A model generated the notes under the pieces. It worked only from the letters and a program-made list of their open reading frames with translations. It was not told the DNA's origin and ran no database searches. 57,164 bases of DNA. Origin: Vulcanimicrobiia bacterium (GTDB lineage: Bacteria > Vulcanimicrobiota > Vulcanimicrobiia > Vulcanimicrobiales > Vulcanimicrobiaceae). Below are positions 1 through 57,164 of the stretch, piece by piece. The stretch lies in contig JAMXLK010000036.1 in NCBI GenBank assembly GCA_024281075.1, positions 1 to 57,164 on the forward strand. Direction: 5' to 3'. Position 1 is the stretch's first letter, and every line of letters begins with the position of its first letter. The translations under genes and the position numbers were made by a program.

Positions 1-269
1 CTTTCGATGACTCGTGAAACCCGTTCGCCTGCCATGAAGTGCAGCTCGCTCGAGCGCCGCAGCGTGCCGCCGGCTGCCGCATAGGTGGCGGAGACCGGGA
101 CGATGAGCTCGTCGGCGCCGTTCGTGCGGGGCGCGGCGCTGACGCAGTAGCTTATGGTCAGCGGCCTGCCCTGAACCGAAAACGTCTCCTGGGTGCAGCC
201 GGGGTCGGCAAGGGCGCCGCGGATCATACCTGCGGCGGCAAGGACGAAGATTGCGAGCGTTCGTGCCAT
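1..269 (-). CDS. Secreted protein of unknown function, 3' end cut off by window edge
   Basis: The reading frame is open from an ATG at 269 down to the window edge, giving 89 residues with no stop. The N terminus looks like a Sec signal peptide: MARTLAIFVLAAAG, then a small-residue stretch ending ALA before DPG. The mature part begins with a short segment containing two cysteines (GCTQE and SYCVS), typical of small exported domains, but I recognise no family. It is divergent from the molybdopterin genes and separated from moaD by about 70 bp. The true length is unknown because the gene runs off the left edge. Signal peptide call is solid; function is open. Confidence 0.6.
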   Translation of the reverse strand, partial: MARTLAIFVLAAAGMIRGALADPGCTQETFSVQGRPLTISYCVSAAPRTNGADELIVPVSATYAAAGGTLRRSSELHFMAGERVSRVIE

Positions 270-337
270 CTCTTAAGGAGTACCGTTCGCGGAATTCGGT
301 ACGAATCGGCGCCGTACCCGTCGAACGGGCCTTCTCG

Positions 338-583
338 ATGATGGTTCGCGTGCTGGCCTTCGCCCGATTGCGTGAGATATTGGGTGCGCCGGAGTCATTG
401 CTGGAGTTGCCCGCAGGGGCGCGGATCGGCGACGTCTGGGCGGTTCTCGCCCGCCAATGCCGGGAATTGGAACGGGAGCGAAGCTCGACGCGCGCCGCAC
501 GCAACGGCTGCATCGTTGCGTTCGACGCCGCGTTGAGCGAAGGCGACGAGGTTGCATTTCTGCCTCCCGTTGGCGGCGGCTGA
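338..583 (+). CDS. moaD: Molybdopterin synthase small subunit MoaD
   Basis: An 81-residue ubiquitin-like sulfur carrier for molybdenum cofactor synthesis. The start MMVRVLAFARLREILG and the C-terminal LPPVGGG are typical; the terminal Gly-Gly is adenylated by a MoeB-type enzyme, thiocarboxylated, and donates sulfur inside the MoaD-MoaE complex. The frame is open further upstream, but the family begins near VRVLAFARL, so I place the start at the ATGATG at 338 (341 is equally possible). No clear Shine-Dalgarno is visible; a short hairpin (317-329) precedes the gene. moaE follows after 5 nt, and a MoeB-like activator lies 1.1 kb downstream. Confidence 0.88.
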   Translation: MMVRVLAFARLREILGAPESLLELPAGARIGDVWAVLARQCRELERERSSTRAARNGCIVAFDAALSEGDEVAFLPPVGGG

Positions 584-588
584 AGAAC

Positions 589-1005
589 GTGTTCGCGATC
601 GTCCGGGATCCCATCGATCCGAATGCGCTGAGGCACGTCGTGCGCTCCGGTGACGGCGGCATCGCGACGTTCCTCGGGATCGTTCGCGAGACGGCCGATG
701 ACGGCAGACGGGTGACCGGCCTCTTTTATGAAGCGTTCGACGCGATGGCGATCCGCGAATTCGAAAAGATCGCCGGCGAAGCGCGCGATCGTTTCGGGGA
801 CGTGACGTTCGCCATCGTGCATCGCGTTGGCGAACTGCGCGTCGGAGAAATTTCGGTCGCGGTGCTCGCGGCTGCGGCACATCGTGCGGCCGCCTTTGAC
901 GCGTGCCGTTACGCGATCGATCAGCTCAAAGCACGCGCCGCGATTTGGAAGCAGGAACGCTACGCCGGCGGCGATGCCGCATGGATAAGCGTGCAGCAGC
1001 GTTGA
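589..1005 (+). CDS. moaE: Molybdopterin synthase large subunit MoaE
   Basis: A 138-residue catalytic subunit of molybdopterin synthase, converting precursor Z to molybdopterin with sulfur from MoaD. Family signatures are the N-terminal GGIATFLGIVRE (normally the region of the FxGxVR motif), FYEAFDAMA and the C-terminal KARAAIWKQERYAGG, which supplies catalytic lysines. The frame is open upstream into a shadow of moaD, but the family start and the 5-nt gap after moaD point to GTG at 589. The 3' end overlaps the next gene by 25 nt, so translation of the two is probably coupled. Confidence 0.9.
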   Translation: MFAIVRDPIDPNALRHVVRSGDGGIATFLGIVRETADDGRRVTGLFYEAFDAMAIREFEKIAGEARDRFGDVTFAIVHRVGELRVGEISVAVLAAAAHRAAAFDACRYAIDQLKARAAIWKQERYAGGDAAWISVQQR

Positions 1006-1724
1006 GCAATGTCGAGCTCTTGCGCGTCGAGGCGCAGCGGAATTCCGTCGCCGTATTGTGGTATCAACCCCGCCGCACGCGCGGCATTTCGATCGTCGCC
1101 GGACACGGTTATTCCTCCAGCAAACACAACCTCGACTTTCTCTGCTCGTTTCTCTCAAGCCACGGCTTCGGCGTTTATAGTCTCGACTTTCCGGGGCACA
1201 AACTCGGTGCGAGCGGCGGAGAGTTGCGCGGAGTGGACGATTGCATCGATGCTATGTCCTCGGTCGTTGCCTTCGCACGCGAGCGCGGCGACGAATCGAC
1301 GTACACGCTGGGTCACAGCATGGGCGGGATGACGGCGATCTTTACCGCCGCGCTGGACGATCGAATCTTGGGAACGATCGCGATCGCGACCGGATACGGA
1401 CGCCCGACGTCGCTCGAGGCGCTGCAAAAGGTCGGCGTCGCCGATTTTCGTGCGTCGTACGTCGCCGGTGTGGCGCTCCCCCAACTCGTCGCGGGCGTAG
1501 ACGCGCGCTACGCGCAGCTGCTTGGGCGGCTCGCCGGACGTCCGTCGTTGTTCGTTGCTGCCAATCGCGATGCGATGGTGAGCCCGCAGAGCGTGCGCGA
1601 ACTCTTCGAGAGGGCACCGGATCCGAAATCATTGGTAACGATCGACAGCGATCACACGTATGCCGGGGAACGTGCGCGCGCCGCGGTGCTGGAGTGGCTC
1701 AATGAGCATCATCCGGCGGTATAG
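981..1724 (+). CDS. Alpha/beta hydrolase (serine hydrolase)
   Basis: A 247-residue alpha/beta-hydrolase-fold protein. It shows the oxyanion segment VAGHGYSSSKHN (about 39-50), the nucleophile elbow GHSMGG with Ser113, an acidic candidate in AANRDAMVS and a catalytic His in SDHTYAG. This layout is that of lysophospholipase or monoacylglycerol-lipase-like esterases; the substrate cannot be told. Start is ATG 981, overlapping moaE; TTG 1002 is an alternative. It overlaps the following MoeB-like gene by 23 nt, so it is transcribed with the cofactor genes, but nothing shows it takes part in that pathway. Confidence 0.8.
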   Translation: MDKRAAALSNVELLRVEAQRNSVAVLWYQPRRTRGISIVAGHGYSSSKHNLDFLCSFLSSHGFGVYSLDFPGHKLGASGGELRGVDDCIDAMSSVVAFARERGDESTYTLGHSMGGMTAIFTAALDDRILGTIAIATGYGRPTSLEALQKVGVADFRASYVAGVALPQLVAGVDARYAQLLGRLAGRPSLFVAANRDAMVSPQSVRELFERAPDPKSLVTIDSDHTYAGERARAAVLEWLNEHHPAV

Positions 1725-2799
1725 CCGCCACTTGCTCATCCCCGAAGTCGGGGTCGCCGGCCAGCAACGGCTCAACGCGGCACGTGCGCTCGTCGTCGGT
1801 GCGGGTGGCCTCGGCTCGCCCGCGCTGCAGTATCTCGCTGCGGCTGGAGTGGGGCGAATCGGCGTCGTGGACGATGACGTCGTCGACGAGACGAACTTGC
1901 AGCGGCAAACGATTTTTGCGTCGGCCGACGTCGGGCGGAAGAAGGCCGATGTCGCCGCGGAACGGCTGCACGCGCTCAACCCGGCGATTGCACTTGACGT
2001 GCTCGCACTGCGCTTCGACGCGAGCAACGCGCGCGAGCTCGTGCGCCTGTACGACGTCGTGCTCGACTGCACCGATCGCTTTCCGACGCGCTATCTGATC
2101 AACGACGCGTGCGTTTTGGAAGGCAAGCCGGACGTGTATGGATCGATCTTCCGCTTCGACGGCCAAGTGAGCGTTTTCCACCAAACGGGCCCGTGCTATC
2201 GCTGCCTCTATCCGGAGCCGCCGCCGGCCGAGAGCCGGCCCACCTGTGCCGAGGGCGGCGTCCTTGGCGCACTGGCGGGAATCGTCGGATCTTGGCAGGC
2301 CAGCGAGGCGCTCAAAACGTTACTCGGTGCGGGCGAGACGCTCCGCGGACGATTGATGCTGGTCGACGCGCTCTACGCCCGCGTTCGTGAGGTGCGCTTC
2401 GATCGCGATCCCGGCTGCGCGGTCTGCGGCGACGCGGCGACGATCGTCGACATCCTGACGGAAACCTATGAGGAGCCTCCACTCGAGTCGCCGGTTGCTG
2501 AGATCGAGGCCGCCGATCTCGAACAAACATTACGCGTAGCGCGGCTGCTCGACGTGCGCGAGCCGCACGAGGCGGTGCTGGGCTCGATCGACGGCGCGAT
2601 CGCCATTCCGGCATCCGAGCTGGAAGCGCGAATGCACGAGCTGGACACGGCGGGTTCCTACGTCGTCGCCTGCCGAGTTGGCGCCAAATCACTCTGGGCA
2701 GCCGCACGTTTGCGCGATGCGGGCTTCGAGCGCATCGTCCACCTGCGCGGCGGTCTGCTCGCCTATGCCGCCCGCCACGCCGAGTTCGAGTTCTTCTAG
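1702..2799 (+). CDS. moeB: MoeB/MoeZ-type sulfur-carrier adenylyltransferase with rhodanese domain
   Basis: A 365-residue E1-like enzyme that adenylates the C-terminal glycine of MoaD-type sulfur carriers and, through its fused rhodanese domain, can pass sulfur to form the thiocarboxylate. Residues 33-40 (GAGGLGSP) are the nucleotide-binding loop; DETNLQRQ is the conserved E1 segment. Zinc ligands are C165/C168 (CYRC) and C239/C242 (CAVC). The rhodanese domain spans about 265-365 with active-site C324 in CRVGAKS. The architecture matches MoeZ/MOCS3. The start at 1702 overlaps the hydrolase by 23 nt. The likely partner is MoaD upstream; ThiS or CysO carriers elsewhere in the genome cannot be excluded. 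Confidence 0.9.
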   Translation: MSIIRRYSRHLLIPEVGVAGQQRLNAARALVVGAGGLGSPALQYLAAAGVGRIGVVDDDVVDETNLQRQTIFASADVGRKKADVAAERLHALNPAIALDVLALRFDASNARELVRLYDVVLDCTDRFPTRYLINDACVLEGKPDVYGSIFRFDGQVSVFHQTGPCYRCLYPEPPPAESRPTCAEGGVLGALAGIVGSWQASEALKTLLGAGETLRGRLMLVDALYARVREVRFDRDPGCAVCGDAATIVDILTETYEEPPLESPVAEIEAADLEQTLRVARLLDVREPHEAVLGSIDGAIAIPASELEARMHELDTAGSYVVACRVGAKSLWAAARLRDAGFERIVHLRGGLLAYAARHAEFEFF

Positions 2800-2800
2800 A

Positions 2801-3193
2801 GTGTTTGTATTGGTAGCCGGTCTCGGCGCAATGATAATTGCCGCGACGATCTTTTTTACGGTTTCAAACTATGCGCGTCTTCCCGCTCGAATGCCGATTC
2901 ATTTCGGGCTCGACGGCAGCGCGAATAGTTTCGGCCCGCGTTGGACCGCATGGCTCTTTGTCGGACTGCAAGTCGTGATTGCTGCCGGTTTTGCAGCGCT
3001 GTACCTGGCGAACGACATTCATATCGGCAGGCTGATTCTCGGCAATGCGGTTGTGGCGGCTCTCGCTTGGGGTCACTATCAGGTTATTACCGCGGCAGTA
3101 AACGGTACGAACCGAATTCAAATGGTGCCATTCTGGACGGGTTTCGTTGCGCTGCTGGTCACCGGAATCGTCGCGGCTGCGGCGACGCGATGA
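2801..3193 (+). CDS. DUF1648-type integral membrane protein
   Basis: About 130 residues with three or four membrane segments (VFVLVAGLGAMIIAATIFF, WLFVGLQVVIAAGFAAL, LILGNAVVAALAW, FVALLVTGIVAAAA). After the first helix comes LPARMPIHFGLDGSANSFGPR, the pattern of DUF1648/SdpI-like proteins. Start is uncertain: GTG 2801, one base after the moeB stop, or ATG 2765 inside moeB, which would add a Ser-rich leader. The stop overlaps the start of the next gene (ATGA). Role unknown; SdpI relatives give immunity to a toxic peptide, but none is evident here. Confidence 0.65.
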   Translation: MFVLVAGLGAMIIAATIFFTVSNYARLPARMPIHFGLDGSANSFGPRWTAWLFVGLQVVIAAGFAALYLANDIHIGRLILGNAVVAALAWGHYQVITAAVNGTNRIQMVPFWTGFVALLVTGIVAAAATR

Positions 3194-4041
3194 AGAAAAA
3201 AGTCTTCGGGGCAACCGGAATCGAGTTGCCCGTCATCGGCCAAGGCACGTGGAACTTGCCCGAAGGCGGCACGAAACTGAAGGAGGCACAGCGGGCGATC
3301 CGGCGCGGCATTGAACTTGGAATGACGCACATCGACACTGCCGAGATGTACGGTGCGGGGCGCGTCGAGGAGCTGCTCGGCGAAACGATCCGTGATCTTC
3401 CGCGCGACCAGCTCTTCATCACCACCAAGGTTCTGCCGAGCAACGCAACCTACAGCGGAACGCTGCGGGCCGCGGAACGCAGCTTGCAGCGGCTCGGGCT
3501 GGAGTATGTCGATCTCTTTCTGCTGCACTGGCCGGGCTCGCATCCGCTTGAAGCGACCATGCGGGCCTTCGACGAACTGGTGAACGCCGGCAAGGCGCGA
3601 TTCGTCGGCGTGAGCAACTTCGAGGCGCGGGAGATGCTCGAGGCGGCTGCATATTTGCGCGGTGCCCGCATCGTCTGTAACCAGGTCCTCTACCATCTTT
3701 GTGAACGCGGAGTCGAGCATGAGGTGCTTCCCGAGGCCAGGCGCTCCGGAATCGCAATCGTGGGCTATACGCCGTTTGGGCGCGGGGCCTATCTGCGCGG
3801 GAGCGCGCCGCGACGCGAAGTACTGGAGCGTATCGCTCGGAAGCATGAAGCAACGGTGGCACAGGTAGCGCTTGCATTCTTGACGCGCGATCCGGCCTTG
3901 TTCACGATTCCGAAAGCCGCCCGCGTGGAACACGTCGAAGAGAATGCCCGTGCGGGAGAACTCGAACTCGACAACCAGGACGTCGCGCAGATCGACGCAG
4001 CTTTTCCACGCGGTGACCGGGGACCGTTGGCAACGCTATGA
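3190..4041 (+). CDS. Aldo/keto reductase
   Basis: A 283-residue NADPH-dependent oxidoreductase of the aldo/keto reductase superfamily, reducing aldehydes or ketones in the cytosol. The full catalytic tetrad is visible: D49 and Y54 in HIDTAEMYG, K80 in FITTKV, H113 in LFLLHWPG. The C-terminal cofactor segment FTIPKAAR is also conserved. It resembles the YeaE/2,5-diketogluconate-reductase-like branch, but the substrate is unknown. ATG 3190 overlaps the previous stop by 4 nt, and its own stop overlaps queG by 4 nt. Confidence 0.88.
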   Translation: MKKKVFGATGIELPVIGQGTWNLPEGGTKLKEAQRAIRRGIELGMTHIDTAEMYGAGRVEELLGETIRDLPRDQLFITTKVLPSNATYSGTLRAAERSLQRLGLEYVDLFLLHWPGSHPLEATMRAFDELVNAGKARFVGVSNFEAREMLEAAAYLRGARIVCNQVLYHLCERGVEHEVLPEARRSGIAIVGYTPFGRGAYLRGSAPRREVLERIARKHEATVAQVALAFLTRDPALFTIPKAARVEHVEENARAGELELDNQDVAQIDAAFPRGDRGPLATL

Positions 4042-5174
4042 CCGCTAAGGACGCGGTCCGGGTCAAGCAGCGCGCGGTCCGGGCCGCAATCGCGGGGGGT
4101 GCCGGGGCGGTACGCGTGGCGTCCGCGAGTCCCGACGAAACGTCGCGCGCTCGCATGGAGGCGGCCTTCGGACGCGGCGACTTCGCGACGTGGCGATACG
4201 ACGGTTCCTATGCACGACGCGCCGCCGACCCTCGTTCGCTGCTGCCCGACGCGCGCAGCGTCATCTGCGTGGCGGTTCCGTATGCAGTCGCGGGCCGCGA
4301 ACGACCCGCGCCCCTGCGCGGACGCGTCTCGAACTACGCGTGGTCGAACGACTATCATCGCCGGTTGAACGCGCTGTTGCGCGCGGTTGCAGCGGAGATC
4401 GACGACGCGGCGGGCGCGCCGGTTACGGCGATTGTCTGCGATACGCGGCCCTTGGCGGAACGCGCGTTTGCCGCGCGCGCCGGACTCGGCTGGATTGGGA
4501 AACACACCAATCTGATCGCACCGCAGTTAGGTTCGTTCGCGTTTTTGGGGGAAATCGTAACGACCATCGATCTGCCGCCCGACGCGCCGCTGCGCAAGAG
4601 CTGTGGAAGTTGTAGACTCTGCGTCGATGCATGCCCAACGGGTGCGTTGCGCGGCGACTATACGATCGATGCGAATCGCTGTATCTCCGACCTCACGCAG
4701 CGCACCGACGCGATACCGCTGGAGATGCGTCCGCTGATCGGCGATTGGGTCTGGGGTTGCGACATCTGTCAACTGGTCTGCCCGCCGACGGCGCGTGCGT
4801 CGCGCAGCGGCGGCTCGGAATGGGCGCCGCTTGACGACGAGTCGGCGCGGCCGCCGCTGGTTGAACTTTTGGGGTTGCGCAGCGGAACGTTCAAGCGCCG
4901 CTATCAGAAAACGGCCATGGGCTGGCGCGGAGCCGCGGTGCTGCGCCGCAATGCCGCCGTCGCGCTCGGCAATGCGCTCGATCGTTCTGCAGTCGGCCCG
5001 CTGACCTCGAGCTTGGAGCGCGATCCGCATCCGATGGTGCGCGGCCATGCGGCCTGGGCACTCGGACGCATCGGCTCGCCGAGCGCCATCGCGGCGCTGC
5101 GGCGGCGGCATGGCGCCGAATCTGAGGTAAGCGTGCGCGACGAAATTACGGCGGCACTCGAGGCGTCCGCATGA
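4038..5174 (+). CDS. queG: Epoxyqueuosine reductase QueG
   Basis: A 378-residue cobalamin- and iron-sulfur-dependent enzyme that reduces epoxyqueuosine to queuosine in tRNA, the last step of the pathway. The catalytic Asp lies in CDTRPLAERAFA (D135), followed by GLGWIGKHT. The two [4Fe-4S] sites use C189/C192/C195/C199 (CGSCRLCVDAC) and C215 plus C241/C244/C248 (CDICQLVC). The C-terminal 100 residues are HEAT-like repeats (DRSAVGPLTSSLERD...MVRGHAAWALGRIG), as in the long QueG form. It overlaps both neighbours by 4 nt. It needs cobalamin; a cobalamin adenosyltransferase sits at 32.4 kb. Confidence 0.93.
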   Translation: MTAKDAVRVKQRAVRAAIAGGAGAVRVASASPDETSRARMEAAFGRGDFATWRYDGSYARRAADPRSLLPDARSVICVAVPYAVAGRERPAPLRGRVSNYAWSNDYHRRLNALLRAVAAEIDDAAGAPVTAIVCDTRPLAERAFAARAGLGWIGKHTNLIAPQLGSFAFLGEIVTTIDLPPDAPLRKSCGSCRLCVDACPTGALRGDYTIDANRCISDLTQRTDAIPLEMRPLIGDWVWGCDICQLVCPPTARASRSGGSEWAPLDDESARPPLVELLGLRSGTFKRRYQKTAMGWRGAAVLRRNAAVALGNALDRSAVGPLTSSLERDPHPMVRGHAAWALGRIGSPSAIAALRRRHGAESEVSVRDEITAALEASA

Positions 5175-5752
5175 TGCTGCTCGCAGTGGCGACCGCCGCC
5201 GCGCTGCTGACGCGCATGCAGGCGGTAAACGCGGACGTGCACTCGCTGAGCGCACAACTCAACGCGCACGTCGTCATGCGCTCCTTTCCATTTTTGACGG
5301 CCGACTTGACCGGCACCTATTACTATAAGGAACCCGACAAGAACAAAGTCGTCTTTACCGGCGGCGTTCCGGTAATCGCACAGCAATTCGACCGGCTCTA
5401 CGCGCACATCGAGGCTCCGTCGCAGTGGGAGCGGCTCAACACCGTGACGCTGCTCGCCGACGACGGTAAGACCGCGCACTTCAAGCTCGTGCCGCGCAAG
5501 CACGGCAACGTCGAGTCGATCGACGCGACGGTCGACGACAAGAGCGCAACCGTAACGTCGATGCGCTGGAACTACGGCAACGGCGGTTATGCCGAAATGA
5601 CGAACCACTACACCACGGTCGACGGACGCCTGCTGATCGGCTCGCAAACCGGGCACGTTCAGGAGCCCGGGTATAGCGGCGACATTACGTCGACGCTCGA
5701 ACGCTACAAAGTCAATCCGCCGCTATCAGATTCTCTCTTCGAAGACCAATGA
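5171..5752 (+). CDS. Exported LolA-like lipoprotein-sorting-type protein
   Basis: 193 residues. A hydrophobic N terminus (MMLLAVATAAALLTRMQAV) suggests a signal peptide or anchor. The body is beta-rich and starts with DVHSLSAQLNAHVVMRSFPFLTADLTGTYYYKEPDK, which resembles the LolA/LppX half-barrel fold often seen in outer-membrane lipoprotein-sorting proteins. I cannot identify a precise family. ATG 5171 overlaps the queG stop and its own stop overlaps moaA (ATGA), so it belongs to the same transcript. The fold is a judgement by eye. Confidence 0.6.
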   Translation: MMLLAVATAAALLTRMQAVNADVHSLSAQLNAHVVMRSFPFLTADLTGTYYYKEPDKNKVVFTGGVPVIAQQFDRLYAHIEAPSQWERLNTVTLLADDGKTAHFKLVPRKHGNVESIDATVDDKSATVTSMRWNYGNGGYAEMTNHYTTVDGRLLIGSQTGHVQEPGYSGDITSTLERYKVNPPLSDSLFEDQ

Positions 5753-6744
5753 ACGCGATCTCACTCGTCGACGGGTTCAATCGTCCGATTACGTATCTGC
5801 GCGTTTCCGTCACCGACAAGTGCAATCTGCGGTGCATTTATTGCATGCCCGAGGGCGGATTGCCATGGCTGCACCGCGACGAAATTCTCAGCTATGAGGA
5901 GATCGCATCGATCGTTGCGGCCGCGTCGTCGGTTGGCGTTCGAACGATTCGGCTTACCGGGGGCGAGCCGCTCGTCCGGCGCAATCTCAGCCGGCTCGTG
6001 GCGGCGATCGCCGACGTTCCCGGCATCGACGACATCGCGCTCTCTACCAACGGCCTGCTGCTGGAGGAGCAGCTCCCGGGGCTCGTTGCGGCCGGTCTGC
6101 GCCGCATCAATCTCTCGCTCGATACCTTGCGCGACGATCGCTTCGAAGCGATCGCGCGCCGCCCGGGGCTGGACGCCGTATTGCGCGCGATCGACGCGGC
6201 AATCGCCGCGGGGCTGACTCCCGTCAAGATCAACTGCGTCGTCATGCGCGGAAAAAATGACGACGAACTCGCCGCATTTGCGGAGCTAACGCGCAGCCGG
6301 CCGATCTACGTGCGCTTCATCGAACTGATGCCGGTGCACGAAAATCTGGGTCTGCAGCGCGATGCCTACATTGCTGCCGGCGAGATGCTCGAGCGAATCG
6401 CGGTGACCGAGGAGCTGCATCCGGTCACCGGTCCGCCCGGGAATGGACCCGCGCGCTATTATGCGTTCGCCGGCGCAGCGGGCGCGATCGGCGTCATCAC
6501 GCCGCTTTCCCACGATTATTGCGAGCGCTGCAATCGGGTTCGGTTGACGGCCGACGGCCGTCTGCGGCTCTGCCTCTTCGGCGATCACTCGCTCGACCTT
6601 CGGTCGCCGCTTCGCAACGGTGCGAGCACGGAGCAGCTCGCCGAGATCTTCCGCACGGCGATGCTGATAAAGCCCGAGCGCCATCATCTGCGTCTGGGGG
6701 AGGCTTCCTCCGCGATGCGGGCCTTCTCCGAAATCGGCGGATAG
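5749..6744 (+). CDS. moaA: GTP 3',8-cyclase MoaA (radical SAM)
   Basis: A 331-residue radical SAM enzyme that starts molybdenum cofactor synthesis by converting GTP to 3',8-cyclo-GTP, the substrate of MoaC. The SAM cluster cysteines C25/C29/C32 lie in TDKCNLRCIYC. The GTP-binding second cluster is in DYCERCNRVRL...LCLF near the C terminus. The protein ends in Gly-Gly, as MoaA does. Length is normal. ATG 5749 overlaps the previous stop by 4 nt. MoaC, MoeA and MogA are not in this window. Confidence 0.95.
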   Translation: MNAISLVDGFNRPITYLRVSVTDKCNLRCIYCMPEGGLPWLHRDEILSYEEIASIVAAASSVGVRTIRLTGGEPLVRRNLSRLVAAIADVPGIDDIALSTNGLLLEEQLPGLVAAGLRRINLSLDTLRDDRFEAIARRPGLDAVLRAIDAAIAAGLTPVKINCVVMRGKNDDELAAFAELTRSRPIYVRFIELMPVHENLGLQRDAYIAAGEMLERIAVTEELHPVTGPPGNGPARYYAFAGAAGAIGVITPLSHDYCERCNRVRLTADGRLRLCLFGDHSLDLRSPLRNGASTEQLAEIFRTAMLIKPERHHLRLGEASSAMRAFSEIGG

Positions 6745-6788
6745 CGCCGTGCGTCACACCGGCGGGTGCAGGGCCGTTGAATAGAGCT

Positions 6789-7328
6789 GTGGAGGCTTGC
6801 CATGAGGCCGAGACAACCGCCCGCGCGCAGGCGCGCACGGAAGCGCTCGTGCTCGAGTACCAGACGAAGCTCGCGCGCTATCTGCGCCGGATGGTCGGTG
6901 ACGCCGAGACGGCGCTCGACCTGACGCAGGAAGTCTTTCTCTCGGCCTATCGCATGCTCTCCGCGGATCCCGCGCGCGAACTCAATGCCGGCTGGCTCTA
7001 TCGCGCGGCGACGAATGCCGGCATTTCATTCTTGCGACGCAAGCGCATTCTGCGGATACTTCCGCTCGACCGCGACGTCGACGGACCGCCCGCATCGCTG
7101 CGAACGTGGAGCGTTGACGAGCGCAGCGCGGCCTCGCTGGATTTGCAGGCGGCGCTCGCGCGCCTCGCCCCCGAGCAATCGGCGGCGCTGCTGCTAACGA
7201 GCTATGCCGGCTATTCGTCGGCCGAAGCTGCGACGATTTTAGGAACGACGCCCGAGGCGGTGCGCCAGCGGGTCTGCCGCGCGATGCGGGTTTTGCGCGG
7301 GGTGATGAAGGAGGGCATAGAGAGTTGA
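6789..7328 (+). CDS. ECF-type RNA polymerase sigma factor
   Basis: About 179 residues with sigma region 2 (VLEYQTKLARYLRRMVGDAETALDLTQEVF, then LSAYR) and region 4 (LARLAPEQSAALLLTSYAGYSSAEAATILG, TTPEAVRQRVCRAMRVLR). It directs RNA polymerase to stress-type promoters. I place the start at GTG 6789; TTG 6777 and GTG 6850 are in frame alternatives. It is 44 nt after moaA and overlaps the anti-sigma gene by 4 nt (TTGA), the usual arrangement for a sigma/anti-sigma pair. The photolyase directly downstream suggests a role in light or oxidative stress, by inference. Confidence 0.85.
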   Translation: MEACHEAETTARAQARTEALVLEYQTKLARYLRRMVGDAETALDLTQEVFLSAYRMLSADPARELNAGWLYRAATNAGISFLRRKRILRILPLDRDVDGPPASLRTWSVDERSAASLDLQAALARLAPEQSAALLLTSYAGYSSAEAATILGTTPEAVRQRVCRAMRVLRGVMKEGIES

Positions 7329-7897
7329 ACGGTCGAGTCGATTGCGCGGACGCGGAACGTCTGGCAGGAACGATCGCCGTGAGCGAGGCCACCGACGCAG
7401 AACGTGATGCGTATCGCGCGCATCTCGCCGGGTGTGGGCGCTGTCTGCGCGATCTGGGCGGCGAACGCGACATCGAACGGGTAATGGGCACGGTCGCGCA
7501 AGCGCGCGACGCGGAGCGTTGGCAGCCGGATCTGCGAGCACTGTCACGACGCAGCGCGCCGGCACGGGCGCCCGTCTGGGCAGCCGCGCTCGCTGCGGGA
7601 ATCGTGATTGCCGTCGGCATTGGGCTCACCGAGCATCAGTTACGGCCGACGGCTGCGACGCCGTCGATCTCCGCGCCGGAAGCGCGCGCGCTCGCAGCAC
7701 TCGGGACGCAAACCATGCCGCAGCGCGAAGGGCGCGCCGAATCGCTGGCAGTGGGAACGGCGGCAACGACGCTTAACCTGCGAATCGACGCCCGCGGCGT
7801 TCCGCTGCAGTGTACGGTCGCGGCGAGTTCGGGCAACCGCGCCAAGGATAGCGCGATATGCCGCGCCGCCATGCGCCGGCGGTATTCCTCGCCGTAA
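7325..7897 (+). CDS. Zinc-type anti-sigma factor, membrane-anchored, with TonB-C-like tail
   Basis: 190 residues starting at TTG 7325. The N terminus has an HxxxCxxC zinc anti-sigma motif (RAHLAGCGRC, His about 36), which binds and inhibits the partner sigma. One membrane helix follows (VWAAALAAGIVIAVGIGL, about 83-100). The outer part ends in a domain like the TonB C-terminal fold (LNLRIDARGVPLQCTVAASS, then NRAKDSAICRAAMRRRYSSP), with two cysteines that could form a disulfide. It lies between the sigma gene and the photolyase. The zinc motif and helix are seen; the tail assignment is tentative. Confidence 0.75.
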   Translation: MNGRVDCADAERLAGTIAVSEATDAERDAYRAHLAGCGRCLRDLGGERDIERVMGTVAQARDAERWQPDLRALSRRSAPARAPVWAAALAAGIVIAVGIGLTEHQLRPTAATPSISAPEARALAALGTQTMPQREGRAESLAVGTAATTLNLRIDARGVPLQCTVAASSGNRAKDSAICRAAMRRRYSSP

Positions 7898-7915
7898 CGC
7901 TGAACGGGGCGCTCC

Positions 7916-9343
7916 ATGGCGGAGCGGCCGTTCATTTATCGCTTCACGAACGACCTGCGTCTCGACGATCATGCCGGGCTGGCGGCTGCGGCATCACACG
8001 GCGCGGTCTTTCCGCTGCTCGTTATCGATGAGGCAACGAGCGCGCGGCTACGACGATCGCCGCGCCGCGCCGGATTTTTTTGCGAATCGGTCCGCGCGCT
8101 CGACGTCGAGCTGCGGGATCGCGGCAGCGCGCTGTGCATACGCCGCGGTAAGGCGGCGGCCGTTATTGCGACGCTGGCGCGAGAGATCGGCGCTACCGGC
8201 GCTGCCTGGAGCGCCCGGTACGACGGCTCCGCCATCGACCGGGATAATCGGCTGCAGTCCCAGCTCGAGGAGAACGGCCTCACGGCCACGATCGTTCACG
8301 ACGCTCCGGCCGTCGCGCCCGAGGAGAGCGCTGCCGTTCGCAGCGGAGACGGACCCGGCTATCGTGCGTTCGCGCCGTATTTCGAAGCGTGGGCGCAGCT
8401 TCCCATTGCGTCGTACGAGCATCCCTTGCTGTTGCGCTTCGCGCGCGGCGAAGCGGCCAGCGAGGCGCTGCCGGAAGTGCATGAGTTCGGGGGCGAGCCG
8501 GGCGGCGTAGCCGCCGGTCCCGTGCACGCGCGGCGCTCGTTCGAGCGTTTTCTGCGCGAACATGCCGCGCAGTATGCCTTTGCGTCGAGGGTTCCGGCGG
8601 ACGACCGGACGTCGCACCTTTCGGCCCATCTCTCCTTCGGCGCGATCTCGGCCCGATCGATCGTCCGCGCCGTGCGCGATCGAATCGCCGATCCGTTCAT
8701 GCTCAGCGAAGAACGAATGTCGCTCCGCTTATACTTGCGCGCGCTCGCGCACCGCGATTTCTTTTTGCAGCTGTCCTGGTTTCACGCTCACACAACCGAC
8801 GAGCCGTTGCAGGAGAAGATGCGAGGGTTTCAATGGCAGCGCTCGCATCGCGCATTGGAATCGTGGCGTCGTGGGACGACTGGATATCCGCTCGTTGATG
8901 CGGGAATCCGTCAGCTGCGCGCGACCGGCTGGATGCATCCGCACGTTCGCGCGGTTGCAGCGTCGTGGCTTTGCTTCGATCTGGGAGTTGACTGGCGCGT
9001 CGGCCGTGACGACTGGGATCGGCTGCTCATCGAAGACGACCTCGCACTCGCGACCGGGAACTGGCAATGGATCGCCGGGATCGGCGCCGACATGGCACAA
9101 TATCCGCGCATCTACAATCCCGAGCGGCAGCGGCGCCGCTACGATCCCGCGGGCCTTTACGTGCGGCAGTGGATTCCGGAGCTTCGGCACGTGCCGCTCG
9201 AGGAGTGGTACGGGCGGCGCTCCGGCTCGACGCAGCTGTCGTTATCGCTGTACGACGGAGAAAACTATGCGCCGCCGTCGGTCGAGCACGCCGTTGCGGC
9301 CCGCGCCTTTCTGCGCCGTTATCGCGAGTTCGCTTCTTCCTGA
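7916..9343 (+). CDS. phr: Deoxyribodipyrimidine photolyase (class I cryptochrome/photolyase family)
   Basis: 475 residues. The N-terminal Rossmann antenna domain starts YRFTNDLRLDDHAGL. The C-terminal FAD domain contains GYPLVDAGIRQLRATGWMHP and LALATGNWQWIAGIGADMAQ, then YPRIYNPERQ and RQWIPEL. These mark a light-driven repair enzyme for pyrimidine dimers, or a related cryptochrome. At the position of the flavin-contacting Asn of E. coli PhrB (NNGGW) this protein reads ATGNW, so the Asn appears to be Ala. It starts 18 nt after the anti-sigma stop and is probably part of that operon. It converges on the next gene with a 25-nt overlap. Confidence 0.9.
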   Translation: MAERPFIYRFTNDLRLDDHAGLAAAASHGAVFPLLVIDEATSARLRRSPRRAGFFCESVRALDVELRDRGSALCIRRGKAAAVIATLAREIGATGAAWSARYDGSAIDRDNRLQSQLEENGLTATIVHDAPAVAPEESAAVRSGDGPGYRAFAPYFEAWAQLPIASYEHPLLLRFARGEAASEALPEVHEFGGEPGGVAAGPVHARRSFERFLREHAAQYAFASRVPADDRTSHLSAHLSFGAISARSIVRAVRDRIADPFMLSEERMSLRLYLRALAHRDFFLQLSWFHAHTTDEPLQEKMRGFQWQRSHRALESWRRGTTGYPLVDAGIRQLRATGWMHPHVRAVAASWLCFDLGVDWRVGRDDWDRLLIEDDLALATGNWQWIAGIGADMAQYPRIYNPERQRRRYDPAGLYVRQWIPELRHVPLEEWYGRRSGSTQLSLSLYDGENYAPPSVEHAVAARAFLRRYREFASS

Positions 9344-9891
9344 GGGAAGCGATCTTCGATCCAGCTGGAAATCACCGGGACGCGCACCTCGTCGCCGTTC
9401 CACGTCTTGATTCCGTAGTAGACGCTTGCAACGAGGAAGAGTATCGGCATGAGCGGCAGCAGCACCCAGGCCGAGATATTGAAGAATGGGACCTGCGCGA
9501 TCAGCCAAAGCATGGCGGCAAATCCGTACATTCCGGCGTTAAATCCGAGCGCTTGAATCGCCTGGCGCCGCAACTTGCGCGATTGTTTGCGATCGAAGAG
9601 CGAAATGAGCGCGAGCGGCCAGAGCGGGTATCCGAGGGCTACGAGCGCCCGTGACTCGGCGGGATCGTCGGCAACGGCCACGGTAGCGCGGCCCCGGACG
9701 GCGGCCGGCGCCGGGCGCGGCGGCACCGATCCGGGAATTTGCTGGCGCGTCGCCGTCGCAGCCTCGACTTTGGAGGCCAGCCTGCAGCTGGGGCATCCGC
9801 CACGCTCGTCGCGACACGTTGCGCAGATCGGTTTCCCGCAATCGACGCACGGGGCAACCGACGGTACGTTCGAGTGAAAATAACAGTCCAT
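9319..9891 (-). CDS. B-box-like zinc-binding membrane protein
   Basis: 190 residues. The N terminus carries a B-box-like zinc ribbon: MDCYFHSNVPSVAPCVDCGK then PICATC and GCPSC, with Cys/His ligands spaced as in many bacterial membrane proteins. A Pro/Ala-rich linker (about 50-75) leads to a C-terminal part with two membrane helices (MYGFAAMLWLIAQVPFF and ISAWVLLPLMPILFLVASVYYG), close to the DUF4870-like pattern. Function unknown. Its last codons overlap the photolyase end on the other strand. Confidence 0.7.
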   Translation of the reverse strand: MDCYFHSNVPSVAPCVDCGKPICATCRDERGGCPSCRLASKVEAATATRQQIPGSVPPRPAPAAVRGRATVAVADDPAESRALVALGYPLWPLALISLFDRKQSRKLRRQAIQALGFNAGMYGFAAMLWLIAQVPFFNISAWVLLPLMPILFLVASVYYGIKTWNGDEVRVPVISSWIEDRFPQEEANSR

Positions 9892-10085
9892 GAATTTCTT
9901 TCCGATCCTCCCGGCTGTACTGCCACCATCACGTACCGGGATGCGCGAGGGGAGGTTTCACTGCGTAAAGGCCCCAAGTCCCGAAGGCCATAGCACTGCA
10001 AACTCCTGCCACGCTGAGCCGACGCGCGATACTGCTACGCCTGGCGCGCGAGGCTCGGCCATATTATCCGCGTCTCGCGGTTGCC

Positions 10086-11774
10086 ATGGGGATGGGCGTG
10101 CTTGCGGGCATCCTTTCCATCGTACCCCCGCTGGCCTTTCGCATCATCATCAATCAGGTGCTCGTGCCGCTGGGCGGCCGCTCGCCGGATTTAAAAGCGC
10201 TCTACCTGGCGCTGGGCCTGACTTCGATTGCCTTGATCATGGCGAATGCTGCGATCTACGGCCAGACCTACCTCACCGCGTGGAGCGGCCAGCATTTGGT
10301 CGCGCGACTGCGCGTGCGACTCTTCGAGCGGCTTTTGAATTTGCCGCTCGGCGAGTTCGACAAATGGCGGCCGGGCGAGCTCATCGCGCGCTTCTCGACG
10401 GACCTGCAGATCATGATCGACGCAGTGAGCGTTTCGGTGCCGCAGCTCGTCGTTGCGTTGGCGACCTTTATCTCGTCGTTCGGGACGATGATCTACCTTG
10501 ATTGGCTGCTCACGCTCTCGCTCGTCCTCGTCGCTCCGATCGTCTCGGTCGCAGTCTCAAATTTTCAACGTCTGATCTCGGTCAGCACGCAGCGCGCGCA
10601 GCAACGGATCGCGGATCTCACCGCCAACCTCTCCGAGATTCTAGGCGGTCAACGAGTCGTTAAATCGTTCGGGCGCGAGGAGTTTGAAATCGCGCGTTTT
10701 CGCAGCCGCAACGACGACTTTTTCGGCGCGTACATGAAGCTGACGCAGTTCATCCAAACGCAGCCGCTCGTCATTTCGACGATTATGGTCGCGGCCGTGG
10801 TCGGGATCATGTGGCTTTCGGTTCGCGAAGTGCTCGTCGGCAGGCTCGATACCGGCAAAGTTTTCATGTATTGGGGCCTGCTGGTGAATCTCATGAATCC
10901 GATGAATCGCGTGGCGGCCTTCTTCGGCGACATCAGCAAAGCGCTGGTCGGCGCGGGGCGCGTTTTCGAGCTGCTCGACTTGCCGGTGGAAGTACGCGAT
11001 CCGCCGCACGCGACGCCGCTTCCGTCCGTGCGAGGACGCATCGAGTTCGCGGACGTGACGCTGCGTTACAAGCCAAACGAGCCTCCGGCGTTGCGCGGCG
11101 TGAACGCGACGATCGAAGCGGGCGAGGTCGTCGCGCTCGTGGGACCGTCGGGCGCCGGCAAAACCTCGATGGTCAATCTCGTTCCACGATTCTATCAGCC
11201 CGAAGAAGGACGCGTACGGCTCGACGGGATCGATATCTCGGGCGTTCGCCTCTCCGACCTTCGCGCGGCGATCGCGATCGTTCCGCAAGACGTGCAGCTC
11301 TTCCGGGGTTCGGTCCTGGAGAACATTCGCTACGGCCGAATCGGCGCGACCGATGACGAGGTGCGCGCCGCGGCGCGCGATGCGAATGTGGACGACTACG
11401 TCCAAAACTTTGCCGACGGGTATGCGACCCAGGTCGGCGAGCGCGGCGTTCGGCTCTCCGGCGGAGAGCGTCAACGCATCGCCATCGCGCGTGCGGTGCT
11501 GCGCGACCCACGCATTCTGATACTTGACGAGGCGACCAGCGCGCTCGATACGCACTCCGAGGCAATGATCGAGCAGGCTCTCGATCGTCTGCTGCCGGGA
11601 CGGACGACTTTGATCATCGCGCACCGGCTCTCCACTGTCCGGCGCGCGCATAAGGTACTCTTCATCGAGGCCGGCCGGGTGGTTGAAATCGGTACCCACG
11701 ACGAACTGCTGGCGAAGGGGGGCGCATACGCGCGCCTCCACGAAGCGCAGTTCTCGTTCGGATCGACGTACTAG
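10086..11774 (+). CDS. MsbA-type ABC exporter (fused membrane and ATPase domains)
   Basis: At least 562 residues. The membrane domain covers about 1-290 and the ATPase domain about 325-555: Walker A GPSGAGKTS, signature LSGGERQRIAIARA, Walker B ILILDEATSALD, switch His in IIAHRLST. It exports lipids, drugs or peptides; the substrate is unknown. The first ATG is 10086, but the frame stays open upstream to 9969 and encodes a typical exporter N terminus (LLRLAREARPYYPRLAVA) without any ATG, GTG or TTG. CTG 9996, 8 nt after GAAGG, is a possible start. Confidence 0.9.
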   Translation: MGMGVLAGILSIVPPLAFRIIINQVLVPLGGRSPDLKALYLALGLTSIALIMANAAIYGQTYLTAWSGQHLVARLRVRLFERLLNLPLGEFDKWRPGELIARFSTDLQIMIDAVSVSVPQLVVALATFISSFGTMIYLDWLLTLSLVLVAPIVSVAVSNFQRLISVSTQRAQQRIADLTANLSEILGGQRVVKSFGREEFEIARFRSRNDDFFGAYMKLTQFIQTQPLVISTIMVAAVVGIMWLSVREVLVGRLDTGKVFMYWGLLVNLMNPMNRVAAFFGDISKALVGAGRVFELLDLPVEVRDPPHATPLPSVRGRIEFADVTLRYKPNEPPALRGVNATIEAGEVVALVGPSGAGKTSMVNLVPRFYQPEEGRVRLDGIDISGVRLSDLRAAIAIVPQDVQLFRGSVLENIRYGRIGATDDEVRAAARDANVDDYVQNFADGYATQVGERGVRLSGGERQRIAIARAVLRDPRILILDEATSALDTHSEAMIEQALDRLLPGRTTLIIAHRLSTVRRAHKVLFIEAGRVVEIGTHDELLAKGGAYARLHEAQFSFGSTY

Positions 11775-11795
11775 CGCGAATCCGGCTTTTCGCGC
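11774..11795 (+). terminator. Weak hairpin after the ABC exporter
   Basis: GCGCGAA (11774-11780) pairs with TTCGCGC (11789-11795) across an 8-nt loop, starting on the last base of the stop codon. There is no U-rich tail, so intrinsic termination is doubtful. Confidence 0.3.
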
Positions 11796-11886
11796 GCTCG
11801 GCTGGCCGGAACTACGAGGCGGAAGGACGAAGAAATCGCGCTAGGTCATCTTTCTTCGAAGCCCCCTTTGAACTGATGGGTGCCCT

Positions 11887-11892
11887 TATAAT
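11887..11892 (+). promoter_or_regulatory. -10 box (TATAAT) of a probable cysC promoter
   Basis: A perfect TATAAT lies 30 nt before the cysC start. The best -35 candidate, TTGAAC at 11868, is only 13 nt upstream, so the -35 is poor or absent. AAAGGAA at 11910-11916 is the likely ribosome binding site. Confidence 0.45.
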
Positions 11893-11922
11893 GCCTCCCA
11901 CAGCCCTAGAAAGGAACACCAG

Positions 11923-12498
11923 TTGAACCAGGGATTCACCGTGTGGCTTACCGGCCTCTCCGGCGCGGGCAAAAGCACGATCGCCGAACGTTTGGCGCCC
12001 GAGCTTGCCGCGCGCGGCTGCAGCGTTGAGGTGCTCGACGGCGATGAGGTCCGTACCCATCTTTCCAAAGGTCTTGGATTCAGCCGCGAAGATCGCGACA
12101 CCAACATCGCTCGTATCTCGTTCGTTGCATCGCTGCTCGTCAAGCACGGCGCTGCCGTGATTACCGCCGCGATCTCGCCCTACACGCAAGCGCGCGCCGA
12201 AGCGCGGCAGCGAATCGGCAACGAACGGTTCGTCGAAGTTTTCGTTCGCTGCTCGTTAGACGAGCTCGTGCGGCGCGACGTCAAAGGTCTCTATAAAAAA
12301 GCAATCGCCGGCGAGGTGCAGCACTTTACCGGCGTTTCGGATCCGTACGAGGCTCCCGAGAATCCCGACGTCGTCGTCGACAGCGAGGTCGAAAGCGTTG
12401 AGGAGAGCGTCGGAAAGATTCTTACCGAACTGAAACGGCGCGGCTATTTTCCCAAAATGAATTCGGCGGCGCTCAGCGAGGTGGAAGGTTCCGTATGA
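11923..12498 (+). CDS. cysC: Adenylylsulfate kinase CysC
   Basis: 191 residues from TTG 11923. It phosphorylates APS to PAPS in sulfate activation. The P-loop is GLSGAGKST (about 11-19); [20 protein letters not shown] is the APS-binding segment, and [22 protein letters not shown], with a conserved Cys, is also typical. The usual family end is at GYF (about 176); the extra tail [13 protein letters not shown] appears to come from a copy of the dispersed repeat. It overlaps sat by 4 nt. Together sat and cysC make PAPS from sulfate and ATP. Confidence 0.93.
12469..12492 (+). repeat. Degenerate copy of the dispersed repeat in the 3' end of cysC
   Basis: GCTCAGCGAGGTGGAAGG differs from the family core CTGAGCGAGGTCGAAGG at two of 17 positions. 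It encodes ALSEVEG in the CysC tail. Confidence 0.5.
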
Positions 12499-13637
12499 TT
12501 GCACCACACGGCGGAAAACTGATTCATCGCACCGCGGACGCGCAGACCGAGAACCAGCTTCGCGACGAAAGCAAAAGCCTGCGCGCGCTCACGCTGACCG
12601 GACGCGAGCTCAACGATCTCGCGCTGATCGCCAACGGCGCGTGCAGTCCCTTAACCGGATTTATGACGCGCGAGGATTACCAGCCGGTCGTCGATTCGAT
12701 GCGGCTGGCGAACGGCTTACCGTGGAGCATTCCCGTGGTACTGGCGGTCGGCCGCGAGGAAGCGCCGACTCCCGGCAGCCGCGCCGCACTCTACGACGGC
12801 GAGGGCGAGCTGCGCGGCGTGATCGACGTCGAAGACGTTTTCGAATACGACAAAGCGCGTGAAGCGAGCAACGTGTATCGTACGCAAGAAGAGAAGCACC
12901 CCGGCGTGGCGGCGCTCTACGAGCGCAAGGACGTTCTCGTCGGCGGACCCGTTTGGGTACTGGCGCGCGAGCGCAACCCGGAGAGCCTGACGCCAACGGA
13001 GACGCGCGCCGAATTCGAACGCCGCGGCTGGCAGACGATCGTTGGTTTTCAGACTCGCAACCCGGTGCATCGCGCGCACGAATACATCCAGAAATGTGCG
13101 CTCGAGATCGTCGACGGTTTGCTGCTCCATCCGCTCGTCGGCGAAACGAAGGGCGACGACATTCCGGCGGACGTGCGGATGCGATGCTACCGGACGCTGC
13201 TCGAGAATTACTACCCCGCCGATCGCGTCCTGCTCAGCACGATGCCCGCTGCGATGCGATACGCCGGTCCCCGTGAAGCGATCTTCCACGCGATGATTCG
13301 CAAGAACTACGGCTGCACCCATTTCATCGTCGGGCGGGATCACGCCGGCGTGGGAAGCTATTACGGTACGTACGACGCGCAGAAGCTCTTCGAAGAGTTC
13401 GACGCCGCCGAACTTGGCATCACGCCGCTGAAGTTCGAAAACAGCTTCTACTGCAAGCGCTGCCAACAGATGGGTTCACAGAAAACCTGCAGTCACGATC
13501 CGGAATTTCACGTGTCGCTGAGCGGCACGAAGGTGCGCGAAATGCTGCGGGCAGGCGAGCTGCCGCCGCCGGAGTTCTCACGACCCGAGGTCGCGCAAAT
13601 CCTGATCGAAGCCTCGCGGGAGAAGGCTTCGGCTTAA
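12495..13637 (+). CDS. sat: Sulfate adenylyltransferase (monofunctional, archaeal/bacterial Sat type)
   Basis: 380 residues. It catalyses ATP + sulfate to APS + pyrophosphate. The substrate-binding motif [11 protein letters not shown] and the GRDHAGVG motif are intact, as is the [20 protein letters not shown] segment. A C-terminal [13 protein letters not shown] zinc-type cysteine set is typical of the homo-oligomeric Sat branch. It starts in a 4-nt overlap with cysC. Its stop overlaps the stop of the opposing gene in the tetramer TTAA. No cysH, cysI or dissimilatory aprAB is in the window, so whether APS or PAPS is used downstream is not shown. Confidence 0.95.
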
Positions 13638-14005
13638 GCGACGTTCTCCCGCACCGGCGCGCGGCGCTGGTGCAAGCCGAACCGATTGCCGTCGGGGTCG
13701 CGCGCGAAGCACGTAACGCATGCTGGAAACTCGTGCACGTCGCCGACCTCGACGCCGCTCTCGATCAAACGCCGGCGCATCGTTGCCAGGTCGTCGACTT
13801 CGAAGACGGCGCCGGTCGAGCTGCCCGGCTCAAACCCGAGCGTCTCGCCGTTGCCGATTCCGAAGGTCGTGCCTCCGACGTCGAACTCCACCCAGTGATC
13901 GCCGAAGGAATCGCCCTGCCGAAGTCCCATCGTCTCGCCATAGAACGTGCGCGCCCGCGGCACGTCGCGCACCGAGTAGGCGAAGAAGGCGATCTCGCTG
14001 ACCAT
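13634..14005 (-). CDS. VOC/glyoxalase-family protein
   Basis: 123 residues with the vicinal oxygen chelate fold pattern: [20 protein letters not shown] at the start, then [33 protein letters not shown] and [15 protein letters not shown] at the end. These are small metal-dependent enzymes or binding proteins of varied function (glyoxalase, bleomycin or fosfomycin resistance-like). The substrate cannot be told. It converges on sat and is divergent from csrA. Confidence 0.8.
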
Positions 14006-14095
14006 CGTCTACGTCCTCCAAATTTCGGTTTGCATGCGAAGGCTGCCGAACCCTAGCGCCCGAAGCTACCAGACCGGCCGGTGCCCCGGCTGCCA

Positions 14096-14102
14096 AGGAG
14101 GG
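14096..14102 (+). promoter_or_regulatory. Strong Shine-Dalgarno site of csrA
   Basis: AAGGAGG sits 5 nt before the ATG at 14108. It decides the csrA start against an upstream in-frame start at 14081. Such a site is also the usual target of CsrA autoregulation. Confidence 0.7.
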
Positions 14103-14107
14103 CATCA

Positions 14108-14356
14108 ATGCTCGTGCTCAGCCGCAAAGCAAACCAATCCATCATGATCGGCGACGACATTCGAATCCTCGTCGTCGGCGTGGACCGCGATCAAGTGAAG
14201 CTTGGGATCGAAGCGCCGCGCCACGTTCCCGTGCATCGTTTTGAAATTTTTGCGGAGATTCACCGCTCGGAAGGCACAGCAGCACCCGGGCCCAAGCTTG
14301 AACCGGTAGGAAGTGCGGCCTCCAAATCCGATATAGGGCCCGAAGCGAAAGCATAA
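14108..14356 (+). CDS. csrA: Carbon storage regulator CsrA
   Basis: 82 residues. A small dimeric RNA-binding protein that controls translation by binding GGA motifs near ribosome binding sites. The core MLVLSRKANQSIMIGDDIRI followed by VKLGIEAPRHVPVHRFEIFAEI is close to consensus, including the RNA-contacting VHR segment. About 25 extra residues (EGTAAPGPKLEPVG...) form a disordered tail absent from short homologues. The start is set by the AAGGAGG site. No flagellar genes or fliW are nearby, unlike the common context. The TauE/SafE genes follow on the same strand. Confidence 0.93.
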   Translation: MLVLSRKANQSIMIGDDIRILVVGVDRDQVKLGIEAPRHVPVHRFEIFAEIHRSEGTAAPGPKLEPVGSAASKSDIGPEAKA

Positions 14357-14447
14357 CTAAACCTGGCGCCCGCGCCGAATGCGTGCCTCTCCTTAGCTGA
14401 CCGAAACTTGCCGACGGGGGTTTAATCGCCGAGGTCATGTCCACGTC

Positions 14448-15230
14448 ATGAACTGGGAATACGTCTTGGTCGGCTTTATCGTCGGCACGTGCACCGCGTA
14501 TAGCGGGGTCGGTGCCGGCGCGATCACGACGCCGCTGCTCATTTTTCTTCAGGTTCCCACGAGCACGGCAATCGGATCGGACCTGCTCTTTGCGCTCGGG
14601 ACGCGCGTCGTCGCAATGATTGCGCATTTGCATCGACGGACCGTCCACTGGTCGGTGCTGTGGCGACTTGCCGCAGGCGGACTTCCCGGCGCGGTCATCG
14701 GAGTGATGATCAGCGCGTGGATGCACGCGCATATGGACATAAAGCAGCTCGAACACGTGCTGCGGCTCGCTGTGGCGGCCGCGCTGCTGGTTTCAGCGGC
14801 GGGGATTATTTTCAATCGCAAACTTGCCGGCGACAGGCCGTCGTCGAGCGATGATTTGCCGACGCTCCGGCTCGCTGCGATCGGCTTCTTCGTCGGACTC
14901 ACCGTGAGCATCACCTCGATCGGTGCGGGATCGCTCATGCTGCCGCTTTTATTACTGGTCGCGCCCGCCGTCGCGCTTCGCCGGCTCGTCGGTACCGATC
15001 TCGCCTTTGCAGTCGTCGTATTGGTGCCGTCGCTGCTCGGCCACTGGCGCATCGGCGACGTGAACGCGTCGATCGCCGCTTCCTTACTGGTCGGCTCGGT
15101 TCCGGGCGTTTTTCTGGGATCGTACTTCGTAACGAAGCTGCCCGAGGGGTGGTTCCGGGGCGCACTCGCGGGACTCTTGGTCGTGGTAGCGCTTGCTTTG
15201 CTTCCGATCATCCCGCATGCTAAAGGCTAA
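14448..15230 (+). CDS. TauE/SafE-family (TSUP) anion transporter, copy 1
   Basis: 260 residues with about eight membrane helices in two halves. Both halves carry the family repeat: GVGAGAITTPLLIFL near the N terminus and TSIGAGSLMLPLLLL in the middle. TSUP proteins move sulfite, sulfoacetate, sulfate and other small organosulfur or carboxylate anions. Being ~0.8 kb after sat-cysC suggests a sulfur oxyanion. It is followed by a close paralogue, evidence of tandem duplication. Start ATG 14448 has no strong SD. Confidence 0.85.
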   Translation: MNWEYVLVGFIVGTCTAYSGVGAGAITTPLLIFLQVPTSTAIGSDLLFALGTRVVAMIAHLHRRTVHWSVLWRLAAGGLPGAVIGVMISAWMHAHMDIKQLEHVLRLAVAAALLVSAAGIIFNRKLAGDRPSSSDDLPTLRLAAIGFFVGLTVSITSIGAGSLMLPLLLLVAPAVALRRLVGTDLAFAVVVLVPSLLGHWRIGDVNASIAASLLVGSVPGVFLGSYFVTKLPEGWFRGALAGLLVVVALALLPIIPHAKG

Positions 15231-15333
15231 AAACGCTAGAAAATCGGCGCCGGAAGGTTTCGGAGGCACCAAATGTTAACCCAAGACATTGACTAGTATT
15301 AACCTGAGCCTCAAAAGGAAGTGACGCCGGCGC

Positions 15334-16125
15334 ATGGGCATTACTTGGAGTTACGTTGTAGTCGGCTTTATCGTCGGCACGTGCATGTCGTACAGCGGCG
15401 TGGGCGCAGGCGCGATTACGACGCCGCTGCTGATTTTCTTAGGGGTACGCACCAGCACGGCGATCGGTTCCGATCTGCTCTTCGCGCTTGGAACGAAGAT
15501 CGTTGCGATGCTGACGCACGTACGGGCGCGCACCGTCCAGTGGTCGGTACTGTGGCGTCTCGCGCTGGGAGGCTTGCCGGGCGCGATCATCGGCGTTCTC
15601 ATCAGTGCCTACCTCAAGCAGCACCTCGACGTGAAGCAGCTGGAGCAGGTTCTGCGCATTGCGGTCGCAATCGCCTTGCTGATTTCGGCAGCTTCGATCA
15701 TCTTTAACCGTAAGCTGGCGCGCGATACGGTGAATGGTTCGAACGGCGACCCGCCGACGTGGCGGCTCGCGGCGCTCGGGCTCTTCGTCGGCGTCTGCGT
15801 GAGCATTACGTCGATCGGCGCCGGTTCGCTGACGCTGCCATTGCTGTTGCTGATCGCCCCCAGCGTGGCGCTTCGGCGCCTCGTCGGAACGGATTTGTCG
15901 TTTGCGGTGCTCATCTTAGTGCCGGCGCTGATCGGGCACTGGAAGCTCGGGGACGTGAACCCGACCATTTCCGTATCCCTGCTCGTGGGATCGATCCCCG
16001 GCGTCTTCCTCGGAACGTACTTCGTAACGAAACTGCCGGAGCGGTGGTTCCGCGGCGCGCTCGCGGGCGTGCTCGTCGTCGTCGCGTTAGCGCTACTTCC
16101 GATCCTTCCGCACGCGAAAGGCTAG
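15334..16125 (+). CDS. TauE/SafE-family (TSUP) anion transporter, copy 2
   Basis: 263 residues, a clear tandem paralogue of the preceding gene: shared GFIVGTC, YSGVGAGAITTPLLIFL, STAIGSDLLFALGT, ALRRLVGTDL and the identical C-terminal HAKG. Differences concentrate in the loop around residues 128-142 and in conservative changes in the helices. Eight membrane helices, plasma membrane. The 100-bp leader between the copies holds several GGA motifs (15251, 15262, 15317), which would suit CsrA control, but this is speculation. AAGGAAG (15315-15321) is the likely ribosome binding site. Confidence 0.87.
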   Translation: MGITWSYVVVGFIVGTCMSYSGVGAGAITTPLLIFLGVRTSTAIGSDLLFALGTKIVAMLTHVRARTVQWSVLWRLALGGLPGAIIGVLISAYLKQHLDVKQLEQVLRIAVAIALLISAASIIFNRKLARDTVNGSNGDPPTWRLAALGLFVGVCVSITSIGAGSLTLPLLLLIAPSVALRRLVGTDLSFAVLILVPALIGHWKLGDVNPTISVSLLVGSIPGVFLGTYFVTKLPERWFRGALAGVLVVVALALLPILPHAKG

Positions 16126-16161
16126 GAAAGCCCCGATTTAGCGCATCTCGTTGTCGCCTCC

Positions 16162-16190
16162 GGCCTCATTTACCACAGTAAATTTCGGCC
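16162..16190. terminator. Hairpin between convergent genes (possible bidirectional terminator)
   Basis: ATTTAC (16168-16173) and GTAAAT (16178-16183) form a perfect stem with loop CACA, extended by flanking GGCC/GGCC. It lies between the TSUP copy 2 stop and the rmlA stop on the opposite strand, where a two-way terminator would be expected. Confidence 0.5.
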
Positions 16191-16215
16191 CTCGGCTCCT
16201 AGTGCTGCATCTAAA

Positions 16216-16956
16216 TCAGTGCTTTCCTTGCGCTTCGTTCCGACTTCGCGCAACGAACTCGCCGGCACGGAAGAGGCTCTCGAAGGTGCCGGCGTCCGTC
16301 CAGGCTCCTTCGAGCACGTTATAGCGTAGGTCGCCTTGCGCGATATAGCGATTGTGCACGTCGGCGATTTCCAGCTCGCCGCGCGCTGATGGCTCCAAGT
16401 CGGCGATGAAATCGAAGACGCGCCCATCGAACATATAAACCCCGGCGACTGCATAGCGGCTCTTGGGCTGCGCCGGCTTCTCCTCGATTGCGACGATGCG
16501 GTCGTGGTCGAAGACGGGCACGCCGAAGCGCTGGGGATCGTCCACCGTTTTGAGCAGAATGCGCGCACCTGACGGCTGTGCTTCGAACTCGCGCAGATAG
16601 GGCGCGATGTCGTCCTCGAGGATGTTGTCGCCGAGAATCACGACGATGCGGTCGCCGTCGGCAAAGCGCTTGCAAAGACGCAGCGCATCGGCGATGCCGC
16701 GTTCGCCCTCCTGGTAGGCGTACGAGATGTTGTCGAGCCCGACGTCCGCGCCGCTGCCGAGCAGCCGCAGAAAGTCACCCGCCGAGTTGCCGCCGGTCAC
16801 GAGCATGACTTCCCGTATCCCGGCGCGACGCAGTGTTTCCAGCGGGTAGTAAATCATCGGCCGGTCGTAGACCGGGAGCAGATGTTTGTTGGTGACTTTC
16901 GTGAGCGGGCGCAGCCTCGAACCGAGGCCGCCCGCCAGAACGATGCCTTTGATCAT
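16216..16956 (-). CDS. rmlA: Glucose-1-phosphate thymidylyltransferase (short RmlA)
   Basis: 246 residues. It makes dTDP-glucose from glucose-1-phosphate and dTTP, feeding dTDP-rhamnose or other deoxysugars. The nucleotide loop GIVLAGGLGSRLRPLTK starts the protein, followed by NKHLLPVYDRPMIYYPLE and the metal-binding VILGDNI. Length matches the short, non-allosteric type. The frame runs on upstream, but MIKGIVLAGG is the family start, and this ATG overlaps the rmlB stop by 4 nt, so rmlB-rmlA are cotranslated. The next pathway genes rmlC and rmlD are not present here. Confidence 0.93.
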   Translation of the reverse strand: MIKGIVLAGGLGSRLRPLTKVTNKHLLPVYDRPMIYYPLETLRRAGIREVMLVTGGNSAGDFLRLLGSGADVGLDNISYAYQEGERGIADALRLCKRFADGDRIVVILGDNILEDDIAPYLREFEAQPSGARILLKTVDDPQRFGVPVFDHDRIVAIEEKPAQPKSRYAVAGVYMFDGRVFDFIADLEPSARGELEIADVHNRYIAQGDLRYNVLEGAWTDAGTFESLFRAGEFVARSRNEAQGKH

Positions 16957-17912
16957 TTGGCGGCACGCCACCAGGATTCGTGTTCGCGATACCATTGGAC
17001 CGTCTCGGTGATGCCGTCGTCGAAGGACGTTTGCGGCATCCATCCCAGCGCGCGCAACTTCGCCGAACTGACGGCATAGCGGCGATCGTGTCCCGGGCGA
17101 TCGGTAACGTGCTGCACGTGGGTCTCCATCGTGCGTCCGCACTCGCGCACGAGCCGGCGGGTAAGCGCGATATTGGTCATCGGCGTCTCGGCCGAAATGT
17201 TGTACACGTTTCCGACGCGCCCGCGTTCGAGCACATGAAGGATGGCGCGGGCGTGATCTTCGACGTACAACCAGTCGCGAATCTGCATCCCGTCGCCGTA
17301 AAGCGGGACCGGAAGATCGTCGAGCAGGTTCGTGACGAAGAGCGGCACGATTTTCTCGGGATACTGATAGGGGCCGTACGTATTACTCCCTCGCGTCACG
17401 AGCACCGGCGAGCCGTACGTCGTGTGATAGGCAAGCGCGAGGAGATCTGCGGCGGCCTTGCTTGCGGCGTAAGGACTGCGCGGCTGAAGGGCATCACTTT
17501 CGAGCGATGCGCCGGACGGAACGTTGCCGTAGACTTCGTCGGTCGAGACTTGCACGTAACGGGGAATGCGAAGCACCCGCACCGCTTCGAGAAGCACGTG
17601 CGTGCCGAGCACGTCCGTCCGGAGGAACGCCTCTGGTGCCGCGATCGACCGGTCAACGTGGGTCTCCGCGGCGAAATTCACGACGGCGTCGCCGCGGTTT
17701 CCGAACGCGGCAAGGACTGTAGCGCTGTCGCAAATGTCGCCTCGAACGAACCGGTAGCGCGAATGGACGGCGACGTCGTCAAGGTTAGCCGGATTGCCGG
17801 CGTAAGTCATGGCATCGAGATTGACAATCTCGACCTCCGGCCGCTCGCGCAGCACGAGGCGGATGAAGTGCGAGCCGATGAAGCCCAGTCCGCCCGTCAC
17901 GAGCCAGCGCAT
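16953..17912 (-). CDS. rmlB: dTDP-glucose 4,6-dehydratase
   Basis: 319 residues, short-chain dehydrogenase fold with bound NAD (GGLGFIGSH, residues 7-15). It converts dTDP-glucose to the 4-keto-6-deoxy sugar. The catalytic set T124-D125-E126 (STDEVYG) and Y148/K152 (YAASK) is intact, as is GPYQYPEKIVP for sugar nucleotide binding. It is upstream of rmlA with a 4-nt overlap. It starts 8 nt after the LuxR-type regulator ends, so all three minus-strand genes may share a transcript. Confidence 0.94.
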   Translation of the reverse strand: MRWLVTGGLGFIGSHFIRLVLRERPEVEIVNLDAMTYAGNPANLDDVAVHSRYRFVRGDICDSATVLAAFGNRGDAVVNFAAETHVDRSIAAPEAFLRTDVLGTHVLLEAVRVLRIPRYVQVSTDEVYGNVPSGASLESDALQPRSPYAASKAAADLLALAYHTTYGSPVLVTRGSNTYGPYQYPEKIVPLFVTNLLDDLPVPLYGDGMQIRDWLYVEDHARAILHVLERGRVGNVYNISAETPMTNIALTRRLVRECGRTMETHVQHVTDRPGHDRRYAVSSAKLRALGWMPQTSFDDGITETVQWYREHESWWRAAK

Positions 17913-17920
17913 GCGGCGCT

Positions 17921-20686
17921 CTACGCAGACGGCTTACCGGCGACCTGCTCGTTCATATCCTCGAGGAGCGCCGTGAGCTCGCGGCGAGACGTCAAGTCGA
18001 ACCGATCGAAGATTGCGGCAATATGCGTTTCGACGGTGCGCTCACCGATGAAGAGCTGGTCGGCGATTGCGCGATTGCTCTTGCCCTCTGCGGCGAGACG
18101 CGCTACCTCCAACTCGCGCGGCGTCAGGATTTGTTTTCCGGCACGGTGTCGAATGCGCCGACGCCGTTGTTCCAGCTCGCGTGCGTGGCGCAGGAAACCG
18201 TGCCGGCGATAGAGTTCCAGCGCCTCGGCGCTGCGGCCGCCGACTTCGAGCGCCTGCGCGCGTTCCCACGGCCATCCGATAACCTCGAACCGTGCGGCGG
18301 CGTCGCGCGCGAGTGACTTGGCGTCCGCGGCGTGCCGCCGGCGAGCGAGGCGCGCGTCAAAGAGCGCGAGGTGGGCGCGTGCCGCACGGTTGCCGGGATC
18401 GGTGGCCGCTTCGAGGAGTAACTTTCGCGCCATCGCACGTTCGCCGGTGCTTTCGCTGCCGGCAAGCTGGTCGAGCAGCCAAAAGGAAAAGTCCACCGTG
18501 CGAATCGTTTCCAGCGCCCGGGCGCGCAGCGCGCGTGCAGCCTCGCGCCGCCCAACCGCGTCGTAACAAGCGGCCGCGCAGCCCGCGAGCAAACCAATCC
18601 GCTGCGCTTCCCCTGAAGCGAAGGCTGCCTCGAGCATCTCGGGCGTTATGAAGGCAAGGGCGGTCGCATCGTCGCCGCGGTAGTACGCGAGCCGGATGCC
18701 GAGTGCAACGCGTGCGTCGCGCGTCATCGCGATTCCCGGCGGCAGCCGCGCGTCTTCGCGTTGGCGATTCGCAACCGCATCGAGGTCGCCGCCGAGGAGT
18801 TCTGCGAATGCAATCCCTTGAATCGTTGAGGCTCGTACCTTAGCGAACTCGGCCGTGACGCAGGCGGCTGCTTCGTCGTGCGCCGCTCGGGCGCGATCGG
18901 TCCAACCGGTGGCGGTAGCGCGGCTTGCGTAGTTGTTGAGGGTCCATGCAAGCTGCTCGGGATCGTTGAGAGCACGCACAATGGAGACGGCCGCTTCGTA
19001 ATGGTCGAACGCCTCCATGAGTGCGCCTGAGGTCGCGGCGACGATCGCGCGCACCATGCACGCGTTGCGCCGGTCCACCGGCGAGTGCTCCCCGGGAACG
19101 GCTTCAGCTAAGGCCAGATACGCGATGGCCGATTCGTTTTTGCCTTGCAGCGCTTCGAAGTGTGCGAGCGTAACGTACGCATCGTAGGCGACGGCGCCTT
19201 GCTCGCCGCTCAAACGCAATGCGCGCAAGCCGATTTCCGATGCCGATTTCGGCTGCCCCATCTCGTAGGTGCGGCGCGCCAGCCGGATGGCAAGCGATGC
19301 CGCCCTCGGGGTTTCCCCGGCCGCTTCATAAGCATTGACCGCCCGTTGCGCGAACTCGCACGCATCCTCGATGTGGGCGTTTGCAGAAAGCGCCCGTGAA
19401 AATTTCTCACAGAGTGCGGCATACGTTGGATGCGAATCGCTGCGCGTATCGACTGCCCCCCGATAGGCAATCTCCGCATCGCGATGCGCGTTTCGATAGA
19501 GGGCTGCATCGCCGGCGCGCTCATAGGCTGCACTGGCACGTTCCGAGTCGCCGGCAGCTCCCCAGTGATAGGCGAGATCCGACGGCTCGGCGTCGGCGTT
19601 CCGTACGAGACGCTCGGCAACGTCGCGATGTATCGCACGCGCCTGAATCGCAAGCAGCTCGTGATAAAGGATCTCACGAGTAATGGCGTGACGGAACGTA
19701 AAGCGCCCGATCCGACCGGGGACTTCGCACACGAGTTGAGCTTCACGACTCGATGCGAGCGCATCGAAGACTTCGGAATCCGTTGACCCGCTCACGGCCT
19801 CCAGGAGCGCCGCATCGAAGGTGCGTCCGATAACCGATGCGTAGAGCAAGATTCGGCGCGTTTCCGTACGCAGCGCTTCGAATCGCGCGAGCACGCCGGC
19901 CCGAATGCTGAGCGGCGGCAAGGCGGCGGGCGCGTCGGATTCGATTGACAGTAATGCGCCGACGAGCTCCTCCGCAAAATACGGCTTGCCTTCCGCCAAT
20001 GCGCAAACGCGGTCGACGGCGCGTTCGTCGACTGCGCGTCCCTTCGGCCAAAGGGCCGTAACGAGCGTGCGAATTTCGTGGACGGGCAGCGGAGCGACGT
20101 GCAGCAACGTCGCGCCGCGCCGGACCAAATCCGCGAACGTTTCTTGACGTGCATGGTCGCGCTCGAGATAGTCCGAGCGGAGCGCGCCGAGCACCAACAT
20201 TGGTAAGGGCGCAATCCTCGGTGTCAAAAAACTGAGGAACTCCAGCGTCGCAAAGTCGGCCCATTGCAAGTCGTCCAGCAGCAGCACGAGCGGCGCTGCT
20301 AGCGATGCGAGTGCATTTGCGGCATCGGTGAACGCACGGTACCGGGCCGTTTCCGAAGGCTGCCCGGTCGTTGCAAACGATTCCAATGCAAACGGGTCGG
20401 AGAGCGCGAGATCCGCGAATAGCTCGCGCAACGGAGCAAACGGCGGACAGAGCGACTCGAAACAGCTCGCGGCGCCGATGCGTGCGCCTGCCGAGCTTGC
20501 GAACGCCGCGAACTCCTGGAGCAACCGGGTCTTCCCGACGCCGGCCTCCCCCGAGAGCATGGCCAGCGCCCCGCCGCCGCTGCAAGCTCGCTCGTAGTTT
20601 CGCCGCAGCCCTTCGAGCAGCGGCTCCCTACCGATGAGCGGGCTCCGAGATTGCTCCGTCGTTCCTCCGTACACGTCCCGATGCAC
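17921..20686 (-). CDS. Large ATP-binding LuxR-family (LAL) transcriptional regulator
   Basis: 921 residues. The N-terminal AAA/STAND ATPase has Walker A GEAGVGKT (46-53) and Walker B LVLLLDDLQWAD (about 136-147), followed by a long alpha-helical TPR-like middle (about 380-800). The last 65 residues are a LuxR helix-turn-helix (LTPRELEVARLAAEGKSNRA then IADQLFIGERTVETHIAAIF). LAL proteins sense a ligand through the middle domain and activate promoters when ATP is bound. It is divergent from a methyltransferase across a 58-bp gap, the most likely target, and upstream of rmlB/rmlA. Confidence 0.9.
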   Translation of the reverse strand: MHRDVYGGTTEQSRSPLIGREPLLEGLRRNYERACSGGGALAMLSGEAGVGKTRLLQEFAAFASSAGARIGAASCFESLCPPFAPLRELFADLALSDPFALESFATTGQPSETARYRAFTDAANALASLAAPLVLLLDDLQWADFATLEFLSFLTPRIAPLPMLVLGALRSDYLERDHARQETFADLVRRGATLLHVAPLPVHEIRTLVTALWPKGRAVDERAVDRVCALAEGKPYFAEELVGALLSIESDAPAALPPLSIRAGVLARFEALRTETRRILLYASVIGRTFDAALLEAVSGSTDSEVFDALASSREAQLVCEVPGRIGRFTFRHAITREILYHELLAIQARAIHRDVAERLVRNADAEPSDLAYHWGAAGDSERASAAYERAGDAALYRNAHRDAEIAYRGAVDTRSDSHPTYAALCEKFSRALSANAHIEDACEFAQRAVNAYEAAGETPRAASLAIRLARRTYEMGQPKSASEIGLRALRLSGEQGAVAYDAYVTLAHFEALQGKNESAIAYLALAEAVPGEHSPVDRRNACMVRAIVAATSGALMEAFDHYEAAVSIVRALNDPEQLAWTLNNYASRATATGWTDRARAAHDEAAACVTAEFAKVRASTIQGIAFAELLGGDLDAVANRQREDARLPPGIAMTRDARVALGIRLAYYRGDDATALAFITPEMLEAAFASGEAQRIGLLAGCAAACYDAVGRREAARALRARALETIRTVDFSFWLLDQLAGSESTGERAMARKLLLEAATDPGNRAARAHLALFDARLARRRHAADAKSLARDAAARFEVIGWPWERAQALEVGGRSAEALELYRRHGFLRHARELEQRRRRIRHRAGKQILTPRELEVARLAAEGKSNRAIADQLFIGERTVETHIAAIFDRFDLTSRRELTALLEDMNEQVAGKPSA

Positions 20687-20730
20687 GGCTCACGCCGCGT
20701 TGCTATGGTGCTAAAAACGGTTTCTTTTAG

Positions 20731-20738
20731 AGGAGGTC
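20731..20738 (+). promoter_or_regulatory. Shine-Dalgarno that supports the TTG start of the methyltransferase
   Basis: AGGAGGTC lies 6 nt before TTG 20745. It is the strongest ribosome binding site in the area and supports the TTG start over any internal ATG. It lies within the 58-bp divergent promoter region shared with the LAL regulator. Confidence 0.65.
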
Positions 20739-20744
20739 GATACC

Positions 20745-21818
20745 TTGACTACGACAACGCCGCCGATCGATCAGGCAAAACTGGAAGCAGCCATTGGACG
20801 ATTCTTGGGTGACGCCGGAGCGATGATGACGGCCGTGGGGGTTCTGACCGGCGACAAGCTGGGGCTTTATAAGGCACTTGCCGACGGAGGGCCTCAGACC
20901 TCGACGCAGCTTGCAGAACGCACGCAAACGCACGAACGATACATTCGCGAGTGGCTCGCGACTCAAGCCGCGGCCGGATACGTTACGTACGATCCTGCAA
21001 CCGAGCGATTCGAATTACCCGCCGAACACGTCCCGTTGCTGGCCGACGAGCGGAACGAGCTCAACATGTGCGGCATCTTTGCGATGGGACAACCGCTCTT
21101 CGCCGACGAGCCACGGATCGCCGAAGCGTTCAAGAGCGGGCGCGGCGTGGGCTGGCACGAGCACGATCCCCGGCTGTACGGCGTGACCGATCGAATCTTT
21201 CGCAACGGATATGCGGCGCATCTCGTTGCGGACTGGCTTCCGGCCCTGAACGGGATCGAAGCGAAGTTGCGAACCGGCGCGACCGTCGCCGACGTCGGCT
21301 GTGGTTACGGAAGCTCGACGATTCTCATGGCGAAAGCGTATCCGATGTCGACGTTTGTCGGATACGATTATCACGAACCTTCCATCGCGGCGGCACGCGA
21401 AGCCGCACGCCGCGAGGGGCTTGCCGACCGCGTCCGGTTCGAAATCGCATCGGCAAACTCGATGCCGGCGGGGCAGTTCGACCTCATCTGTTACTTTGAT
21501 TGCGTGCATGACATGGGCGATCCGGTCGGCGCGCTTGCGTCGGGGCGAGAGTCACTCAAAAACAACGGCGCCATTATGATCGTCGAACCGTATGCCGGCG
21601 ATGCGCTCGAGCAGAATCTCACGCCGATCGGGCGTATCTTTTACGCGGCGTCGACGATGCTGTGCACGCCGTCGGGTCTCGCGCAGGGCCCCGGGCTCGC
21701 TCTGGGAGCGCAAGCGGGCGAAGCCCGAACCGGTGAGATCGCGCGGCGCGCCGGGTTCTCAGACTTCCGCCGCGCCGCGGAGACGCCGTTCAACATCGTC
21801 TACGAAGCCCGCCCGTAA
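20745..21818 (+). CDS. Class I SAM-dependent methyltransferase with N-terminal winged-helix domain
   Basis: 357 residues. The N-terminal part (about 15-90) looks like a dimerisation winged helix as in O-methyltransferases (GLYKALADGGPQTSTQLAER, YIREWLATQAAAGYV). The SAM-binding motif VADVGCGYGSSTILMAKAYP (about 185-204) and FDLICYFDCVHDMGDP are typical of this group. The acceptor is unknown. It resembles a widespread family of methyltransferases in actinobacteria and Chloroflexi. It is divergent from the LAL regulator, which may control it, and ends just before the rpsB promoter. Confidence 0.85.
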   Translation: MTTTTPPIDQAKLEAAIGRFLGDAGAMMTAVGVLTGDKLGLYKALADGGPQTSTQLAERTQTHERYIREWLATQAAAGYVTYDPATERFELPAEHVPLLADERNELNMCGIFAMGQPLFADEPRIAEAFKSGRGVGWHEHDPRLYGVTDRIFRNGYAAHLVADWLPALNGIEAKLRTGATVADVGCGYGSSTILMAKAYPMSTFVGYDYHEPSIAAAREAARREGLADRVRFEIASANSMPAGQFDLICYFDCVHDMGDPVGALASGRESLKNNGAIMIVEPYAGDALEQNLTPIGRIFYAASTMLCTPSGLAQGPGLALGAQAGEARTGEIARRAGFSDFRRAAETPFNIVYEARP

Positions 21819-21820
21819 GC

Positions 21821-21849
21821 TTGGAGGTCTGAGACAGCCGTGCTATAAT
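21821..21849 (+). promoter_or_regulatory. Promoter of the rpsB-tsf-pyrH-frr operon
   Basis: TTGGAG (21821-21826) and TATAAT (21844-21849) are separated by exactly 17 nt. A TG at 21841-21842 gives an extended -10. Transcription would begin near 21856 and leave a leader of about 100 nt before rpsB. Confidence 0.75.
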
Positions 21850-21855
21850 CGCGCG

Positions 21856-21959
21856 GCTGTCTGTCACTTCACCCCGCAAGGAAGCAGGGTGGCAATGGCT
21901 CCACGACGCGACCGCGATGCCAGGGAAGGGCCGCGGCCGGGAGCCAGAAAGGTAACGTT
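21856..21959 (+). promoter_or_regulatory. Structured leader of rpsB, possible ribosomal-protein autoregulatory site
   Basis: The leader is GC-rich and can fold: CACCC (from about 21874) with GGGTG near 21890, and GGCTCC with GGAGCC enclosing a segment that contains GCCGCGGC. AAAGG just before the ATG is the ribosome binding site. Leaders of rpsB operons are often bound by S2 protein; here this rests on position and eye-folding only. Confidence 0.35.
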
Positions 21960-22727
21960 ATGACCGTCGTAACCATGAGGGAACTCCTCGAGGCAGGGGT
22001 CCATTTCGGGCATCAGACCCGCCGCTGGAACCCCAAGATGAAACCCTATATTTTTCAAGAGCGCAACGGGATCTATATCATCGATCTCGCGCTCACCGTT
22101 CAACGGCTGCGCGACACCTATGAAGTCGTCAAGCAGCTCGCGCGCGAGGGTCGCGTCATTCTCTTCGTCGGGACGAAGAAGCAAGCGCAAGACGTCGTTC
22201 GTGAAGAGGCCGAGCGCGCGAGCACGTTCTACGTCAACCAACGTTGGCTGGGCGGGACGCTCACAAACTTCTCGACGATACAGAAGCGCATCGCTCGTTT
22301 GCGCGAGCTCGAAAACATGAAGTTGCAAGGCGACTTCGAGCGGCTTCCTAAAAAGGAAGTTGCGAAGCTGCAGGACGAGATGAACCGGCTCGAGCGCTTC
22401 CTCGGTGGAATTAAAGATATGCACCGGCTGCCCGACGCGATCTTCGTCGTCGATCCCAAGAAAGAGCGAATCGCGGTACTCGAAGCCCGCAAGCTGAAGA
22501 TTCCGATCATCGCGGTAATCGATACGAACTGCGATCCTGACGAGATCGACTATCCGATCCCCGGTAACGACGACGCAATTCGCGCGGTCAAGCTGATGGT
22601 CGGTAAGATCGCCGACGCGATCATCGAGGGTCGCACGGAGAGTGAGAGCGCGTACGATTCGGCGGCCTACGAGACGCCTCAAGAGTACGAAGAAATGCCG
22701 ACGACGCTCGCGGAGGCGGGCCGTTGA
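21960..22727 (+). CDS. rpsB: 30S ribosomal protein S2
   Basis: 255 residues. Family marks: [20 protein letters not shown] near the start, [40 protein letters not shown], and the C-terminal [13 protein letters not shown]. It joins the 30S subunit late and supports S1 binding. An acidic tail ([19 protein letters not shown]) extends past the core. It opens the conserved rpsB-tsf-pyrH-frr cluster and overlaps tsf by 4 nt (TTGA). Confidence 0.97.
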
Positions 22728-23323
22728 TCTCGTATCAGCCGAAACCCGAAGAGATCAAGGCGCTCCGTGAAGAGACGAGCGCGCCGATGCTGGATTGCCG
22801 CCGCGCGCTTTTGGATGCGGCCGGCGACGTGGAACGCGCCAAGGCATTACTGCTCGAGCGCGGTGCGGCGCAAGCGGCAAAAAAGGCGGAGCGTGCCGCC
22901 GAAGAGGGTCTGGTCGCGAGTTATATTCACGCCGGCGGCAAGATCGGCGTGCTCGTCGAGGTCAACAGCGAAACGGATTTTGTCGCGCGCAACCCCAAGT
23001 TCGCCGAACTTTCGCGCGATATCGCGATGCACGTTGCCGCGATGTCTCCCAAATATATCGACCGCGAAGCCGTTCCGGCCGAGATCGTCGAACGGATGCG
23101 CGCAGAGTTCCGTGGCGCGATTCCAGCGGGGAAGCCGCCCGAGGTCGGCGACCGGATCGTCGAAGGCAAGCTCAACAAATGGTATGAAGAGCATTGCTTG
23201 CTCGATCAAGCGTTTGTCAAAGACGACTCTATCAGCGTCGGCGAGCTGATCTTCCGCGCGATCGGCGCGCTCGGCGAAAAGATACGCGTGCGGCGCTTTG
23301 CGCGATATGCCCTTGGCGAGTAA
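22724..23323 (+). CDS. tsf: Elongation factor Ts (short form)
   Basis: 199 residues from TTG 22724, overlapping the rpsB stop. It exchanges GDP for GTP on EF-Tu. The N-terminal UBA-like domain ([20 protein letters not shown]) and the [15 protein letters not shown] core, with the Thr-Asp-Phe-Val motif that inserts into EF-Tu, are intact. The length is that of the short Thermus/cyanobacteria-type EF-Ts rather than the ~280-residue E. coli form. Overlaps pyrH by 17 nt. Confidence 0.95.
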
Positions 23324-24065
23324 CGGCGTTCCGCGGTTTCGCCGCGTTCTGCTGAAGATATCCGGCGAGGCATTCGCCGGTAACGGCGCCAGCGTGGACG
23401 TCAATACGACGCAGGTGATGGCCGAAGAGATTGCGGAGGTCAGCCGCGCCGGCGTGTCGGTTGCGGTCGTCGTCGGCGGCGGCAACATCTGGCGTGGGAA
23501 GGTCCACGAAGAGGCCGGCATGGACCGCGCCACGGCAGATTATATGGGAATGCTGGCGACGGTCATTAACGCACTCGCGTTACAGGACTCGCTGGAGCGA
23601 ATGGGCGTCGCGTCGCGCGTCCAAACCGCGATCGCCATGCATCAAATCGCCGAGCCTTACATCCGCCGTCGCGCGATACGTCATCTCGAAAAGGGACGCG
23701 TGGTCATCTTTGCAGCCGGCACCGGGAACCCGTACTTCACGACCGATACGACGGCGGCATTGCGTGCCGTCGAAGTGAACGCCGAAGCGATCCTGAAGGC
23801 GACGAAAGTGGACGGCATTTATACGGCCGATCCGAAGAAAGATCCCCGAGCGACCCGCTTCGAGCGCCTCGACTACATGGAAGTGCTGCAGCGCGGCCTC
23901 GAGGTGATGGACTCCACCTCCATGGCGCTTTGCATGGACAACGCGTTGCCGGTCATCGTTTTCGACATGTCGGTCACCGGCAACATCCGGCGCGTCATTT
24001 GGGGTGAAGCCATCGGGACGTACGTCGGGCGCCGCGAAACGGCGCCGGTAGGAGGCGCAGGGTGA
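23307..24065 (+). CDS. pyrH: UMP kinase
   Basis: 252 residues. It phosphorylates UMP to UDP in pyrimidine and cell-wall precursor supply. The amino-acid-kinase fold is marked by [44 protein letters not shown] and [17 protein letters not shown] chose ATG 23307; TTG 23298 is three codons upstream in frame, and both lie inside tsf. The stop overlaps frr by 4 nt. Confidence 0.96.
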
Positions 24066-24619
24066 CGGATACCTACTTCAAAGAGGTCGAATCGCGCATG
24101 CACAAGTGCGTCGAAGCGACGCGCAGCGAGTTTGCCTCTATCCGCACGGGGCGCGCCTCGCCCGCGTTGCTCGATCGCATCGTGGTCGAAGCGTACGGCC
24201 AGCCGGTTCCGCTCAAACAAGTCGCCGGTGTTTCGACTCCGGACTCGCGCACGCTGCTGATTACCGCCTGGGACAAAGGCGTCGTGCCGTCGATCCGCAA
24301 GGCGGTGGAAAAGAGCGATCTCGGATTGACGCCCAACGTCGACGGATCGGCGATCCGCCTGTCGATTCCGCCGCTCAACGAAGAGCGCCGGCGCGAGCTC
24401 GCCAAGCTGGTGAAAAAGAAGGCCGAGGACGGCAGGATCGCGGTGCGCAACGTTCGCCACCGGGCCCACGACGAGCTCAAAGGGCAGCTCAAATCGCACG
24501 ATATCACCGAAGACGACAACAAGCGCATGCAAGATTCGCTTCAAAAGCTTACGGATAAATACGTCAAGGAGATCGACGGGCTCGTCGCGGCCAAAGAAAA
24601 AGAGATCATGGAAGTGTGA
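24062..24619 (+). CDS. frr: Ribosome recycling factor
   Basis: 185 residues from GTG 24062, overlapping pyrH by 4 nt. It splits post-termination ribosomes together with EF-G. The family motif [21 protein letters not shown] and the C-terminal [15 protein letters not shown] and [20 protein letters not shown] are conserved, and the length is exact for the family. It overlaps a small conserved-looking ORF by 4 nt (GTGA). Confidence 0.97.
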
Positions 24620-24804
24620 GCGAGGATTTGGTGCTCGTGCCCGAGGTCGAGGCGCGGCGCACGCTGCGCGGGCGCCGCATCCGCATACAAATGGTCGCTC
24701 CCATCGGTCCCTGGATCGGTTGCGGAACGCTGCGCGTACTTCGGCTTATTGAAACGGAAGAGGCTGCGGTGATCGCGGTCGGATACGAGGCGTATCGCCA
24801 ATGA
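24616..24804 (+). CDS. Small protein of unknown function between frr and uppS
   Basis: 62 residues, starting at GTG 24616 in a 4-nt overlap with frr and ending in a 4-nt overlap with uppS (ATGA). That tight fit on both sides argues for a real gene. The sequence (LVLVPEVEARRTLRGRRIRI, GTLRVLRLIETEEAAVIAVG) looks like a small beta-strand domain, perhaps four or five strands, with one Cys. I know no family for it. It may be a lineage-specific part of this otherwise universal block. Confidence 0.6.
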   Translation: MSEDLVLVPEVEARRTLRGRRIRIQMVAPIGPWIGCGTLRVLRLIETEEAAVIAVGYEAYRQ

Positions 24805-25544
24805 GCCTATCGCTTGCCGCGGGCGCGCGCCCGGCAGTCGAGCGACGCGGCATTCCGCGCCACGTCGCGATCATCATGGACGGAAACCGGCGCTGGGCCA
24901 AAGAGCGCGGCCTGCCGGCAATCGAGGGGCATCGCCGGGGCATGATCGCGCTGCGTCACGTAACGCGGGTCGCAAGCGATCTCGGCGTCGAAGCGCTGAC
25001 GGTCTACGGCTTCTCCACGGAGAATTGGAATCGCGACGCCCGCGAGATCTCGCTGCTCTTCGAGCTGTGCGTTTACTTTGCCCGCAACGAGCTCATCGAG
25101 CTGCGGCGCAACAACGTGCGGGTCTGCGTCATTGGCGATTGGGAGTCGTTGCCCGGCGCGCCGCGCAGCGCGCTGGCAGAACTTCAGGCGCAAACCGCTG
25201 CAAACACGGGCCTGCTGCTCAACCTCGCGGTAAACTACAGCTCGCACGCCGAGCTCGAACGCGCAGTGCGTGCGATCGCGCGCGACGTCGCGGCGGGTAA
25301 ACTGGAACCCGACGCCATTGACGAAGCGCTCATCGCGCGCCACCTCTACACCGCCGGCTTGCCCGAGCTCGACTTGCTCATCCGGCCAGGCGGCGAACAG
25401 CGTCTCTCGAACTTTCTCCTCTATCAGGCCGCATACGCGGAGCTGATCATGACCGACGTTTACTGGCCCGACTTCTCGAAGGATGATTTCACACGAGCGT
25501 TGATCGATTTTCAACAGCGGGAACGGCGCTTCGGCGGGACTTGA
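24801..25544 (+). CDS. uppS: Undecaprenyl diphosphate synthase (cis-prenyltransferase)
   Basis: 247 residues. It condenses isopentenyl diphosphate units onto farnesyl diphosphate to make the C55 carrier for peptidoglycan and other surface glycans. Conserved: HVAIIMDGNRRWAKERG with the catalytic Asp, HRRGMIALRHV, TVYGFSTENWNR, and the C-terminal LIRPGGEQRLSNFLLYQAAY. Both gene borders overlap neighbours by 4 nt. The carrier lipid links this gene to the Amj flippase and the GT39/GtrA genes further on. Confidence 0.96.
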   Translation: MSLSLAAGARPAVERRGIPRHVAIIMDGNRRWAKERGLPAIEGHRRGMIALRHVTRVASDLGVEALTVYGFSTENWNRDAREISLLFELCVYFARNELIELRRNNVRVCVIGDWESLPGAPRSALAELQAQTAANTGLLLNLAVNYSSHAELERAVRAIARDVAAGKLEPDAIDEALIARHLYTAGLPELDLLIRPGGEQRLSNFLLYQAAYAELIMTDVYWPDFSKDDFTRALIDFQQRERRFGGT

Positions 25545-26353
25545 CCGAGCGCCGCATCGTCGTCGGCTTAATCGTCGCTGCGATTGGGCTGGTGTGCGTT
25601 CTGTTTCCGTGGGCATTCTATTTCTTGATCCTCGCAATCGGCCTTGCGAGTATCTACGAGTTCAACTTTCTGTGCGCGATCAAAGGCCAGCCGCTCGAAT
25701 ATCCCGTGGCGGTGCTGGGCGTCTGCGCGTATATCGCGCTGGCAATTTTCGGTATCCTGCACAAATGGGAAGGCGTGCTCCTTGCGGGGATCGTCATCGT
25801 CGCCTTTGCGATCGGCATGTACGGCGAACAGAAAGGCTACTTCGCGCGCACGGCCTATACGCTGCTCGCCGTCCTCTACATCGGCAAGCTGTTGACGTAT
25901 TTCGTTTTCATCCGCCAAATCGCCCCGGGCACCGGCGAAGGCATGGCGCTGACGTTTTACGTGATCGTCATCATCGCGCTGACCGATACGTTCGGCATGC
26001 TGGTTGGAAAGAGCATAGGACGCCATAGCTGGACGCGGATCTCGCCCAACAAGACGATTGAAGGTTCGCTCGGCTCGCTCGCGATCGTAACGGTTATCGC
26101 GACCGCTGCGGCGTGGTTACCGCAGCTCCACATCCAGTGGTGGCAGGGCGCGGCGCTGGGCTTGGCGACCAGCGTCGCCGCTCAAATAGGAGATTTGGTG
26201 GAGTCGGCGTTCAAGCGTGACGCGGGCGTCAAGGATGCGGGGGCAGCGATCGCGGGTCACGGCGGTGTGCTCGACCGCTTCGATTCATATTTGTTGGGCG
26301 GCGTGACGTTCTTTGCAACGCTTCACCTCGTCGGTATTCTGCAAGTACAATGA
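25541..26353 (+). CDS. cdsA: Phosphatidate cytidylyltransferase
   Basis: 270 residues with about eight membrane helices, from TTG 25541. It makes CDP-diacylglycerol for phospholipid synthesis. The C-terminal signature is clear: ESAFKRDAGVKDAGAAIAGH then GGVLDRFDSYLL, matching the CdsA pattern except that the usual Pro before Gly-His-Gly-Gly is Ala. SPNKTIEGSLG is the other conserved stretch. Overlaps dxr by 4 nt. Confidence 0.94.
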   Translation: MTERRIVVGLIVAAIGLVCVLFPWAFYFLILAIGLASIYEFNFLCAIKGQPLEYPVAVLGVCAYIALAIFGILHKWEGVLLAGIVIVAFAIGMYGEQKGYFARTAYTLLAVLYIGKLLTYFVFIRQIAPGTGEGMALTFYVIVIIALTDTFGMLVGKSIGRHSWTRISPNKTIEGSLGSLAIVTVIATAAAWLPQLHIQWWQGAALGLATSVAAQIGDLVESAFKRDAGVKDAGAAIAGHGGVLDRFDSYLLGGVTFFATLHLVGILQVQ

Positions 26354-27537
26354 GCGGCAGACGCCTCGCCATTCTGGGCTCGACCGGATCGATCGGAACG
26401 CAAGCGCTCGACGTCGTCGCGCGTCATCCGGACGCATTTGAAGTCGTCGCGCTGGCAGCGGGCCGGAACACCGACCTGCTGCGGGAACAGACGCGGCGCT
26501 TCGGCCCAAAAATCACGACGAGTGCGCAGGACGGACCCGCCGGACTCTATCGCGTCGCAGTGGAGAGCGGCGCGGAAGTCGTACTCGCGGCGACGGATGG
26601 CTCGGTGGCGTTCGAGGCGGTCTTCGCGGCGGTGGAGCGTGGCATCGACGTCGCGGTCGCAAATAAGGAACTCATCGTCGCCGCGGGGGAGCTGCTCGTG
26701 GAGAGCGCGCGGGCGAGCGGCGCGAAACTCTTACCGGTCGACAGCGAACACAGTGCGATCTTTCAGTGTTTGGTCGGCGAGGAACATTCGAGCGTTGCCG
26801 CCATCTTGCTGACCGCCTCGGGAGGACCGTTTTGGCGGACGCCGCGCGAAGCCATGGAGAATGCGGATCTAACCGCGGCGCTTGCCCACCCGACGTGGCG
26901 CATGGGAACCAAAAATACAATCGACTCCGCGACGATGATGAACAAGGGACTCGAAGTGATCGAAGCGAGCCGCCTCTTCGGCTTGCGCGGCGATCGTATT
27001 CGCATCGTCGTGCATCCACAATCGGTCGCGCACGGTTTCGTGATCTTCTCCGACGGCAGCATAAAATCTCAGCTTGCCGCGCCGGACATGCGCGTGCCGA
27101 TCGGCTACGCGCTGAGTTACCCCAAAAGACTGGAGTCTTTTGGGGACCGACAAGCACAGCTTGCGGGGTCTCCCATTTTCCGTAACATTTCTTCCGATAA
27201 CGACGTACTACAGCTGCTGGGCGCGAAGGATGGCGAGGTGCTGCGGTACGAGTTCGAAGCGCCGGATCCGGCTCGCTTCCCTTGCGTGCGGCTCGCTTAT
27301 GACGCGCTCTCTAGCGGTGGAACCCAGCCCGCCGTGCTCTCGGCTGCGAACGAAGTCGCCGTCGCGGCTTTCGTCGAAGGGAAAATTCCGTTCGGACGGA
27401 TTCCGGACGTCATTGAAGGGGCCATGGATCGGGTGCCCCCCGAAGAGCCCTCGATCGACGGGGTAAGAAGGGCCGATGGGGAGGCGCGCATAGCCGCCGG
27501 AGAGATCGTCGCCGCTATCGAAAGGCCCACTGTTTAA
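26350..27537 (+). CDS. dxr: 1-deoxy-D-xylulose 5-phosphate reductoisomerase
   Basis: 395 residues. Second step of the MEP isoprenoid pathway. NADPH loop GSTGSIGTQALDVV (10-23), VANKELIVAAGELL, metal/substrate region PVDSEHSAIFQCL, and TWRMGTKNTIDSATMMNKGL are intact, so the enzyme is probably active. After SYP (about 256-258) there is a stretch of about 41 residues before YEFEAPD where relatives have roughly 17-20. The extra DNA begins with a perfect 12-bp palindrome, so it looks like an in-frame insertion. It overlaps cdsA by 4 nt; rseP follows after 2 nt. Confidence 0.95.
   Translation: MSGRRLAILGSTGSIGTQALDVVARHPDAFEVVALAAGRNTDLLREQTRRFGPKITTSAQDGPAGLYRVAVESGAEVVLAATDGSVAFEAVFAAVERGIDVAVANKELIVAAGELLVESARASGAKLLPVDSEHSAIFQCLVGEEHSSVAAILLTASGGPFWRTPREAMENADLTAALAHPTWRMGTKNTIDSATMMNKGLEVIEASRLFGLRGDRIRIVVHPQSVAHGFVIFSDGSIKSQLAAPDMRVPIGYALSYPKRLESFGDRQAQLAGSPIFRNISSDNDVLQLLGAKDGEVLRYEFEAPDPARFPCVRLAYDALSSGGTQPAVLSAANEVAVAAFVEGKIPFGRIPDVIEGAMDRVPPEEPSIDGVRRADGEARIAAGEIVAAIERPTV
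27120..27145. repeat. Perfect palindrome inside dxr, probable in-frame inserted element
   Basis: CCCCAAAAGACT (27120-27131) and AGTCTTTTGGGG (27134-27145) are perfect inverted repeats with a 2-nt loop. A second small hairpin, CAAGC-ACA-GCTTG, follows near 27150. Together with the following bases this DNA encodes the extra residues in Dxr. Confidence 0.75.
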
Positions 27538-27539
27538 CC

Positions 27540-28667
27540 ATGCTTGCCACCGTCACATTCATCGGATTCGAGAAGGTCGTCACGTTTCTCGTGATGCTCT
27601 CGATCCTTATCGTACTGCACGAGCTGGGCCATTTCGTGCTCGCTCGCCGCAATGGCGTGCGCGTCAATGAGTTTGCAGTCGGCTTTGGCCCCAAGCTTCT
27701 GGCGTGGAGCAGCCCGAAAACCGGCACTGTCTATACGTTGCGCGCGCTGCCGATCGGCGGCTTCTGCGCGATGGAGGGCGAGGACAACAAAGTCTCCGAA
27801 GCGCAGCAGCAGCGAGAATTTCGTACGCACGCAGAGGTTTCCGAGCAGAACTTCCAAGCCAAGTCGCCATGGCGCCGGCTTGCGATCATTCTCGCGGGAC
27901 CGGGCGCAAACTTCGTGCTGTGCTACGCCATCCTGTTGATCGGCGCTCTCGCGTTCGGCGTTGCGAGCGACCAGCCGATGCCCGTGGTCGGTGAAGTGTT
28001 GCCCGGATCACCCGCGGCGATTGCGGGAATCCGGCCCGGCGACCGCATCATCGCAGTCGACGACGTGACCGTTAAGTCCGGCAAGGTGCTCGTCGATACG
28101 ATTCACCACGCACTCGGAAAGAAGCTCGATTTAGTCTACGAACGCGACGGCATTCGCACGGAAGTATACGTAATGCCGCGCCCCTGTCCGGCCCAAGTCG
28201 GCAAGAACTTCGGCTGCATCGGCTTTCAGCCGGTTCCGGCCTACGAACACGTGAGCTTCCCGGCGGCTCTCCGGCAGAGCGCCGACGGCTTTGTCTCGAT
28301 CGCAAATCAAACCTTCGGCGGCATCGCGCTGCTCGTCACGCAGTTCTCGCAGTATGCACCGCAAGTTGCGGGGCCGATCGGCATGGGGCAAGTTGCCGCG
28401 ACGGTCCAAGATTGGGGTTGGGGGCCGTACTTTACCCTCGCCGCCACGATTTCGTTTGCGCTGGGACTCTTCAATCTCTTGCCGATTCCGGCGCTCGACG
28501 GCGGCCGCGCCGCGTTCATCATCGCCGAGTTGATCCGCGGACGCCCCGTCGACCCCGAGAAGGAAGCTATGGTTCACATTGCGGGATTCGCGGCACTGAT
28601 GGCGCTCATTATGCTCGTTGCGTTTCACGATATCGCGCGCATCGTTAGCGGCCAGGGAGTAATGTAG
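27540..28667 (+). CDS. rseP: RseP/SpoIVFB-type site-2 intramembrane metalloprotease
   Basis: 375 residues. Zinc site HELGH (H27, E28, H31) is in the first membrane helix; a second conserved site, LLPIPALDGGR, lies in a late helix. A PDZ domain spans about 150-225 (LPGSPAAIAGIRPGDRIIAV). Site-2 proteases cut membrane-bound anti-sigma factors and leftover signal peptides. The membrane-anchored anti-sigma at 7.3 kb is a conceivable substrate, but no link is shown. Two nt after dxr; ispG follows after 5 nt. Confidence 0.94.
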   Translation: MLATVTFIGFEKVVTFLVMLSILIVLHELGHFVLARRNGVRVNEFAVGFGPKLLAWSSPKTGTVYTLRALPIGGFCAMEGEDNKVSEAQQQREFRTHAEVSEQNFQAKSPWRRLAIILAGPGANFVLCYAILLIGALAFGVASDQPMPVVGEVLPGSPAAIAGIRPGDRIIAVDDVTVKSGKVLVDTIHHALGKKLDLVYERDGIRTEVYVMPRPCPAQVGKNFGCIGFQPVPAYEHVSFPAALRQSADGFVSIANQTFGGIALLVTQFSQYAPQVAGPIGMGQVAATVQDWGWGPYFTLAATISFALGLFNLLPIPALDGGRAAFIIAELIRGRPVDPEKEAMVHIAGFAALMALIMLVAFHDIARIVSGQGVM

Positions 28668-28672
28668 CGATC

Positions 28673-29836
28673 GTGATACGCATACGGCGCAAAAGCAAGC
28701 CGATTTTTCTGCAAAACAAAACCGGAAAGTCCGACGCGAAGAGCGTTTGGATCGGCGGCGATCATCCGGTCGTGGTGCAATCGATGACGACGACGGATAC
28801 GGCGGACGCCGACGCGACCCTCGAACAGATTTACGGACTGGCGATGGAAGGCTGCGAGGTCGTGCGCGTGACGGTGAAAGATCCGCCCGACGCCGCCGGA
28901 CTACCGGCAATCGTCCATCGCTCTCCCGTGCCAATCGTTGCCGACATCCATTTCGATCACAAAATGGCGCTCGCCGCCATCGAAGCCGGCGTCGCGAAGC
29001 TCCGGTTGAATCCCGGAAACATTCGCGACGTTAAAAAAGTCAGCGAAGTCGTAGAAGCCGCCAAGGCGCGTGCGATTCCGATTCGCGTCGGCGTGAACAT
29101 GGGCTCGCTCGCGCCGGATTTAGAAAAATCGCTCGGACACACCGCCGAAGCGATGGTGCAGTCGGCGCTGCGCCATGTCGAGGTTCTCGAAGAACACGGT
29201 CACACCGACGTCGCGATTTCGCTCAAAGCCCACGACGTTGCGACGACCGTGCAAGCCTATCGCCTCATGGACGAGCGGTTGCGCGAGCGCGGTACGCCCT
29301 ACGCGCTCCATCTCGGCATCACCGAAGCCGGCATGCTGCGAGACGGGACGATCAAATCCTCAATCGGCTTGGGCATTCTGCTTTGGGAAGGCATCGGGGA
29401 TACGATTCGCGTTTCGCTCGCTGCCGATCCGATTGAAGAGGTTCCCGTCTGCTGGAGCATTCTGAAGTCGCTCGGTTTGCGCGAAAAAGGTTTTGAGATC
29501 ACGGCGTGCCCCTCGTGCGGGCGAGCGGAGATTTCGGTCCTCGAACTCGGGCGTGCCGTCGAAGCAATCGCGAAGTCGTACAGCGCACCGGTGAAGGTCG
29601 CCGTGATGGGCTGCGTCGTCAACGGTCCGGGCGAGTCGAAGATGGCCGACGTCGGAGTGGCGGGTGGCAAAGGCAAAGGCGCGATCTATCGCGCGGGCGA
29701 GCTCGTCGGGACTTATCCCGAGACCGAACTACTGGGTATGCTGCGGCTCGAGATCGAAAAAGTCATCGCGGAGAAGTACCCGGCCTACCTTTCGGAGATC
29801 GGCGCAGCGCAGGAGAACGCCGAGACCGCGGTATGA
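28673..29836 (+). CDS. ispG: 4-hydroxy-3-methylbut-2-enyl diphosphate synthase IspG
   Basis: 387 residues from GTG 28673. Makes HMBPP in the MEP pathway using a [4Fe-4S] cluster. The cluster ligands are in ACPSCGRAE and MGCVVNGPGES. The TIM-barrel parts VVVQSMTTTDTADADATLEQ and LRLNPGNI are conserved. It sits in the same run as dxr, giving two MEP steps in one operon. Its stop overlaps the next gene (ATGA). Confidence 0.96.
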   Translation: MIRIRRKSKPIFLQNKTGKSDAKSVWIGGDHPVVVQSMTTTDTADADATLEQIYGLAMEGCEVVRVTVKDPPDAAGLPAIVHRSPVPIVADIHFDHKMALAAIEAGVAKLRLNPGNIRDVKKVSEVVEAAKARAIPIRVGVNMGSLAPDLEKSLGHTAEAMVQSALRHVEVLEEHGHTDVAISLKAHDVATTVQAYRLMDERLRERGTPYALHLGITEAGMLRDGTIKSSIGLGILLWEGIGDTIRVSLAADPIEEVPVCWSILKSLGLREKGFEITACPSCGRAEISVLELGRAVEAIAKSYSAPVKVAVMGCVVNGPGESKMADVGVAGGKGKGAIYRAGELVGTYPETELLGMLRLEIEKVIAEKYPAYLSEIGAAQENAETAV

Positions 29837-30294
29837 TCCGACGCGTGCTCGTCGTCGGCGGAATCGCGCTCGTGGCGTCGGTTACGCTCGCCTTTTCGCG
29901 CCCGATCGAAATGCTGGTGGACGGCGAGCGCGTCGACACCGACGTGCCGCCCGTGACGACGGCCAGCGAGAAAGTCTTCGTGCCGCTGCGCTCGGTCGCC
30001 GATGCGCTGGGTGCTCAAACCGAAGTCGAAGGCAAGGGCAGCGTCGTCAACGTCGTGCTGGGGCAGCAATCGCTCCGCCTGCACGTCGGCGACAATCACG
30101 CCACCCTCAATGGAATGCGCTTCACCCTCAAGCACGCGCCATTTCGCGTGCGCGGCCGCGTGATGATCTCACTCGATGCCGTTGCGCGCGCGCTGCACGT
30201 GCACGCGCGCTACGATCCACGTAACGCGCGCATCGAAGTGATCACGCCCGGCATCGGCATGGCACCAACTTCGCAAACCGCCCCCGCGCAGTAA
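29833..30294 (+). CDS. Exported copper-amine-oxidase-N-like (stalk) domain protein
   Basis: 153 residues. Signal peptide or anchor MIRRVLVVGGIALVASVTLAFS. The rest is two half-domains of the copper amine oxidase N-terminal type: IEMLVDGERVDTDVPPVTTA, KVFVPLRSVADALGAQTEVE, VMISLDAVARALHVHARYD. These domains act as surface stalks or wall-binding modules in many Firmicutes and related phyla; no enzyme domain is attached here. ATG 29833 overlaps ispG by 4 nt. A dispersed repeat follows the stop and may end the transcript. Confidence 0.8.
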   Translation: MIRRVLVVGGIALVASVTLAFSRPIEMLVDGERVDTDVPPVTTASEKVFVPLRSVADALGAQTEVEGKGSVVNVVLGQQSLRLHVGDNHATLNGMRFTLKHAPFRVRGRVMISLDAVARALHVHARYDPRNARIEVITPGIGMAPTSQTAPAQ

Positions 30295-30302
30295 TCCAAG
30301 CC

Positions 30303-30333
30303 GTGTCACCCTGAGCCTGTCGAAGGGCGACAC
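30303..30333 (+). repeat. Dispersed palindromic repeat, copy A
   Basis: GTGTC...CCCT at 30303 pairs with AGGG...GACAC ending at 30333, one A/C mismatch, around the core CTGAGCCTGTCGAAGG. It lies 9 nt after the stalk gene and could work as a transcription end hairpin. Confidence 0.75.
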
Positions 30334-30492
30334 GGGCTTGCCCTATGCGTCGCACCGGCACCTCGAACTCGGACACATTCGTCGCGCGACCTCGTGTCGC
30401 GTTCCTATCGACTGCCTCGCGCCTCCCGCACTCCTTGCTCCGGCGCTCGGTCAGACGGTCCTCGTCCGAAGTGCCGCCGCGGCGCACAACTA

Positions 30493-30522
30493 GTGTCATC
30501 CTGAGCGGAGTCGAAGGATGAC
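30493..30522 (+). repeat. Dispersed palindromic repeat, copy B (left arm of inverted pair)
   Basis: A 30-nt copy with its own 8-bp stem, GTCATCCT/AGGATGAC, and core CTGAGCGGAGTCGAAGG. It is an exact reverse complement of copy C at 30804-30833. A small ORF lies between. Confidence 0.85.
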
Positions 30523-30541
30523 CCGCCAATCCGCTACGGCG

Positions 30542-30760
30542 ATGACGGTAACATTTGATGAGCTATGCCGGATCCTCGCGCGCGCGAAGTCGATTCGGCC
30601 AGATTTCTGGAAGGAAGATCCGCTCTACATTCAACTCGGCAACTACGCTGAGCGGCGCGTGTCGACTACCGAACCGTTCACTGTGATCGGCAACCCCGAC
30701 CTCGGCATTGACCTTGATGCGGAGGGCCAAGCATTGGGAATAGAATTCCTGCCGGCGTGA
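30542..30760 (+). CDS. Small DUF2283-like protein enclosed by inverted repeats
   Basis: 72 residues from ATG 30542 (an in-frame ATG at 30518 lies inside the repeat). The C-terminal half, GIDLDAEGQALGIEFLPA, has the pattern of DUF2283 proteins, short proteins of unknown function often near toxin-antitoxin or mobile loci. The N-terminal half, TFDELCRILARAKSIRPDFW, is helical. No partner gene is next to it. It lies alone between two perfect inverted repeats and opposite to the next genes, suggesting that it arrived as a unit. Confidence 0.55.
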   Translation: MTVTFDELCRILARAKSIRPDFWKEDPLYIQLGNYAERRVSTTEPFTVIGNPDLGIDLDAEGQALGIEFLPA

Positions 30761-30803
30761 TACGACTCTCATCTGCTAAAAGAGACGCAAGCTATGGTGG
30801 CGC

Positions 30804-30833
30804 GTCATCCTTCGACTCCGCTCAGGATGACAC
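30804..30833 (-). repeat. Dispersed palindromic repeat, copy C (right arm of inverted pair)
   Basis: An exact reverse complement of copy B over 30 nt. It lies just after the stop of the permease gene on the minus strand and could also end that transcript. Confidence 0.85.
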
Positions 30834-30861
30834 AGCGCGCCCGCGATGACACGGGGGGGCC

Positions 30862-32388
30862 TTATGCGTATTCTTGGATGCCGGAGGGTTCTTCGACGGG
30901 CACGACGTCGGCGGGGTTTGATTTTCTAAAGCCGTAGGCGAAGAAGAAGACGAGTCCGCAAACGAGCGCGATCGCGAACCACGTCCAGGTCGCGCGCGAA
31001 AGGCCGAAGACGGCGAGGAAGAGTGAGAAAACGATGCCGAGGATCGGAAAGAGCGGTACGAACGGCACGCGGAAGCTGCGCGGCAGTTCGGGTCGCTTCT
31101 TGCGCAAGTAGAGCACGCCGGCGCAGACGACGGAGAACGCGATGAGAGTCCCGATGTTGACGAGGTTGAGCAGGTTATTGAGCGGAACGATCAGCGCGAG
31201 CACCGCGACGGCGACGCCGGTGATCATCGTCGTGATCAGCGGCGTCTTGAAGCGCGGATGGACCGCGGCGACCGCCGGCGGCAGCATCCCGTCGCGCGCC
31301 ATGACGTAGAAGATGCGCGACTGACCGAGCAGCGATGCCAGCGCGACACTCGTCGTTCCGGCCAGGACGCCGATCGTGATGACCCAACTCAGCGCCGGCA
31401 TGTGCAGCGGCGCCAGCGCGTATACAAGCGGATTTTTGATCGGCACCTGATTCCACGGAACCGCGCCGACCAGCACGATCGCGGTCGCACAGTAAATGAG
31501 CGTTCCGATCGCCAGTGCGCCGATGACGCCGGCGGGAACGTCGAACTGCGGATTCTTGCACTCTTCGGCGGTAGTCGTCGCGGTGTCGAAGCCGATATAG
31601 CTAAAGAAAACGTACGCCGCGATGGGGATGATGCCGTAGGGCTGCGCCGACGACGAATAGTCGGCCATGCCGCCGAAGGGGCGCAGCACTCCGATCCCGA
31701 CCGGATTGAAATTGTGCAGGTTGACCGCGTGCACCAGAAACGCGCCGGCAATGATGAAGATGATGAGCGCCGAGATTTTGAGCACGACGAACACGTTGTT
31801 GACGCTCGCGGATTCGCGAATTCCAAGCGAGAGCAGCACGCTCAACCCAATGACGAAAGCCGCCGCGACGAGATCGTATTGCGAATGTGCGAGATCCCAA
31901 CTGCCCGGCAGCCACCACGCGCCGTGAATGATGAGGTTCGATTGCTGCGCCCAGCCGGGAAGGCTCATTCCTGCGTCCTTCGCAACGTCTTGAATCGCTG
32001 CGGAGAATTGCTGTGCGACCGGCGCGGCGCTGATGCCGTACTCGAAGATCAGTGCGAAACCGATGATCCAGGCGAAGAGCTTGCCCATCGTCGCGTAGGC
32101 ATAGGTATACGCACTTCCGGCGACCGGTACCATCGCGCCGAGTTCCGCGTAGCAGAGCGCCGCGAAGAACGACGTCAGACCGGCGAGTAAATACGAGATG
32201 ATGACCGCGGGGCCCGCACCTTTGACGCCGGTGCCGATAGTCGTGAAGATGCCGCCGCCGATCATCGTGCCCAGGCCGATGGCGACGAGGTCCTTTGCCG
32301 TGAGTGCGCGCCGCAATATTTTGCGCGTGCCAAGCTCGCGCAGCTTCTCCGCGTCGGTCGTTGCGAAGAGTTCGCGTAGGAACGACAT
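30862..32388 (-). CDS. APC-family amino acid permease (YfnA/CAT-like)
   Basis: 508 residues with about 12-13 membrane helices. The first helix has the substrate-binding GLGTMIGGGIFTTIG, followed by AELGAMVPVAGSAYTYAYAT, both typical of cationic/neutral amino acid transporters of the CAT branch. ACVLY-like LYLRKKRPELPRSFRVPFVP in the C-terminal part is also typical. The frame extends upstream but the family start is MSFLRELFATTDAEKLRELG. It is 19 nt after the cobalamin adenosyltransferase, likely one operon. Confidence 0.9.
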   Translation of the reverse strand: MSFLRELFATTDAEKLRELGTRKILRRALTAKDLVAIGLGTMIGGGIFTTIGTGVKGAGPAVIISYLLAGLTSFFAALCYAELGAMVPVAGSAYTYAYATMGKLFAWIIGFALIFEYGISAAPVAQQFSAAIQDVAKDAGMSLPGWAQQSNLIIHGAWWLPGSWDLAHSQYDLVAAAFVIGLSVLLSLGIRESASVNNVFVVLKISALIIFIIAGAFLVHAVNLHNFNPVGIGVLRPFGGMADYSSSAQPYGIIPIAAYVFFSYIGFDTATTTAEECKNPQFDVPAGVIGALAIGTLIYCATAIVLVGAVPWNQVPIKNPLVYALAPLHMPALSWVITIGVLAGTTSVALASLLGQSRIFYVMARDGMLPPAVAAVHPRFKTPLITTMITGVAVAVLALIVPLNNLLNLVNIGTLIAFSVVCAGVLYLRKKRPELPRSFRVPFVPLFPILGIVFSLFLAVFGLSRATWTWFAIALVCGLVFFFAYGFRKSNPADVVPVEEPSGIQEYA

Positions 32389-32407
32389 TCCGGCGACCGT
32401 TCGAGCT

Positions 32408-33010
32408 TTACGCTTCCGGATGCCTGCTGGACTTATTCCAGAGATGCTCCGTAACGCCGAGCGCGTCATTGATCCAGCGCGCCCAAACGAAGAGTGCGTC
32501 GGCGAGGCGATTGAGGTAGACCAACCCGTCGCCCATCGCCGTCTCTTCTTGGTCGGTCAAGCCGACCAGCAATCGTTCCGCACGGCGGCAGATCGTGCGC
32601 GCGAAGTGCAACTCTGCGCCTGGGATAGAGCCGCCCGGATGGATGAAGTTCGCGAGCGCGGGAAGCTCGGCTTGTGCCGCATCCATCGCGCGTTCCAGCG
32701 CGTGTGCGTCGCCGGGTCCAACCGACGGGCCGTCATCGCGCCGGTCTTTGGGAAGCGTTGCCAGCTCGCTGCCTAAGTCGAAGAGCTTATCTTGCGTCCA
32801 CGCCAGCCACGCGTCGAGTGCGACGGCGCGCGGCTGGTTGTTTAGGTGGGCGCGCAGCGCAGCGCGCGCAACGCCAATCGCGCTGGACAGCTCATCGAGG
32901 CTGCCGTACGTCTCGATGCGCAGCGCATTCTTCTTGATCCGGCCGCCGCCGACGAGTCCGGTCATCCCCTTGTCGCCGGTACGAGTGTAGATCCGCGTGA
33001 GCTTCGGCAT
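32408..33010 (-). CDS. Cob(I)alamin adenosyltransferase, PduO type
   Basis: 200 residues. It transfers adenosyl from ATP to cob(I)alamin to make coenzyme B12. Signatures: RIYTRTGDKGMTGLVGGGRI at the N terminus, IETYGSLDELSSAIG, ICRRAERLLVGL and YLNRLADALFVWARW. Start at ATG 33010 (MPKLTRIYTRTGD); an in-frame upstream start is less likely. It shares a 77-bp divergent region with proS. QueG at 4 kb is a cobalamin enzyme but does not need the adenosyl form. Confidence 0.92.
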   Translation of the reverse strand: MPKLTRIYTRTGDKGMTGLVGGGRIKKNALRIETYGSLDELSSAIGVARAALRAHLNNQPRAVALDAWLAWTQDKLFDLGSELATLPKDRRDDGPSVGPGDAHALERAMDAAQAELPALANFIHPGGSIPGAELHFARTICRRAERLLVGLTDQEETAMGDGLVYLNRLADALFVWARWINDALGVTEHLWNKSSRHPEA

Positions 33011-33087
33011 CAGTGCAGTTTGCGCCGAGCCGGTCGAACTTCCCCGGCGGAGGCCGTTGCGGCGCGGCACGCGAAACGTGGCCGGTC

Positions 33088-34548
33088 ATGTCCGACGCGC
33101 TCACCGGGGCCGCCGTCAAGGAGATACCTCCGAAGGCTGTCGATCTTTCCGCTTGGTATACGGCGGCTTGCCTCAAGGCCGAACTCGTTTCGTATTCCCC
33201 GGTTCGGGGATGCGTCGTTTTGCGGCCCTACGGTTTCGGGCTATGGGAGAAGCTGCAGCAGCATCTGGACGCGCGCTTCAAGGCAACGGGCCACGAAAAC
33301 GCCTATTTTCCGCTCTTCATTCCGGAAAGCTTATTGGTTCGCGAGGCGGAGCACGTCGAAGGCTTCGCGCCCGAAGTGGCCTGGGTGACCCAAGGCGGAA
33401 GCGAAAAACTCACCGAACGGCTCGCCGTACGGCCCACCTCTGAAGCGATCATCGGCGTCATGTACGCGCAGTGGATCGAGTCCTATCGCGATCTGCCGAT
33501 CCTCATCAATCAGTGGGCGAACGTCGTACGGTGGGAAAAGGCCACGCGGCCGTTCTTGCGGACGATGGAGTTTCTTTGGCAGGAGGGTCACACGGCGCAT
33601 GCCACAGCGGTTGAAGCCCGTGAAGAGACGCTCAAGATCTTGGAGCTCTACCGTGATTTCGCAGAAAACGTCGCTGCGGTGCCCGTCTACGCCGGCCGCA
33701 AGAGCGCGGGCGAGCGTTTCCCGGGTGCCGTTGAGACTTATGCAATTGAAGCGTTAATGCCCGACGGCAAGGCGTTGCAGTCCGGCACGTCGCACGATTT
33801 GGGTCAGAACTTTGCCAAAGCTTACGACATCAAGTTCGTCGACGCGGATCGCGCCATTAAGCATGCGTACACAACTTCGTGGGGCGTCTCGTGGCGCATG
33901 CTCGGCGGTCTCATCATGACGCACGGCGACGACCGCGGCCTGCGCATCCCGCCCAAGATGGCGCCGATCGAGGCCGTTCTGATTCCGATCGTGCGCTCTA
34001 ACGACGACCGCGCGGTCGACGCGTGCCGGCAGCTGGCCGAGCGTCTGACCGATGCGGGCTTTCGCGTGCGCGCCGATTTGCGCGACGCGCAACCCGGCTG
34101 GAAGTATAGCGAGTGGGACATTCGCGGGGTTCCGGTCCGCATCGAGATCGGACCGCGCGACCTCGACGGCGAGACTGCCGTGCTGGCGCGGCGCGACCGC
34201 ACCAAAGGCGACGCGGATCAGCGCCGAACGGTTGCGCTTGCGCAAATTCCGGTCGTCTTGCGCGAGCTCCTCGAGGATATTCAGCGATCGCTCTTCGCCC
34301 AAGCTAAGGCGTTTCTCGAAAAGCATACCGTTACGACTACGAAGCGCGACGAGTTCCTCGAGCTCTGCCGGACGCGTGCCGGGATGGTCGACATCGCATG
34401 GTGCGAACGGCCCGAATGTGAAGCGAGCGTCAAAGAGACGACGAGCGCCACGACCCGCGTGCTGCACCATCTCGATGATTCCAGTGCCGTCTGCACGGCC
34501 TGCGGCGAGCCGGCAAAAACACGAGCGTACTTTGCACAGTCGTATTAG
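33088..34548 (+). CDS. proS: Prolyl-tRNA synthetase, archaeal/eukaryotic-like (type 3)
   Basis: 486 residues. It charges tRNA-Pro. Class II motifs: RPTSEAIIG, VVRWEKATRPFLRTMEFLWQ (motif 2) and SWGVSWRMLGGLIMTHGDDR (motif 3). The anticodon domain has GWKYSEWDIRGVPVRIEIGP. There is no editing insertion, and the C-terminal domain has cysteines CERPEC and CTACGEP, the zinc-type end of type 3 enzymes. In many bacteria proS follows ispG directly; here 3 kb of other genes lie between. I use ATG 33088 (MSDALTGA). Confidence 0.95.
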   Translation: MSDALTGAAVKEIPPKAVDLSAWYTAACLKAELVSYSPVRGCVVLRPYGFGLWEKLQQHLDARFKATGHENAYFPLFIPESLLVREAEHVEGFAPEVAWVTQGGSEKLTERLAVRPTSEAIIGVMYAQWIESYRDLPILINQWANVVRWEKATRPFLRTMEFLWQEGHTAHATAVEAREETLKILELYRDFAENVAAVPVYAGRKSAGERFPGAVETYAIEALMPDGKALQSGTSHDLGQNFAKAYDIKFVDADRAIKHAYTTSWGVSWRMLGGLIMTHGDDRGLRIPPKMAPIEAVLIPIVRSNDDRAVDACRQLAERLTDAGFRVRADLRDAQPGWKYSEWDIRGVPVRIEIGPRDLDGETAVLARRDRTKGDADQRRTVALAQIPVVLRELLEDIQRSLFAQAKAFLEKHTVTTTKRDEFLELCRTRAGMVDIAWCERPECEASVKETTSATTRVLHHLDDSSAVCTACGEPAKTRAYFAQSY

Positions 34549-35080
34549 GCTGCTCTTGACCGCGGCGCTCTTCGCGAGCGTTTGTAACGCAGCGCCGGCG
34601 TACGCGCCGACGGTCGCACAACTGGATGCCGAGGCGCGGGCCGTCGGTAACCGGCGCGATCTCGCCGAGCACATCGGCGACGTTATCTTTGCGACGCACT
34701 GGCCGGCCGAGGTAACGCAAATCTCGGCCAATGCGCTCGCCGGGCACGTGATCGTCGGAATTCGCGTGCTGGGCATTAAGTTTCACGCAGCGATGACCCG
34801 CGAGGCGTTCATCGACGAAACGGTGAGCCTTGTCGGCGACGCGTTCTCGGCTGCTCCGGAAGCCGAAGAAATCGATCTTTGGGCGAGCGTCCCGATCAGC
34901 GTCGCAAAGGGCGTGATCGTTAGCGGCGATCTTGCGAAACCGACGTCACGTACGGTCTTCAGCTTGAGCGTCCGCCGCGGCGAAAGCCCGGCGGCTATTC
35001 GCGCCCGTGTCGAAGCCGCCAGCGGCGGCGCGTTTTGGGATACGACCTGGATGCGCACGGCCTTCAGTGACCATGTATAA
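34532..35080 (+). CDS. Exported protein of unknown function
   Basis: 182 residues if it starts at TTG 34532, overlapping proS by 17 nt; TTG 34556 is an alternative. It opens with a clear signal peptide (RIRLLLTAALFASVCNAAPA, cleavage after AYA). The mature part is a mixed alpha/beta domain (EHIGDVIFATHWPAEVTQIS, FSLSVRRGESPAAIRARVEA) that I cannot assign. The end overlaps the M16 peptidase by 8 nt, so they are probably coupled. Confidence 0.65.
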   Translation: MHSRIRLLLTAALFASVCNAAPAYAPTVAQLDAEARAVGNRRDLAEHIGDVIFATHWPAEVTQISANALAGHVIVGIRVLGIKFHAAMTREAFIDETVSLVGDAFSAAPEAEEIDLWASVPISVAKGVIVSGDLAKPTSRTVFSLSVRRGESPAAIRARVEAASGGAFWDTTWMRTAFSDHV

Positions 35081-36329
35081 AAGAACGACGTTGCCCAGTG
35101 GGCTACGCGTGCTCACCGAATCGATGCCGTCGGTGCGTTCCGCGACGGTCGGGATCTGGGCCGACGTCGGATCGGCGGTCGAGCAGCCCGAACGACGCGG
35201 CATCTCGCATCTGGTCGAACACATGCTCTTCAAAGGTACGCAGCGGCGCAGCGCGCGCCAGATCGCCGAAACGATGGACGCCGTCGGCGGCAACCTCAAC
35301 GCCTTTACCGATAAAGAGACGACCTGCTACTACGCCAAGGTCATCGACCGGCACGTCCCGCTCGCGCTCGACGTTCTTTCCGATATGTTCTTGCACTCAC
35401 TTTTCGACGCGCAGGAACTCGCCAAAGAGCAGAAGGTCATTCTCGAAGAGATCAAGATGTACGACGACTCGCCCGACGATCTGATCCACGACGTCTTTCT
35501 GCAGACCATGTGGCGCGGTTCCAACCTCGGCGAGCCGACGATTGGGTTCGCCGATACGGTCGTGCGTCTCACGCCCGACGATCTTCGCGCGCACATGCGG
35601 GCGCACTACACGCCCAACTGCGTCGTCGTCGCGGCTGCCGGAAACATCGAGCACGAGCGCTTCGTGGAATTGGTCCGCGAGCGGTTCGCCGGATACGAAG
35701 GCGATTGCACGCTGCCGCAGCCCGAGTCGCCCATCGTTACCCCCGCAACGCATCTCCGGCATAAAGAGAGCGAGCAAGCGTACATCGTCGTCGGCACGCG
35801 GGGCGTGGACGTCCGCGACGAACGGCGTTACGCCGCCTCGTTACTCGACACCGTCTTGGGAGGCGGCATGTCGAGCCGTCTCTTTCAAGAGATTCGCGAG
35901 CAGCGCGGCCTGGTCTACAGCGTCTACTCGTTCCAGGCGGCCTATCGCGCCGCGGGCCTCTTCGGCGTCTACGCGGGAACCTCACCTGAAAACGTGCAGT
36001 CCTGCATCGACGTCATCGTCGAACAGTTTGGGCGCGCACGGACCGAACTTATCGGCCGCGACGAACTCGCGCTTGCCAAAGAACACGTGAAAGGCAGCCT
36101 CACGCTTTCGCTCGAGTCCACGTCAAGCCGGATGATCCGGCTCGGCCGCAACGAATTTGCACTCGGACGTAACGTCACGCCGGAAGAAATCGAAGCGCGT
36201 ATAGACGGCGTCTCCGCCGAACAAGTGCGTCAGCTTGCGCAGGAGCTGCTTGCCGAAGAGAACCTCGGATTGTGCATTATCGGTCCGGTGGACGAGTCGC
36301 AGATCAGTTGGGCGCCTCACGCCGCATAG
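35073..36329 (+). CDS. M16-family zinc peptidase (pitrilysin/MPP-like)
   Basis: 418 residues, single-chain M16B form. The inverted zinc motif HLVEH, with downstream EEIKMYDD and the Glu region, marks an active peptidase; PSGLRVLTESMP is the typical start, and the C-terminal GGGMSSRLFQEIREQRGLVY is the conserved second half. In this gene neighbourhood (after proS or pnp) such peptidases are common in Gram-positive-type clusters (mlpA/YmxG). ATG 35073 is inside the preceding gene. The Amj gene follows by one base. Confidence 0.92.
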   Translation: MYKRTTLPSGLRVLTESMPSVRSATVGIWADVGSAVEQPERRGISHLVEHMLFKGTQRRSARQIAETMDAVGGNLNAFTDKETTCYYAKVIDRHVPLALDVLSDMFLHSLFDAQELAKEQKVILEEIKMYDDSPDDLIHDVFLQTMWRGSNLGEPTIGFADTVVRLTPDDLRAHMRAHYTPNCVVVAAAGNIEHERFVELVRERFAGYEGDCTLPQPESPIVTPATHLRHKESEQAYIVVGTRGVDVRDERRYAASLLDTVLGGGMSSRLFQEIREQRGLVYSVYSFQAAYRAAGLFGVYAGTSPENVQSCIDVIVEQFGRARTELIGRDELALAKEHVKGSLTLSLESTSSRMIRLGRNEFALGRNVTPEEIEARIDGVSAEQVRQLAQELLAEENLGLCIIGPVDESQISWAPHAA

Positions 36330-36330
36330 C

Positions 36331-37206
36331 GTGATCGCCAACCTCGCGCCGCACGTTTGGTCGGGGAAGCTGATCGGGGCGATGGCGATTACGTTCATCG
36401 TGCAAGGCGTGACGATTGGTGCGTATGCCGCGCGCCTGGCGGGAGTTCAGACGAAGCGGATTGCGACTTCTATTTCACTCTTCAATCTGTTCGTCACGGC
36501 GGGCCGCCTGGCAAACCTGTTCGTCATCTTCTTTCTGGGGCCGCTGTCGGATCAGGCCGGCAACGCGGTCGCGAAGCTTGCGGGTAATCCGGCGGCGGCG
36601 GCGTGGCAGCACACCTTCGAAATCCAGCTGCGACTCATCGTGCTCGCGGGCACGCTGGGCATGGTCGTCTTCGCATTGTTTTTGCCGATGTTCACGTATT
36701 TGTTCCGGCGCGGGGTGCACTCATTTGAAAGCCGCGGCTCCGTTCCGCACTCGCTGGCACGCCTCTTCTCGCCGTCGGTGATTCGGGACGTCGTTCGCGC
36801 GCAACGGTTGCCGTCGCTCGCGGAACTGCGCGGCTTTAACTGGCGCGTTCTGCCGAAGCGGCTGCTGATCTTCAACACCGTCGTCATGTGCGTGTATGCC
36901 ATCGGCGTTCAGTCGTCGTACCTCGCCTCCGTGCTCGACGTGGCGGTCGCGCGAACCTCGATCGGTCTCTCGGGCGTGGTGAACGGAATCGGCACGATCG
37001 CCTTTACGCTCTTCGTTGACCCGACGTCGGCCATCATTACGGATCAAGCGATCCACGGCAAGCGCACCGTCGAGGAGGTTCGTTCGATGGTGTTCTACTT
37101 ATCGTTGACGGCCATCGTTGGGTCGCTCCTCTCGCAGGCGATCCTGTACCCGGCCGCAGTCGTTATCGAGGTAGTAGCACGATTTGCCGCGCACGTTCAT
37201 CTGTAA
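36331..37206 (+). CDS. amj: Lipid II flippase of the Amj family (DUF2837)
   Basis: 291 residues with about seven membrane helices, from GTG 36331. The start IVQGVTIGAYAARLAGVQTK, then RIATSISLFNLFVTAGRLAN and FFLGPLSDQ, is very close to what I recall of Bacillus subtilis YdaH/Amj, which flips lipid II and can replace MurJ. It thus ties to the C55 carrier made by UppS. Starts one base after the M16 stop and overlaps the lipoprotein gene by 23 nt. Confidence 0.85.
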   Translation: MIANLAPHVWSGKLIGAMAITFIVQGVTIGAYAARLAGVQTKRIATSISLFNLFVTAGRLANLFVIFFLGPLSDQAGNAVAKLAGNPAAAAWQHTFEIQLRLIVLAGTLGMVVFALFLPMFTYLFRRGVHSFESRGSVPHSLARLFSPSVIRDVVRAQRLPSLAELRGFNWRVLPKRLLIFNTVVMCVYAIGVQSSYLASVLDVAVARTSIGLSGVVNGIGTIAFTLFVDPTSAIITDQAIHGKRTVEEVRSMVFYLSLTAIVGSLLSQAILYPAAVVIEVVARFAAHVHL

Positions 37207-37849
37207 GCTGATCTTCGCATGCTGCGCTGCCGCGGTATTGAGCGGTTGCGCCGGGTCGATCCAGCGCTGGATCGTCAACACGCGCGTCCACCAGGGCGAC
37301 GTTGCTTTGGCGCGCGGGAACGCGCGCGACGCGGCGCTGGCGTACCGTCTCGCGCTTCGCGTCGACCCTGCCGATGCGCCGGCGCGCGCCGGCTACGTCG
37401 AAGCCGCCGCCGCGCTGGCGCAGATCGAATATACGAAGGGTAACTTCGACGATGCGGTTGCAACGGTCAACCAAGGCCTGGCGATCGATCCTCAGAGCGT
37501 TCGTCTCGCGGCGCTCAAGGCGACGATCGAGCAGGCGAAGCTGCAGCGCGAGATCGTGCTTTCGAACTATCCGACGTATCGCGCCGCGGGACTGGAGATT
37601 CAGCGCGCTTACCAGCAGCTCAACGCCACGAACGCGTTGCTGCTACGGAACTTGAAGCACTTCGGGTACACGTTTGACACCAACCAGCTCACCGCCGCGA
37701 TCAAGCGCAGCTACGAGCTGCAGTTAGAGCTCGCCCGGAATACGAACCGGCTAATTCTCTATCGGCAACTGATTACGTCGGGTGTGCCGGAGACGCCGGG
37801 GCGCTCGGCCGCGAGCTTCGGTGCCGGCTCGCTCTTGCCGCTCCCATGA
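37184..37849 (+). CDS. TPR-containing lipoprotein
   Basis: 221 residues from TTG 37184. The lipobox is LSGC (about residues 19-22, CKLIFACCAAAVLSGC), so it should be acylated and anchored to a membrane. About two TPR units follow (HQGDVALARGNARDAALAYR, EYTKGNFDDAVATVNQGLAI), then a long helical part. TPR lipoproteins commonly act as assembly scaffolds. It overlaps the Amj gene and the DUF4239 gene (ATGA). Specific role unknown. Confidence 0.78.
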   Translation: MPRTFICKLIFACCAAAVLSGCAGSIQRWIVNTRVHQGDVALARGNARDAALAYRLALRVDPADAPARAGYVEAAAALAQIEYTKGNFDDAVATVNQGLAIDPQSVRLAALKATIEQAKLQREIVLSNYPTYRAAGLEIQRAYQQLNATNALLLRNLKHFGYTFDTNQLTAAIKRSYELQLELARNTNRLILYRQLITSGVPETPGRSAASFGAGSLLPLP

Positions 37850-38622
37850 TTGCTTGGCTCGAGTCGCTGCCGACGGTTCTCACCGGGATCGTCGTCGTCG
37901 GGGGTTTCGTCGTGACGACGATGGTGCTCGGCTATCTCGTCAGCGCACTCACGCCGAAAGAGATTCGCGCCGCACATACGGATCGCGCCGGGTTCATTCT
38001 CGCCGTCATCGGGGTGATCTACGCCGTTTTGCTCGCGTTCGTGGCCATCGGCGTCTGGGAGCGCTTCGAAGCCGCGGATGAGCGCAGCTACGACGAGGCT
38101 CGGGCGCTCGCCACAATCTATCGCGACGCGGAGAACTTTCCGCACGGCGCCGCGTTGCGGTCCCTGATAAAAGTTTACGCGCAGTCGATCGTCGACGTCG
38201 AGTGGCCCGACATGCGCAACGGTGAAAAAACGAGCATTTCCGATGCACTCATAGAACGCATTGGGCGGGACGTGCGCGGCCTTGCGGTGACTTCGCCAGG
38301 GCTTCAAAACCTTCAGGCGCGGATGCTCGTTGCATTAGAAACCGCCTGGAACGACCGCCAAGCTCGTTTGACGATCGACTTCATCGGAATCAATCCGATC
38401 ATGTGGTTGGTACTGATCGTAGGGGCTTACGTCACGGTGGCATTCACCTATCTATTCGGGTGGGACGCGACGGTGATGCAGCAGCTCATGATCGGAGGGT
38501 TGAGCTTGATGATCGGACTGGTGATCTTCCTGGTGATGGCGCTCGATTTTCCGTTCCGCGGCAGCATTGCCGTGGGGCCGGATGCTTTTGAAGCGTTGCT
38601 GCGAACGCTCAACGCGTTGTAG
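37846..38622 (+). CDS. DUF4239-type (bestrophin-like) membrane protein
   Basis: 258 residues. Two helices at the N terminus (VLTGIVVVGGFVVTTMVLGY, FILAVIGVIYAVLLAFVAIG), a soluble central part with YDEARALATIYRDAENFP, and two helices at the C terminus. The layout and the GFILAVIGVIYAVLLAFVAI segment match DUF4239, a family related to bestrophin channels. Its end overlaps the GT39 gene on the other strand by 14 nt. Function unknown. Confidence 0.8.
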   Translation: MIAWLESLPTVLTGIVVVGGFVVTTMVLGYLVSALTPKEIRAAHTDRAGFILAVIGVIYAVLLAFVAIGVWERFEAADERSYDEARALATIYRDAENFPHGAALRSLIKVYAQSIVDVEWPDMRNGEKTSISDALIERIGRDVRGLAVTSPGLQNLQARMLVALETAWNDRQARLTIDFIGINPIMWLVLIVGAYVTVAFTYLFGWDATVMQQLMIGGLSLMIGLVIFLVMALDFPFRGSIAVGPDAFEALLRTLNAL

Positions 38623-40240
38623 GCTGCCGCGCGGAGCGGCAAACGCCGTTGGCGTCGAGGAATGCGCGCCCGGCGCCGGCCCGTTCGGCGGCGCGAAACT
38701 CCCGCCAGAATCGTTCGGCGCTCGGTGAGACCAGCGCTGGGTCGGTGATGTAGATCGGCCACGCGCCGCCATATCGCAGTAACGGAAAACGCTGTAGCCA
38801 GGCACACAGCTCGGCGTTGCTCTGCACACGATTCTCCTCGACGGAGATGAAGTAGCGGGCGCCTTTGCGGATCGCGCTCTCTTCGTCGAAGGGCGTCCAC
38901 AGCAGCGGATCCTCTTGCCAACCGAAGCGATTGATGTAGTATTGCACCTCGGGCCCGTAGTGGCCCATCACGATGATTGCATCGCGCGGCAGCGCGGCAT
39001 CGATTGCTACGGCGTTACGGTACGCGTCGCGGCTGTAGGCATAGTAATCCGCGACGGGCGCTCGGCTCGAGACCAGCGCGGCAATGGCAACGACCGGTGG
39101 AATCGCAAGCAGCGTGACGCGGGCCGGCGGCGCGATGTCGGCTTGCCGAATGCTCGAGGCAAACCACGCAATCAGGCCGCCGATGACGAGCGCCGCGAGC
39201 GGCAGCAGCGGATAGAGATAGTAGTCAACGCGCTCGACCGTTACGACGACGTAGGCATAGAGTAAGCCGGCGGCAAGCCACGACCAGAGGAGCACCTTGC
39301 TCCGTGCCCGGATCCAAGGCAGTGCTGCGAAGCCCAATATGGCAAGGGCGAAGGAGATGCCGCCGAGCATCGTGTCGCGCAGCATAGCGAGGCCGATCCG
39401 GAAACCTTCGAGCTTCGCCGCGAAGGCGCCGGCAGAGGTCAGCGAGGCACGCAATGCGGGGAGGACGTGTAGGCGCGTGATGCCGCTTGCCCAATGCCAC
39501 TCGGCATACGACGCGATTCGGCGATCGTAGAGCACGAGAACGGCGATTGGAACTGCGACGAGCACCGCAATCGCTGCCAGCGCCGTTGCGCCCTTGCGAC
39601 GAGCGTACTCTATGCCCATTGCGAGCACCGGTGCGACGCCGAGTACGGCCACGGGTTTCGCAAGATATGCAACCGTCAGCAGCAGGGTCGCGACCGTTAC
39701 GGAACGGCGCGGCCGGCGTACCTCTCCGGCGAGATAGAGTGCGGCGGCGTAGAGCGCGGCCGTAAGAAAGAACGTCATTGCGGCGTCCGGCATGAACGTG
39801 CGGCCGTAATACACGCTTCCGGGAAAAACGGCATAGAAGAAGGCGGCGGCAAGCCCGGCGAGAGCGCTGCCGAAGAGCCAGCGGCCGAAAAACGCCAGCG
39901 TCGCTACGGTTCCGAGGCTGAATCCGAGCGTGATGAGCCGGCCGATTATCGGATGAACGCCGAGAAGTTTGTACAGGAGCGCCGCGAGAAACGGCACGAT
40001 TTGCAGCTCGAGCTCGACGTAGTTCGGCGGCGGCCCATTGTACATCGCCTGCGGATACATGATATCGAACCGCAGGAGCGCGAAGTTGCGCGCGATTGCC
40101 GCCGTGTCGCCTTGCCGCCAGCCGGGATGGTCCAGTATCGGATTATGGATGCCGTGAAGCCGCAGCGCGGCTCCGACGCAGAGTATCGCGGCTAGTCCGA
40201 CGCCCCAATACGCCTTCAATTGAGGTGTCGGAACGTCCAA
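38609..40240 (-). CDS. GT39-type membrane glycosyltransferase (PMT/ArnT-like)
   Basis: 543 residues, about 11-12 membrane helices followed by a soluble C-terminal part. After the first helix comes the acidic loop NPILDHPGWRQGDTAAIARN with an Asp, typical of polyprenyl-phosphate-sugar-dependent glycosyltransferases. SVYYGRTFMPDAAMTFFLTA is another family mark. It overlaps GtrA by 25 nt. The trio GT39, GtrA and a PIG-V-like transferase looks like a unit for moving and transferring a lipid-linked sugar outside the membrane; the acceptor is unknown. Confidence 0.85.
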   Translation of the reverse strand: MDVPTPQLKAYWGVGLAAILCVGAALRLHGIHNPILDHPGWRQGDTAAIARNFALLRFDIMYPQAMYNGPPPNYVELELQIVPFLAALLYKLLGVHPIIGRLITLGFSLGTVATLAFFGRWLFGSALAGLAAAFFYAVFPGSVYYGRTFMPDAAMTFFLTAALYAAALYLAGEVRRPRRSVTVATLLLTVAYLAKPVAVLGVAPVLAMGIEYARRKGATALAAIAVLVAVPIAVLVLYDRRIASYAEWHWASGITRLHVLPALRASLTSAGAFAAKLEGFRIGLAMLRDTMLGGISFALAILGFAALPWIRARSKVLLWSWLAAGLLYAYVVVTVERVDYYLYPLLPLAALVIGGLIAWFASSIRQADIAPPARVTLLAIPPVVAIAALVSSRAPVADYYAYSRDAYRNAVAIDAALPRDAIIVMGHYGPEVQYYINRFGWQEDPLLWTPFDEESAIRKGARYFISVEENRVQSNAELCAWLQRFPLLRYGGAWPIYITDPALVSPSAERFWREFRAAERAGAGRAFLDANGVCRSARQPTTR

Positions 40241-40620
40241 TATTTGTTCAGAAAGAAATTAATAAAGACGCCGGCGAGCGTCGCGGCGAGCCACGTCGCC
40301 GTGAAGTGATGAAATCCCGAGCGTTGCGCGATCGCGATGACGAGGTTCCCCGCCAAAAGCGCGATCGCCGAAACGGCCAGGAACTGAGCACCTTCGATCC
40401 ACGGATTGCGCTTTGAGCGAAACGTCCAGACGCGATTGAGCAAGTAGTTCGAGACGCCGCCGGCCATGAAACCGATCGAGAAGTCCGCAAACCACGAAAA
40501 ATCGGTCGACTTTTCAAGTGCGTGCGCGACGACGAAGTTCACGACGGTTCCGGATGCGCCAACGATTCCGAACTTCACGAATTGACGGACGCCGCGCCGG
40601 CGACCCAGCGCGCGCATCAT
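40216..40620 (-). CDS. GtrA-family membrane protein
   Basis: 134 residues with four membrane helices. GtrA signatures: QFVKFGIVGASGTVVNFVVA at the start, VSNYLLNRVWTFRSK in the middle and FINFFLNKYWTFRHLN at the end. GtrA proteins are thought to flip polyprenyl-phosphate-linked sugars used by GT-C transferases, which fits its place between two of them. ATG 40620 or 40617. Confidence 0.9.
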   Translation of the reverse strand: MMRALGRRRGVRQFVKFGIVGASGTVVNFVVAHALEKSTDFSWFADFSIGFMAGGVSNYLLNRVWTFRSKRNPWIEGAQFLAVSAIALLAGNLVIAIAQRSGFHHFTATWLAATLAGVFINFFLNKYWTFRHLN

Positions 40621-40636
40621 GCTCGGCGCGGCTGCG

Positions 40637-42157
40637 TCACGCAACCCAGTACCAATCGGCGAAGAGTACCGTAAAGAGTCCCAGCAGCGGAAGGGAGAAT
40701 GCGAGGATCAGGTTGTTGACCCACGGCCGTTCGCCCCAGCGCGCGAGAATGGCGAACATCGGGAAGAGCACCAGCGCAAAGCGCGGCATGGACATGAGGT
40801 TCGACGTCGACATCGGGATCAAGATCGACAGCGCCATGTAGGTAATATACGAGGGTCGCAAGCTGCGCCAGCCCGCCAGCAGCACGGCGATCATCAAAAA
40901 CGTGAACGCGACCTCGAGCAACTGGTTCGCGACGAGCTGCGGTGTCGAGGCGTGCAGCATCTTGCCGAATGCATTCTGCACGCTGACCCAAGGCGGCGCG
41001 AGATGGCGGTTCCAGTGAATTTGAACGTGGGAGAAGTAGAGCGGGTCGGCCCGCAGGACCCAGAGATAGGCCATGTAGACGGCCATCCCGAGCGGAATGA
41101 GCAATGCTGCGGCGAGGTCCGCGATCGCCCACTTGCCGGCGGTCCGCTCCTGCGACCACCATTCGATGACGAACGGGATGAGCAACAAGACGCCCTCGAC
41201 GCGGGTGAGCGCTGCGAGAAAACCGATCGCGCCGGCAAGCCACCAGCGGCGCTGGCGCATGTAGTAAAATGAAGCCACCGTCAGCATGAAAAAGAGCGAC
41301 TCGGTGTAGACGGCCGTAAAGTAGACCGCAGTCGGAAAGATGGAGACGTAGAAGATTGCGCGGCGCGCGACCGCGCGGTCGTACTCATGCTCGAGCAGTT
41401 TGTAGAGATAGAGCAGACCGAAGAAAAAACAGGCGCTCGAGATTAGGAGCCCGGCAATCAGATGGTTGCCGGCAAGCGCACCGACGATCCGGATCATCAG
41501 CGGGTAGAGAGGAAAGAACGCCATGTTCGTTCCTTGATAGCCCTGCGTTGCGATGTCGAGATAATGCACGGCATCCCACCGTCCCCATACCGCGAGCAAC
41601 GCGTGCGAGGACTCTTGCACGTGCACCCCCGCTCGCTGACCGATAATGACGGCGGCGAGCTCGGCGATGACGACGATCGCGAGCCGCGTGGCCGCAAAGT
41701 CCAAGAGCACTTCGCGCACCGTTTGGTTGAACCGGGCGGCAATGACCACCTTGGCGATGCACGACAGCGTGAGCGCGAGCAAAAAAAGGCGTGCGCCATG
41801 CGTGAGTTCCGGCGCCAGCACGAAGGTGAGCCAAAGCAGTAAAAACGGCAGCCACGTAATTGCATCGTATTGAAGCGAGCGTTCGAGCGTTATGCCCGCG
41901 CGTCGCGCGAAGTAGCGCGCATAGCCGCTCCAAAGTGCAATCGTGGCGACGGTACCGGCGCACACGGCAACGATGAACTGGGCTTCGCCAAGAACGCCGT
42001 GACGGCTCGGCACGACGAGGGCGTACCAAGCAAAAAAGCCGAGGGTCAGGCCGGCAATGGTGACGGCGGCGGGCGCCGCCCAACCGGCAACGAGCAAATC
42101 GCCGAAGCGGATGATCGGCGTTTGTGCAGGTTGTGACAGACGGGTACCGGCGGACAC
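40637..42157 (-). CDS. PIG-V-like mannosyltransferase-type membrane protein
   Basis: 506 residues with many membrane helices. The stretch WGRWDAVHYLDIATQGYQGT and MAFFPLYPLMIRIVG (Trp-Asp-Ala...His-Tyr and Phe-Phe-Pro-Leu-Tyr-Pro) is the pattern of PIG-V-type mannosyltransferases, GT-C enzymes using lipid-linked sugars. LAALTRVEGVLLLIPFVIEW is also typical. The frame runs much further upstream antisense to glpX, so I place the start at GTG 42157. It leads the minus-strand trio with GtrA and GT39. Confidence 0.82.
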   Translation of the reverse strand: MSAGTRLSQPAQTPIIRFGDLLVAGWAAPAAVTIAGLTLGFFAWYALVVPSRHGVLGEAQFIVAVCAGTVATIALWSGYARYFARRAGITLERSLQYDAITWLPFLLLWLTFVLAPELTHGARLFLLALTLSCIAKVVIAARFNQTVREVLLDFAATRLAIVVIAELAAVIIGQRAGVHVQESSHALLAVWGRWDAVHYLDIATQGYQGTNMAFFPLYPLMIRIVGALAGNHLIAGLLISSACFFFGLLYLYKLLEHEYDRAVARRAIFYVSIFPTAVYFTAVYTESLFFMLTVASFYYMRQRRWWLAGAIGFLAALTRVEGVLLLIPFVIEWWSQERTAGKWAIADLAAALLIPLGMAVYMAYLWVLRADPLYFSHVQIHWNRHLAPPWVSVQNAFGKMLHASTPQLVANQLLEVAFTFLMIAVLLAGWRSLRPSYITYMALSILIPMSTSNLMSMPRFALVLFPMFAILARWGERPWVNNLILAFSLPLLGLFTVLFADWYWVA

Positions 42158-42211
42158 GCGGAAAGTGTGTTTAACAGGAAATGCGGCGCTTCCCTTGTAG
42201 CAGAATGACAA

Positions 42212-43195
42212 ATGGCACGGGCGATTCTGCGTGCATTGCTGGACCATCCGGTACATTCGCTCGATTTCGTGAAAGTTACCGAGAGCGCGGCGCTCGCAGC
42301 GTCGCGTTGGATGGGTCGCGGTGAGCGCGACGCGGCCGACGGCGCGGCGGTCGAGAAGATGCGCGAAGCACTCGGCGACATGGAGATCGCCGGCCGCATC
42401 GTTATCGGCGAGGGCGAGCGCGATGAGGCGCCGATGCTCTACATCGGCGAGGAACTCGGCGCGGGCGGTCAAGAGGTGGACATCGCGGTGGACCCCGTGG
42501 AAGGGACGAACCTCGTCGCAAACGGACTGCCCAATGCGATCGCGGTGATGGCCATCGCGGAGCGGGGCGGTCTGCTTCACGCGCCCGATACCTATATGAA
42601 GAAACTGGCGGTCGGTGCAAAGGCGGCGCCGTACGTGCATATCGACGCACCGGTGCTTGAGAATTTGGAAGCGGTCGCGAACGCGTTGGAAAAACCGATC
42701 AACGACGTGTGCGTCGTTATTCTCGACCGTCCGCGGCACGCCGAGCTGATCCGCGACGTGCGTGCCGCGGGCGCGCGAATTCGCTTGATCTCCGACGGCG
42801 ACGTCGACGCATGCATCGCGACCGCGATTGAATCGACGGGAATTCACGTCGCGATGGGAACGGGCGGAGCGCCGGAAGGCGTCCTTGCCGCCGCAGCCAT
42901 CAAATGCCTCGGCGGCAACTTTATGGGCCGCCTTCAGCCGCGAAACGCGGATGAGATTCGCCGCGCGGCCGAGATGGGTTTCGACGACGTCGGTCGGGTG
43001 CTCGAAATTAACGATCTCGTCCGCAGCAACGACGTGATCTTCTGTGCGACCGGCATCACGGACGGCGATCTGGTTCGCGGCGTGCGTTTCTTCGGCAATC
43101 AGGCGCGTACGCACTCGATTCTCGTTCATTCGAGCGGAACCGTCCGTTTCGTCGAATCGACGCATCGCCTCGGTGCACGCCCAGCCGGGCGCTGA
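42212..43195 (+). CDS. glpX: Class II fructose-1,6-bisphosphatase GlpX
   Basis: 327 residues. It removes the 1-phosphate from fructose-1,6-bisphosphate in gluconeogenesis or the Calvin cycle (some forms also act on sedoheptulose-1,7-bisphosphate). Motifs: VTESAALAASRWMGRGERDA, GEGERDEAPMLYIGEELG, the metal site DPVEGTN, and GTGGAPEGVLAAAAIKCLGG. Start ATG 42212, divergent from the PIG-V-like gene over about 54 bp. A flavin reductase follows after 7 nt. Confidence 0.94.
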   Translation: MARAILRALLDHPVHSLDFVKVTESAALAASRWMGRGERDAADGAAVEKMREALGDMEIAGRIVIGEGERDEAPMLYIGEELGAGGQEVDIAVDPVEGTNLVANGLPNAIAVMAIAERGGLLHAPDTYMKKLAVGAKAAPYVHIDAPVLENLEAVANALEKPINDVCVVILDRPRHAELIRDVRAAGARIRLISDGDVDACIATAIESTGIHVAMGTGGAPEGVLAAAAIKCLGGNFMGRLQPRNADEIRRAAEMGFDDVGRVLEINDLVRSNDVIFCATGITDGDLVRGVRFFGNQARTHSILVHSSGTVRFVESTHRLGARPAGR

Positions 43196-43202
43196 CGACG
43201 GA

Positions 43203-44639
43203 ATGCATCGTTCCCCGCGCCGGCACGACCTGGTCGTCGTCGGCGCCGGTTCGGCGGGCTACGCCGCGGCGCGAACGGCGCGCGACGTCGGCTGCGACGT
43301 CGCGCTTGTCGACAAGGGACCGCTCGGCGGCCTCTGCATTCTACGCGGCTGCATGCCGAGTAAAGCGCTGTTGGCCTCCAGCGACGCGCTGCAGGACGCG
43401 CGCGACGCGCGAGCCCTCGGCATTGCGGTCGAAGGCATTTCCGCCGACATGCCGTTTATCGCCGCGCGCAAGCGCGAGCTGGTTCGCGAGTTTGCCGAGT
43501 ATCGCATAGACGGCATCAACGATTTTCCGCTCTATCTCGGGGCGGCACGGTTTTTGTCGCCGACGCAGCTTGCCGTCGGTGAGAGCGAGATTCTAGAAGC
43601 AAATACGTTTATCATCGCGACGGGGAGCGTGATTCACGCCGGCATCGTGCCCGGTCTTGCGGACGTCGGTTACGTCGACAGCGACGCGGTGCTGGAGCTG
43701 GAAGCCATTCCAAAGTCCGTCGTGGTGCTGGGCGGCGGTTATACGGCATGCGAGCTCGGCCAGTTCCTTGCGCGGATGGGCGCTCGTACGACCATGCTGA
43801 TTCGGAGCGGGCATTGCCTGACCGAAACGGACGACGACGTGGGTAATGCGCTCACAGAGTATTTCCGCGAGGAAGGCATCGACGTCGTCACGCACGCGAC
43901 GCTCGTCGCCGCGGAACGCCGCCATGGGAAGAAGATCGTTCGGTATCTGCACGGAGGCGTCGAACGTGAAGCCGCTGCCGACGAGATCTTTTACGCGTTG
44001 GGCCGTGTGCCCGACACGCACGGGTTGGACCTCGAAAAAGCCGGAGTCGGCCGTGAGCCGGGCGATGCGATCACCGTCGACCGGCGGATGCGCACGAGCA
44101 ACCCGAATATCTACGCGGTCGGCGACGTGACGGCAGAGTACATGTTGGTGCACGTTGCAATTTATCAGGGCGAAGTTGCGGCGCGTAACGCGTGTTTGGA
44201 TGCGGGAGAAGACGCGGATTATCGCATCGTCTCTGCACACACGGTTTTCACCGACCCGCAGTATGCCGCCGTCGGTTCCAATGAAAAAGAGCTCCGCAAA
44301 AAAGGCTTAGCGTACGTTTCGGGACGCTACGATTTTGCCGAGCATGGCAAGGCTCAGTGTCTGGGCAAGACCAAGGGCTTCGTGAAGATGCTCGCGGCGC
44401 GCGATAGCGGACGGATTTTGGGCGCCGCGGTGTTGGGGGCGCAGGCCTCGGAGCTTATCCACGAAGTGATCGTCGCGATGCGCTTCGATGCAACCGTCGA
44501 TCAGTTCATGCGCATCCCGCATCTCCATCCGACGCTCGCCGAAATTTGGACGTACCCGGCGGAGACGTGCGCGGCGGAGCTTGGCCGCAAGCTTCCGGGC
44601 GACGAGCAAGTCGAGATGGCGACGAGCGTTCCGACGTGA
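43203..44639 (+). CDS. Flavin disulfide reductase (dihydrolipoyl dehydrogenase/mercuric-reductase-like)
   Basis: 478 residues. FAD-binding GAGSAGYAAARTA (14-26), redox-active cysteines C45 and C50 in GGLCILRGCMPSKALL, NAD(P) motif VVVLGGGYTACELG, and the C-terminal HLHPTLAEIW with the catalytic His and Glu. It is a full class I pyridine nucleotide-disulfide reductase. Without a lipoyl complex or mer genes nearby, its substrate (lipoamide, mycothiol-like or other thiol, metal) stays open. Overlaps the nitrilase gene by 4 nt. Confidence 0.9.
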   Translation: MHRSPRRHDLVVVGAGSAGYAAARTARDVGCDVALVDKGPLGGLCILRGCMPSKALLASSDALQDARDARALGIAVEGISADMPFIAARKRELVREFAEYRIDGINDFPLYLGAARFLSPTQLAVGESEILEANTFIIATGSVIHAGIVPGLADVGYVDSDAVLELEAIPKSVVVLGGGYTACELGQFLARMGARTTMLIRSGHCLTETDDDVGNALTEYFREEGIDVVTHATLVAAERRHGKKIVRYLHGGVEREAAADEIFYALGRVPDTHGLDLEKAGVGREPGDAITVDRRMRTSNPNIYAVGDVTAEYMLVHVAIYQGEVAARNACLDAGEDADYRIVSAHTVFTDPQYAAVGSNEKELRKKGLAYVSGRYDFAEHGKAQCLGKTKGFVKMLAARDSGRILGAAVLGAQASELIHEVIVAMRFDATVDQFMRIPHLHPTLAEIWTYPAETCAAELGRKLPGDEQVEMATSVPT

Positions 44640-45538
44640 GAGGCACACCGGACCGGCTGCGCGTGGCGCTCGTTCAGAGCAAGCCCGCAAAGGGCGAGTA
44701 CCAGCGTAACCTCACGGAAACGGGAAAGGCCTTCGAGCAGCTCGCGGCATCGCCGCCGGATCTCGTCGTGCTACCCGAGGCGGCGCTGACCGGCTACTTT
44801 CTCGAAGGCGCCGTCTACGAGCTCGCACTCCCCGCGCAAAGCTTTGCACGCGATCTGGCACGCGTGTGGCGGGAGTCGTGCGCGCAGCCGGCTTATATCG
44901 CTGCCGGCTTTTTCGAAAACGACGGTGGGACGTACTATAACAGCGCGGTCTTTCTCCACGTCGACCAGCATGGCGAGCCGATCGTGCATCTGCACCGCAA
45001 AATGTTCTTGCCGACCTACGGCGTCTTCGACGAGGAGCGTTTTCTCTCGCGCGGACGGAAACTCGGAGTCTTCGGGACGCGATTCGGCACGATGGCGCTC
45101 TTGATCTGCGAAGACGCATTCCATGCGATCACGCCGACGATCGCGGCGATCAAAGGCGCGCGGATGGTAATCATTCCAAGCGCTTCTCCGGGGCGGGGTA
45201 TCGAGCGCGAGGGCGAGCTGGAGAGCATCGCGCGGTGGCGTGACATCCTGCGCGATGCGGCGATGGAGCATGGGATCTACATTATTTATGCCGGGCTTAC
45301 CGGATTCGAGGGCGGCAAAGGCATGAGCGGATCGTCGTGCATCGTCGACCCGCGCGGGCGCGTGCTCGTGCAGGCGCCGGCGACCGAGGCGTGCATCGTT
45401 CGGGCGGAGCTCGACTTACGCGAGATTGATTTGGCGCGCGCGAGCCTCCCATTGCTCGGCGATCTGGAAGCGGCGCTGCCCGATTTGCTGCTCGATGAGG
45501 AGCTGCCGTTACCGCGCGCGAGCGGCAACGCCCTATGA
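44636..45538 (+). CDS. Carbon-nitrogen hydrolase (nitrilase family), probable glutaminase partner of NadE
   Basis: 300 residues from GTG 44636. The Glu-Lys-Cys triad is visible: E48 in VVLPEAALTGY, K122 in LHRKMFLPTYG, C158 in LLICEDAFH. It hydrolyses amides. It overlaps nadE by 4 nt. In glutamine-dependent NAD synthetases this domain is fused to NadE and supplies ammonia from glutamine; here the two parts look split. That pairing is inferred from order; another amidase role is possible. Confidence 0.85.
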   Translation: MRGTPDRLRVALVQSKPAKGEYQRNLTETGKAFEQLAASPPDLVVLPEAALTGYFLEGAVYELALPAQSFARDLARVWRESCAQPAYIAAGFFENDGGTYYNSAVFLHVDQHGEPIVHLHRKMFLPTYGVFDEERFLSRGRKLGVFGTRFGTMALLICEDAFHAITPTIAAIKGARMVIIPSASPGRGIEREGELESIARWRDILRDAAMEHGIYIIYAGLTGFEGGKGMSGSSCIVDPRGRVLVQAPATEACIVRAELDLREIDLARASLPLLGDLEAALPDLLLDEELPLPRASGNAL

Positions 45539-46386
45539 CACTCCGCGTCATTGAAAGCCGGCCGCCGGCTCCGGTGGCGCCGCGAATTGATTGTGCGGTG
45601 GCCACGCAATGGCTCGTCGCGTTCTTGCGTGACGAACTGCTCGAGCGGCGCGGAATTCGGCGCGCGGTGGTTGGGCTCTCCGGCGGCGTGGACTCTGCGG
45701 TAACCGCCTTTCTCTGCGCCCAGGCACTGGGTTCGGAGAATGTCTACGCCTTTCGTCTGCCGTACGAGAGCTCGCATCCGACGAGCTTGAGCGACGCACA
45801 GCTCGTGGTCGACGCGCTGAAGATTCCGTGCCGGACGATCGATATCACGGCGGCGGTCGACGGCTATCTGCTAAACGAACCCGACGCCGATGCGCGGCGC
45901 CGCGGAAACGTGATGGCGCGTATGCGCATGGTGGTTCTCTTCGATCAGTCGGCGAAACTCGATGCGTTGCCCGTCGGGACGGGAAACAAAACGGAACGGC
46001 TTCTCGGATATTTCACGTGGCATGCTGACGATACGCCGCCGCTCAATCCCCTAGGCGATCTCTTCAAGAGTCAAGTGTGGGAGCTTGCGCGATATCTCGA
46101 CGTACCGCAGCGTCTCGTCGAGAAGGCACCGACGGCCGATCTTCAAGCCGACCAGACGGATGAAGGGGATCTCGGGATTAGCTACGCGCGGGCCGATGCA
46201 ATCCTGTCGCAGTTACTGCTCGGCTATTCGGACGACGAGCTGGTCGCACGCGGATTCGAACGAGACGAAGTCCAGCTGATCCGCCGGCGCGTTGACTCCA
46301 CCCATTGGAAACGACATTTACCCACGACGGCATTGCTGAGCAGCACCGCAATCAACGAGTTTTACCTCCGTCCGGTCGATTACTAA
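45535..46386 (+). CDS. nadE: NAD synthetase (synthetase domain only)
   Basis: 283 residues. It amidates deamido-NAD to NAD with ATP and ammonia. The ATP loop is VVGLSGGVDSAV; VGTGNKTERLLGYFTWHADD and NPLGDLFKSQVWELARYLDV, PTADLQADQTDEGDLG are conserved. No glutaminase domain is attached, so the enzyme uses free ammonia or ammonia from the nitrilase protein encoded just upstream. Followed by the precorrin-2 dehydrogenase-like gene after 4 nt. Confidence 0.95.
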   Translation: MTLRVIESRPPAPVAPRIDCAVATQWLVAFLRDELLERRGIRRAVVGLSGGVDSAVTAFLCAQALGSENVYAFRLPYESSHPTSLSDAQLVVDALKIPCRTIDITAAVDGYLLNEPDADARRRGNVMARMRMVVLFDQSAKLDALPVGTGNKTERLLGYFTWHADDTPPLNPLGDLFKSQVWELARYLDVPQRLVEKAPTADLQADQTDEGDLGISYARADAILSQLLLGYSDDELVARGFERDEVQLIRRRVDSTHWKRHLPTTALLSSTAINEFYLRPVDY

Positions 46387-46390
46387 CCAA

Positions 46391-46969
46391 GTGCGCAAAG
46401 CGTTCTTCCCCGTGAGCCTCAATCTCGACGGTAGGAGATGTGTCGTAATCGGCGCAGCCGACGACCGGGAAGCGATTGAAAAGACGGCGGCACTCGAGGA
46501 GTCGGGTGCGCAGGTAGAGCGGGTTTACGATCCGCAAACGTTGCGCGACGAGAACCTCGACGACGTCTTTTTCGTGATCTCCACGCCGCAAGACGCGACG
46601 CTATCGGCGCGCCTTCGCGCGCTTGCCGATCGCCGGCGATTCTTGTTGTGCTGCATCGACCAGCCGAAGTTCGGTTTCGTCGCGATGGTCGCAATCGCGA
46701 AGGCCGGCCCCGTTCGCATCGCAATCTCCACGGCGGGACTCGCGCCACGCGTCGGCAAAGCGCTCAAGAACGCGCTGCAGCGCGCGATGGACGCGAAGTT
46801 CGCGCGTTTCATCGCGCTATTGGCGCAGCGTCGCGCCGCCGTCCAGGCCGCGCACCCCGAGCCGGAGAGTTCGTCGCTTCGGCGGGACGCGATGATCGAA
46901 GCGGCCCGCGGGTTCCGAGCGGAGGTGAGCTTTTCGTACCCGCCTTGGTTCGACGATGCCGAGCGTTGA
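46391..46969 (+). CDS. Precorrin-2 dehydrogenase / sirohydrochlorin ferrochelatase-like protein
   Basis: 192 residues from GTG 46391. The overall pattern, FFPVSLNLDGRRCVVIGAAD at the start and LCCIDQPKFGFVAMVAIAKA, then PVRIAISTAGLAPRVGKALK, is that of the CysG N-terminal/Met8 family that makes siroheme. The usual GGGxVAxxK nucleotide motif reads GAADDREAIEK here, so NAD binding may be changed. Siroheme would serve sulfite or nitrite reductase, not present in this window. Overlaps cinA by 14 nt. Confidence 0.75.
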   Translation: MRKAFFPVSLNLDGRRCVVIGAADDREAIEKTAALEESGAQVERVYDPQTLRDENLDDVFFVISTPQDATLSARLRALADRRRFLLCCIDQPKFGFVAMVAIAKAGPVRIAISTAGLAPRVGKALKNALQRAMDAKFARFIALLAQRRAAVQAAHPEPESSSLRRDAMIEAARGFRAEVSFSYPPWFDDAER

Positions 46970-48209
46970 GATCATCGCGGTCGGCACCGAACTGCTGCTC
47001 GGTCAGCTCGTGGATACCAATACCGCGTACATCGCGCAACGGTTGGCCGAGGCTGGGATCGACGTGTATGGCAGTGCGGCAATCGGTGACAATCGCGGGC
47101 GCATCGCGCAAGCCGTCCGCGGCGCGCTGAGTCGCGCCGATGGCGCGATCATGACCGGCGGTTTGGGCCCGACGGTCGACGATCTAACGCGCGACGGCGT
47201 TTGCGCCGCACTCGAACTCGACACGGAACTCTACGCACCCGCGCTCGAGCAAATGGAGAAAACTTTTACGGCCCTTGGCCGGCCTATGCGTGCGAACAAT
47301 CGCAAACAAGCGGAGCTTCCGTGCGGAAGCACGCCGCTCGACAATCCAAACGGCACGGCGCCTGGCTTCATCGCGTTCGCCCGCGACGGAAAGTTCGTCG
47401 CGTGCATGCCCGGTGTGCCGCGCGAGATGAAGCCGATGATGACCGAAAAAGTGCTGCCGTTCGTTCGCGAGCGTTTGGGTAGCGGCAACGGCATCTACAC
47501 GCGCGTGCTGCATACGATCGCGATCGGCGAGTCGGAGATAGACCATCGCATCGCCGACCTTTTCCGCAGCTGCGAAAATCCCAAGATCGCGGTGCTCGCT
47601 CACGATTTTCGGGCGGACGTCAAGATCATGGCGAAAGCGCCCTCGAGGGAGCGTGCCGAAGCGATGATCGCACCGCTGCAGGCCGAGCTCGAGCGCCGCC
47701 TTGAAGGCTACGTTTTCGGCTGCGATCGCGGAACGCCGGCGAGCGCGATACACCACCTATTGCAGGAACGAAAGAGTATGCTCGCCGTCGCGGAGTCGTT
47801 CACCGGGGGACGGATTGCTGCGGCACTGACCAGCGTCGCCGGTTCGTCGGAAAGCTTCGCCGGCGGCGTCGTCGCGTATGCTAATTCCGCCAAGATCGCT
47901 TTACTCGGCGTTGCCTCGGCGACGCTGGAGCGCGCCGGTGCCGTCAGCGAAGAAGCCGCGCGCGAGATGGCGGCGGGTGCCCGCACGCGATTCGGCGCGG
48001 AGCTCGCGCTTGCGACGACCGGTATCGCCGGACCGGGCGGCGGATCGCAGGAGAAGCCGGTCGGACTGGGATGGCTCGCGCTCGATGATGCGCGCAGCGG
48101 CGTGCTGGTGCGGCGCCTTTCGCTCGCGGGAGACCGCGAGACTATCGCGTCGCGCGCGACGACGATTGCCTTGGGAATGCTCTGGCAGCATCTCGCATTG
48201 TCACCCTGA
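46956..48209 (+). CDS. cinA: CinA-family protein (competence/damage-inducible; NMN deamidase-type C terminus)
   Basis: 417 residues. The N-terminal molybdopterin-binding-like domain (VEIIAVGTELLLGQLVDTNT, MTGGLGPTVDDLTRD) is followed by the C-terminal CinA domain (AESFTGGRIAAALTSVAGSS, TTGIAGPGGGSQEKPVGLGW), which in PncC-type proteins recycles NMN. That would fit the NAD genes upstream. The typical AESCTGG motif reads AESFTGG, so its Cys is Phe. The last codons lie in a dispersed repeat. Confidence 0.92.
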   Translation: MPSVEIIAVGTELLLGQLVDTNTAYIAQRLAEAGIDVYGSAAIGDNRGRIAQAVRGALSRADGAIMTGGLGPTVDDLTRDGVCAALELDTELYAPALEQMEKTFTALGRPMRANNRKQAELPCGSTPLDNPNGTAPGFIAFARDGKFVACMPGVPREMKPMMTEKVLPFVRERLGSGNGIYTRVLHTIAIGESEIDHRIADLFRSCENPKIAVLAHDFRADVKIMAKAPSRERAEAMIAPLQAELERRLEGYVFGCDRGTPASAIHHLLQERKSMLAVAESFTGGRIAAALTSVAGSSESFAGGVVAYANSAKIALLGVASATLERAGAVSEEAAREMAAGARTRFGAELALATTGIAGPGGGSQEKPVGLGWLALDDARSGVLVRRLSLAGDRETIASRATTIALGMLWQHLALSP

Positions 48210-48219
48210 GCCCGTCGAA
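48199..48219 (+). repeat. Dispersed palindromic repeat, partial copy D at converging gene ends
   Basis: TGTCACCCTGAGCCCGTCGAA matches the family core. Both cinA (plus) and the Gfo/Idh gene (minus) end within it, with the two stop codons a few bases apart. Confidence 0.65.
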
Positions 48220-49238
48220 TAACCGATCGCCGCGAGCGCTTCTTGCGTATGGAGCGCGTCCTCGAAGCTCGGCAGCGTATTCGGTTGGCGCTCGATCTTT
48301 TTGACGAACTCGTCGTAGAGCTCCATCATCGGTGGGACGTTCGGCTCGATCTGCGCGTAGCGCGCGTATGGCGAAGGTTTGCATCGCAGCTCGCTGGTCT
48401 CATTTGCGTCGACCGTGTAGAGCGTCACGTCGGCGATCCACGGCCCGCTTGCCACGGCCGTGCGCTGCTCGCCGTGAACCGCGCACGTATATGATTCCAC
48501 TGCCGCGGTTGCATCGGCGCTGACGCGTGCCGCCAAGCCGTCCGAATATTCGAAGAGCGCGAAAGCGCCGTCGGCGACGTCGCTGCGAAAGCTGCCGCCT
48601 TCGTCGTGGCGTTCGGTGTTTGCCGTACGTTCAAAGCCGAGGACTCGAAGCGGTGGGCGTCCGGCGAGCCAGTTTGCGTGGTCGATTAAGTGCGACATGA
48701 CGGCGCCGGTGAGGCCCCCGCCGCGCTCGCGCTCGAACCACCACCCGCGCGAGCGCCGGTCCTGGCGGCGCAGCGATGCGCGAAGAAGGTTGATTTCGAT
48801 ATTCCGCAGCGGATCGAGATGACCGTTGACGACGAGCTCTTTGAGCGCCTGTGACTCCGGCACGAATCGGAACTCGTGTGCAACCCCGCACGCCGTTTCG
48901 GCAGATCGTTCTGCGTCCCGCATGCTGCCCGCATCGGCGACCCGGAGTGCGAACGGCTTTTCGCACATGACGTGCTTGCGCTGAGCCAAAGCGGCGAGAA
49001 CGTCGTCGCGATGGGAGAAGGGCGGCGACGCGACCGTGACGGCGTCGAGATCGACGCCGGCAAGCATCTCCGCGCACGATGGGAATGCGTGTGCGATGTT
49101 TTCCGCACGTGCTACCTGCGGCGCGCTCGACGGTGAGGCGAGCGCGACGACCTCAAACCGCGGATGATTGCGCAATGCCGGCAAGTGCACGCGGATACCA
49201 AAGCCCGCACCGACGATTCCGATCTTGTATCGCTTCAT
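48201..49238 (-). CDS. Gfo/Idh/MocA-family oxidoreductase
   Basis: 345 residues. The N-terminal Rossmann fold (KIGIVGAGFGIRVHLPALRN) and HVMCEKPFALRVADA with the EKP motif are the family marks; the C-terminal half is the alpha/beta substrate domain (GGGLTGAVMSHLIDHANWLA). These enzymes oxidise or reduce sugars, inositols or similar, with NAD(P). It is the last gene of a coupled three-gene run (LuxC-type reductase, aminotransferase, this gene) and overlaps the aminotransferase by 4 nt. Its last codons (STGSG) come from the repeat. Confidence 0.88.
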   Translation of the reverse strand: MKRYKIGIVGAGFGIRVHLPALRNHPRFEVVALASPSSAPQVARAENIAHAFPSCAEMLAGVDLDAVTVASPPFSHRDDVLAALAQRKHVMCEKPFALRVADAGSMRDAERSAETACGVAHEFRFVPESQALKELVVNGHLDPLRNIEINLLRASLRRQDRRSRGWWFERERGGGLTGAVMSHLIDHANWLAGRPPLRVLGFERTANTERHDEGGSFRSDVADGAFALFEYSDGLAARVSADATAAVESYTCAVHGEQRTAVASGPWIADVTLYTVDANETSELRCKPSPYARYAQIEPNVPPMMELYDEFVKKIERQPNTLPSFEDALHTQEALAAIGYSTGSG

Positions 49239-50500
49239 GCAACCGCTCCAATGGACGATTCCAAAACCGCGATGGCGCGCTCGAGTTGCCGATCTTCAAT
49301 GACCAGCGGCGGTGAGATCGCGATAACGCTGCCGTGCTGACCAGACTGCGCCACGATGACGCCGCGCGTCAGCGCGTTCTTAACCGCCGCAAAGGCGGCT
49401 CCGGCGTCACGCAGCTCCACCCCCCATAGCATGCCGCGTCCCCGAACGTCCCGCACGATCGAGTGCGCGCGAAGCGCCTCGAGCCGCGCCCCGAGTCTTT
49501 CGCCGAGCCTCGCCGCGCGTGCCGGCAGAGCGAGCAGCTCCATCTCATCAAGGGTGGCGAGCGCGGCGGCGCATCCAAGCGGGTTACCGAGGAACGTCGA
49601 CGTGTGCAATGCTTCACCCGTGGAGGGAGGCCATGCGTCCATGACGTTCGCGCGGCCGACGGCGGCGCTGATCGGGACGCCGGATCCCATTGCCTTGCCG
49701 ATGCAGATGATGTCGGGCACGATGCCTTCGTACTCGCTCGCAAACCACGTTCCGGTGCGCGCGAAACCGGTGAAGATTTCGTCGACGATCAAGACGATAT
49801 TGAGCTCACGGCAGATTGTGGCGACGTGCTGCAGATACCCAGGCGGCGGGACGATGCAGCCCCCGCGGCCTTGAATCGGCTCGACGACTAAGGCGGCGAT
49901 GTCGTCGGTCGGTTGCAGCTGCTCGCGTGCACGCGAGGCGGCCTCGTCAGCGTTTGCCGTCGAACGGGGGTACTCGAGCAGAACGGGTTCGTGACGCAAC
50001 ACCCCGGCGAAGGGCGTTCGAAAACGCTCGAGCCCGGACACGGCGAGCGCGCCGAAAGACAGGCCGTGATAGCCGCCGCGATACGACGCGAAACGTGATT
50101 TGCCGGTGAAGAGCATTGCGGTCTTGAGCGCGGCTTCGATCGCTTCCGATCCGCTGGTCGCCAGAAACGCTTTGGTGAGCGTGTCAGGCAAAATCGCGGC
50201 CAACCGGTCGAGCAGGCGCACGCGGATTTCCGTTGGATGGACGTCGCCCATCCCATGCATGAGACGTTGCGCCTGATCCGCGACGGCAAACGCTACGCGC
50301 GGATTGCCGTGCCCGAGGCTCGCGACACCGAAAGCGGCCGTGCAGTCGATGTAGTCGTTGCCGTCCACGTCGGTCACGATCGCACCGCGTGCCGAATCCC
50401 AGAAAATCGGAAAATCGTCGGCCAGAAAGGTGACGTTACGCTGTTCGCGGGCACGCAGGCGCAGACCGAGCGCTTTGCTATGAGGTCCTGGAATCTTCAC
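49235..50500 (-). CDS. Class III PLP-dependent aminotransferase
   Basis: 421 residues. The PLP lysine is K269 in IICIGKAMGSGVPISA; VEPIQGRGGCIVPPPGYLQH and VDEIFTGFARTG are conserved, as is TSGSEAIEAALKTA. Class III enzymes transfer amino groups to or from aldehydes such as succinic semialdehyde, acetylornithine semialdehyde or long-chain aldehydes. Its upstream partner can make an aldehyde from an acyl-CoA, so a product amine is plausible. Overlaps both neighbours by 4 nt. Confidence 0.9.
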   Translation of the reverse strand: MKIPGPHSKALGLRLRAREQRNVTFLADDFPIFWDSARGAIVTDVDGNDYIDCTAAFGVASLGHGNPRVAFAVADQAQRLMHGMGDVHPTEIRVRLLDRLAAILPDTLTKAFLATSGSEAIEAALKTAMLFTGKSRFASYRGGYHGLSFGALAVSGLERFRTPFAGVLRHEPVLLEYPRSTANADEAASRAREQLQPTDDIAALVVEPIQGRGGCIVPPPGYLQHVATICRELNIVLIVDEIFTGFARTGTWFASEYEGIVPDIICIGKAMGSGVPISAAVGRANVMDAWPPSTGEALHTSTFLGNPLGCAAALATLDEMELLALPARAARLGERLGARLEALRAHSIVRDVRGRGMLWGVELRDAGAAFAAVKNALTRGVIVAQSGQHGSVIAISPPLVIEDRQLERAIAVLESSIGAVA

Positions 50501-51699
50501 GTCTCGTCGCCGATCCAGCTTACGAATTCGGCAATGCGCGGACGCCCGCCGTGAAAGACGCCTAATGACGGAGCTTGGAGCGAACCGAAACGCGCGATAC
50601 GGGCCGCCTTCGTGCGCAGCGCAAGGTCCCGAACATCGTTGCGGTCGCCGGCGATGGCCAGCGCTTCGAGCGTGATCCCGTGGCGGGAGAGATACGCAGC
50701 GGCGTCCGCGGGACGCGCGACGCGATGAATGCCGAGCGTGCGCGGCAGAAAAAACGGCGGCGACGCGCGCGGCGGATCGAGTACGGCGAGATACTGCGCA
50801 CCGGCGTCGGCAAAGTATCGTTCGCCGCGAAAAGCCGCGAGGTCGCGCGCCGCCGCCCGGCGCGCCGGCGCCGAGGCGTCGTCAAGCACGCTCGGAAGCT
50901 CGGCGCCCACGTCGCGCAGCGCCGTCGCGAGGTGCTCGGTGAATTCATGCACGCCGATCGCGCCGCCCTCTTCAACGAAGAGTGCGTGCAGCGACAAACA
51001 TCCCTCGCTCTCGTAAAGAATCAGGTCCCGCGCTGCGCCGGCGGCAATCGCTGCAGCGGCGTTCGCGCCGGCAAGCGCTTCGCGCGCGACGTAACCGGCG
51101 CTCGCTTTCGTTCCATATCCGATCATTCGCGTAGGGTACGGAAGGTTTGACGAAATTTCGGCAAGGGTCGCATCGCTGCCGAACGCGACCACCACATCGA
51201 ACTCCCGAAGCGTCGCCGTCTCCGCGTCGCCGTTCCACGAGCGCGCGGCGACGGCATCCCGAATTTCCGGAAGCTCTGAAGTAAGCGTTTCGAAAAACGC
51301 CGTCGCGAGGTAATCCTCGCGGTCCTTGACCAGCACGGTGCATTTTGCGCAGAGCGCGAAGATTGCAGGAGCGATCGCGACGCCGACCGTCGTGCGGCTC
51401 GAGACGATGCAGACGCGTCCGGCCGGCAACGCAGCCGCACGCGCACGACCGGATCGTTCCACGAAACCATCGAGGACGTCGAGCGAGCCGAGCTCGTCTT
51501 CGATGACGCATTCAATGCTATCGCGGCGTAGCGAGCCAAAGAGGCGATCGAATGCATAATCGATCATCGGTTCGGAATAGCCGGTCCGCCGCACGACCGC
51601 ATCGCGCGCACGCACGCGCGGTTCGAAACCCGCGTCGCACCAGGCAACCGCAGCTGCGTCGATTGCCGCGACGATGGCGCGGACCGGCGCCTTAATCAT
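50497..51699 (-). CDS. LuxC-type acyl-CoA reductase
   Basis: 400 residues. The LuxC family reduces acyl-CoA or acyl-enzyme to an aldehyde with NADPH. VCIVSSRTTVGVAIAPAIFA and CTVLVKDREDYLATAFFETL are like its nucleotide/acyl domain; C234 in YESEGCLSLHALFVEEGG fits the catalytic Cys. An open frame upstream to 52143 is antisense to the DUF1565 gene, so I use ATG 51699. No luxAB or luxD is present, so this is not bioluminescence. It leads the run into the aminotransferase. Confidence 0.8.
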   Translation of the reverse strand: MIKAPVRAIVAAIDAAAVAWCDAGFEPRVRARDAVVRRTGYSEPMIDYAFDRLFGSLRRDSIECVIEDELGSLDVLDGFVERSGRARAAALPAGRVCIVSSRTTVGVAIAPAIFALCAKCTVLVKDREDYLATAFFETLTSELPEIRDAVAARSWNGDAETATLREFDVVVAFGSDATLAEISSNLPYPTRMIGYGTKASAGYVAREALAGANAAAAIAAGAARDLILYESEGCLSLHALFVEEGGAIGVHEFTEHLATALRDVGAELPSVLDDASAPARRAAARDLAAFRGERYFADAGAQYLAVLDPPRASPPFFLPRTLGIHRVARPADAAAYLSRHGITLEALAIAGDRNDVRDLALRTKAARIARFGSLQAPSLGVFHGGRPRIAEFVSWIGDET

Positions 51700-51777
51700 C
51701 GCTTCATCTCTTCCGGAGCACGAATCGTGACTCCCCGAGGTTCCGGCGCGCGGTGCGGCAAAGGGGTGGAGGACCTC

Positions 51778-53016
51778 ATGCAGAGTCGTTGGTTCGCGCG
51801 CCTTTTTTTCGCAATCGTCGCTGCGCTGGCAGCCGGCGGTATCCTCGGGGGGACTGCCTGTACCCGTTGGGGCCAACCCGGTCCCGCCATACCGAGCCTT
51901 GCACCCCTTTCGGCGCTGTATGTCGATCCCGTTACCGGAAGCGATACGACGGGGAACGGCAGCATCGCAAAACCATACCGCACGCTGACCAAAGCCGTCG
52001 CAGTGTTTACGGCCGCCAAAGTCCTCTCCCCCAACGGTGTGATCATTCATTTGGGCATCGGCACGTACGACGCAGCGAACGGCGAGCAGTTTCCGATCGT
52101 CGTGTCCAAGACGGTGACGATCCAGGGAACGAACTTCGGCCACAATCCGAGAAGCGGGTCGTTCATCAACGGCTTAGGTGAAGATACCACGTTCGAGCGA
52201 GTCGTCGGAGCGCCGCCGCACAGTGCCTACACCACCCTGGAAGCCGTGCCGCCGGCGGGCCTGAGCGTCTCCGACATCTACGTCGGCGCGACGAAAATTT
52301 CTCTCGGCGCGAAGGCCTTTTACGCGTCGGTCGACGTACTCGGGTCGCTGATCGGCTCGGATTCGAGCTTCGCTGCGGGCGTCGTCTCGTCGTTCAGAAA
52401 CGTGGACGGGGTGCTGGTCGCGGGCGGGTCATTGACGTGCAACTCCTGTCAAATCCACGGCAACAACTTTGGAATCGGCGGCATCTCGGTGCCCATTGCG
52501 ACGGCTTCGCCGTACGCGGCGGCACCGTCAATTACGCTCGACCGCGCCCTCGCCGACAGCACCATTGCGGCTAGAATCGTTGACATTGCAACCGACGGCA
52601 GCGTCGACGTATCGGCCTCGGATGAAGATTTCGAACGCGGCCTCTACGCGTTTACCGATGCTCTTGCGCCCGTAGTTCCGTCCACCGTTCGCGGCGGCAT
52701 CGACTTCGGCGGTGGATTCGCGGGCTCGGTTGGCGGAAATAATTTCATCGGCGCACATCGGAGCGAAATCTTTTTAACGCGCCGCGGCGTGATCGTCAGC
52801 GCGCTCGACGACACCTGGAACCCGCGGCAGCAAGGCGCGAATCGCAGTGGCCAATATCCGCGCGCGCACACCTTTTCCGCGGGCGCCGCCGGGAAGAACG
52901 TGACGATCCGGCAGAATGCTATCGGCAGCACCGTCATGGTCGGGCCTGCCATCGTTCCGACGCCGACGCCCTCAATAAGCCCGTCGGCCTCGCCCAGCCC
53001 GACCCCGACTCCGTAA
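51778..53016 (+). CDS. Secreted DUF1565 beta-helix-type protein with Pro/Ser/Thr tail
   Basis: 412 residues. N-terminal signal peptide LFFAIVAALAAGGILGGTAC, possibly a lipoprotein (Cys at the end of GGTAC). The start of the mature part, ALYVDPVTGSDTTGNGSIAK then PYRTLTKAV, is the DUF1565 pattern that begins many right-handed beta-helix surface proteins. The C terminus is a low-complexity PTPTP/SPSASPSP tail, perhaps a spacer or O-glycosylated stalk. Divergent from the LuxC-type gene and 5 nt before trpC. The exact start (51778 or further up) is uncertain. Confidence 0.8.
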   Translation: MQSRWFARLFFAIVAALAAGGILGGTACTRWGQPGPAIPSLAPLSALYVDPVTGSDTTGNGSIAKPYRTLTKAVAVFTAAKVLSPNGVIIHLGIGTYDAANGEQFPIVVSKTVTIQGTNFGHNPRSGSFINGLGEDTTFERVVGAPPHSAYTTLEAVPPAGLSVSDIYVGATKISLGAKAFYASVDVLGSLIGSDSSFAAGVVSSFRNVDGVLVAGGSLTCNSCQIHGNNFGIGGISVPIATASPYAAAPSITLDRALADSTIAARIVDIATDGSVDVSASDEDFERGLYAFTDALAPVVPSTVRGGIDFGGGFAGSVGGNNFIGAHRSEIFLTRRGVIVSALDDTWNPRQQGANRSGQYPRAHTFSAGAAGKNVTIRQNAIGSTVMVGPAIVPTPTPSISPSASPSPTPTP

Positions 53017-53021
53017 GCCGC

Positions 53022-53834
53022 ATGAGCGACACGCTGCAGAAGATTTATGCCGTCAAAGCATCGGCATTGGAGCGCGAGGAGGCCGCGGAGCCATACGAAG
53101 CGGTCCGCGTACGCGGTTTGGCGCGCGTACCGGAACGCCGCGCTTTCCTTGCGGCGCTGCAGCAAGCCCCAGGCGGAGCGATTATTGCCGAGATCAAACG
53201 GGCGTCGCCGTCGAGCGGATTGATCGCGCGCAGTTTCGATCCCGTCGCCATAGCGCAAACGTATGAAGCAGCCCGCGTCGACGCGATCAGCGTTATCACA
53301 GAACGCGACCATTTTCTCGGCGAGCTGAACTATCTCGATGAAGTGCGCCGCGTTACGTCGCGTCCGCTGCTGCGCAAAGACTTCATGTGGACGCGATATC
53401 AAGTCGCTCAGTCGGCCGCGCACGGGGCGGACTGCATCCTCCTCATCGTCGCCGGTATGGAAGACGAAGCGTTGCACGCCTGTATGAGCGAGGCGGCGGA
53501 ATACGCGCTCGACGTTCTCGTTGAGGCGCACGATGAAGTCGATCTGCGACGCGCGATTAGTGCGGGAGCGCGGCTGGTGGGGATCAACAACCGCAACTTA
53601 CGGACCTTGGAGACCGACCTTGCGGTAAGCGAGCATTTGTTGCCGAAGGTGCCGCACGACATCTTTGCGATCAGCGAAAGCGGCATGCAGGACGCATCCG
53701 ACGTGGCACGGTTGCGCGCGTCCGGCGCTCGCGGCTTTCTCGTCGGCGAAGCGCTGATGCGATCGGAAGACCCGCGCGCCCTCGTCGATGCGCTTCGGGC
53801 CGGCGCGCGTCACCCGATCGGCGCGCCGCTCTAA
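53022..53834 (+). CDS. trpC: Indole-3-glycerol phosphate synthase
   Basis: 270 residues, TIM barrel. Fourth step of tryptophan synthesis from chorismate. Motifs: IIAEIKRASPSSGLI, DAISVITERDHFLG, PLLRKDFMWTRYQV, VEAHDEVDLRRAI, LVGINNRNLRTLETDL and FAISESGMQ. All are as expected, including the catalytic Lys in RKDF. No other trp gene is nearby. It converges on a small membrane protein gene 4 nt away. Confidence 0.96.
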   Translation: MSDTLQKIYAVKASALEREEAAEPYEAVRVRGLARVPERRAFLAALQQAPGGAIIAEIKRASPSSGLIARSFDPVAIAQTYEAARVDAISVITERDHFLGELNYLDEVRRVTSRPLLRKDFMWTRYQVAQSAAHGADCILLIVAGMEDEALHACMSEAAEYALDVLVEAHDEVDLRRAISAGARLVGINNRNLRTLETDLAVSEHLLPKVPHDIFAISESGMQDASDVARLRASGARGFLVGEALMRSEDPRALVDALRAGARHPIGAPL

Positions 53835-53838
53835 CGGT

Positions 53839-54180
53839 TTACAGAAGAAAGTAGAGCGTCGTTCCGACGACGGTGCCCAGTGCGGCCACGAGCGCCGGAG
53901 CCGTGCGGCGTCCGAGCGAAGCGGCCGCTAGTCCACCCAGGCCGACGCCCACGATGCCGGTACCCGGATAGATTTCGCCGTGCTGCAGGTAGCACGTCAG
54001 CAGTACGCCGGTGACCGCGAATAGGAAGACGAGCAGCGGCGACGCGACGCGATCGAGTGCCGCCGCGATGAGCAGCAGGATGCAGACGGCGAGGAGCGCG
54101 CGCAACGGAGCGAACGGCTCCCCGGCCATACCGAGCCCAAGGAAAAATGCGGCAATGGCGACCGCCACCAGCTGCGACAC
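53839..54180 (-). CDS. Small integral membrane protein
   Basis: 113 residues with about four membrane helices (LVAVAIAAFFLGLGMAG, LLAVCILLLIAAALDRV, LVFLFAVTGVLLTCYLQ, ALVAALGTVVGTTLYFLL) and a glycine-rich loop GTGIVGVGLGGLAAASLG. No family recognised. The plus-strand frame through it is a shadow of the following dehydrogenase's long open frame. Confidence 0.6.
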   Translation of the reverse strand: MSQLVAVAIAAFFLGLGMAGEPFAPLRALLAVCILLLIAAALDRVASPLLVFLFAVTGVLLTCYLQHGEIYPGTGIVGVGLGGLAAASLGRRTAPALVAALGTVVGTTLYFLL

Positions 54181-54205
54181 GCTCGGATCTTCGCGTGCGA
54201 ACCAA

Positions 54206-54247
54206 GCAGGCTCCTTCGACTCGCTACGCTCGCTCAGGGCAGGCTCC
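54206..54247 (-). repeat. Dispersed repeat copy E flanked by 9-bp direct repeats
   Basis: CCTTCGACTCGCTACGCTCG followed by CTCAGG is the reverse form of the family core with a longer loop. GCAGGCTCC occurs on both sides (54206-54214 and 54239-54247). Confidence 0.65.
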
Positions 54248-54274
54248 TCTGGCAGCTTCTGCTACTATAGCTTT

Positions 54275-55852
54275 ATGACGACGATAGCCGAAAAACCGAA
54301 CCTCGAGGTCGCTCCGTTTCAGAACGAGCGGGTCAAAGACTTTCGCGACCCGGCCGACGCTGCCGCGATGCGCGCCGCGCTCGAGCGCGTTAAAGCGCAG
54401 CTCGGCAAGCATTATCCGCTGGTCATCGCGGGGCGCAAGATAGAGACCGAAAAGAAAATCCGCTCGGTCAATCCGGCGGATCCCAACGAGGTGATCGGTT
54501 TGACGAGTGCCGCGTCGAAAGAGCAGGCAAACGAAGCGATCGAGGCAGCCTCGCGCGCGTTCGACTCGTGGCGCCACCGAACGCTGCCCGAACGTGCCGC
54601 ATACATCTTTAAAGCCGCTGAAATGCTGCGCTCGCGGCGGTTCGATTACGACGCGCTCTTGGTTTACGAAGTCGGCAAAAGTTGGAGCGAGGCCGACGGC
54701 GACATCGCCGAAGCGATCGACTTTCTCGAGTTCTACGCGCGCGAAGCGTTGCGGTACGCGCAGCCTCAGCCCATCGTGCCCATCGAAGGCGAACGCAACG
54801 AACTCGTCTACATCCCCCTGGGCGTCGGCGCCGTCATCCCGCCTTGGAACTTTGCGGGTGCCATTATGATCGGCATGACCGCGGCGGCAATCGTCTGCGG
54901 TAATACCGTCGTGCTGAAACCGTCGAGCGACGCTGCGGTCATTGCGGCGTGGTTTGTGGATCTACTGCATGAAGTCGGCGTCCCGCCGGGCGTCGTCAAC
55001 TTCATTCCAGGCTCGGGCAGCGAAATCGGCGATCTTATCGTCACGCATCCGAAGATTCGCTTCATCTCGTTTACGGGTTCGAAAGAAGTCGGGCTGCGCA
55101 TCAACGAACTGGCGGCGAAACCGCAAAAAGGACAAAAATGGATCAAGCGGGTCGTTGCCGAGATGGGCGGCAAGGACTCGATCATCGTTGCCGCCGACGC
55201 GGACGTGGATGCAGCCGTCGAAGGCGTAGCGGTTTCGGCATTTGGGTTTCAAGGACAGAAATGTTCGGCGTGCTCACGCGCTATCGTCGAGGAGAGCATT
55301 TACGACGAATTCGTCGATAAACTGAAGCGGCGTGTGGCGACGATTACGGTCGGCGACCCGAGCGACCCCGCGAACTATATGGGCCCCGTCGTCAACGAGA
55401 GCGCGCTCAAGTCAATCATGCGCTACATCGAGACGGGCAAAACGGAGGGCCGCCTCCTGACGGGCGGCGATCGCGTCGGCGATCGCGGATACTTCCTGGA
55501 ACCGACGGTCATTGCCGACGTCGCCCCGGACGCGACCATAGCTCAAGAAGAAATTTTCGGGCCCGTCCTTGCAGTGATCAAAGCCAAAGACTTCGAGAGC
55601 GCGCTCTCGATTGCCAACAACACCGAGTTTGGATTGACCGGATCGCTGTATACGAAGGATGACAAGAAGATCGAGCGCGCGCGCAACGAGTTCTTCGTCG
55701 GAAATCTCTATTTCAATCGCAAGAGCACCGGCGCGTTCGTTGGGGTCCACCCCTTCGGCGGCTTCAACATGTCGGGCACGGACAGCAAGGCCGGCGGCCG
55801 CGATTATCTGCTGCTCTTTATGCAGGCCAAAACAATCTCACGCAAGGTCTGA
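54275..55852 (+). CDS. L-glutamate gamma-semialdehyde dehydrogenase (PruA/RocA type)
   Basis: 525 residues. It oxidises glutamate-5-semialdehyde (from proline or arginine breakdown) to glutamate with NAD. IPPWNFAGAIMIGMTAAAIV, FISFTGSKEVGLRI, the general-base Glu in VVAEMGGKDSIIV and the catalytic Cys in GFQGQKCSACSRAIV are intact; GVHPFGGFNMSGTDSKAGGR at the end is typical of this group. The frame runs upstream to 54011, but the family start and spacing support ATG 54275. Confidence 0.93.
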   Translation: MTTIAEKPNLEVAPFQNERVKDFRDPADAAAMRAALERVKAQLGKHYPLVIAGRKIETEKKIRSVNPADPNEVIGLTSAASKEQANEAIEAASRAFDSWRHRTLPERAAYIFKAAEMLRSRRFDYDALLVYEVGKSWSEADGDIAEAIDFLEFYAREALRYAQPQPIVPIEGERNELVYIPLGVGAVIPPWNFAGAIMIGMTAAAIVCGNTVVLKPSSDAAVIAAWFVDLLHEVGVPPGVVNFIPGSGSEIGDLIVTHPKIRFISFTGSKEVGLRINELAAKPQKGQKWIKRVVAEMGGKDSIIVAADADVDAAVEGVAVSAFGFQGQKCSACSRAIVEESIYDEFVDKLKRRVATITVGDPSDPANYMGPVVNESALKSIMRYIETGKTEGRLLTGGDRVGDRGYFLEPTVIADVAPDATIAQEEIFGPVLAVIKAKDFESALSIANNTEFGLTGSLYTKDDKKIERARNEFFVGNLYFNRKSTGAFVGVHPFGGFNMSGTDSKAGGRDYLLLFMQAKTISRKV

Positions 55853-55861
55853 CATCGCCTC

Positions 55862-55904
55862 GTGTCATCCTGAGCGAAGGCGCGAAGCGCCGGAGTCGAA
55901 GGGC
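55862..55904 (+). repeat. Dispersed palindromic repeat, copy F (with extra inner hairpin)
   Basis: GTGTCATCCTGAGCGAAGG, then an inserted GGCGCGAAGCGCC hairpin, then CGGAGTCGAAGG. The VOC gene on the minus strand ends inside it, so its last ~13 residues come from repeat DNA. Confidence 0.7.
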
Positions 55905-56284
55905 GGAGGCTCTCTAAAGCAGATTTCGAGTTTGTTGCCGTCCTGGTCTTCGAAAAAGCTCGCGTAGTAGAAGGGGCTGTATTCCTCGATCAACGCCGGT
56001 GGTTCGAAAGCAGTCGCGCCGGCGGATCGCGCCACGGCCGACAGGCGGTCGACTTCGTCGCGACTCGACGCGTAGAACGCAATACGGGAGCCGTTCGGCC
56101 GATGCGCCGGATCGACGTCGATGCCGAAGAACGGCGCGGTGCGTTGTCCTCCGGGCCGATAATAGCTGATGGTGTCGTCGTCCTCGCCGATCTCGGTATA
56201 GCCCATTGCAGGCAAGAGCGCGTCGTAAAGCGGTCTGACTTTCGCAAAATCGCTGACCCGCAGGTCGACGTGGTCGATGAGCAT
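55865..56284 (-). CDS. VOC/glyoxalase-family protein
   Basis: 139 residues. Vicinal oxygen chelate fold: MLIDHVDLRVSDFAKVRPLY, APFFGIDVDPAHRPNGSRIA and SFFEDQDGNKLEICFREPP. The C-terminal SGASRLRSG lies in a dispersed repeat and is not part of the fold. I use ATG 56284; the upstream in-frame extension reads into the rRNA promoter region. Substrate unknown; the motif IDHVDLRVSDF suggests a dioxygenase- or glyoxalase-like enzyme. Confidence 0.82.
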   Translation of the reverse strand: MLIDHVDLRVSDFAKVRPLYDALLPAMGYTEIGEDDDTISYYRPGGQRTAPFFGIDVDPAHRPNGSRIAFYASSRDEVDRLSAVARSAGATAFEPPALIEEYSPFYYASFFEDQDGNKLEICFREPPPFDSGASRLRSG

Positions 56285-56423
56285 CCTGCCTACGTCGGCG
56301 CCGCGGCGGGGGCACCCTGCAACCATTGGACCGGTCTGCGCGTTTGATACTAAGGAAGATCCTGAAGCGGATCGAAGCGGGCCGCGTCCCATTCGGGCGA
56401 GCGAGCCCCTCGTCAAGCCTTCC

Positions 56424-56452
56424 TTGACAGCCCTATGTGGCGGCGATATGAT
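56424..56452 (+). promoter_or_regulatory. Strong promoter of the rRNA operon
   Basis: TTGACA (56424-56429), a 17-nt spacer and TATGAT (56447-56452). The -35 is perfect and the -10 differs by one base. Transcription would begin near 56459, about 180 nt before the 16S gene. Confidence 0.88.
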
Positions 56453-56458
56453 AGCCGT

Positions 56459-56640
56459 CGTGCCCCGAGCGACAACCCGGCCGGACCGGTCGGTGGAGTC
56501 GTTGCGGGTTCACGCGCGACTAACGCTCCTTGAAAACTGAACAGTGCAGCAAGCGCATAAGTCTGTGGGTCTCCGGCCATTTTGGTCGAGAGATTGTACA
56601 ATTTCAAATTTGGGAGCCATCATCGGTTCTCCATAAAGTT
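56459..56640 (+). promoter_or_regulatory. rRNA leader with boxA-like element
   Basis: No ORF is supported in 56285-56640; it holds the promoter and the leader. GCTCCTTGAAAACT (56525-56538) resembles the boxA antitermination site used with Nus factors. ATTGTACAAT (56593-56602) is a short palindrome, and a hairpin at 56628-56651 spans the 16S 5' end. Confidence 0.55.

Positions 56641-57164
<524 letters not shown>

Follow-up and report, generated by a model that had tools for sequence, protein, structure and literature searches.

What might a cell make with a LuxC-type reductase, a class III aminotransferase and a Gfo/Idh/MocA oxidoreductase whose genes run into one another? The question is raised by a Vulcanimicrobiia bacterium (Vulcanimicrobiaceae; GCA_024281075.1), of whose contig JAMXLK010000036.1 we analysed positions 1 to 57,164 of the forward strand (57,164 nt; the window). 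The features concerned are as follows.

48201..49238, minus strand: Gfo/Idh/MocA oxidoreductase (PF01408, E = 6e-24)
49235..50500, minus strand: AT3, a single-domain class III (PLP) aminotransferase of 421 aa (PF00202, E = 9e-102)
50497..51699, minus strand: LuxC-family acyl reductase of 400 aa (PF05893, E = 1e-40), with a conserved Cys234 in ESEGCLS
51700..51777, no strand: intergenic gap between the divergent LuxC and DUF1565 starts (from open reading frame ends)
51778..53016, plus strand: DUF1565 protein gene, a neighbour rather than part of the run (PF07602, E = 1e-17)

The LuxC, AT3 and Gfo/Idh genes are consecutive on the minus strand, and their coupling through 4-nt overlaps, proposed in an earlier note on this DNA, is borne out by open reading frame ends and Pfam matches. 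LuxC and AT3 share GTGA (50497-50500), with the AT3 GTG start inside the LuxC stop, and AT3 and Gfo/Idh share ATGA (49235-49238); the 3′ end of the Gfo/Idh gene overlaps the end of the convergent cinA (48209). The earlier note had boxed the locus at 50497-53016, an interval that takes in LuxC and the DUF1565 gene, correctly described as divergent from the run, but leaves the aminotransferase and Gfo/Idh genes below it. The LuxC frame as listed (548 aa, from 52143) is likely too long; we place the start at ATG 51699, giving 400 aa, because the Pfam match begins at residue 3 and GGAAGAG lies 8 nt upstream.

Does the reductase belong with the enzymes of light production? In the luminous system, the conserved Cys of LuxC is catalytic, LuxE carries the acyl group on a C-terminal Cys and LuxE uses ATP as an acid activator. 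The window's LuxC scores 140 bits against the PF05893 gathering score of 21 but 34 bits against the cut-off of 750 of the NCBIfam long-chain fatty acyl reductase LuxC model (NF052251); by sequence, it is a family member and not an equivalog of that model. Its Cys234, invariant in an alignment of 24 rows, aligns with YDQQACFS of the solved luminous LuxC 7xc6_A (profile match 4.6e-28). The claim that no lux genes are present fails genome-wide, as a LuxE homologue (PF04443) is encoded on another contig (G000:C57:5071-6105). This is a weak member of its profile, at 34 bits against a cut-off of 24.9, and the LuxE of locus L182 reaches 25.8 bits against the same cut-off. The LuxE C-terminal Cys, in GCSL, aligns with 7xc6_E, and Cys336 is invariant across 19 rows; fragments and outgroup genomes were excluded from these alignments.

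AT3 is set apart from the familiar class III enzymes. It scores below the NCBIfam cut-off for each of the best 25 of 69 models (top 312 bits against 639; 274 bits against 850 for the PigE model), and in trees it forms its own clade, apart from the GabT, OAT, PatA, ArgD and GSAM comparison rows (ArgD and GSAM taken from G025; 5 of 20 extra myxobacterial rows included). AT3 as a stand-in for any of these five enzymes was rejected, their rows being other branches. The window's protein has Leu147, Arg212, Lys269 and Ala394, with the C-terminal Arg absent. Arg212 is present throughout the clade, and the YHG[R] Arg of GabT, OAT and ArgD is replaced by Leu in most AT3, in counts that include four myxobacterial sequences twice. 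Active-site Arg residues have established roles in GabT, ArgD and OAT, in an Arg/Glu/Arg pattern; given those roles, Leu in place of the YHG[R] Arg together with the lack of a C-terminal Arg is consistent with a substrate lacking a distal carboxylate. At the Leu147 position, ten sequences from Gemmatimonadota, Acidobacteriota and Deltaproteobacteria have six Leu, three Thr and one Val; Leu147 is not universal in the AT3 clade, an observation that counts against a hydrophobic-acid pathway.

Is the run kept beyond this genome? Among 60 related genomes of the class, incomplete MAGs included (families f1, f2 and f3), LuxC was found in 49, AT3 in 49 at E <= 1e-80 and LuxE in 53, one of them weak (G056); the PF04443 Pfam search alone finds LuxE in 32 of the 60. 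LuxC and AT3 matches are adjacent on one strand in 39 of the 45 genomes having both; in three others, from f3, the matches are 399-415 nt apart and that of LuxC is partial, and in three the matches lie on different contigs. The exact 4-nt LuxC/AT3 overlap recurs in 31 of 36 measured loci, that of AT3 and Gfo/Idh in 13 of 28 and that of LuxE and LuxC in 5 of 19, with the start nearest the upstream stop chosen, a procedure that favours overlaps. The LuxC-AT3 pairing is kept through the class and is not chance. Outside the window's genus, LuxE lies immediately before LuxC in 30 of the 34 class genomes where both were found (15/19 in f1, 4/4 in f2 and 11/11 in f3), and within the genus in 0 of 12; these counts come from match coordinates, with outgroup rows (G056, G058 and G059) and second fragments dropped and one LuxC position (G041) added.

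A second lineage repeats the association. Among 59 relatives of a Myxococcales genome (G061), searched for AT3 and LuxE, 55 have AT3, 56 have LuxE and 53 have both; AT3 lies within 300 nt of LuxE in 47 of these 53, and LuxC follows LuxE in each of the four loci examined. The gene orders are opposite, LuxE-LuxC-AT3 in the class and AT3-LuxE-LuxC in the myxobacteria.

What reaction would such a set carry out? From the observed gene identities, conserved residues, linkage and co-occurrence, we infer a direction, a chemistry in these organisms, a chain length, a product and a role for Gfo/Idh: LuxE, LuxC and AT3 probably form a three-enzyme relay from a carboxylic acid to a primary amine, with Gfo/Idh a family-level addition. 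LuxE, encoded elsewhere in the window's genome, would activate the acid with ATP and bind the acyl group to its C-terminal Cys as a thioester; LuxC would receive the acyl group on its own Cys and reduce it with NAD(P)H to the aldehyde; and AT3 would turn this aldehyde into the amine by transamination. The acid would most likely be hydrophobic, a fatty acid, and Gfo/Idh may act on a sugar-like or other partner. The earlier proposal of an acyl-CoA to aldehyde to amine route keeps its acyl-to-amine logic, which is supported, but not its point of entry: since a LuxE partner is present, a free acid activated by LuxE is the more likely entry substrate. The weakness of the LuxE matches against Pfam, and the 32 of 60 genomes in which the Pfam search alone finds LuxE, are points against the relay.

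The chemistry itself has precedents, a change from the earlier note: conversion of an acid through an aldehyde into an amine has been shown for TamA-TamH and is supported for PigE, with a different reductase family. In tambjamine biosynthesis, as given in the available parts of PMC9594044, TamA-TamH takes an acid and ATP through a thioester to an aldehyde, which a class III transaminase converts to a fatty amine; activation is by an ANL-ACP fusion, an acyl-ACP-reductase-type domain is fused to the transaminase, and the genes belong to a natural-product cluster. Here, by contrast, LuxE, LuxC and AT3 are separate, widely conserved proteins. PigE of prodigiosin biosynthesis unites both steps, reduction of the thioester and class III transamination, in a single protein, with an acyl-ACP-reductase-like N-terminus and, in the available parts of PMC8341465, without LuxE. 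No fusion of the TamH/PigE type is found in the window, where AT3 is a single-domain protein of 421 aa and the LuxC reductase has its own gene. The best reading, by analogy, is that LuxE-LuxC-AT3 would work like TamA-TamH and PigE from other enzyme families. The same parts of PMC8341465 offer a comparison with GluTR-GSAM of tetrapyrrole synthesis, in which a reductase's aldehyde is likewise passed to a class III PLP enzyme; there the reductase is different, and AT3 stands apart from GSAM in our trees. Luminous LuxC-LuxE (7xc6) shares the PF05893 and PF04443 families, with both conserved Cys aligned; here, however, AT3 follows LuxC, which falls far below the NF052251 cut-off. In Aeromonas flagellar glycosylation islands, luxE, luxC and ACP genes occur outside light production; the class III aminotransferase is in group I and luxC/luxE are in group II, with no coupling described in the available parts of PMC7874193. 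A literature search for a LuxE-LuxC-aminotransferase operon gave no such paper among the matches listed.

Need the acid be a fatty acid? The same acid-to-aldehyde-to-amine chemistry could act instead on a small core metabolite, such as a polyamine, vitamin or amino-acid-like acid, an alternative that we regard as possible but doubtful. The set is near-universal in both the class and the myxobacterial sample, and AT3 lies among housekeeping genes in other phyla, where neighbours of LuxE-LuxC and AT3, inspected by eye, were housekeeping or unrelated genes only. Acidobacteriota AT3 adjoins recR/dnaX-type genes, a setting that looks like core metabolism rather than a lipid cluster and speaks against the relay with a fatty acid. 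Distant plasmid LuxC genes adjoin an SDR or 3-oxoacyl-ACP reductase gene in the four regions examined, with a transporter gene nearby in three, so the LuxC family need not use fatty acids. Against a small metabolite, Leu147 and the lost C-terminal Arg, given the Arg roles above, speak against carboxylated substrates, and the relatives of known structure are subunits of the luminous fatty acid reductase (7xc6). Moreover, the genome has eight class III aminotransferases, and the five scanned besides AT3 are GABA-, ornithine- and putrescine-aminotransferase-like (among these, the NCBIfam cut-off is passed by the ornithine-type protein alone), PigE-like and PRK06062-type; genes resembling the first three kinds thus exist apart from AT3.

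It is improbable that LuxE and LuxC serve only to make an aldehyde or alcohol needed elsewhere, with AT3 a co-transcribed but separate enzyme. AT3 was indeed not seen beside LuxC in 39 of 45 other-phylum loci, some of which are truncated at contig ends. Yet AT3 is linked to LuxE/LuxC in two lineages with opposite gene orders, and it co-occurs even where unlinked: for 10 of the 39 loci, hand-picked for spread, each of the 10 Gemmatimonadota, Acidobacteriota and Deltaproteobacteria genomes with LuxE-LuxC has an unlinked AT3 orthologue, all with Arg212 and all in the AT3 clade. The same two activities are paired a second time in two Nitrospirota loci, where the class III aminotransferase that accompanies LuxC is not AT3. 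Transaminase reactions are reversible, and the run could work backwards in amine-to-aldehyde-to-acid catabolism, but this is very improbable, as LuxE, an ATP-using acid activator, would be superfluous and conservation across a class is atypical of a catabolic island.

Returning to the acid-to-amine relay, where does Gfo/Idh fit? Its profile match and EKP motif Lys make it a Gfo/Idh/MocA member. Motif residues of this family, including a usual Asp, have known roles; in 23 rows, Lys94 and His183 are invariant and Ala179, opposite the usual Asp in the alignment to 2glx, is nearly so. The gene is kept in 19 of 19 f1 genomes outside the genus and 13 of 18 inside (MAGs, some incomplete), two f2 loci examined have only a distant Gfo/Idh (26-27%), and no linked Gfo/Idh was found in the f3 genomes. 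It was therefore rejected as a core member and is a family-level accessory, confined to one family; the three-gene order that relatives were expected to share holds for LuxC and AT3 and not for Gfo/Idh. AlphaFold2 (AF2) models have pLDDT 93.0 for AT3 (nearest fold GABA-transaminase, 36% identity) and 94.9 for Gfo/Idh (scyllo-inositol dehydrogenases, about 21% identity); these nearest folds are generic.

The gene set, tightly conserved in these soil bacteria, very probably provides an acid-to-amine route built from LuxE/LuxC relatives of the luminous light-fuel enzymes; the acid is perhaps a fatty acid. Conservation through the class, recurrence in other phyla and the position of AT3 under the cut-offs of its best NCBIfam models point to an apparently basic biosynthetic step. 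If the amine is long-chain, this would be a new fatty-amine route and, in these abundant soil bacteria, perhaps also a route to a new class of lipid; an amino-lipid product is possible. A bolder and unlikely extension is a core pathway in Eremiobacterota, myxobacteria, Gemmatimonadota and Acidobacteriota, in which LuxE-LuxC-AT3 would supply long-chain primary amines for an unrecognised membrane lipid and Gfo/Idh would adapt a sugar partner to give an N-alkyl glycolipid in the window's family. The cultured relative Vulcanimicrobium alpinum (DSM 115291; PMC9758169) has unidentified glycolipids with which such a product would agree. V. alpinum carries the LuxE, LuxC, AT3 and Gfo/Idh genes in one run and its published polar lipids, glycolipids included, are all unidentified, so the prediction is directly testable. 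Those published lipids name no aminolipid, an observation on the side against the relay.

Other neighbours are less constant. The DUF1565 gene, whose start and N-terminal signal were judged by eye, occurs in 13 of the 40 loci surveyed (drawn from the 48 other genomes in which LuxC was matched), and in three family members its place is between LuxC and LuxE; it was rejected as a pathway partner on both counts and appears to be an insertion. MetY and a CoA-binding gene precede LuxE contiguously in several family members; they were set aside as pathway members because the window's genus has LuxE inverted or relocated.

The class III aminotransferase (AT3) run with the LuxC-family reductase (PF05893), taken together with the acyl-protein synthetase homologue LuxE (PF04443), makes up a biosynthetic unit that is real, conserved and under-described. 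In the window, the run and its divergent neighbour are arranged as follows:

51699–50497, minus strand: LuxC-family reductase, first in transcription order
50500–49235, minus strand: class III aminotransferase AT3, second
49238–48201, minus strand: Gfo/Idh oxidoreductase, third
51778–53016, divergent from LuxC: DUF1565 gene, inside the interval marked out by the earlier note

LuxC and AT3 join through a GTGA overlap, and AT3 and the Gfo/Idh gene through ATGA. The longest open reading frame would start LuxC at 52143, which is too early; homology fits the ATG at 51699, and the start is placed there for that reason. The earlier note had proposed an acyl-CoA-to-aldehyde-to-amine route for the run and seen no lux genes. 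The unit holds as real and conserved and the chemistry is partly supported, but the genetic frame needed correcting.

Among 60 related genomes, some of them incomplete, LuxC is present in 49, AT3 in 49 (E ≤ 1e-80) and Gfo/Idh in 33 (E ≤ 1e-40). LuxC and AT3 matches are adjacent in 39 of the 45 genomes having both; three others have spacings of 399–415 nt, with partial LuxC matches, and three have the genes on separate contigs. Where both AT3 and Gfo/Idh were found, they are neighbours in 31 of 33 genomes. With start-codon choice favouring overlap at all three junctions, exact 4-nt overlaps occur at 31/36 measured loci for LuxC/AT3, 13/28 for AT3/Gfo and 5/19 for LuxE/LuxC. Gfo/Idh is retained in 19/19 genomes of the window's family (f1) outside its genus, is only distantly similar in a second family of the class, f2 (26–27% identity, two loci read), and a search for a linked copy in a third, f3, found none; the core is thus LuxC–AT3. 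The window's Gfo/Idh keeps Lys94 and His183, with Ala179 replacing the usual motif Asp. At two f2 loci (L047 and L050), AT3 is followed by a Gfo/Idh-like gene without the EKP-motif Lys (E-V-P or R-V-P), so its product may, judging from this motif, be inactive or altered in function. The Gfo/Idh matches of G032 and G005 each contain one in-frame stop, as does the LuxE match of G027, which may reflect assembly error or decay.

The gene found upstream of LuxC in relatives is LuxE, detected in 32/60 related genomes by Pfam model and in 53/60 by protein query (one match weak), which also places it in the window's own genome (G000:C57:5071-6105). LuxE directly precedes LuxC in 4/4 f2 genomes, 11/11 f3 genomes and 15/19 f1 genomes outside the window's genus; in the rest of these f1 genomes the gap is 1,364–1,451 nt (three) or 3,959 nt (one). 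Within the window's genus this holds for 0/12 genomes, and at the loci read LuxE lies near genes that by eye resemble metY, leuC/leuD or rpoA. The DUF1565 gene adjoins LuxC in this genus, and in three family members (L034, L036 and L037) it separates LuxC from LuxE; we infer that it entered at this place before LuxC and LuxE moved apart. In G025, a family member taken to be Vulcanimicrobium alpinum WC8-2 and assembled as one contig of 3,508,363 bases, LuxE, LuxC, AT3 and Gfo/Idh form one run. The polar lipids published for V. alpinum, among which no aminolipid is named, leave room for unrecognised lipid chemistry, yet give a free amine no support.

Beyond the class, seven f3 LuxC queries returned 51 loci. 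LuxE precedes LuxC on the shared strand in 43 of these, and 12 have a class III aminotransferase beside LuxC or LuxE (six of the window's class, two Nitrospirota and four Polyangiaceae/Myxococcales). The last four are ordered AT3–LuxE–LuxC, and their AT3 forms one clade with that of the window's class (support 100/99). The two Nitrospirota aminotransferases fall outside this clade and carry the canonical Glu/Arg, showing that the LuxC–class III pairing arose more than once; LuxE was not seen at one of these two loci. Across 59 relatives of one Myxococcales genome, searched for AT3 and LuxE only, AT3 occurs in 55, LuxE in 56 and both in 53 (AT3 alone in two, LuxE alone in three); the two genes share a contig and strand in 51 genomes and are within 300 nt of each other in 47. 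One such trio scored 25.8 bits for LuxE (cut-off 24.9) and 59 bits for LuxC (cut-off 21). Additionally, of the Gemmatimonadota, Acidobacteriota and Deltaproteobacteria genomes tested in which LuxE–LuxC has no AT3 next to it, 10/10 have an unlinked orthologue (41–51% identity) in the same clade (quick tree, SH-aLRT 100).

When profiles were built from the LuxC and the LuxE sets, both matched the LuxC–LuxE complex of structure 7xc6 (E 4.6e-28 and 3.9e-33, respectively), and in these alignments the conserved Cys of each lies opposite the luminous-enzyme Cys.

AT3 retains the PLP Lys269 and differs from GabT, OAT and ArgD at three positions: Leu147 (Arg there), Arg212 (Glu there) and 394, which lacks Arg. 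Leu147 is found in the window, 38/38 other rows of its class, 23/24 myxobacterial rows and 6/10 others; Arg212 in 73/73 AT3-group rows (four myxobacterial sequences counted twice) and 0/14 controls; Arg394 in no AT3 rows (three with a gap there) and 10/14 controls. In other enzymes of class III, the Arg residues lost in AT3 serve to bind carboxylates.

The best-supported reading is a relay whose direction and product we infer: a carboxylic acid and ATP would yield acyl-LuxE, the acyl group would pass to LuxC and be released as an aldehyde, and the aldehyde would become an amine. A hydrophobic chain is favoured as the substrate, both by the loss of the carboxylate-binding Arg and by the use of fatty acids among relatives of solved structure. 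A serious rival is a small core metabolite, in view of the company kept by AT3 and by plasmid LuxC genes. Six loci (L224–L229, Acidobacteriota and one Deltaproteobacterium) have AT3 in or near dnaX-ybaB-recR-type genes (named by eye). Among 27 plasmid LuxC records, the four regions read (L103–L106: Pantoea, Azospirillum, Priestia and Lactiplantibacillus) all have a short ligase gene before LuxC, LuxE-like by place and size only, and a gene for an SDR or a 3-oxoacyl-ACP reductase a short way after it; Azospirillum and Priestia also have ABC transporter genes downstream, and Lactiplantibacillus has a solute carrier gene upstream. By gene content these sets look like an acid-to-alcohol module, and they tell against a strict fatty-acid rule.

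The proposed relay has functional parallels. TamA–TamH converts a C12 acid to a C12 amine (PMC9594044) and PigE couples thioester reduction, shown with cell lysate, to aldehyde transamination (PMC8341465); in these accounts both fuse an acyl-ACP-reductase-type domain to a transaminase. The likeness is one of function: the present set, with LuxC as reductase and LuxE as activator, is not a member. No description of a LuxE–LuxC–aminotransferase operon was found among the literature matches listed, and AT3 falls under the cut-off of every one of the best 25 of 69 NCBIfam models.

Two phylum-level relatives, G058 and G059 (L057 and L058), gave no AT3 match when searched for one. The LuxC of G058 carries a fused AMP-ligase-type domain and is adjoined by LuxE and a PALP-type PLP gene, and by clustering G059 resembles this different LuxE–LuxC set.
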